Shown here: positions 1 to 32,757 of the stretch, piece after piece
How the letters are laid out: each line of letters opens with the position of its first letter
Numbering within the stretch: position 1 is the first letter of the stretch
Assembly: GCA_016282685.1 (NCBI GenBank)
Contig: JAEELM010000039.1
Coordinates: 1-32,757, forward strand
Source of the DNA: Elusimicrobiaceae bacterium
GTDB taxonomy: Bacteria; Elusimicrobiota; Elusimicrobia; Elusimicrobiales; Elusimicrobiaceae
Length of the DNA: 32,757 bases
Direction: 5' to 3'
Notes under the pieces: model-generated
Told to the model about the DNA's origin: nothing
Seen by the model: only the letters and a program-made list of their open reading frames with translations
Database searches by the model: none
Program-made: the position numbers and the translations under genes

Positions 1-1850
1 GGCCGGATTTCCCTACCGGGGCCATTATCCGCGGAACGAAAGGCATTTACGAATATTTTGAAACCGGTCACGGCAGTGTAAAAGTGCAGGCCGAAACGGA
101 AATTGAAGAACGTAAAAACGGCCGCGAAGCAATCGTTGTAACAGCCATTCCGTATCAAGTGAACAAAACTTCTTTAATTGAAAGCATTGTGGCTTTGGTA
201 CGTGATAAAAAAGTAACCGATATTTCCGATATCCGTGACGAGTCGGACCGCCGGGGTATGCGCTTGGTGATTGAAGTTAAGCGTGACGGGAATGCACAAG
301 TTGTTTTGAATCACCTTTTCAAACATACCCAATTACAAACGTCTTTCCCGGTCAATATGTTGGCCATTGTAGACGGACGTCCGCGTGTATTATCCCTCAA
401 AGAAGTGATGAAAGCGTATGTCAGACATCGTCAAGAAGTGGTAACCAACCGTACAAAATTTGATTTGAACAAAGCGCAACGTCGCGAACATGTTTTGAAT
501 GGGTTACTCGTTGCCATTGCCAATATGGACGAAGTCGTCTCCATCATTCGCAAAGCCAAAGACCCGACGGAAGCCAAGTTTACCTTGATGACGCGCTTTA
601 CGCTTTCGGAAGTACAAGCCCAAGCTATTTTGGATATGCGTTTGCACCAACTGACGCAATTGTCCGCCTTGGCGATTGAAAACGAACGCAAAGACCTCTT
701 AAAATTGATTGCGGATTTACAAGCTATTTTAGGTAGCCCGCAAAAGATTTTAGACATCATTGTAGAAGAACTCAAACAACTTAAAAAAGATTATGACGAT
801 CCACGCCGCACACAAATCGGCCCGGATATGACGGACTTCTCCATGGAAGATTTAATTGAGAAAGAAGAAGTCGTCATCACCATTTCCAACGACGGTTACG
901 CCAAACGCATTCCGTTGAGCACCTATAAGAGCCAGAACCGCGGTGGAAAAGGTATTATCGGCAGCAAAACAAAAGAAGAAGACTTTATGGAACACTTGTT
1001 CATTGCTTCTTCTCACGCTACGGTTTTGATGTTTACCAACCGCGGGCGTGTGTTTGCCTTACGTGCATTTGAAATTCCGGAAGGAACCCGTATGTCTAAG
1101 GGGAAAGCCTTGGTCAATCTGTTGCAACTGGTGGGAGAAGAAAAAGTAACCTCCGCCATTGCGGTAGAAGACTTCAACCCCAAAGAGCAAGATGTCGCTA
1201 AAGAAAAAGCGTATCTTACAATGTGTACCCGTTTAGGTACCATTAAACGTGTAGAACTTGCGGAATTTGCCAACATTCGCCGCTCGGGTATTATTGCCAT
1301 TGGCTTGGAAGAAGGCGACGTGCTGATCAGCGTGCAAATGACCTACGGCAAATCCGATATTTTGATTGCTACTAAGAACGGTAAATCTATTCGCTTTGAC
1401 GAAAACGAAGTCCGCTCCATGGGCCGGCCGGCCAAAGGGGTACGCGCCATTAGTTTGGGCGAAGGCGACGTGGTTGTAGGGATGGAACAAGCCCCCAACG
1501 ACGGCGGCGAACAACCCGACGTTCTTTCCGTATGCGAGAACGGTTTTGGTAAACGGACCGAATTTAGCGAATACAAACGCCAGCACCGTGGCGGTATGGG
1601 GGTTATTACGATTAAGACTTCTGCGCGTAACGGGCATGTAGTAGGTATTAAGCTTGTTGACGAAAGCAAAGACTTGATGATTGTAACCGAGAAAGGTATG
1701 ACCATCCGCGTGCGCTGTGCTGATATTCGTTCCGTAGGCCGTAACGCACAGGGCGTAACACTGGCCCGTATGGAAGAGGGTGACAAGATTGCCCGTATCG
1801 CGCCGGTTGTTAAAGACGAAGAAGAAAAAGAAGAAGCAGAAAACGCCTAG
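1..1850 (+). CDS. gyrA: DNA gyrase subunit A, C-terminal part (5' end outside window)
   Basis: This is the 3' part of the gene for the gyrase A subunit, which with GyrB introduces negative supercoils using ATP. The reading frame is open from base 3, and the first in-frame Met at base 84 is internal, so the gene starts upstream of the window. About 615 codons are visible. They begin just after the breakage-reunion tyrosine region, with PDFPTGAIIRG, a typical GyrA tower stretch. A long coiled-coil region follows, then the C-terminal beta-pinwheel. The GyrA box that separates gyrase from topoisomerase IV ParC is present as QNRGGKG (about 300 residues into the visible part), and a second blade reads QHRGGMG. 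The protein ends in an acidic Glu/Lys tail, as in many GyrA proteins. The catalytic tyrosine is not in the window. A strong terminator follows directly. Confidence 0.96.
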   Translation, partial: PDFPTGAIIRGTKGIYEYFETGHGSVKVQAETEIEERKNGREAIVVTAIPYQVNKTSLIESIVALVRDKKVTDISDIRDESDRRGMRLVIEVKRDGNAQVVLNHLFKHTQLQTSFPVNMLAIVDGRPRVLSLKEVMKAYVRHRQEVVTNRTKFDLNKAQRREHVLNGLLVAIANMDEVVSIIRKAKDPTEAKFTLMTRFTLSEVQAQAILDMRLHQLTQLSALAIENERKDLLKLIADLQAILGSPQKILDIIVEELKQLKKDYDDPRRTQIGPDMTDFSMEDLIEKEEVVITISNDGYAKRIPLSTYKSQNRGGKGIIGSKTKEEDFMEHLFIASSHATVLMFTNRGRVFALRAFEIPEGTRMSKGKALVNLLQLVGEEKVTSAIAVEDFNPKEQDVAKEKAYLTMCTRLGTIKRVELAEFANIRRSGIIAIGLEEGDVLISVQMTYGKSDILIATKNGKSIRFDENEVRSMGRPAKGVRAISLGEGDVVVGMEQAPNDGGEQPDVLSVCENGFGKRTEFSEYKRQHRGGMGVITIKTSARNGHVVGIKLVDESKDLMIVTEKGMTIRVRCADIRSVGRNAQGVTLARMEEGDKIARIAPVVKDEEEKEEAENA

Positions 1851-1874
1851 TAGCGTCTTTCTTTGAAGAAAAAC

Positions 1875-1909
1875 AAAAAGGCACACGCTGAAAAGGGTGT
1901 GCCTTTTTT
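1875..1909 (+). terminator. Intrinsic terminator of gyrA
   Basis: The arms AAAAAGGCACAC and GTGTGCCTTTTT flank a short loop and the 3' arm runs into six T residues. It lies 25 bases after the gyrA stop codon. Confidence 0.92.
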
Positions 1910-1982
1910 GGGCCTTTTGGCCTATGGAAAATAGGTCTTTTGGCCCTTGTGAAATCTTCAAAGGAAAAAATAAAATGGAAGA

Positions 1983-3101
1983 ATGAAGCATATTATATTT
2001 TTCTTTGCATTTGTTCTTATTTCTTTCAACGTTTATGCGCAAAAAGGATTAATTACTGCGCCACAAGTCGTTGAAAATGCCCTGGAAATGGGCACAAAAG
2101 CCTCTTTAACAGAAGGTGTAATATCGTCGGCTGGGGGGGGGTATTCCCTTGCTGAAGGCATTTCTGCCGCAGCTACTCAAACACCCATTGCCACCGCAAC
2201 ACAAATAGGCGTTTTATCACATTTAGAATTACCCATTCACCCAATTGTTATTCCCGCATCATCTCCCTCTGCTATATCTCTTTCCCAAAGGATTCGTTGG
2301 GCAAAGAACGATGTAGGTGTGTTTTTTCGTGAATTAGCCCAGTATTCGTTTGCAGATTATAAATTTGACACGCCAGCTATTCTTCGTGCTGCTCATCAAG
2401 CGGCAGAGACTCCTTACAGGAAAGCAAGAATTATAAAAAAGGTTCTTTCCCATCCGTTGGAAGACCCCAAAAAGCAGTTCCTTGAGCACATACCTGAGTA
2501 TGCTTTTGGCAAAGGGGCAGACATATTTCCTCATTTTTCTCCAGATGTGTTACAAAGAATAAGAAACTGGTATATTTCCTATTTAAAAGAGATAGAGGCG
2601 AAAGATTTCTTTGCGTCAGATGATGAGTTTTCTGAAGGAATAAAAACCCTTTTAGTTGCCTCTTATACGGGAGGGGAAGAATTGTTGCAAGAGGCTATGC
2701 GTATTGCCAAGCAAGCCCCACAGGGCCGTCGGTTTTTTACAGATTTTGCCGTTACGCGGGTGTTTTTAAAAAACAAAGATTATAAACATTTGCAAGAACT
2801 GATGAATTTCCGTCAAGAACAAGAAGAATGGATGGAAAATGGCCAATTCTTACACCCCGGTGAAACGGGCAGCGTGTATAAAGAAATTAAATTATACTCG
2901 GAAAAAGCAAAGAAAATTCCCGTTGTTTTCCCCCAAAACATGCCGGCAGAAAAAGACTTTGAATTTATACCAAAAGAAGAACCTATTGTTAAGAAGATTA
3001 TATCAAACAGTCATATCGGTTGGCATTTTTTTGTGTTGTATTATAAAGGGCACTGCCCCCCAGATTCGCCGGAAGGACTTGTATCTTTTTTAGAAAGTTA
3101 A
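1983..3101 (+). CDS. Secreted protein of unknown function with G9 tract
   Basis: I do not recognise the family of this 372-residue protein. It begins with a classical Sec signal peptide: a Lys-His start, a hydrophobic core of about 14 residues, and a likely cleavage after VYA (residue 19) before QKG. The mature part has a low-complexity Ala/Thr/Ser-rich section (about residues 40-90), then a mostly helical, charged domain with no motif I know. It is therefore exported to the periplasm or beyond. Codons 51-53 are nine consecutive G residues (2133-2141). Slippage there would shift the frame early in the protein, so expression may vary. It is a single-gene unit between the gyrA terminator and its own terminator. 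The ribosome binding site is weak (AAGGA about 18 bases upstream), and the start was chosen because it gives an intact signal peptide. It is not visibly related to the two secreted paralogues at 4804 and 5909. Confidence 0.75.
   Translation: MKHIIFFFAFVLISFNVYAQKGLITAPQVVENALEMGTKASLTEGVISSAGGGYSLAEGISAAATQTPIATATQIGVLSHLELPIHPIVIPASSPSAISLSQRIRWAKNDVGVFFRELAQYSFADYKFDTPAILRAAHQAAETPYRKARIIKKVLSHPLEDPKKQFLEHIPEYAFGKGADIFPHFSPDVLQRIRNWYISYLKEIEAKDFFASDDEFSEGIKTLLVASYTGGEELLQEAMRIAKQAPQGRRFFTDFAVTRVFLKNKDYKHLQELMNFRQEQEEWMENGQFLHPGETGSVYKEIKLYSEKAKKIPVVFPQNMPAEKDFEFIPKEEPIVKKIISNSHIGWHFFVLYYKGHCPPDSPEGLVSFLES
2133..2141 (+). repeat. G9 mononucleotide tract inside a CDS
   Basis: Nine G residues in a row encode Gly51-Gly52-Gly53 of the secreted protein. 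Homopolymeric G tracts of about this length are classical sites of slipped-strand mispairing. Whether this one varies cannot be seen from one sequence. Confidence 0.9.
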
Positions 3102-3107
3102 ATTTAC

Positions 3108-3129
3108 ACCCCGGGAAACCGGGGTTTTT
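3108..3129 (+). terminator. Intrinsic terminator of the secreted-protein gene
   Basis: A perfect 7-bp stem ACCCCGG/CCGGGGT with a GAAA tetraloop is followed by TTTT. It starts 7 bases after the stop codon. Confidence 0.9.
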
Positions 3130-3145
3130 ATTTGTGAAAAAAATA

Positions 3146-3175
3146 TTTACTTTGTGTGTTCAAATTTAGTATAAA
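3146..3175 (+). promoter_or_regulatory. Possible promoter of the GH13 gene
   Basis: TTTACT, an 18-base spacer and TATAAA lie 30 bases before the alpha-amylase-family start codon. The match to the housekeeping sigma consensus is moderate. Confidence 0.4.
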
Positions 3176-3204
3176 AATAAGAGGGGAAATATCAGGGGAA
3201 AAAC

Positions 3205-4662
3205 ATGAGGACCAATCCGCATATTTTGGAAATCAACACACGCTCTTGGCTTAAGCGCTTAGAAGAGCAGGAAGGTCGTGCGCTCACGTTAGCTACCGTA
3301 CCGGAATGGTACTGGGAACGCGTAAAAAAAGCAGGCTTTGATGCGGTTTGGTTGATGGGGGTTTGGCAAACCAGCCCCATGGCGGAAAAAATTGCCCGCG
3401 AAAGTGACACCATCTTAAATCAAATCCGCCAAGTAAAATCTGATTTCAAAATAGAAGATATCACAGCTTCCCCCTATGCCGTATATGACTATGTGGTAGA
3501 TGCTTGCTTAGGCGGAAACGAAGCGTTGCAAGCGCTTCATGCTCACCTCAATTCTATGGGGATCAATTTGCTGCTAGATTTTGTGGGAAACCACATGGCC
3601 ATTGACAGCCCCACTGTTTCTTCCGCACCGGAATTATACATTACTACCGGCACGCAAGAGCCGCAAACCCACCGCGATTGGTTTTTTAAGAATGAAAACG
3701 GTGTCTATATCGCCCACGGGCGCGACCCTTATTTTGCTCCCTGGACCGATACGGCCCAACTGAATTATTTTAATCCTAAAACGCGCGAATTTATGCTCCA
3801 AAATTTGGAGAAAGTAGCCGCCCTTTGTGATGGGGTGCGCTGCGATATGGCTATGCTTTCTTTGAACCGCGTACAGCGTGATACCTGGTGGGAATTTATC
3901 GGCGGAGAATTACCCAAAGAAGAATTTTGGAAGCAAGCCCTTGCTCACGTGCGTGCTACCCGCCCGGAATTTGTTTTCATAGCAGAAGTATACTGGGGCT
4001 TGGAATGGGATATCCAGGAAATGGGTTTTGACTACACTTACGATAAAGTGCTCTATGACCGCTTGCGCTTTTCCAATGCGGAAAATATTCGCGGTCACTT
4101 AATGGCGGAACACTTGTTCCAAATGCGCTCCATTCGCTTTACCTCCAATCACGATGAAGAAGACAGTCTAAAAGCTTTTGGCAAAGAAAAATCATTGGCA
4201 GCCGCCACGATTATTTCTACGTTGCCGGGGGCCCGGTTATTTTACCTGTTCCAAGTCTGGGGACGTAACGGGCGCTTGCCCATTCAATATATTCGCAACG
4301 ATTTCCCCAAAAATGCGGAAGTGGAAGATTTCTATTGGAAATTATTTGAAATTACTTCCGCTCCTGCTTTCCACGGAGGTCAATGGTCGCTGGTGGAAGT
4401 ATCTTCCATAGGCATGGATGACGGTTCTTTCCGCAACATTTTAGCCTGGCAATGGAAGCAAATGAACACGGTCAAACTGGTGCTGATTAATTACAGCGAT
4501 ACGCTTGCAAAAGGGCGGATGTATTTCAAAGGGGTCCAAGGGGACGCCGTGTACGAAGAGCTGACCAATACGTCTATTCCCGTCACGCAGGAAATGAAAA
4601 ACGGCGAGTGGGAAATAGAAATTAAACCCTACGAAAGGCTGATTTTTACATACACCATATAA
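3205..4662 (+). CDS. GH13 alpha-amylase family protein
   Basis: This 485-residue glycoside hydrolase of the GH13 (alpha-amylase) family probably hydrolyses or rearranges alpha-glucans in the cytoplasm, since it has no signal peptide. The four conserved GH13 regions are all present: region I DFVGNH (125-130), region II GVRCDMAML with the likely nucleophile Asp214, region III FIAEVYWG with the likely acid/base Glu261, and region IV FTSNHDE with His316-Asp317. The catalytic triad is therefore intact. The N-terminus (NPHILEINTRSWL) and the GVW stretch after beta-strand 2 place it among bacterial glycosidase-like GH13 proteins of uncertain specificity rather than a classical secreted amylase. The C-terminal roughly 80 residues look like the usual beta-sandwich. 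The start ATG has GGGG 7 bases upstream. It is transcribed alone, between two terminators. Exact substrate is unknown. Confidence 0.88.
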   Translation: MRTNPHILEINTRSWLKRLEEQEGRALTLATVPEWYWERVKKAGFDAVWLMGVWQTSPMAEKIARESDTILNQIRQVKSDFKIEDITASPYAVYDYVVDACLGGNEALQALHAHLNSMGINLLLDFVGNHMAIDSPTVSSAPELYITTGTQEPQTHRDWFFKNENGVYIAHGRDPYFAPWTDTAQLNYFNPKTREFMLQNLEKVAALCDGVRCDMAMLSLNRVQRDTWWEFIGGELPKEEFWKQALAHVRATRPEFVFIAEVYWGLEWDIQEMGFDYTYDKVLYDRLRFSNAENIRGHLMAEHLFQMRSIRFTSNHDEEDSLKAFGKEKSLAAATIISTLPGARLFYLFQVWGRNGRLPIQYIRNDFPKNAEVEDFYWKLFEITSAPAFHGGQWSLVEVSSIGMDDGSFRNILAWQWKQMNTVKLVLINYSDTLAKGRMYFKGVQGDAVYEELTNTSIPVTQEMKNGEWEIEIKPYERLIFTYTI

Positions 4663-4684
4663 CACAGTTTTTCATTAAAAAAAG

Positions 4685-4712
4685 AAAGCATCCTTTCGGG
4701 GATGCTTTTTTT
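4685..4712 (+). terminator. Intrinsic terminator of the GH13 gene
   Basis: The stem AAAGCATCC/GGATGCTTT with a short loop is followed by a T run, about 22 bases after the stop codon. Confidence 0.9.
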
Positions 4713-4731
4713 AGGGCCCAGACGTTGTTTG

Positions 4732-4745
4732 GGTCTTTTGGCCCT
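4732..4745 (+). repeat. 14-base motif shared with 1934-1947
   Basis: GGTCTTTTGGCCCT occurs here and again at 1934-1947. Both copies lie between an intrinsic terminator and the start of a gene for a secreted protein of unknown function (about 60 and 36 bases before the ATG). Here AGGGCC at 4713-4718 could pair with GGCCCT at 4740-4745. Function unknown. Confidence 0.6.
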
Positions 4746-4803
4746 GGCGGTCATATAGTGCAAATTGTTAGAATAAGTGTAAAATCTTTGGAGAAAGAAA
4801 AAA

Positions 4804-5889
4804 ATGAAACACTTCGCGAGTCTTTGTTTGTCAATTTTATTGACGGTTCCCGCTTTTGCGCAAGGGAATTTTGCGCTTTCTCTTTCACGTCAGTTAGTGG
4901 AAGACATGTCCCAAAAAACTGTTTCTGAATTTTCAGCAAAATATTTAGTGGCAGATGTTGCGCTTCGCAATCAAATCACAAATGCGTTTTTGTACAAAGC
5001 ACCATCCTCTCCGCTTCAGTTACCCGTGACAGGTCTGGAAGGCGCCAACCGGCAAATTGCGGAAATGTCTAATACGATTCTTCGTTTAGCACTCAGGGAA
5101 AAACCAGTGTTACCCACCGCCCAAGGCGGATATATTCCCTCTTTTACTAAAGATAGCAAAACTTTCATTCAACAGACTGGTTTTCAATACAGTGATATGG
5201 CTGTTATGTTGCGCCACGCGTTGGGCAATCCTGCCGAAAGAAACTTCTCCGGCTATTTTGTAAAAGATTTTAGAGAATTGCAAAAAGCAGCGCTCACCCC
5301 AGCTACCGGCCAAACATTGGACGAAGCCCTGCGCACCGCTTACCAACAAGCCGCTGAAAAGAAACAGGGCATTTTAATTATTACCGAAGAAAGACCGGAA
5401 GAATTACAAACTTTCAAAGGGAAACGTTACCGCATGGATCCCGCCGGTTTGAGAGATATGTACGTAATGGATTGGGAAAACGGACACTGGATTTCTTATC
5501 AACAAAGTGTAATGGATCCGGTTTTGAAAGGTGGAAAAAAGGGCGTGGATACAAAAGGTCTCTTGCCTTTGAACGGTGCTGTAGTGATCGAAAGAGAAGG
5601 AGGAGACTTAATAGTTGAATCTGGCCTTTTTATGAAGGATAGTCAATACAACCTTGTGTATGCTATAGAACATTTGTTAGATGTTCCTCAAAGTTCCCCT
5701 TGGTTTGAACAACTGAAATATGCCAAAGCAAAAGGATATTACATTCTCATAAAATATTTGCCCGAAGTAGAACCGGGGGTTAGAGTAGATGACTTGTCCA
5801 AAGTTACGTTCTACTTTGCGCGGAGGAGAGGAGAGCCTCTTTTTGATAACGTGTACGAATTGGAACGCCCTTTGATGGGGTTGGAATAA
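4804..5889 (+). CDS. Secreted protein of unknown function, paralogue A
   Basis: I do not recognise the family of this 361-residue protein. It has a clear Sec signal peptide (Lys-His, hydrophobic core, cleavage after AFA at residue 19, then QGN). It is a tandem paralogue of the next gene. Shared blocks include GGYI-SF-KDS, SDM--ML--ALGNP-E, GYFVKDF-EL-K-A, PATGQTL--AL--AY--A, MDW-NG-W-SYQ-S and, near the C-terminus, GEPLFDNVYELE. Relative to paralogue B it has an extra segment around residues 195-275. No catalytic motif is evident. The start ATG is preceded by GGAG at 4790-4793. It sits 19 bases before paralogue B with no terminator between them, so the two are probably co-transcribed. They are likely periplasmic or surface proteins made together. 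Confidence 0.8.
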   Translation: MKHFASLCLSILLTVPAFAQGNFALSLSRQLVEDMSQKTVSEFSAKYLVADVALRNQITNAFLYKAPSSPLQLPVTGLEGANRQIAEMSNTILRLALREKPVLPTAQGGYIPSFTKDSKTFIQQTGFQYSDMAVMLRHALGNPAERNFSGYFVKDFRELQKAALTPATGQTLDEALRTAYQQAAEKKQGILIITEERPEELQTFKGKRYRMDPAGLRDMYVMDWENGHWISYQQSVMDPVLKGGKKGVDTKGLLPLNGAVVIEREGGDLIVESGLFMKDSQYNLVYAIEHLLDVPQSSPWFEQLKYAKAKGYYILIKYLPEVEPGVRVDDLSKVTFYFARRRGEPLFDNVYELERPLMGLE

Positions 5890-5908
5890 ATTTAGCATTG
5901 AGGTAAAG

Positions 5909-6865
5909 ATGAAATATATAGTTAGTTTTTTATTGACGGTTATTTTTGCGTTGCCTTCTTTTGCACAAGGGCAGGCAGTCATTCCTGCCATAGCTCGTCA
6001 ATTTGCTAGAGATGTAGCTAAAAAAACCCCCGGAACTTTTGCAAGTATATATATTGTCAAAAGTCCCGATTTGAAGTGGCAACTTGACCAAGTCTTGTTT
6101 GCTCCACAGCCTGTTACCGTTCTGCCTGTTGCCAAACAAATGAACGGACTTACTTCCAGACTATATCGTGTGGCTGTTGCCTCCGGTGTAAAAACGTACG
6201 GCGGCGGATATATTTCTTCTTTTTTAAAAGACAGTGCTCTTTTTGAAAAAGAAACGGGTTTACGTTTTAGTGATATGTCTCGTATGTTGAGCTACGCATT
6301 AGGAAATCCCACTGAACCAATTTTTGCCGGGTATTTTGTGAAAGATTTTGAAGAATTGCATAAAATAGCCGTCCACCCTGCCACAGGGCAAACATTGGAG
6401 AAAGCATTGCAATCCGCTTACGAGAAAGCAGCCGCCGACAAAAAAGGACTTTTCATTATCACAAAACAAACCCCGGAAAATCCACTTGACGATCTATACG
6501 TGATGGACTGGCAAAATGGTAAATGGCTTTCTTATCAAAAAAGCTTTTTGAAAGAAAAGTGGGCCAAGCCATGGAGGAATGTTTACCCTGCTGGCGAAGC
6601 AAGAATAGAAGTGAAAGGAAATCGTATAAGACTGGGCCCTGGCAAGACGGAAATTGATAACAGTGTTGTACAAGTGTCGAAGAACTCCTCTTTAGGGAAG
6701 CAAATACTTTACGCTAAGGAAAAAGGGTATTTTGTGTATGTAGAAAATGCGTTTCCGGCATTGTTTCCACCTACCAGAGATCCGCTCCGTTTTAGTGTTT
6801 GGTTTGCCAAATGGTTTGGAGCCCCGTTGTTCAACGACGTTTACGAGCTGGAAAAAACCCTGTAA
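5909..6865 (+). CDS. Secreted protein of unknown function, paralogue B
   Basis: This 318-residue protein is the tandem paralogue of the preceding gene. It starts with a Sec signal peptide (cleavage probably after SFA, residue 19, before QGQ). The same conserved blocks appear in the same order: GGGYISSFLKDS, FSDMSRMLSYALGNPTEP, AGYFVKDFEEL, HPATGQTLEKALQSAY, LYVMDWQNGKWLSYQKS, and a C-terminal WFGAPLFNDVYELE. The middle part is shorter than in paralogue A. GAGG lies 7 bases before the ATG. The pair probably arose by local duplication and has since diverged considerably. A terminator follows, separating it from the ATP synthase operon. The conserved motifs do not match an enzyme family I know. 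Confidence 0.8.
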   Translation: MKYIVSFLLTVIFALPSFAQGQAVIPAIARQFARDVAKKTPGTFASIYIVKSPDLKWQLDQVLFAPQPVTVLPVAKQMNGLTSRLYRVAVASGVKTYGGGYISSFLKDSALFEKETGLRFSDMSRMLSYALGNPTEPIFAGYFVKDFEELHKIAVHPATGQTLEKALQSAYEKAAADKKGLFIITKQTPENPLDDLYVMDWQNGKWLSYQKSFLKEKWAKPWRNVYPAGEARIEVKGNRIRLGPGKTEIDNSVVQVSKNSSLGKQILYAKEKGYFVYVENAFPALFPPTRDPLRFSVWFAKWFGAPLFNDVYELEKTL

Positions 6866-6882
6866 ATTGTTATTTTTCCCTT

Positions 6883-6910
6883 AAAGCCTGCCTTTGCGGC
6901 AGGCTTTTTT
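6883..6910 (+). terminator. Intrinsic terminator after paralogue B
   Basis: A perfect 10-bp stem AAAGCCTGCC/GGCAGGCTTT around TTTGC, followed by further T residues. Confidence 0.94.
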
Positions 6911-6940
6911 GTTTGTATAGTATTTTTGTAGAATTTTTTT

Positions 6941-6946
6941 TATAAT
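6941..6946 (+). promoter_or_regulatory. -10 element of the ATP synthase operon promoter
   Basis: A perfect TATAAT lies 39 bases before the first gene of the operon, just after a terminator. No convincing -35 element is seen at the usual distance. TTGTAT at 6913-6918 is too far away (22 bases). Confidence 0.6.
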
Positions 6947-6985
6947 ATACTTATACGCGCCCGTGCGCACGTACGAGGAGTTAAA

Positions 6986-7204
6986 ATGGCGTCAGGCCCT
7001 TTTTCCGCTAAAGACCATGTGGAAATTACAACGTTGGGGTTGGAAATTGCCGTTGCGGAAATCGCAGGCGCATACGGCGGATATTTGTTAGATAAAAAAT
7101 TTGACACCCTTCCCTGGTGTTTAATTGCAGGTGTGTTTTTAGGGTTTTTGCTCGGGTTTTATCGTATATGGCAAGAAGCTAAAAAGGCAAACAAGAAAAA
7201 ATGA
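6986..7204 (+). CDS. AtpZ/AtpI-like ATP synthase accessory protein
   Basis: This 72-residue membrane protein belongs to the small AtpZ/AtpI type that commonly opens bacterial atp operons and is thought to help assemble the c-ring or transport ions. Two hydrophobic segments are visible (about residues 16-34 and 42-61), joined by YLLDKKFDTLPW. Together with the following LIAGVFLGFLLGFYRIW helix this resembles the AtpZ family. The Lys-rich tail would be cytoplasmic. GAGGAG lies just before the start codon. Its stop overlaps the atpB start (ATGA, 7201-7204), so translation is coupled. Confidence 0.8.
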   Translation: MASGPFSAKDHVEITTLGLEIAVAEIAGAYGGYLLDKKFDTLPWCLIAGVFLGFLLGFYRIWQEAKKANKKK

Positions 7205-7962
7205 ACGTATCGGAAATTATTTCTCATCATATTTTGGACCACGATTTTGGGGTAATGCTCGGGAATGTCCGGTTGCCGATTACAGCCCATTCCGTTACCA
7301 TTTTTTGCGTAAGTTTATTTTTGTTAGGCGCCCTTACTTGGATTGCCCAAGCCCATAAAAACCGTGCCGGGCGCTTGCTTACCACATTGATGGAGGAATA
7401 TGTTTCTTTCATACGTGACGGCGTTGTTCTTCCCAATATGGGCGCGGAAGGGCGAAGCATGTTGCCCTATTTTTGTACACTTTTTCTGTTTATTTTAAGT
7501 GTCAATTTGGCCGGAATGATTCCTAACATGAAGACCGCCACCTCTAACATTTCCGTTACGGCCGCTTTAGCCCTATGTTCTGGAATGTTAATTCTTTACA
7601 GCGGGCTTAAATACCATGGGTTAATGGGTTTTATCAAAGGATTTGTTCCTTCCGGCACACCCCTATGGTTAGTACCGTTGGTTTTTCCGCTGGAAGTTGT
7701 TAGCACGGTTATCAAAGTATGTGTATTGGCTATCCGTTTGTTTGCCAACATGCTATCGGGCCACATGGTACTGCTTTGTTTGCTTATTATTGTGTTTGTC
7801 GTCGGGCAAATGCATTGGGCGGCTGGTGTCGGTTCTGTATTGCCTGCCATGGCTCTTGAAATTTTTATGACGTGCTTGGAGTTGTTAGTTGCATTTTTAC
7901 AGGCGTATGTTTTTACATTGCTCACGGCTATTTTTGCCGGATCGGTAATTCATACGCACTAA
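7201..7962 (+). CDS. atpB: ATP synthase Fo subunit a
   Basis: Subunit a forms the ion half-channels beside the c-ring in the cytoplasmic membrane. The essential arginine of the family is present as Arg179 in AIRLFANMLSGH, matching the RLFGNM motif of other a subunits. The last helix, LVAFLQAYVFTLLTAIF, is also typical. At 253 residues it has the usual length, with about five or six membrane segments. It overlaps the AtpZ-like gene by four bases and is followed 30 bases later by atpE. Confidence 0.95.
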   Translation: MNVSEIISHHILDHDFGVMLGNVRLPITAHSVTIFCVSLFLLGALTWIAQAHKNRAGRLLTTLMEEYVSFIRDGVVLPNMGAEGRSMLPYFCTLFLFILSVNLAGMIPNMKTATSNISVTAALALCSGMLILYSGLKYHGLMGFIKGFVPSGTPLWLVPLVFPLEVVSTVIKVCVLAIRLFANMLSGHMVLLCLLIIVFVVGQMHWAAGVGSVLPAMALEIFMTCLELLVAFLQAYVFTLLTAIFAGSVIHTH

Positions 7963-7992
7963 TTTACGGGCATTGCCCAAAAGGAGAAAAAA

Positions 7993-8220
7993 ATGGACCT
8001 CATAGTACTTAAATACATCGCAGCCGGTATTGGTGCCGGTATTATTGTGTGTGGTGCTGGTTTTGGATTGGGAAAAATCGGTTCTGCCGCATTGGAAGGA
8101 ATGGCCCGTCAACCGGAAGCCGGTTCTGACTTGCGTACCACCATGATTATTATTGCCGCTTTATTAGAAGGGGCTGCCATGTTAGGTTTGGTAATTTGTT
8201 TGTTAACAATGGTCATGTAG
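7993..8220 (+). CDS. atpE: ATP synthase Fo subunit c
   Basis: This 75-residue hairpin of two membrane helices forms the rotor ring. The polar loop reads ARQPEA (38-43). The ion-binding carboxylate is Glu59 in ALLEGAAML. Residues that mark sodium-binding c subunits (a Gln in helix 1 and Ser/Thr right after the Glu) are replaced here by Leu and Gly, which suggests proton coupling. This is inferred by comparing with Ilyobacter-type c subunits from memory. A strong ribosome binding site (AAAAGGAG) fits the need for many copies per complex. Confidence 0.95.
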   Translation: MDLIVLKYIAAGIGAGIIVCGAGFGLGKIGSAALEGMARQPEAGSDLRTTMIIIAALLEGAAMLGLVICLLTMVM

Positions 8221-8233
8221 CACAGGGAGATTT

Positions 8234-8728
8234 ATGCAAGATTTATTAAAGCCAGATTGGGGCGTACTGGCCTTAACGGTTCTAAACTTTGCATTGCTTG
8301 TTTTCTTGTTGGCTAAGTTTGCTTGGAAGCCGATAATCGGAGCTTTGGAAAAGAGGGAACAGCAGGTTCGCACCGATAAAGAAATGGCTGAAAAAGCCCG
8401 TTTAGAATCCCAACAAATAAAACAAGAATTGGACGATAGACTGGCGCATATTTCGCAAGAAGCCGCCCAAAAAATGGCGCAGGCTGTTAAAATGGCGGAA
8501 GCGCAACAGGCCCAAATAATTGCTGCGGCTAAAGAACAATCTGCAGCGATATTAGCCCAGGCGCAAGAACAAATTACGGCCGAAAAAAACAAAGCTTTTG
8601 CGCAAGTACAAAACCAAATTGCACAGCTGAGCATGATGGCTGCGTCGCGTATTTTAGCGCAAGAAGTGGATGAGAAATCGGCCGCCCGAGTTGTGGAAGA
8701 CGTGTTAAAGGAAGTGAAAACCAAATGA
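8234..8728 (+). CDS. atpF: ATP synthase Fo subunit b
   Basis: This 164-residue peripheral stalk subunit has one N-terminal membrane helix (about residues 10-28) followed by WKPI, typical of b subunits. The rest is a long Ala/Gln/Glu/Lys-rich helix that forms the right-handed coiled coil linking Fo to the delta subunit. GGGAG precedes the ATG. Its stop codon overlaps the atpH start (ATGA, 8725-8728). Confidence 0.94.
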   Translation: MQDLLKPDWGVLALTVLNFALLVFLLAKFAWKPIIGALEKREQQVRTDKEMAEKARLESQQIKQELDDRLAHISQEAAQKMAQAVKMAEAQQAQIIAAAKEQSAAILAQAQEQITAEKNKAFAQVQNQIAQLSMMAASRILAQEVDEKSAARVVEDVLKEVKTK

Positions 8729-9252
8729 ATACTACCCAACGAATAGCTGCCCAACGTTATGCTGTGGCTTATGATGCTTTAAGTACTTCGTCGCAAGAAG
8801 CCTTGCGTCGCCAGAAAGATTTACACAACGCTATTAAGGCACTTGCTCCGGCACAAAACTATCTTTCCAGCCCGCGTGTCTCTACGGCAGAAAAGAAAGG
8901 ATTGGTGCTTTCCACGCTGTCTTCTTTACCGGACACTGCCGCTTTTATTGCGTTGCTCTTGGATGCCAAACGTTTTGCGCTCTTGCCCGCCATCGAACAG
9001 CAAGTACAGCAACTTACAGATGAACGTTTGGGTATTGTTCGTGCGGAAGTTTCCTCCGCACAAATTTTGTCTCCCCGTCAGCAAGAACAGACAAAAGAAG
9101 CTATAGGGCAACGTTATCATGCCAGGGCCGAAGTAACTTTTAATGTAAATCCCCAGCTGCTGGGTGGATTAAAAATTTCTTGCCAAGGGGAAGAGATAGA
9201 CGGAACGTTGCAGCATCAATTAGAAAAATTATTAAAAAAAATTTCAAATTAG
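8725..9252 (+). CDS. atpH: ATP synthase F1 subunit delta
   Basis: Delta (OSCP-type) connects the peripheral stalk to the top of the alpha/beta ring. The N-terminal helical domain starts IAAQRYAVAYDAL, the characteristic RYA-A-AL pattern. The C-terminal domain contains VTFNVNPQLLGGLKISCQGEEIDGT, matching the family's D--L-GG--I--G--V-DGS signature. The length of 175 residues is normal. Position between atpF and atpA supports the call. Confidence 0.93.
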   Translation: MNTTQRIAAQRYAVAYDALSTSSQEALRRQKDLHNAIKALAPAQNYLSSPRVSTAEKKGLVLSTLSSLPDTAAFIALLLDAKRFALLPAIEQQVQQLTDERLGIVRAEVSSAQILSPRQQEQTKEAIGQRYHARAEVTFNVNPQLLGGLKISCQGEEIDGTLQHQLEKLLKKISN

Positions 9253-10788
<1,536 letters not shown>

Positions 10789-10796
10789 GAGAAAAT

Positions 10797-11732
10797 ATGG
10801 AATCGAAAAATCGCAAAAAATATCTAGTAACCGGTGGAGCCGGGTTCATTGGCAGTAATATTGCCAGAACACTGGAAGCCCAAGGGCACGAAGTGACTGT
10901 GTTGGATGACTTTTCTAAAAACGGGCATTTCAAAAATTTAATCGGTTTCAAAGGGGATGTTATTACGGCAGATTTATTTAAATACGTTCCCACAGATATG
11001 TATTTTGATGCTATTTTTCATGAAGCCGCCATTACGGATACCACCGTTACGGATCAAAAAGCCATGATGGAACAAAACGTAGATGCTTTTAAGAATTTAT
11101 TGGCTTTTGCGGCAGAAAATGAAATTAAAAAAGTAATCTATGCTTCCAGTGCTGCCACGTATGGGAACGGACCTGTCCCGAACGTGGAAACACAACCTAC
11201 CCACCCGGAAAATGTATATGGTTTTTCTAAAGCGATTATGGACAACGTAGCCCGTCAATTTGCAGAAGATAACAACGATATGACGATTATTGGTTTGCGT
11301 TATTTCAATGTGTACGGGCCGGGTGAAAGCTTTAAGGGGAAAATGGCCAGCATGGTGTACCAGCTTTACAACCAAATGAAACAAGGTAAACGCCCGCGTG
11401 TATTCAAAAACGGAGAACAACAACGCGATTTTGTCTACGTGAAAGATATCGTTAAAATCAATTTATGCGCGCTTAACAACGGAAAAGAAACAGGCGTGTA
11501 CAATGCAGCCACGGGTATTCCGCGGGATTACAACGATATTATTCGTTGTTTGAACAAAGAGTTGGGAACTCATTTGGAACCGGAATATATTGATAATCCG
11601 TATCCTTTCTTCCAGCTCAAAACGCAGGCCGATATTACGAAATCCAAAGAAAAATTGGGATACACCCCTGATTATTCTTTGGAACAAGGCATTGCAGATT
11701 ACGTTTCTATTTTGGAAGGGAAAAACAACTAA
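10797..11732 (+). CDS. hldD: ADP-L-glycero-D-manno-heptose 6-epimerase
   Basis: This 311-residue short-chain dehydrogenase/reductase-type epimerase most closely resembles HldD (RfaD). HldD converts ADP-D-glycero-D-manno-heptose to the L-glycero form used in LPS inner core. The Rossmann motif GGAGFIGS is at 13-20. YASSAATYG (115-123) supplies the active-site serine. Tyr141 and Lys145 form the YxxxK pair in NVYGFSK. HldD-type blocks RYFNVYGP, KGKMASMVYQL, RDFVYVKDI and the late TQADITKSK are all present. Another ADP- or UDP-sugar epimerase is possible but less likely. It lies inside the atp operon, 8 bases after atpA and 3 bases before atpG, with a good ribosome binding site (GGAG). This is an unusual position. 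Base composition looks like its neighbours, so recent transfer is not obvious. Confidence 0.85.
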   Translation: MESKNRKKYLVTGGAGFIGSNIARTLEAQGHEVTVLDDFSKNGHFKNLIGFKGDVITADLFKYVPTDMYFDAIFHEAAITDTTVTDQKAMMEQNVDAFKNLLAFAAENEIKKVIYASSAATYGNGPVPNVETQPTHPENVYGFSKAIMDNVARQFAEDNNDMTIIGLRYFNVYGPGESFKGKMASMVYQLYNQMKQGKRPRVFKNGEQQRDFVYVKDIVKINLCALNNGKETGVYNAATGIPRDYNDIIRCLNKELGTHLEPEYIDNPYPFFQLKTQADITKSKEKLGYTPDYSLEQGIADYVSILEGKNN

Positions 11733-11735
11733 ATT

Positions 11736-14077
<2,342 letters not shown>

Positions 14078-14080
14078 TTT

Positions 14081-14494
14081 ATGACAGAAAAAAAATTAAC
14101 TTTTAACCTGGTAACCCCTCAAAAACAAGTGGTGGAAGATTTGCCGGTAGATATGGTTGTTTTACCGGCCTTACTGGGTGAAATGGGAATTTTACCGGGG
14201 CACATCCAAACGGTTGTTCAGTTAGGGATGGGTTCCTTGCGTTATAAACAAAAAGGCAAAACGGAAGTATTTGCCGTATTGGGCGGTTTTGCCGAAGTAT
14301 CAAACAATGTTGTAAACGTTTTTGCCGAGGGAGCAGATTTGGCAGGCGAAATTGATGAAGAGGCTGAAAAACAACGCATCAAAGCTTTAAAAGAATCGCT
14401 TTCTAACAAAGACGCAGATATTGATTTTGAGTTGGCAGAGTTAGAAATCAAGCAGGCGCTAACTCGTATGAAAGTAAAAAAACGGAGATTTTAG
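14081..14494 (+). CDS. atpC: ATP synthase F1 subunit epsilon
   Basis: Epsilon links gamma to the c-ring and regulates hydrolysis. The N-terminal beta-sandwich starts LTFNLVTPQKQVVED and contains LPALLGEMGILPGH, the usual G-LG-LPGH pattern. The C-terminal half is a charged two-helix region. At 137 residues it is full length. It starts 3 bases after atpD without a clear ribosome binding site, suggesting coupling. Confidence 0.92.
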   Translation: MTEKKLTFNLVTPQKQVVEDLPVDMVVLPALLGEMGILPGHIQTVVQLGMGSLRYKQKGKTEVFAVLGGFAEVSNNVVNVFAEGADLAGEIDEEAEKQRIKALKESLSNKDADIDFELAELEIKQALTRMKVKKRRF

Positions 14495-14506
14495 ACAGGA
14501 GAAATT

Positions 14507-15319
14507 ATGAGAGATATTACCCCTAATAGAATAAGTGGTTGGTTAATTTTTTTGCCATTGGTTTTGTTTTTTTGTTTGATTGCTGTTTTCAGCTCTTACT
14601 TCACTGTTTCCGCTGGTACAGTGGCGGTAAAATTACGCTTTGGTAAATTAGAAGGAGCCTACGGAGAAGGTATTCATTTTAAAGTACCGTTTATTGATAC
14701 CGTAGAAAAATTTTCTGTACGTATCAAAAAAGATGCTTTCCAAACGGAAGCTTTTTCTAAAGATTTACAGCAAGTAAAATTGGCCCTGGCGGTCAACCAC
14801 CGTATTTTACCCAACACGGTAGAATCTATTTATCGTAACCTGGGGCCGGAATATACGGCTACGGTATTGAAACCGATGGTAGAAGAATGGTCAAAAGCTG
14901 TCATTGCAAAATACTCTGCCGATAATCTAATTTCCAACCGTATGCAGGTAACCAAAGAATTGGATGATATTTTGAAACAAAAAATGGCAGAAAAGGAAGT
15001 AATCGTTTCCGACATTGCCATTACGGATTTTGATTTTTCTCCTCAATTTTTGAAAGCGGTAGAAGAAAAACAAATCGCCGAACAAGAAGCCAAACGGGCT
15101 ACGAATTTGGTGGAAAAAGTAAAAAAAGAAGCCGAACAGAAAATTTTACAAGCCGAAGCCGAAGCGAAATCATTACGCTTGCAACGTGAAGTTGTATCGG
15201 ACAATCTCATTAAATTACGCCAGGTGGAAGCCCAACTAAAAGCCATTGATAAATGGGATGGCCGTATGCCGACGTATATGGCAGGAAACGGTCAAATGCC
15301 GTTTATCATGATGAAATAG
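14507..15319 (+). CDS. SPFH/prohibitin family membrane protein
   Basis: This 270-residue protein has one N-terminal membrane anchor (about residues 11-32) followed by an SPFH (band 7) domain. Typical features are VSAGTVAVKLRFGKLEGAYGEGIHFKVPFIDTVEKFSVR and the later EKEVIVSDIAITDFDFSPQFLKAVEEKQIAEQEA. After these comes an Ala/Glu/Lys-rich coiled coil and a hydrophobic end. It most resembles bacterial prohibitin homologues and HflC/HflK, which form membrane microdomain rings and modulate proteases. It follows atpC by 12 bases with a good ribosome binding site (CAGGAG), so it appears to be the last gene of the ATP synthase operon. A role in complex stability or quality control is inference from position only. 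Confidence 0.88.
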   Translation: MRDITPNRISGWLIFLPLVLFFCLIAVFSSYFTVSAGTVAVKLRFGKLEGAYGEGIHFKVPFIDTVEKFSVRIKKDAFQTEAFSKDLQQVKLALAVNHRILPNTVESIYRNLGPEYTATVLKPMVEEWSKAVIAKYSADNLISNRMQVTKELDDILKQKMAEKEVIVSDIAITDFDFSPQFLKAVEEKQIAEQEAKRATNLVEKVKKEAEQKILQAEAEAKSLRLQREVVSDNLIKLRQVEAQLKAIDKWDGRMPTYMAGNGQMPFIMMK

Positions 15320-15340
15320 AACCGTTTAATGAAAAACATT

Positions 15341-15369
15341 AAGCCCTCAAAATTATTTGAGGGCTTTTT
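15341..15369 (+). terminator. Intrinsic terminator of the ATP synthase operon
   Basis: An 11-bp stem AAGCCCTCAAA/TTTGAGGGCTT with loop ATTA is followed by T residues, 21 bases after the SPFH gene. Confidence 0.94.
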
Positions 15370-15377
15370 GTATAAAC

Positions 15378-15411
15378 GTTGGCTGTGTAAAAGCCAACAA
15401 AAAGATATAAT
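15378..15411 (+). promoter_or_regulatory. Promoter with inverted repeat upstream of the Sel1-repeat gene
   Basis: A perfect -10 box TATAAT (15406-15411) lies only 6 bases before the ATG, so the mRNA would be leaderless or nearly so. A perfect 7-bp inverted repeat, GTTGGCT-N7-AGCCAAC (15378-15398), covers the position where the -35 element would lie and could be an operator. No Shine-Dalgarno sequence is present. Confidence 0.5.
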
Positions 15412-15417
15412 CAAATT

Positions 15418-16548
15418 ATGAAGAATTTTTTAACTTTTTTATTAGGGGTTTTTATTTTTGCGGGGATTTATTGGTTTGTATTTCACAAAACTCCGGAAGT
15501 CCGTACTTTTGAAAAAAATGTTTTGGCGGCCAAACAGGGTGACAGTCAGGCCATGTTACAGGTGGGGATTGCTTACGAACAAGGTACGGGGACAAAACCC
15601 GACAAAGATCAGGCCGTTGACTTTTATCGTCAGGCTGCCAGCGCCGGCAATACAGCCGCTACATACCGATTGGCTCAAGTGTATGAAGAAGGCGTTTTAG
15701 TTCCGCAAGATTTAGAAGAAGCTTTTGTGTATTATCAATTGGCAGCTTCTCAAGGAAATGCACAGGCCCAGACTGCGTTGAGCCGGTTTTATAAACAACC
15801 CCTGGGCTCTGCCCCGCAAAGTGACGGGGAGGCTCTTTTATGGTTAATTCGAGCGGCCAAGCAAGATGAGCCAGCCGCTTTGCAATCCATAGAGGCAGCG
15901 CAGGAACAACGGCCGGAATTGTACCAAGAAGTCCTCGCTTTTTCTGATTTGTTTGATAAAACGGTTCAAGAACAGGATCCGCAAGATGCTTTTTCTCTGG
16001 CTAAATTTTATCGTTCGGGCACCCTGATTGTTCGCAATGATGAAGAAGCCTTCCGTCTATTCAAAATGGCCTGGGAAAAAGACAATACCCTTTCTCAAGC
16101 AGCCGTGGAAATGGCAGAGATGTATCTTTTGGGGGAAGTAGTAGAGAAAGACGAAAACAAGGCACTTGAACTATATGCCAAGGCTGCTGAATTGCAAAAC
16201 CCACAAGCGCAGTATTTTTTGGGTAAACGCAGTTATGAAGGAAATCCTCCTAATTATCAAGATGCTTTTGCTTGGTTTTCCAATGCGGCCGAGCAAGGAT
16301 ATGCTCCTGCCCAATACATGACGGGATATATGCTGTTGCAAGGACAAGGAACCGGACAATCTTATAAATTGGCGGTAGATTTTTTTACGAAAGCGGCCGA
16401 TCAAGATTATGCTTCCGCACAATATGTATTGGGTCAAATGTATTGGAAGGGATTGGGAGTGAAGAAAAACATTAAAACAGGGCGTTCTTGGCTTGAAAAG
16501 GCAGCAGCAAACGGAAACGCATCTGCCCAGGCATTTTTAGCAGATTAG
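15418..16548 (+). CDS. Membrane-anchored Sel1-repeat protein
   Basis: This 376-residue protein has one N-terminal hydrophobic segment (about residues 4-22) and a large domain made of Sel1-like repeats, helical pairs of about 36 residues that mediate protein contacts. Clear repeat signatures include AMLQVGIAYEQGTG, AATYRLAQVYEEGV, AQYFLGKRSYEG, AQYMTGYMLLQGQGTG and AQYVLGQMYWKGLGV, usually followed by W/Y--KAA--G. A degenerate central part (about residues 130-200) interrupts the array. The protein probably sits in the periplasm, anchored in the inner membrane, or as an uncleaved signal anchor. Partners are unknown. The chosen ATG has no ribosome binding site, but a -10 box just upstream suggests a leaderless mRNA. 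Confidence 0.85.
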   Translation: MKNFLTFLLGVFIFAGIYWFVFHKTPEVRTFEKNVLAAKQGDSQAMLQVGIAYEQGTGTKPDKDQAVDFYRQAASAGNTAATYRLAQVYEEGVLVPQDLEEAFVYYQLAASQGNAQAQTALSRFYKQPLGSAPQSDGEALLWLIRAAKQDEPAALQSIEAAQEQRPELYQEVLAFSDLFDKTVQEQDPQDAFSLAKFYRSGTLIVRNDEEAFRLFKMAWEKDNTLSQAAVEMAEMYLLGEVVEKDENKALELYAKAAELQNPQAQYFLGKRSYEGNPPNYQDAFAWFSNAAEQGYAPAQYMTGYMLLQGQGTGQSYKLAVDFFTKAADQDYASAQYVLGQMYWKGLGVKKNIKTGRSWLEKAAANGNASAQAFLAD

Positions 16549-16569
16549 CCAAATAAAATTTGCCAAATT

Positions 16570-16596
16570 AAAGGGGCTTTTACAAGCCCCTTTTTT
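16570..16596. terminator. Shared terminator between convergent genes
   Basis: The stem AAAGGGGCTT/AAGCCCCTTT with loop TTAC is followed by TTTTTT on the + strand and lies between the Sel1-repeat gene and glyA, which converge. It is strongest for the + strand. On the - strand the T run is shorter and interrupted. Confidence 0.85.
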
Positions 16597-17844
16597 CTAA
16601 CCCAGAGAAGGATAAAGCGGGAATTTTTTTAGAAATTCTTTTACACGTTGTGCTTCTTCAGCCAGATATGATTCATCCTGGGCATGGGTAATAGCCTGAT
16701 CGATAAAAGTAGCAATTTGTTCCATGTCTGTTTCTTTCATACCACGGGAAGTAACTGCTGGTGTACCAATACGCAACCCGCTGGTGACGAAAGGTTTTTC
16801 CGGGTCAAAAGGAATGGTATTTTTGTTGGCGGTAATACCTGCTTTATCCAAAGCGGTTTCAGCTGCTTTTCCTGTCATTTTTTTATTGCGCAAATCAATG
16901 CACATCACATGGCAATCGGTTCCTCCGGCCACTAACCGATATCCGCGTGCTGTTAAAGCTTGGGCAAGTGCCTGCGCATTTAATTTAATTTGGTGTTGAT
17001 ACTCTTTAAATTCCGGTTTAAGTGCCTCGGCTAAACAAACTGCTTTACCGGCAATAACGTGCATCAAAGGCCCCCCTTGTACCCCGGGAAATACGGCAGA
17101 GTTGATAGCTTTTGCTAAATTTTCTTTACACAAAATTAGTCCGCCACGAGGCCCCCGCAAAGTTTTGTGGGTAGTAGTGGTTACTACATCTGCATACGGT
17201 ACGGGGGAAGGATATTCTCCGGCTGCTACCAACCCTGCATAATGGGCAATATCACAGGCCAAATAGGCCCCGCAGCTATCGGCAATTTCACGCAGCTTTT
17301 TCCAGTCAAAAATGCGCGAATAGTTAGAGGCTCCTGCCATGATTAATTTTGGTTTATGTTCCCGAGCCAACCGGGCCGCTTCTTCATAATCAATTTCTTC
17401 CGTATCCCGACGAACATTGATAGCGATAACGTTATAAAGTTTTCCCGAAAAATTGAGTGGGTGTCCGTGCGTTAAGTGCCCTCCGTGGGAAAGATTTAAG
17501 CCCAGCACCGTATCTCCGGGTTTTAGCAAGGCAAAGTAAACCGCCATGTTGGCCTGCGCTCCGGAATGAGGTTGTACGTTGGCATGTTCGGCTCCAAATA
17601 ATTTTTTAGCCCGTTCAATAGCCAAAGTTTCTACTTGGTCCACAAATTCGCAACCGCCATAGTAGCGTTTTCCGGGATATCCTTCCGCGTATTTATTAGT
17701 TAGCACGGAACCTTGCGCTTGCATAACAGCCAAAGAAGTAAAATTTTCAGAAGCAATCAATTCCAATTTTTCGCGCTGGCGTTGCAATTCTTTTGTGACA
17801 GCGGAATAAACTTCCGGATCGGTATTTTTAAGATTGAGGTACAT
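16597..17844 (-). CDS. glyA: Serine hydroxymethyltransferase
   Basis: This PLP enzyme interconverts serine and tetrahydrofolate with glycine and 5,10-methylene-THF, the main source of one-carbon units. At 415 residues it is a typical bacterial length. The PLP lysine lies in the signature [16 protein letters not shown]. Other typical stretches are [37 protein letters not shown] and [15 protein letters not shown]. The start codon has an excellent ribosome binding site on the minus strand (AAAGGAGA). It is a single gene, divergent from the deoxyhypusine-synthase-like gene and convergent with the Sel1-repeat gene. Confidence 0.97.
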
Positions 17845-17879
17845 TACAAAATCTCCTTTAAAATTTTTGAAATTTTTAT

Positions 17880-17907
17880 TTGAAAATAAATCGTTATTTA
17901 ATATAAT
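17880..17907 (+). promoter_or_regulatory. Promoter of the deoxyhypusine-synthase-like gene and downstream unit
   Basis: TTGAAA, a 16-base spacer and a perfect TATAAT (17902-17907) point rightwards, 44 bases before the ATG. Its -10 box overlaps that of the minus-strand glyA promoter. Confidence 0.65.
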
Positions 17908-17927
17908 TTACTAAATAGAAGTATCAA
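17900..17927 (-). promoter_or_regulatory. Promoter of glyA
   Basis: On the minus strand, TTGATA (17922-17927), a 16-base spacer and TATATT (17900-17905) point to glyA, about 55 bases from its start codon. Confidence 0.55.
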
Positions 17928-17951
17928 AAATCCAGAACGAGGTGTTAGAAA

Positions 17952-19022
17952 ATGGCTAAATTAACCAAAAAAGACTTTCTCAAAGACACAGTCAAACACA
18001 TTGACTTGAAAAAATACAATGTTGTTCCGATGGTAGATGCCTTTGGGAGCATGGCCTACGCTTCCCGTGAAGTGGCCAGAGCGAGCAAAATCTATAATAT
18101 GATGCTTTCCGATAAGAAATGCTCTGTCATTTTGTGTATCGCGGGATCTCTTGTATCCGCCGGTATGAAAAAAGTAGTAGTGGATATGATACAAAATCAT
18201 ATGGTGGATGCAATTGTTTCTAACGGTGCCAACATTGTAGACCAAGATTTCTTTGAAGCATTGGGTTTTAAACATTACATTGGAAATCCGTATAACCAAG
18301 ATGATAACCTCTTGCGTGATTTACACATTGATCGTATTTATGACACTTACATTGATGAAGATGAGCTCAAAGTGTGCGACGAAACCATTTACAAAATTTG
18401 CAATGCTTTGGAGCCGCGCCCTTATTCTTCCCGCGAATTTATTTGGGAAATGGGAAAATATCTGGATAAAAAGAACAAAGGCAAAGATTCTATCGTTTAT
18501 AATGCGTATAAATACGGTGTTCCGATATTTGTGCCGGCCTTCTCCGATTGTTCTGCCGGGTTTGGTTTTGTAATGCATCAAGCCGAACGCCCGGGTGCTC
18601 ATATTTCTATTGATAGCGCCAAAGATTTTTTGGAACTCACAAAAATCAAAATGAAAGCCAAAGAAACGGGCCTTATGATGTGGTCCGGCGGGGTACCGAA
18701 AAATTTTGCACAAGATACTGTGGTAGCAGCAGAAGCTTTAGGGGCTGAAATCCCCATGCATAAATATGCAGTTCAAATCACAGTAGCAGACGTGCGAGAT
18801 GGTGCTTTGTCCGGCTCTACGCTCAAAGAAGCCTCTTCTTGGGGAAAAGTTTCTACCGCATTAGAGCAAATGGTTTACGGTGAATGTACCACTCTTATTC
18901 CGTTGATCATTGGGTATGGTTATCACAAAGGGGCTTGGAAAAAACGCAAAGCCACCAACTACATCAAATTCTTACAAGAAGAAGATGCAAAGGCTGCCAA
19001 AGCCGCCAAAAAAAGAAAATAA
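17952..19022 (+). CDS. Deoxyhypusine synthase family protein (bacterial type)
   Basis: This 356-residue protein belongs to the deoxyhypusine synthase (DHS) family. In eukaryotes and archaea DHS transfers the aminobutyl group of spermidine to a lysine of eIF5A/aIF5A; some relatives make homospermidine. The family's active-site lysine motif is present: DGALSGSTLKEASSWGKV, with Lys299 matching the SWGK lysine of characterised enzymes. The NAD-binding type stretches (IAGSLVSAGMKK, VSNGANIVDQDF and FVPAFSDCSAGFGF) are also conserved. The enzyme is therefore probably active. Bacteria lack canonical eIF5A, so the acceptor is unknown: homospermidine formation or modification of another protein are both possible. 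The Lys/Ala-rich tail may be disordered. A ribosome binding site (GAGGTG) precedes the ATG. It is the first gene of a tightly packed unit leading to dnaX. Confidence 0.88.
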   Translation: MAKLTKKDFLKDTVKHIDLKKYNVVPMVDAFGSMAYASREVARASKIYNMMLSDKKCSVILCIAGSLVSAGMKKVVVDMIQNHMVDAIVSNGANIVDQDFFEALGFKHYIGNPYNQDDNLLRDLHIDRIYDTYIDEDELKVCDETIYKICNALEPRPYSSREFIWEMGKYLDKKNKGKDSIVYNAYKYGVPIFVPAFSDCSAGFGFVMHQAERPGAHISIDSAKDFLELTKIKMKAKETGLMMWSGGVPKNFAQDTVVAAEALGAEIPMHKYAVQITVADVRDGALSGSTLKEASSWGKVSTALEQMVYGECTTLIPLIIGYGYHKGAWKKRKATNYIKFLQEEDAKAAKAAKKRK

Positions 19023-19874
19023 ATGCGGTTAAAAAATGCGTTTCTTAGTTTGCTATTACTCATCTGCCCGTGTGCGTTATGCTACGGGCAGGTCAGTTTT
19101 TCAAGCGTACATGGGGAACGCGGCTATTCCGCTTTGCGCGGTAGTTTTGCTCTGGATTTGGATAATGGATGGGTTTTGACTCCCTTGGTTGGGTATTACC
19201 GGCCTTCTGATTCGGAACAAGATGAAAAGGGATCTACTTCCCGCTACGGTTTGCGAACACGTTACGAGGTAACAGACACGGTCCAATTGTTGGGGGACTT
19301 TATATGGCACCCCAAAGCGATAGGTTATCAGGCCGTGTTATACCATGCGGGTGTGCGATGGGAGCCCTTTTATTATTGGAGGGGAATTAAAGCCCCTTTT
19401 CTGCGGGGGAGTGTTGGGCAGTCACGTTATCGTTCGTCTGTTAATGATAAAGGGGAATCTCTTTCACGGACTTTTCGAGAAGTAGAAACAAATGTTCAAC
19501 TGGAAACAGGAGCGGAACGAAAAAATTGGCACTTGAAAGCCCAGTGGAATAAAGTGTTAAAATATAGTGAACCGTTGGCGCAAGACATGTCTTTTAGTTG
19601 GGCTGATTTTCCTTATCTGTCTGCTGTCGTACAGGGGTTTGTAAAAGAAGCCGCTGCTTTGCAGACAAGTTACACAACCGATTTGTTGGCCCCCTATGCA
19701 GGATTAGTACGTTATCGTTATGCCCAAAAAGAGCAGGATGCTTTTGCAATAATGGCTGGATTACGTTTTAAATTATGGGGAGCTTCTTTTTTAGGGGGTA
19801 TAGAAGTGTTTGAACCCCGGCGGGAAGAAAACCGCAAGACATTTTTTTCATTATCCGTAGAGGCTGAACTGTAA
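19023..19874 (+). CDS. Probable outer-membrane beta-barrel protein, unknown function
   Basis: This 283-residue protein starts with a Sec signal peptide (a Leu-rich core and probable cleavage after CYG, residue 22, before QVSFSS). The remaining sequence alternates polar and hydrophobic residues with many aromatics, as in amphipathic beta-strands (for example WVLTPLVGYYRP, SRYGLRTRYEV, AIMAGLRFKLWG). It ends FFSLSVEAEL. This suggests an outer-membrane barrel, although the last residue is Leu rather than the usual Phe. No lipobox is present. The ATG follows the preceding stop directly (TAAATG) with no ribosome binding site, so its translation is probably coupled to the deoxyhypusine-synthase-like gene. 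The family is not recognised. Confidence 0.7.
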   Translation: MRLKNAFLSLLLLICPCALCYGQVSFSSVHGERGYSALRGSFALDLDNGWVLTPLVGYYRPSDSEQDEKGSTSRYGLRTRYEVTDTVQLLGDFIWHPKAIGYQAVLYHAGVRWEPFYYWRGIKAPFLRGSVGQSRYRSSVNDKGESLSRTFREVETNVQLETGAERKNWHLKAQWNKVLKYSEPLAQDMSFSWADFPYLSAVVQGFVKEAAALQTSYTTDLLAPYAGLVRYRYAQKEQDAFAIMAGLRFKLWGASFLGGIEVFEPRREENRKTFFSLSVEAEL

Positions 19875-19885
19875 AGGAGAAAAAC

Positions 19886-20323
19886 ATGGCGGCAAAGATG
19901 CATTGTAATATTGATGAGAAAACCTTCTCCGTTATGATTTTTTTAACTCGTTTGATAAGTGCACTTGTTTTGTTGTATATAACAATAGGCTGTTTGCTTT
20001 TCTATCGGGAATATCTTTATAATGTGGCTGTGTTAGGCGTTCCCATGCCAGTTGGAGTGGGGTTAGGCTTGGTAATTGCCCAGCTGTTTTTGGCTTTGCT
20101 TTTGATTTTAGGATGGTTTAGCCGGTGGGTAGCATGTGCGTCGATAATTTGTCTGTCCGCTGTTGGATTTATATTTTTTGGGGCAGATTTGAATAAAATA
20201 TATATAACTTTGATTTTGTTATTAATCACTGCTTTGTTGCCCACGCTTATGATGGGACCCGGCCGTTTTAGTTTGGATTTTAATCGTGCGCGTCGCCACG
20301 CGGAAGAAGAATTTAGAGGTTAG
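19886..20323 (+). CDS. DoxX-like small membrane protein
   Basis: This 145-residue protein has four hydrophobic segments (about residues 16-38, 48-78, 81-97 and 103-122) followed by GPGRFSLDFNRARR. The GPGR-SLD ending after the fourth helix is characteristic of the DoxX/DUF417-like family of small membrane proteins. Functions in this family are mostly unknown; some members associate with thiol or redox systems. The start has a strong ribosome binding site (AAAGGAG). It lies 11 bases after the barrel gene and 2 bases before dnaX. The assignment rests on topology and the C-terminal motif. Confidence 0.55.
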   Translation: MAAKMHCNIDEKTFSVMIFLTRLISALVLLYITIGCLLFYREYLYNVAVLGVPMPVGVGLGLVIAQLFLALLLILGWFSRWVACASIICLSAVGFIFFGADLNKIYITLILLLITALLPTLMMGPGRFSLDFNRARRHAEEEFRG

Positions 20324-20325
20324 TT

Positions 20326-22080
20326 ATGGAGCAAAAAAATTACGTTAGTTTAGCCAACAAATACCGCCCACAAACTTTCGAGGACATGGTCGGACAAGAA
20401 AGCATTTCCAAAACTTTACAAAATGCCCTAAAATTAGGGCGTATCGGCCATGCTTATTTATTTTATGGTCCCCGTGGCTGCGGGAAAACGACCACCGCGC
20501 GTATTTTGGCAAAAGCTTTAAACTGTACGGGAAACGGTGCAACCGGGCCGTCTGCCACCCCTTGCGGGAAGTGTCCTTCTTGTTTGGAAATTGCACAGAG
20601 TACAGATTTAGACGTATTAGAATTAGACGCTGCCAGTAATACACAAGTAGAAAAAGTGAGAGAGGCGATTATTGATACCGTAGCGTTGGCTTCCTCCAGA
20701 GACCGGTACAAAGTTTTTATTTTAGACGAAGTTCACATGCTTTCTTCCAGTTCTTTTAATGCTTTGCTTAAAACGATAGAAGAACCGCCGGCCCATGTTG
20801 TTTTTATTTTAGCCACGACGGAAAAACATAAAGTCCCTGCTACGATTGTTAGCCGCTGTCAAACATTCCGTTTTCGCCCTTTAACCACAGAAGAAATCAG
20901 TGGGCATTTGATGGAATTGGCAGAAGCAGAAACGATAGATTTAACCGCTGCTGCCGCCAGAATCATTGCTAAAAACGCCGGGGGCGCCATGAGAGATGCG
21001 CTTACCCTATTGGACCGTGCCATTGCGTTTGCCGGTAATCGTATTGACGAAAAGTTAGTGGGGGAGATGTTGGGCCTTACGCCAGACGAATTAATAAAAG
21101 AAGCATTGGATGCGTTAATTCATAAAAATAACGAACAACTTCACCAAGTATTTGAAACGTTGAAAAATGAAGGATTTGATGCAAATGCTTTTTTAAAGGA
21201 CATAAAAACTTCGCTGGGGGAAGCGTTCTATTTTTCGTTGGGGCAGGGAGGCGAGCCTTTTTCCGGAGCGAAACAATTGTTGGAAGGAGTTTCTCCCGGC
21301 TTTTTAGCGCAACTGTCCCGTAAAATAAACAAGCTGATGGAAGAAGTAAAATTTGCCGATGATGCTTTGATTAGTGCAGAAGTAGGTTTGTTTACGGTAA
21401 TGGACAGCGTGCTGGATATTGAAGATTTTGTTCGACGGTTGGAAGCATTAGAAAAAGGGGCCCCGGCAACGCCGCCGTCTCCTCGCCGACCTGTTGTAAC
21501 GAAAGAAACCCCGGCTGTTATTAAACCGACATTTAAGAATCTTCCGGAAAAGCAAAACATGGTTGCTCCCGAACCGCACACACAAAAAGAGATTGCTCCA
21601 ACGCCGGACACAACACTTTCCAATCGACAAGTATGGGACAAAATGCTTAAACAATTTGAGAAAAGTCCCTTTGTGTATGATGTGATGTTAAACAGTACCG
21701 TTGAGTTCAAAGAAGAAAATTGGTGGACGTTGAGTTTTCCTGCGGGAAAAGAATTTTATCAAATTCCAGCTCAGAACAAATTAAAAGAATTGGCTGAGGC
21801 TGCTTCTAAAATTAGCGGTCGGACTATTAAAATAACGCTGGCAGATAATAAATTAAGCACGGCCGAAATACCCACCGTTTCGACTAAAAAAGGGACTAAA
21901 ACCCGGAGCACGAAGGCATCCTCTTCGCAAGAAAAAATGATTATTTCGGAGGAAGAGCCTTTTGTGGAGGGAAATTTTGAAAAAGATATAACTGCTTCCC
22001 AAACGGTTGTTTCGTCAGCAGAGGCTCCGGAAGAAGTGCAGAAAATTTTAGAAATTTTCCCCGGGGAGTTGATGGGTTAA
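20326..22080 (+). CDS. dnaX: DNA polymerase III subunits gamma/tau
   Basis: This is the clamp-loader ATPase of the replisome. The AAA+ core has Walker A GPRGCGKTT (48-56), a four-Cys zinc module (CTGNGATG followed by PCGKCPSC), Walker B/DEAH-like LDEVHML, and the SRC arginine-finger motif in TIVSRCQTF. A collar domain follows, then a Pro-rich linker (about residues 375-440) and a tau-like C-terminal part to residue 584. The length fits full tau. An A6 run at 21886-21891 is present but does not form the standard frameshift heptamer in frame, so production of a short gamma form is not supported. It is followed after 3 bases by recR; the ybaB gene that often lies between them is absent. Confidence 0.95.
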   Translation: MEQKNYVSLANKYRPQTFEDMVGQESISKTLQNALKLGRIGHAYLFYGPRGCGKTTTARILAKALNCTGNGATGPSATPCGKCPSCLEIAQSTDLDVLELDAASNTQVEKVREAIIDTVALASSRDRYKVFILDEVHMLSSSSFNALLKTIEEPPAHVVFILATTEKHKVPATIVSRCQTFRFRPLTTEEISGHLMELAEAETIDLTAAAARIIAKNAGGAMRDALTLLDRAIAFAGNRIDEKLVGEMLGLTPDELIKEALDALIHKNNEQLHQVFETLKNEGFDANAFLKDIKTSLGEAFYFSLGQGGEPFSGAKQLLEGVSPGFLAQLSRKINKLMEEVKFADDALISAEVGLFTVMDSVLDIEDFVRRLEALEKGAPATPPSPRRPVVTKETPAVIKPTFKNLPEKQNMVAPEPHTQKEIAPTPDTTLSNRQVWDKMLKQFEKSPFVYDVMLNSTVEFKEENWWTLSFPAGKEFYQIPAQNKLKELAEAASKISGRTIKITLADNKLSTAEIPTVSTKKGTKTRSTKASSSQEKMIISEEEPFVEGNFEKDITASQTVVSSAEAPEEVQKILEIFPGELMG

Positions 22081-22083
22081 TCT

Positions 22084-22680
22084 ATGAAAAGTTTAGACCG
22101 TGTGGTGCGTGCTTTGCGACGTTTGCCGGGGGTTGGCCCACGGCAGGCCGAACGTTTTGCCTCTTATTTTTTGCATGCTTCACAAGGAGAATTGGAAGAA
22201 TTTGTAAATGCCGTGTTAGACATGAAAACGGATATTAAACTGTGCCCGGTTTGCTTTTCTTATAGTGACAAAGACCTTTGTGATATTTGCAGTGACCAAG
22301 ACCGTGACCATGGCCAAATTTGTGTAGTGGAAGACCCTCAAGATATTGAGGCCATTGAAAAAACAAAAGCTTACAAAGGGGTTTATCACGTGCTACATGG
22401 AGCCATTTCTCCCATGGACGGAAAGGGTGCCCAACAGGTAAAAGTGCGCGAATTGTTAGCCCGGATTCAATCTTCCCCAACCCCTATTTCTGAAGTAATT
22501 ATTGCCACAGATCCTGACAATGAAGGAGAAACCACTGCTCTGTATTTGGCCGATTTGTTACGCGGATTGGTGGGGCAGGTTTCCCGTATTGGTTACGGGG
22601 TGCCGCTGGGGGGAGACCTGGACTATATGGATGAAATGACATTGGGTTATTCTCTCAAAGGGCGTACAAAAATCGGATGA
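22084..22680 (+). CDS. recR: Recombination mediator protein
   Basis: RecR forms a ring-shaped DNA clamp that works with RecF/RecO to load RecA at gaps. The 198-residue protein has the helix-hairpin-helix LPGVGPRQAERFA at the N-terminus, then a zinc finger CPVCFSYSDKDLCDIC. Its Toprim domain contains CVVEDPQDI and ATDPDNEGETTALYLA, and it ends GVPLGGDLDYMDEMTLGYSLKGR. All are family hallmarks. Its stop codon overlaps the comEC start (ATGA). Confidence 0.96.
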   Translation: MKSLDRVVRALRRLPGVGPRQAERFASYFLHASQGELEEFVNAVLDMKTDIKLCPVCFSYSDKDLCDICSDQDRDHGQICVVEDPQDIEAIEKTKAYKGVYHVLHGAISPMDGKGAQQVKVRELLARIQSSPTPISEVIIATDPDNEGETTALYLADLLRGLVGQVSRIGYGVPLGGDLDYMDEMTLGYSLKGRTKIG

Positions 22681-24536
22681 ATCCTTGCGTATACAAGCGG
22701 CCTCTTTTCTTGCTCCTGCTTTTACAAATAATTGCGATTAGTTTCTTTTATCATCCGCATCCTTCCTTTGATGATGTTTCTCATTTTATTTCCAAAACAC
22801 CTGTTACAATTGAAGGGCGGGTGGATAGTTTTGCGGTACGGAAACAAAAGGAAGACAATGTTTTGGTTTCCGTCAGTAAACTCAACGGACAGCCTGCCAA
22901 AGGAAAATTATATTTACGAGTAGAGAAAGATATCCCGCAATGGAAAGACACCTTGCGTTTTAGCGGCGTTTTGAAAGAACCTTATGGTCTGGATATTGTC
23001 GGTAATTTTAATTGGCGCCGTTATTTGACTTACAAAAAAGTATTTGCAGAAATGCATGTACAAGAAATACAAGTGGTCAGGTCGGCTCCCTGGCCGTATC
23101 GAGCTATTCGTTCCTTAAGAAAATCCATCTTGGAAACCTTTGCTGACCATTTTTCAACTCCGTTACCTCAAATTGCCAGCGGTATTCTATTAGGAGAAAG
23201 AGGCGATTTGTCTCCGGAACTTTTTTCAGCTTTTCAAGATAGCGGAGCCATTCATTTACTGGTGGCTTCCGGGGGAAACGTAGGCTTTGTTACACTGTTA
23301 ACATTGGCCTTTTGTGGTTTCTTTTCATTAAACAGGAGAAAATCTTTAATCATTGCTTTGGTGGTGGCCGGGATTTATACGCTTTTAGCCGGGGCAGATG
23401 CTCCGCTTGCTCGCGCCTACTTTATGACGGTTTGTGCAGTAACGGGTTATTTGTTGGGACGCAATAGCGGTGTATTTCAAGGGTTGGTAGTTTCTTGTTT
23501 TCTTATCTTATTGTTTCATCCCGCCGCATTGTTTGAGACGGGATTTCAAATGTCCTTTTTGGCTACATTTGCTATTGTGTTAGTTTTAAATATTTGGAAA
23601 ATTCCAGCCCAATGGCCCTCTTGGTTGCGCTTTTTTGCACAGATTTTTTTGGCCACGTTGGCTACCCAATTGGTTCTGCTGCCTATTTTTGCAAATGTTT
23701 TTTATAAGGTCTCTTTGATAGGGATAGTGGCCAATATGTTCCTAGTTCCGCTAGCTTCTTGTTTGTTGGGGTTGAGTTTTGCGTACTATGTAGCCGAGCT
23801 GTTACGGATAGGGTTTTTGCTTTATTTTCCTCTTTTATGGGGATTAAAACTCTTTGCCTGGCTTGTTGAATTTTTTGCCTCTTTTTCTTTTTCTTCCATT
23901 ATGATTACAGCCTGGAAACCACTTTCTCTTTGTGCGTACTATACAGGGCTGTTTTTACTATTTCATTTTCCGTTACGTTCCTTCTTTCGTCGGTGCTTTT
24001 GGCCGGGAATGGTAATTATAGGGTTATGTTTGGGCATAAGTTTCTTTTCGCCACAACCGGTTCGTCTTTATTTATTGCAGCAATGGAACAAACATAGCGT
24101 TCTTGTGCTGTTTCCTCACCAAACTTTTGTAGTGGGTACTGAATTGGATGCTTCTACCCTGCAAGCCTCTTTGTATCGATTGGGGCGCAGACGTCTCAAC
24201 GGAGTGCTACATTTGTCAGATCGCCTACCGAAAACTTCCCTTGCTACCCTTATGCCGGTTGACCAAGAAATTACGCCCTTTTCTATAGGGAAATGGCCGG
24301 ATGCTTCCTTCTTTTTTGATCCGGTTACCGTTACGCTTCGTTGGCCTTTGTATATTGATCGCGAAGGGGCTATCCATACGCAGAAAGGATACAGCGGATC
24401 GAAAGAAGATAGCGTTTCCTACTGTTTTGAAACTGCAACAAAAGATTTTTGTATAGGGGAACATGGGCGTTTTGTTCAGGTGGGTTCAAAGATAGTGTTT
24501 AGCGAAAGAAATAAAACCGTTTTATTAAAAATTTAG
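22677..24536 (+). CDS. comEC: ComEC/Rec2-type DNA uptake channel protein
   Basis: This 619-residue polytopic membrane protein resembles ComEC/Rec2, which carries single-stranded DNA across the inner membrane in natural transformation. After one N-terminal membrane helix comes an OB-like extracytoplasmic domain (about residues 35-135). The competence domain follows, with many membrane helices. Its signature ILLGERGDLSPELFSAFQDSG-IHLLVASGGNV (to residue 202) matches the usual HLLAISGLHV motif with changes. The C-terminal roughly 150 residues sit where other ComEC proteins have a metallo-beta-lactamase nuclease domain. The metal-binding HxHxDH motif is missing; HLSDRLP stands in a comparable place. 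The nuclease function is therefore probably lost. Overlap with recR suggests co-transcription with dnaX-recR. Confidence 0.87.
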   Translation: MNPCVYKRPLFLLLLLQIIAISFFYHPHPSFDDVSHFISKTPVTIEGRVDSFAVRKQKEDNVLVSVSKLNGQPAKGKLYLRVEKDIPQWKDTLRFSGVLKEPYGLDIVGNFNWRRYLTYKKVFAEMHVQEIQVVRSAPWPYRAIRSLRKSILETFADHFSTPLPQIASGILLGERGDLSPELFSAFQDSGAIHLLVASGGNVGFVTLLTLAFCGFFSLNRRKSLIIALVVAGIYTLLAGADAPLARAYFMTVCAVTGYLLGRNSGVFQGLVVSCFLILLFHPAALFETGFQMSFLATFAIVLVLNIWKIPAQWPSWLRFFAQIFLATLATQLVLLPIFANVFYKVSLIGIVANMFLVPLASCLLGLSFAYYVAELLRIGFLLYFPLLWGLKLFAWLVEFFASFSFSSIMITAWKPLSLCAYYTGLFLLFHFPLRSFFRRCFWPGMVIIGLCLGISFFSPQPVRLYLLQQWNKHSVLVLFPHQTFVVGTELDASTLQASLYRLGRRRLNGVLHLSDRLPKTSLATLMPVDQEITPFSIGKWPDASFFFDPVTVTLRWPLYIDREGAIHTQKGYSGSKEDSVSYCFETATKDFCIGEHGRFVQVGSKIVFSERNKTVLLKI

Positions 24537-24537
24537 C

Positions 24538-24543
24538 TATAAT
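24538..24543 (+). promoter_or_regulatory. Possible -10 element of guaD
   Basis: A perfect TATAAT lies just after the comEC stop codon and 20 bases before the guaD ATG. No clear -35 element is seen at 16-18 bases. Confidence 0.4.
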
Positions 24544-24563
24544 GGAAAAGCTGTGGAGGAGTT

Positions 24564-25052
24564 ATGGAAGAAAAAGAATTTAAACAACATCAATATTTTT
24601 TGCGTGAAGCAATTAAAGCGGCAGAAAAAGGAATGAAATCCGGCAAAGGAGGTCCGTTCGGCGCGGTAATTGTAAAAGAGGGTAAAATCATTGCACGCGG
24701 ATGCAACCAGGTAACCTCTCAAAACGATCCCACCCGTCACGCAGAAGTAGATGCTATTCGCAAAGCATGCAAAAAACTCAAAAGTTTTGAATTAAAAGAT
24801 TGTATTATTTATTCTTCTTGCGAACCTTGTCCCATGTGCTTAGGGGCGATTTATTGGGCGCGCCCCAAAGCTTTAATTTTTGCGGCGGACCGTTTCCGTG
24901 CGGCAAAATCGGGTTTTGATGATGAGTTTATTTATAAAGAAGTGCCTCTCCCTGTGGGAAAAAGGTCGCTCAAAACGTATTGTGTTGACGTAGATAATAA
25001 AAACGAACCGTTTGATCTTTGGGATGCTAAAGAAGATAAAACGGAATATTAA
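24564..25052 (+). CDS. guaD: Guanine deaminase (cytidine-deaminase-fold type)
   Basis: This 162-residue enzyme probably deaminates guanine to xanthine in purine salvage. It has the zinc deaminase motifs HAE (His59, catalytic Glu61) and SCEPCPMC (Cys89, Cys92). The longer blocks GGPFGAVIVKEGKIIA, NDPTRHAEVDAIRKACK, CLGAIYWARPKA and GFDDEFIYKE match the Bacillus subtilis GuaD type rather than the tRNA adenosine deaminase TadA, which lacks the GFDD-FIYKE segment. A general nucleoside deaminase is the alternative. GGAGGAG provides a strong ribosome binding site. It is followed by a terminator and appears as a single gene or the end of the dnaX unit. Confidence 0.88.
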   Translation: MEEKEFKQHQYFLREAIKAAEKGMKSGKGGPFGAVIVKEGKIIARGCNQVTSQNDPTRHAEVDAIRKACKKLKSFELKDCIIYSSCEPCPMCLGAIYWARPKALIFAADRFRAAKSGFDDEFIYKEVPLPVGKRSLKTYCVDVDNKNEPFDLWDAKEDKTEY

Positions 25053-25058
25053 TTCTCA

Positions 25059-25092
25059 AAAAGGACTGGATTGCCAGTCCTTTTCTTTTTTT
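25059..25092 (+). terminator. Intrinsic terminator of guaD
   Basis: A perfect 11-bp stem AAAAGGACTGG/CCAGTCCTTTT with loop ATTG is followed by CTTTTTTT. The loop and 3' arm contain the -35 box of the next promoter. Confidence 0.94.
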
Positions 25093-25099
25093 GTATAAT
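25071..25099 (+). promoter_or_regulatory. Promoter of the glmU-prs-rplY-pth operon
   Basis: TTGCCA (25071-25076), a 17-base spacer and a perfect TATAAT (25094-25099) form a near-consensus promoter 41 bases before glmU. It is partly embedded in the guaD terminator. Confidence 0.75.
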
Positions 25100-25140
25100 A
25101 AATATATCTAAATTTTATTTTTAGGCAAGAGTTAAACAAA

Positions 25141-26535
25141 ATGGTAGCCAAAAATACAGCAGTTTTAATTCTCGCGGCCGGTAAAGGCACGCGAATGAAA
25201 TCTTCTCTACCCAAGCCGCTTCATGCGGTGTGCGGGTATCCCCTTATAACTTATATTTTAAGAGCAGCCCAGTCGCTAAATCCGGCTGCTATTGGTGTTG
25301 TAATTGGCCATGGAGCCGAACAGGTAAAAGAGATAGTAACTGAAAATTTGTCCGCTTGGGGTATCACTACTCCGGTGGATTTTTTTGTACAGACCGATTT
25401 GTCCGGTTCTGCTTCAGCCGTAAAAGCCGCTTTGCCTTTTTTGCAAAAACACCAAACGGTTATGGTTCTAAACGGAGATACCCCGTTGTTGAAAACCGAA
25501 ACGCTGCGAAAGATGATAGAACAATTTCAAGAACAAGCAGCCGGTGCGTTAGTATTAGGAGTAAAAGTGCCAGATCCGTTTGGTTATGGGCGTATCGTAC
25601 GGGATACGAAAGGCCAATTTGAAAAGATTGTGGAACAGTCAGACGCAGATGACGCTACTCAAAAGATAAATGAAATTAACAGTGGAATGTATGTGTTTGA
25701 TAGTGCTGCTTTGCAAAAAGCTCTTTCGCAGCTTACACCGCAAGGCCCCAAACATGAGTTTTATTTAACCGATACATTGTCTATCATCAAGAAATCCGGT
25801 CAGCCTGCTGTAGTTTTTACCAGCGCAGATTTTAAACAAGCTTTAGGGATCAATTCTCGTGCACAGTTAGCGGAAGCAACGCAAGTTATGCGTGCCCGCA
25901 TTAATCAATTTTACATGGAAAATGGCGTTACGCTGATTAACCCACAAGATACTTATATTGATGCAGGGGTTCAAATAGGGGAAGACACCGTAATAGCTTC
26001 CGGATGTTACCTGTTGGGCAACACCAAAATCGGAAGCAATTGCACCCTGGAAAGTAACGTATATGTCCAAAATTCCAAAATTGCAAACAATGTAGTGCTC
26101 AAACAGGGAACCTATATCGAAGAATCAGAAGTAGCGGAAGAATGTCAGTTGGGGCCGTATGCACACTTAAGGCCTAAATCTACTTTGTGCAAAGCAGCAA
26201 AAGTAGGTAATTTTTCCGAAATTAAAAAATCCGTCATTGGCGAGGGTTCCAAAGTTAATCATCTTAGCTACATTGGGGATACGCAAATGGGAGCCGGTGT
26301 GAATGTAGGGGCCGGTACCATTACCTGTAATTATGACGGGGTAAACAAACACCAGACGATTATTGAAGATCATGTGTTTGTGGGGTCTAATGTCAATTTT
26401 GTAGCACCGGTTACGGTGCACGAATATGCAAAAATCGGCGCAGGGTCCACGGTCACCAAAGAAGTGGCCGCAAATGGCTTAGCTATTGCCCGTTCGCGCC
26501 AGGTTGTACTAGAAAATAAAGGTGCCAAAAAATGA
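25141..26535 (+). CDS. glmU: Bifunctional GlcNAc-1-P uridyltransferase / GlcN-1-P acetyltransferase
   Basis: GlmU carries out the last two steps to UDP-GlcNAc, the precursor of peptidoglycan and LPS. The N-terminal nucleotidyltransferase domain has LAAGKGTRMKSSLPKPLH (11-28), LNGDTPLL and VKVPDPFGYGRIV. The C-terminal left-handed beta-helix (from about residue 255) shows hexapeptide repeats and the acetyltransferase active-site stretch NYDGVNKHQTIIED, followed by FVGSN. The length of 464 residues is normal. It begins the glmU-prs-rplY-pth cluster that is conserved in many bacteria. Its stop overlaps the prs start. Confidence 0.97.
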   Translation: MVAKNTAVLILAAGKGTRMKSSLPKPLHAVCGYPLITYILRAAQSLNPAAIGVVIGHGAEQVKEIVTENLSAWGITTPVDFFVQTDLSGSASAVKAALPFLQKHQTVMVLNGDTPLLKTETLRKMIEQFQEQAAGALVLGVKVPDPFGYGRIVRDTKGQFEKIVEQSDADDATQKINEINSGMYVFDSAALQKALSQLTPQGPKHEFYLTDTLSIIKKSGQPAVVFTSADFKQALGINSRAQLAEATQVMRARINQFYMENGVTLINPQDTYIDAGVQIGEDTVIASGCYLLGNTKIGSNCTLESNVYVQNSKIANNVVLKQGTYIEESEVAEECQLGPYAHLRPKSTLCKAAKVGNFSEIKKSVIGEGSKVNHLSYIGDTQMGAGVNVGAGTITCNYDGVNKHQTIIEDHVFVGSNVNFVAPVTVHEYAKIGAGSTVTKEVAANGLAIARSRQVVLENKGAKK

Positions 26536-27476
26536 CTAAAAGCGTAAATGGCGATTTGCGGATTTTTACCGGCAATGCAAACCCTGCATTGGCGCAATTA
26601 ATTTGCAACCATTTAAATACAGACCTTGGCAAATTACATGTAGACCGTTTTGCCGATGGTGAAATAGATGTGCAATTGTTGGAGAGTGTCCGTGCTCATG
26701 ATTGTTACATTATTCAACCGACTTGTCCGCCTGTAAATGAAAATTTAATGGAGCTGCTGATAATGATTGATACGTTTAAGCGTGCCAGTGCCGGTAAAAT
26801 TACGGCAGTAGTTCCTTACTTTGGTTATGCACGTGCGGACCGAAAATCATCTCCGCGGGTGCCGATTACGGCCAAACTGGCTTCTAATTTGATTACCAAA
26901 GCTGGAGCAGAACGTATTATGACGTTGGATTTGCATGCCGGTCAGATCCAGGGATTTTTTGATATTCCGGTAGATCACTTACGTGCCCGCAAAGTGTTTT
27001 TGGATTATTTTGCTGATTTTGACCGCAATAACTTGGTAGTAGTTTCCCCCGACGTAGGTGGGGTGGAACGTGCCCGCAAATTTGCCGCACGAATGGATGC
27101 CGGGTTGGTCATTATTGATAAACGTCGTCCCAAACCCAATGAAGCGGTTGTTTATAACGTTATCGGGGATGTGGCCGGTAAAACTGCGATTATCTTTGAC
27201 GATATTGTGGATACAGCGGGAACACTTACCACTGTAGCCCAAACGATTAAAGAACGCGGTGCAAAAGAAATTTATGCGGCCAGTACACACGGTTTGCTCT
27301 CACGCAATGCTGTGGAAAGAATTAATAATTCGGCCATTAAAAAACTGGTTATTACCGATTCTTTGCCCGTACGTAATTTAGGCCCTAAAGTAGAAACGCT
27401 ATCCGTTTCCTACTTGCTGGCAGATGCCATTAGCCGTAACCATAATGGTCAATCTCTCAGCGATATTAACATGTAA
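26532..27476 (+). CDS. prs: Ribose-phosphate pyrophosphokinase
   Basis: This enzyme makes PRPP from ribose 5-phosphate and ATP, for purine, pyrimidine, His and Trp synthesis. The 314-residue protein has FTGNANPALAQ at its N-terminus and PYFGYARADRKSSPRVPITAKL (the ATP-binding flexible loop region). It also has VVSPDVGGVERARKFA and the PRPP-binding loop FDDIVDTAGTL. It overlaps glmU by four bases (ATGA). Confidence 0.97.
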   Translation: MTKSVNGDLRIFTGNANPALAQLICNHLNTDLGKLHVDRFADGEIDVQLLESVRAHDCYIIQPTCPPVNENLMELLIMIDTFKRASAGKITAVVPYFGYARADRKSSPRVPITAKLASNLITKAGAERIMTLDLHAGQIQGFFDIPVDHLRARKVFLDYFADFDRNNLVVVSPDVGGVERARKFAARMDAGLVIIDKRRPKPNEAVVYNVIGDVAGKTAIIFDDIVDTAGTLTTVAQTIKERGAKEIYAASTHGLLSRNAVERINNSAIKKLVITDSLPVRNLGPKVETLSVSYLLADAISRNHNGQSLSDINM

Positions 27477-27502
27477 GATTTTTAAACTTGGAGGATAAAA
27501 AG

Positions 27503-28186
27503 ATGGAAAAAGTAAGTATTGCTGCTACTGCCCGCGAGGGTATTGGCGTAAAAGGCGCTCTTTCTAAAATCAGAGCGGAAAAAAACATTCCTGCCGTTCT
27601 CTACGGCGGACACAAAGACCCTGTTAGCGTAACCGTTAGCGTAAAAGATTTGGACAAAATCGTAAAAGCCGGTAAAAATACGTTAGTAGAAGTGACCTTA
27701 AACGGCACAGCCGAACTTGCACTTGTAAAAGAAGTACAGTATCACCCTGTAACGGACTTGCCTATTCACGCTGATTTTCAACGTGTATCTATGAACGATA
27801 AAATGGACGTTGTTGTACCGGTCCGCTTGGAAGGTACCTGTGCCGATATCGCTCAATATGGTGCTATTATTGAACACATTATGCGCGAAATTGAAGTGCG
27901 CGCTTTGGTAAGTGCCATCCCGCACGAAATTGTAGTAGATATTACCCCCATGACAATTAACAAAGGTATCTTGGCGGGCGATATTAAATTGCCTAAAGGT
28001 GTGGAACTCATGACCGATCCTCAAGCGCCGGTTGTTCACTTGGCTATCCCGAAAGAAGAAGAAGCTGCCCCGGCCCCGGCTGCCGCTGCTGATGCAACTG
28101 CTGCCCAACCGGAAAGCTCTTCCACAAAAGGGAAGAAAGATGAAGAAGGCAACCTTACCAAAGGTGCCGACGCCGCAAAGAAATAA
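27503..28186 (+). CDS. rplY: 50S ribosomal protein L25/general stress protein Ctc
   Basis: This L25 protein of the TL5/CTC type binds 5S rRNA through its N-terminal beta-barrel (IRAEKNIPAVLYGG). A C-terminal TL5 domain follows (about residues 95-180, MNDKMDVVVPVRLEGT onward), then a long Ala/Pro/Lys/Glu low-complexity tail. The ATG at 27503 was chosen over the upstream TTG at 27488 because GGAGG (27490-27494) lies 8 bases before it and the family starts near this residue. This gives 227 residues. Its place after prs and before pth is the usual bacterial order. Confidence 0.94.
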   Translation: MEKVSIAATAREGIGVKGALSKIRAEKNIPAVLYGGHKDPVSVTVSVKDLDKIVKAGKNTLVEVTLNGTAELALVKEVQYHPVTDLPIHADFQRVSMNDKMDVVVPVRLEGTCADIAQYGAIIEHIMREIEVRALVSAIPHEIVVDITPMTINKGILAGDIKLPKGVELMTDPQAPVVHLAIPKEEEAAPAPAAAADATAAQPESSSTKGKKDEEGNLTKGADAAKK

Positions 28187-28189
28187 CCT

Positions 28190-28750
28190 ATGGCATATCT
28201 CTTGGTGGGGCTGGGAAATCCCGGTGCTGAGTACGAACGTACACGCCACAACGCAGGTTTTCGGGTGGTGGATGCGGCCGGACAAAAATGGGGCGCCGAT
28301 TGGAAAGACTGGCAAAAACTGGGAGTATATGCAAAAGTGTCCGTTTGCGGACAAGAGGTTTTTTTACTAAAACCTTTTACGTATATGAATGAATCGGGTC
28401 GGGCTGTTTCCAGCCTGGCCCGGTTTTATAAAATCCCGTCTCAAAATTGTTTTATTTGCTTTGATGATGTGTCTTTGGAAGTAGGCAAAATCCGCTTGCG
28501 TCGCAATGGTTCCGCAGGGGGCCAGAAAGGTATGAAAAGCGTGATTGAGCAACTGGGCACCCAAGATTTGCCCCGCCTGCGTTTGGGCATTGGGCCTAAA
28601 CCGGAAAAGTTTGACCTTGTAAATTTTGTGTTGGGTCGTTTTTCCGGCGAGGAAGAAAAAACGCTAACCTCCACTCTTCCCCGCGCTGTAGATGCGCTGG
28701 AATGCTACCTTACCCATGGCATCGAGAAAGCCATGAATCAGTTTAATTAG
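28190..28750 (+). CDS. pth: Peptidyl-tRNA hydrolase
   Basis: Pth frees tRNA from prematurely released peptidyl-tRNA. The 186-residue protein has all family blocks: GLGNPGAEYERTRHNAGF with the catalytic His, KPFTYMNESGRAV with the substrate-binding Asn, CFDDVSLEVGKIRLRRNGSAGGQKGMKSV, and LRLGIG near the end. It starts 3 bases after rplY. Its last 8 bases overlap the end of the convergent PH-domain gene. Confidence 0.96.
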   Translation: MAYLLVGLGNPGAEYERTRHNAGFRVVDAAGQKWGADWKDWQKLGVYAKVSVCGQEVFLLKPFTYMNESGRAVSSLARFYKIPSQNCFICFDDVSLEVGKIRLRRNGSAGGQKGMKSVIEQLGTQDLPRLRLGIGPKPEKFDLVNFVLGRFSGEEEKTLTSTLPRAVDALECYLTHGIEKAMNQFN

Positions 28751-29372
28751 TTTTCGTTTGTAACTCTTTAAGGAGTTCGTACACGCGTTGAAAATCCGGA
28801 ATATCGGTTATTTCGGTATTTTTTTGTTGCGTGTTTGTCTTTCTGAAATTTTTTGCCGGTATCGATATAGGTAAAGGCGAGATAGATGTATCTTGCGTTT
28901 GAGATAATACAATGTCTCCCACTCCTAACCATTGATCAATCATTCCGCGGTGAATAGCTATTGTTCGTACTTCTTTGATAGGAAGAGTATGAAATGTTTG
29001 TGCAAAAATTCCGCCTGACGTATAGACACATTTATCGGTGAGGATAAATTCTGTGTGGCGGTGGCGGCGAAATGAAAATACAATGCCGCCTAGATAAATC
29101 CAAACCGGCATCAAGTGGAGCGCAAAAAAACCACACATAGCCACTATACCCACCGTCGGGAAAGTGGCATGTTTATCAGACATCAAAAGAGAGCTGACAA
29201 AAAATGCATCAAACAATGCCCAAACAAGAGCGAAAGGTAATAAGGGATTAAAAATAGTTTCTAAAATAAAACATTTGAAATTAGGTTTACCGGACCATAA
29301 GATGTTTTCATCACTACTGATCATGCTGTATAAAACGGAAGGATAGTAGTTTGTTTTTTCCGTCGGAATCAT
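28743..29372 (-). CDS. Bacterial PH-domain (YdbS-like) membrane protein
   Basis: This 209-residue protein has two hydrophobic hairpin segments (about residues 34-60 and 70-100) followed by a bacterial PH (DUF304/YdbS-type) domain. The domain reads RRHRHTEFILTDKCVYTSGGIFAQTFHTLPIKEVRTIAI, with a later QWLGVGDIVLS that is typical of these domains. The N-terminal LYSMISSDENILWSGKPN is the usual lead-in. The C-terminal helix follows a polar linker. Function in this family is generally unknown. The first Met was preferred because GAGAGAG lies about 10 bases upstream on the minus strand; the Met at residue 17 has none. Upstream lies a structured element with its own promoter (29430-29525), which may control it. 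Confidence 0.8.
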   Translation of the reverse strand: MIPTEKTNYYPSVLYSMISSDENILWSGKPNFKCFILETIFNPLLPFALVWALFDAFFVSSLLMSDKHATFPTVGIVAMCGFFALHLMPVWIYLGGIVFSFRRHRHTEFILTDKCVYTSGGIFAQTFHTLPIKEVRTIAIHRGMIDQWLGVGDIVLSQTQDTSISPLPISIPAKNFRKTNTQQKNTEITDIPDFQRVYELLKELQTKTN

Positions 29373-29429
29373 AATAAAAGCTCTCTCATATGCATTTGTA
29401 ATTTAAGAATAGTGTACAAAAAAGCACAT

Positions 29430-29491
29430 AAAAAAGGAACCCAGGCTCTACTAGGAGCATACGCTTTAAACGCGTCTCAATGGGTTCCTAT
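29430..29491 (-). ncRNA. Putative structured small RNA or leader attenuator
   Basis: On the minus strand a perfect 9-bp outer stem AGGAACCCA/TGGGTTCCT (29481-29489 with 29435-29443) encloses two hairpins. These are ACGC/GCGT with a 7-base loop (29461-29475) and GCTC/GAGC with a 6-base loop (29445-29458). Five more T residues follow the outer stem (29434-29430). A promoter-like sequence directly upstream would start the RNA within a few bases of the fold. The product would be about 60 nt, or the leader of the PH-domain gene that starts 58 bases downstream. It is not a tRNA (no T-arm or anticodon arm of correct size). No known family was recognised. Confidence 0.5.
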
Positions 29492-29497
29492 ACCCAT

Positions 29498-29525
29498 ACT
29501 ATAATGATATTTGTAAAAATTTCAA
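29498..29525 (-). promoter_or_regulatory. Promoter of the minus-strand structured RNA / PH-domain gene
   Basis: On the minus strand, TTGAAA (29520-29525), a 16-base spacer and TATAGT (29498-29503). Predicted start of transcription is near 29491, immediately before the folded element. Confidence 0.55.
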
Positions 29526-29543
29526 GGCCTAATTTTAAAAATT

Positions 29544-29571
29544 TTGCTTTCTTCTAAAATTTTGTTATAAT
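29544..29571 (+). promoter_or_regulatory. Promoter of tRNA-Cys
   Basis: TTGCTT, a 16-base spacer and perfect TATAAT (29566-29571), ending 27 bases before the tRNA. It is divergent from the minus-strand promoter just upstream. Confidence 0.65.
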
Positions 29572-29598
29572 AAATATATAATTTGAGTCGTTGTTATC

Positions 29599-29670
29599 GG
29601 TGCGGTGGCCAAGTGGTAAGGCGAGAGTCTGCAAAACTCTTATTCGTGGGTTCGATTCCCACCCGCACCT
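29599..29670 (+). tRNA. tRNA-Cys (GCA)
   Basis: A full cloverleaf of 72 nt: acceptor GGTGCGG/CCGCACC, D stem GCC/GGC, anticodon stem AGAGT/ACTCT with loop CTGCAAA, T stem GTGGG/CCCAC with TTCGATT. The discriminator is U, as expected for Cys. The CCA end is not encoded. Confidence 0.96.
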
Positions 29671-29811
29671 TTTTCGCTTCTATTTTAGCTAATTCCTAGC
29701 TAATAATTACAGAATCGCATGCATTTTTACAGTGTGTAGCAAAAGAGTGCTCCCCTCTTTTATTGCGCAAGAAAAAAGGAAAAGGAATCTGCGTCAATTT
29801 TAAGAGAAATC

Positions 29812-29840
29812 TTGCATATTTTGGTTCAATTTGATATAAT
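29812..29840 (+). promoter_or_regulatory. Promoter followed directly by a terminator-like hairpin
   Basis: TTGCAT (29812-29817), a 17-base spacer and TATAAT (29835-29840) give a strong promoter match. The predicted start near 29847 lies only a few bases before the hairpin at 29853-29868. Confidence 0.6.
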
Positions 29841-29852
29841 AATTTTGTAGAG

Positions 29853-29874
29853 GACCCCTACGGGGGTCGTTTTT
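29853..29874 (+). terminator. Promoter-proximal hairpin with T run
   Basis: The stem GACCCC/GGGGTC with loop TACG is followed by GTTTTT. An alternative pairing GTAG (29848-29851) with CTAC (29858-29861) would exclude it. Confidence 0.65.
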
Positions 29875-29932
29875 ATCGGTATTTAGGGTACAACAGAGAG
29901 AGAAAAATCTTTCGTGTTCCGTGAATTTTTTG

Positions 29933-29938
29933 TATAAT
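29933..29938 (+). promoter_or_regulatory. -10 element of the tRNA-Gly-Thr-Thr-tuf unit
   Basis: A perfect TATAAT lies 17 bases before tRNA-Gly. The sequence at the -35 position (TTTCGT, 29910-29915, 17-base spacer) is a weak match. Confidence 0.6.
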
Positions 29939-29954
29939 AATTAAGTACCGTCTT

Positions 29955-30025
29955 GCGGGCGTGGTTCAATGGTAGAACACTAGCCTTCCAAGCTTGTGAC
30001 GTGGGTTCGATTCCCATCGCCCGCT
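29955..30025 (+). tRNA. tRNA-Gly (TCC)
   Basis: A 71-nt cloverleaf: acceptor GCGGGCG/CGCCCGC, D stem GTTC/GAAC, anticodon loop CTTCCAA (anticodon TCC), T stem GTGGG/CCCAT with TTCGATT. The anticodon stem CTAGC/GCTTG has a T-T mismatch at its second pair. CCA is not encoded. Confidence 0.94.
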
Positions 30026-30046
30026 CGACGTTTTTGGCAATTTTTT

Positions 30047-30119
30047 GCTGGGGTAGCTCAGTCGGTAGAGCATTTCCATGGTAAGGAAAAGGTCGTGGGT
30101 TCGATTCCCACTCCCAGCT
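30047..30119 (+). tRNA. tRNA-Thr (GGT), copy 1
   Basis: A 73-nt cloverleaf: acceptor GCTGGGG/TCCCAGC, D stem GCTC/GAGC, anticodon stem TTTCC/GGAAA with loop ATGGTAA (anticodon GGT), T stem GTGGG/CCCAC. CCA is not encoded. It is identical to the copy at 30159-30231. Confidence 0.96.
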
Positions 30120-30158
30120 AAAATTTTGTAGTACCGCCTAATTTTCGGGCGGAAAAAT

Positions 30159-30231
30159 GCTGGGGTAGCTCAGTCGGTAGAGCATTTCCATGGTAAGGAA
30201 AAGGTCGTGGGTTCGATTCCCACTCCCAGCT
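30159..30231 (+). tRNA. tRNA-Thr (GGT), copy 2
   Basis: This is an exact 73-base repeat of copy 1; the flanks differ. A hairpin CCGCC/GGCGG (about 30134-30152) lies between the two copies and may guide processing. The tRNA sits 48 bases before tuf, the same arrangement as tRNA-Thr before tufB in Escherichia coli. Confidence 0.96.
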
Positions 30232-30279
30232 GTTTTGAACTAAACAAAGTAGTACATTAACTTAAGGAGAACTGAACAA

Positions 30280-31470
30280 ATGGCAAAAGAGAAATTTAGC
30301 CGCAGCAAACCGCACGTTAACGTAGGTACGATTGGTCACGTAGACCACGGTAAGACCACGTTAACCACCGCTATTACCAAAGTATTAGCTAAAGAAGGCA
30401 AAGCCAAAGCTATGGCTTATACGGATATCGCCAAAGGCGGCGTGGTACGTGATGCTTCTAAAATCGTAACCGTAGCCGTATCTCACGTAGAATACGAATC
30501 CGACAAACGCCACTATGCACACATTGACTGCCCCGGCCACGCTGACTACATTAAAAACATGATTACCGGTGCTGCCCAAATGGACGGCGCTATCTTGGTA
30601 GTTTCCGCCGAAGACGGTCCGATGCCGCAAACCCGCGAACACGTGCTTTTAGCTAAACAGGTAAACGTTCCGCGGCTCGTAGTATTCCTCAACAAAGCTG
30701 ACTTAGTCGACGATAAAGACATGTTAGACCTCGTTGAAGAAGACGTTCGCGAACTTTTGGGCAAATATGATTTTGATCGTGACAACACCCCGATCATCCG
30801 CGGTTCCGCTTTGAAAGCCATCGAAGGCGACCAAGGCGAACTCGGTGAACCCAGCATCCACCGCTTGATAGACGCTTTGGATTCTTGGATCCCTGAACCG
30901 AAACGCGAAACCGATAAACCGTTCTTGATGGCTGTAGAAGACGTATTCTCTATTACCGGCCGTGGTACGGTAGCCACCGGTAGAATTGAACGCGGTAAGG
31001 TGCACGTAGGTGACAACTTGGAAATCATCGGTTTCCGCGACACCTTGACCACCGTAGCCACCGGTATCGAAATGTTCCGCAAACTTTTGGACGAAGGTAT
31101 TGCCGGCGATAACGTAGGTATTTTGCTCCGCGGTATCGACAAGAACCAAGTAGAACGCGGTCAAGTATTGGCTGCTCCGAAATCGGTTACTCCGCACAAA
31201 CATTTCACCGGTCAAGTATATATCTTGAAAAAAGAAGAAGGCGGCCGCCATACTCCGTTAACGCCTGGTTATAAACCGCAATTTTACTTGCGCACGACCG
31301 ACGTAACTGGCGAATTGTCTTTCAAACAAGACATGATTATGCCTGGTGATAACGCCGAAATCGAAGTAAAACTTATTACCCCGGTAGCCATGGAAGAAGG
31401 CTTGCGCTTCGCTATCCGCGAAGGTGGCCACACTGTAGGCGCTGGTGTAGTAACCAAAATTATTGAGTAA
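30280..31470 (+). CDS. tuf: Translation elongation factor Tu, with divergent switch I
   Basis: EF-Tu brings aminoacyl-tRNA to the ribosome as a GTP complex. Nearly everything is canonical in this 396-residue protein: P loop GHVDHGKT (19-26), switch II DCPGH (83-87), NKAD, a SAL motif, and domains 2 and 3 ending [15 protein letters not shown]. The exception is the switch I/effector region. Where other EF-Tu proteins read APEEKARGITIN, residues 51-67 read [17 protein letters not shown], about two residues longer. Thr64 aligns with the Mg-binding Thr62 of E. coli EF-Tu (Thr61 without the initiator Met), but the preceding Arg-Gly is Lys/Ile-like. The GGR in the last domain is GGH. The gene has a strong ribosome binding site (AAGGAGA) and is probably transcribed with the tRNAs. 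The frame is intact and the flanking codon use uniform, so a sequencing frameshift is unlikely. Confidence 0.96.
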
Positions 31471-31492
31471 TAAATCGTTGTAAAATTGTTTA

Positions 31493-31534
31493 GTTCTCTG
31501 TCGCGTGGGGGCGTAATGCCCCCACGTAGAGAAC
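31493..31534 (+). other. Long hairpin between tuf and rpmG
   Basis: A perfect 9-bp stem CGTGGGGGC/GCCCCCACG with loop GTAAT sits inside an outer 6-bp stem GTTCTC/GAGAAC. No T run follows, so it is more likely an mRNA processing or stability element (or an attenuating pause) than an efficient terminator. Confidence 0.65.
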
Positions 31535-31576
31535 AAACGCAGATTGGGACTTTCCCATTATTCAAGGAAATAAAAG

Positions 31577-31738
31577 ATGGCAACTGAAAGAATGACAATC
31601 GCGCTGATTTGCACCGAATGCAAAAACAAAAACTATTATAAAGTGCGCGGTAAAAAGAAAGAATATAAGTTGGAACTCAAAAAATTCTGCAAAGCCTGCG
31701 GAAAGAGTACCACCCATAAAGAAGGAAAGGCTTCATAA
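31577..31738 (+). CDS. rpmG: 50S ribosomal protein L33
   Basis: This 53-residue gene is too short for most ORF cut-offs but is clearly L33. It begins MATERMTIALICTECKNKNY and has two zinc-ligand pairs, CTEC (12-15) and CKAC (38-41). It is therefore the zinc-binding (C+) form. AAGGAAA precedes the ATG. Its place between tuf and secE, just before tRNA-Trp, is the standard bacterial arrangement. Confidence 0.95.
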   Translation: MATERMTIALICTECKNKNYYKVRGKKKEYKLELKKFCKACGKSTTHKEGKAS

Positions 31739-31747
31739 AATTTTTGT

Positions 31748-31822
31748 GGGAGCGTCGGTTAACTGGTAAACCACCGGTCTCCAAAACCGGGACTGAAGGT
31801 TCGAGTCCTTCCGCTCCTGCCA
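31748..31822 (+). tRNA. tRNA-Trp (CCA)
   Basis: A full cloverleaf: acceptor GGGAGCG/CGCTCCT, D stem GGTT/AACC, anticodon stem CCGGT/ACCGG with loop CTCCAAA (anticodon CCA), T stem GAAGG/CCTTC with TTCGAGT, discriminator G as expected for Trp. Unlike the other tRNAs here its 3' CCA is encoded (31820-31822). The first acceptor pair is G-T where most bacterial tRNA-Trp have A-T. Confidence 0.95.
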
Positions 31823-31851
31823 GGTTTTGAACCAAGGAATAGTAAAATTCT

Positions 31852-32046
31852 ATGAATAAAGCAATCCAATTTCTTAAGGAATCGGTAAGCGAACTTAAAA
31901 AATCCACTTGGCTCACCAAGCAAGAGGTAATGCAATCTACCTTTTTGGTTATTATCGTGGTAGCGTTGGTTGCCTTGTATGTGGGATTGATTGATTTCGG
32001 TTTAACCCAGGTGCTTGGCTTGGTGGTAGGGGGCGCAAATGTCTAG
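31852..32046 (+). CDS. secE: Preprotein translocase subunit SecE
   Basis: This 64-residue single-span subunit clamps the SecYEG protein-export channel. It has the conserved amphipathic helix FLKESVSELKKSTWLTKQEV followed by one membrane helix (about residues 28-60). AGGAAT lies before the ATG. Its end overlaps nusG by 8 bases, and the secE-nusG-rplK order is near universal. Confidence 0.94.
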   Translation: MNKAIQFLKESVSELKKSTWLTKQEVMQSTFLVIIVVALVALYVGLIDFGLTQVLGLVVGGANV

Positions 32047-32575
32047 TGTAGAAACGGCTTGGTACGTCGTGCACACGCAAACCGGGCACGAAGAAAAAGT
32101 TAGAAAGCGTATTTTATTAGACGTGGAAACCCATAATTTTGGGGATCGCATTTTTCAAGCCCTTGTGCCTACCGAAAAAGTGCTGGAAGTTAAACAAAAT
32201 AAAGAAATCTCTCACCAGCGCAAATTTTTCCCTGGTTATGTGCTCGTCCAGATGAACTTAACGAGCGAAGCTTACTGGTTTATCCGCAATATCACCGGTG
32301 TCACGGGATTTTTGGGAGATCCGAACCCCGTTCCATTGCCGGAAGAAGAAATTGCAGATATTTTAGAAAGAGTAAACGATAATTCGGGCAAACCGAAATA
32401 TGTAGTTGAATTTAAACGGGGCGAAAGTGTCCGGATAACCGAAGGTCCGTTTAAACACTTTATCGGAACCGTAGAAGAAGTAAACGAACAGAAAAATAAA
32501 TTAAAAGTAATGGTAACGGTTTTTGACCGTGCCACCCCTGTAGAAGTAGATTTCTTGCAGGTGGAAAAAAATTAG
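32039..32575 (+). CDS. nusG: Transcription termination/antitermination factor NusG
   Basis: NusG binds RNA polymerase and couples it to Rho or the ribosome. The NGN domain starts WYVVHTQTGHEEKVRKRI and includes RKFFPGYVLVQM and ITGVTGFLG. The C-terminal KOW domain reads FKRGESVRITEGPFKHFIGTVEEVN. The length of 178 residues is normal. It overlaps the secE stop region and precedes rplK. Confidence 0.97.
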   Translation: MSSVETAWYVVHTQTGHEEKVRKRILLDVETHNFGDRIFQALVPTEKVLEVKQNKEISHQRKFFPGYVLVQMNLTSEAYWFIRNITGVTGFLGDPNPVPLPEEEIADILERVNDNSGKPKYVVEFKRGESVRITEGPFKHFIGTVEEVNEQKNKLKVMVTVFDRATPVEVDFLQVEKN

Positions 32576-32617
32576 TTTTACCGCAGTAAAGCAGTAAAAA
32601 TTATGGAGTAACAAAAA

Positions 32618-32757
32618 ATGGCAAAAGAGAAAAAAATTAAAGGTTACATCAAATTGCAGATTCCGGCTGGTTCTGCCAACCCGGCACCGCCAGTAGGTCC
32701 CGCTTTGGGGCAACATGGTGTAAACATCATGGAATTCTGCAAACAATTCAACGCCAA
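32618..32757 (+). CDS. rplK: 50S ribosomal protein L11 (3' end outside window)
   Basis: The first 46 codons of L11 are present and the gene runs off the window end. The typical N-terminal sequence [38 protein letters not shown] identifies it; it binds the GTPase-associated region of 23S rRNA. GGAG lies about 10 bases before the ATG. Confidence 0.95.

Follow-up and report, generated by a model that had tools for sequence, protein, structure and literature searches.

A putative stand-alone gene for a three-armed small RNA in one genus of gut Elusimicrobiaceae

The locus and its predicted fold

The window analysed here is a stretch of 32,757 nucleotides from an Elusimicrobiaceae bacterium (contig JAEELM010000039.1). 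Between a gene for a bPH_2-domain membrane protein (hereafter the PH gene) and a divergent tRNA-Cys gene, its minus strand carries a promoter, a compact inverted-repeat structure and a run of U (Table 1). From comparative analysis, we consider it very probable that positions 29430-29525 (minus strand) constitute an independent gene for a three-armed small RNA of about 60-65 nt, which has its own promoter and represents a new RNA family.

Table 1. Positions of the RNA gene, its parts and its neighbours in the window
Feature	Position	Strand	Basis or remark
-35 box TTGAAA	29525-29520	-	read directly; CTTGA in 54 of 54 homologues
-10 box TATAGT, 16-nt spacer from the -35 box	29503-29498	-	read directly and promoter scan
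Conserved element AAAATTAGGCC, immediately upstream of the -35 box	29526..29536	-	homologue consensus
Predicted small RNA transcript, about 60-62 nt, both ends inferred	29430..29491	-	covariance model match 29493-29429
P1, 5' strand AGGAACCCA	29489-29481	-	sequence, fold, homologues
P1, 3' strand TGGGTTCCT (also given as UGGGUUCCU)	29443-29435	-	sequence, fold, homologues
P2 hairpin ACGC-GUUUAAA-GCGU	29475-29461	-	sequence, fold, homologues
P3 hairpin GCUC-CUAGUA-GAGC	29458-29445	-	sequence, fold, homologues
U run after P1 (T5; T6 counting the last stem base)	29434-29430	-	makes P1 intrinsic-terminator-like
bPH_2-domain membrane protein gene, outside the RNA gene	28743..29372	-	PF03703, E 2.4e-10
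tRNA-Cys (GCA), divergent neighbour conserved beside the RNA gene	29599..29670	+	

The outer stem P1, a perfect 9-bp helix separated from the -10 box by 8 nt, encloses two hairpins; the first base of the PH gene, 29372, lies 57 nt beyond the U run. The original prediction had described a minus-strand promoter TTGAAA-N16-TATAGT and a perfect 9-bp stem with two hairpins and a U run; both are present, at 29525-29498 and 29489-29430, respectively. The two inner hairpins are there as described, but each has only 4 bp, and the outer stem therefore carries most of the fold. The fold energy is -22.5 kcal/mol, compared with -12.3 ± 2.65 kcal/mol for shuffled sequences (z = -3.85), and none of 200 shuffles was as stable.

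TTGAAA-N16-TATAGT is the top promoter-like site of the region in the promoter scan, with a score of 10/12. In this AT-rich stretch, the scans alone yield numbers near chance, with 7 promoters against 4.6 expected and 4 terminators against 2.6 expected. Because they are not clearly above chance, the case for an RNA gene rests on conservation across genomes. In a DNA search, other genomes of the genus matched the promoter side of the element, ahead of tRNA-Cys. Direct reading of those regions revealed the same three-armed RNA with an altered sequence.

Conservation of the fold and the promoter

A covariation check on homologues, suggested together with the original prediction, found changes on both sides in 13 of the 16 base pairs among 54 distinct homologues, and the small RNA reading stands. 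In the same set, 95.5% of the cells are paired (P1 97%, P2 96% and P3 92%), slid structures reach at most 69% and none of 500 shuffles reaches the observed value, with the limitation that the alignments (A4 and A5) were fitted to the structure of the model and are biased in its favour. Because of this fitting, each homologue was also folded alone. These single-sequence folds, which are independent of that bias, gave the three-way junction in 51 of 54 homologues, as opposed to 338 of 3240 shuffles. As a modest strand test, G-U cells (43) outnumber C-A cells (18), which agrees with an RNA on the minus strand.

Two other features were considered and set aside. Kissing between the P2 and P3 loops, judged by eye in A4 and A5, is feasible in one clade (UUUUA with UAAAA) and not in others, and is not claimed. 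A small open reading frame was also rejected; the homologues range from 65 to 74 nt in length, their indels do not come in threes and no frame is open in all of them.

The promoter is present in 54 of 54 aligned homologues as CTTGA and a -10 box with a spacer of 16 or 17 nt. The -10 box is TATACT in 45 homologues, TATAGT in five and another variant in four. Its distance to P1 is 7-10 nt in all 54 and exactly 8 nt in 50 of them, which places the expected start of the transcript at the fold. Conservation extends upstream of the -35 box, where the consensus is (A)AAATTAGGYCTTGA, with A at -9 and -8 in 52-53 homologues and GG at -3/-2 in 49-50; in most of the 54, AAATTAGGY(C) precedes TTGA. At the other end, P1 runs straight into a U-rich tail in most homologues (5-7 T within 8 nt). 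A second strong terminator lies within about 35 nt in 33 of 54 homologues. In the window and in the closely related G053 (L193), the first terminator stands alone.

The resemblance of the P1 stem and U run to a terminator would also fit a mere intrinsic terminator or insulator placed between tRNA-Cys and its neighbours. Such a role is scarcely credible for the whole element, because a dedicated promoter 8 nt upstream, found in 54 of 54 homologues, would be superfluous for a terminator, and two internal hairpins kept with compensatory changes are not expected of a plain one.

Distribution and gene neighbourhood

Nine relatives, with the window left out, supplied the sequences for a covariance model (R1), which recovered the window element at E 2.5e-6. 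A rebuilt model that includes the window (R2) recovered it at E 7.4e-12. R1 found the RNA in 57 of 66 genomes of the genus, essentially as a single copy in each, and in 36 of 36 genomes with completeness of at least 90% and contamination of at most 5%. A second R1 match occurs in G056 alone (L190, E 0.006); we took it as a chance match, as the locus has no tRNA and the better model R2 does not report it. At a laxer cut-off, R2 gave a few weak second matches (best E 0.004), whereas the main copies all reach E 2e-10 or lower. Of the nine genomes in which the RNA was not found, seven also have no tRNA-Cys in the assembly. In G019, the tRNA-Cys sits at a contig end, and in G016, the tRNA-Cys is present and the RNA is absent.

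Outside the genus, R2 searches of 24 genomes from five further Elusimicrobiaceae genera yielded nothing credible (best E 0.046), and the RNA was not seen beside tRNA-Cys in the sampled sister genera. A phylum-level sample had matches in the genus alone, plus one weak match (G266, E 0.006). The best reading of these searches is an RNA family that does not extend beyond a single Elusimicrobiaceae genus, whose members are animal-gut bacteria. This genus is probably Candidatus Avelusimicrobium.

The constant neighbour of the RNA is tRNA-Cys, which adjoins almost all copies, mostly in divergent orientation. No gene or pathway is constant downstream across the homologues; the neighbours differ and the orientation flips. 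In 38 of 54 homologues, the next downstream tRNA on the same strand is the tRNA-Gly or tRNA-Thr of the tuf cluster, 139-928 nt away, so read-through into the tuf-cluster operon is possible in those 38. This arrangement would suit a leader or attenuator of the tRNA-Gly-tRNA-Thr-tuf operon that senses EF-Tu or tRNA. We regard this role as very unlikely, because the RNA lies elsewhere than upstream of the tRNA-Gly-tuf operon in at least 13 of 54 homologues, a second terminator hairpin follows it in the 33 homologues noted above, and the loci that were read show a separate TATAAT for the tRNA-Gly unit. The RNA is inverted between the two tRNAs in L161, L164 and L187, and it is followed by other genes or by tRNA-Cys in the window and in L193, L144, L150, L162, L168, L180, L159, L151 and L166. 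Since its orientation is flipped in several genomes, it is not a fixed leader of tRNA-Gly/tuf.

As one of two options, the original prediction had proposed a ligand-sensing leader of the PH gene. In the form of a 5' leader that senses a ligand or a protein, this reading draws on the P1 stem and U run, which could attenuate the PH gene, and on the order of the genes in the window, G053 and G051, where RNA and PH gene are co-directional and the RNA comes first. It fails because the PH gene occurs in merely 4 of 66 genomes and is missing from 62, whereas the RNA occurs in 57. Moreover, in G008 (L012) the PH gene lies across tRNA-Cys, downstream of that tRNA and not of the RNA, and in G051 an extra GC-rich hairpin separates the RNA from the PH gene. 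Elsewhere, the RNA precedes tRNA-Gly or unrelated genes. A leader of this kind is therefore extremely improbable. The other option, an independent small RNA, is strongly supported, as the gene, its promoter and its fold are kept throughout the genus with compensatory changes.

Several further features of this region were observed. The bPH_2-domain gene, wherever found in its four genomes, is near tRNA-Cys and can be described as sporadically present at a tRNA site that is itself conserved. On the plus strand of the window, at 29835-29880, a short hairpin GACCCCTACGGGGGTC plus GTTTTTATCGG lies just past a TATAAT-like box, upstream of tRNA-Gly-Thr-Thr-tuf. A similar hairpin is found in L011 and L012, and it may serve the tuf operon as a leader or attenuator. 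Two tandem tRNA-Thr (GGT) genes of equal length and score precede tuf in the window (30047-30119 and 30159-30231, plus strand), and in L011 the second tandem tRNA is a low-scoring tRNA-Ser (GCT)-like gene.

Possible action and comparison with known RNAs

We propose that a sigma-70-type promoter with an extra element (AAATTAGGYC before TTGA) would set the transcription start at the outer stem or a few nt away from it. As it emerges, the RNA would fold into the three-way junction, and the outer stem together with the U run would end transcription. The product would be compact, about 60-65 nt long; in many relatives, a back-up terminator would act downstream. The RNA would then presumably act in trans on a putative partner. 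Its presence as a single copy in every well-assembled genome of the genus and its rigidly conserved promoter suggest that it is likely to be important to the cell.

There is about an even chance, judging from the pattern of conservation, that a protein or another partner recognizes the specific shape of the RNA. A tentative variant, which we hold to be possible, is a trans-acting antisense RNA that pairs with mRNAs through the U-rich P2 loop, the P3 loop or the first junction strand. An own promoter, a strong terminator and a U-rich 3' end and loop are typical of many base-pairing small RNAs, and the present RNA has all of them, its U-rich P2 loop being conserved. On the other hand, there is no long invariant unpaired stretch, and the few conserved unpaired bases are scattered (A16, U43, A70 and the A-N-G of J2/3). 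Shape recognition is tentatively favoured over an antisense RNA with a fixed seed because the helices are kept by compensation, whereas the unpaired stretches are short and mostly variable by clade. The transcript and any partner can now be sought at a defined locus, and the covariance model is ready for annotating these poorly studied gut bacteria.

No Rfam 15 family was found at the RNA, either at the gathering score or, credibly, at permissive E-values, in keeping with the earlier remark that the fold matched no riboswitch family that could be named. We also found no paper on the RNA in the literature. 6S RNA is an independent non-coding gene with its own promoter, and the present RNA resembles it in this respect. 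6S RNA (RF00013) is about 180 nt long with a central bubble, whereas the present RNA is about 62 nt and three-armed. A search with RF00013 found nothing in the genome. The idea that the present RNA is the missing 6S or SRP RNA was rejected, as its fold is unlike either.

A second unannotated conserved RNA of about 170 nt was observed on the minus strand of G000:C20 at about 19050-19268 (L002), and also in L006, L008, L217 and L226. It shares the promoter element (..TTGA..TATAxT), has the core GUCCUUGGUUGCAGUUGU...GAUUGCGUGAAGACCCGGAU and the terminator GGGGGUUUAUUUU, and gave no credible Rfam match. It is possibly a 6S-like RNA of this lineage.

The small SRP RNA (RF00169) is likewise a small RNA found in nearly all members of its group, and its model does not match the present RNA. 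In searches restricted to RF00169, neither the 66 genomes of the genus nor 20 relatives belonging to other genera or to a different family of the order gave a small SRP RNA above the cut-off, and the controls were detected. This absence agrees with the report that few Elusimicrobia have homologues of the SRP system (PMC7987157). Since RF00169 is also absent from sampled sister-genus genomes that do not have the present RNA, the latter is no obvious SRP substitute. A bolder reading, which we think improbable, is that the RNA forms the core of a previously unrecognised ribonucleoprotein with a housekeeping role in this gut genus. In this reading, both it and the RNA of about 170 nt would be expressed from one special type of promoter, in bacteria that lack a recognisable SRP RNA.

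Among RNAs of comparable architecture, the dauA motif is a small riboswitch candidate with a three-stem junction that was likewise proposed on the basis of comparative genomics (PMC11109978). It includes the Shine-Dalgarno sequence of a constant downstream gene, whereas the present RNA has no constant gene downstream. Lineage-restricted candidate RNAs, such as Bacteroides-1 (RF01694), Chlorobi-1 (RF01696) and Clostridiales-1, were described by Weinberg et al. in 2010 as doubtful or unlikely cis-regulators (PMC2864571). These differ from the present RNA, which matches no Rfam 15 model, in both sequence and structure, but they resemble it in being short structured RNAs that are limited to one lineage and supported by compensatory changes.
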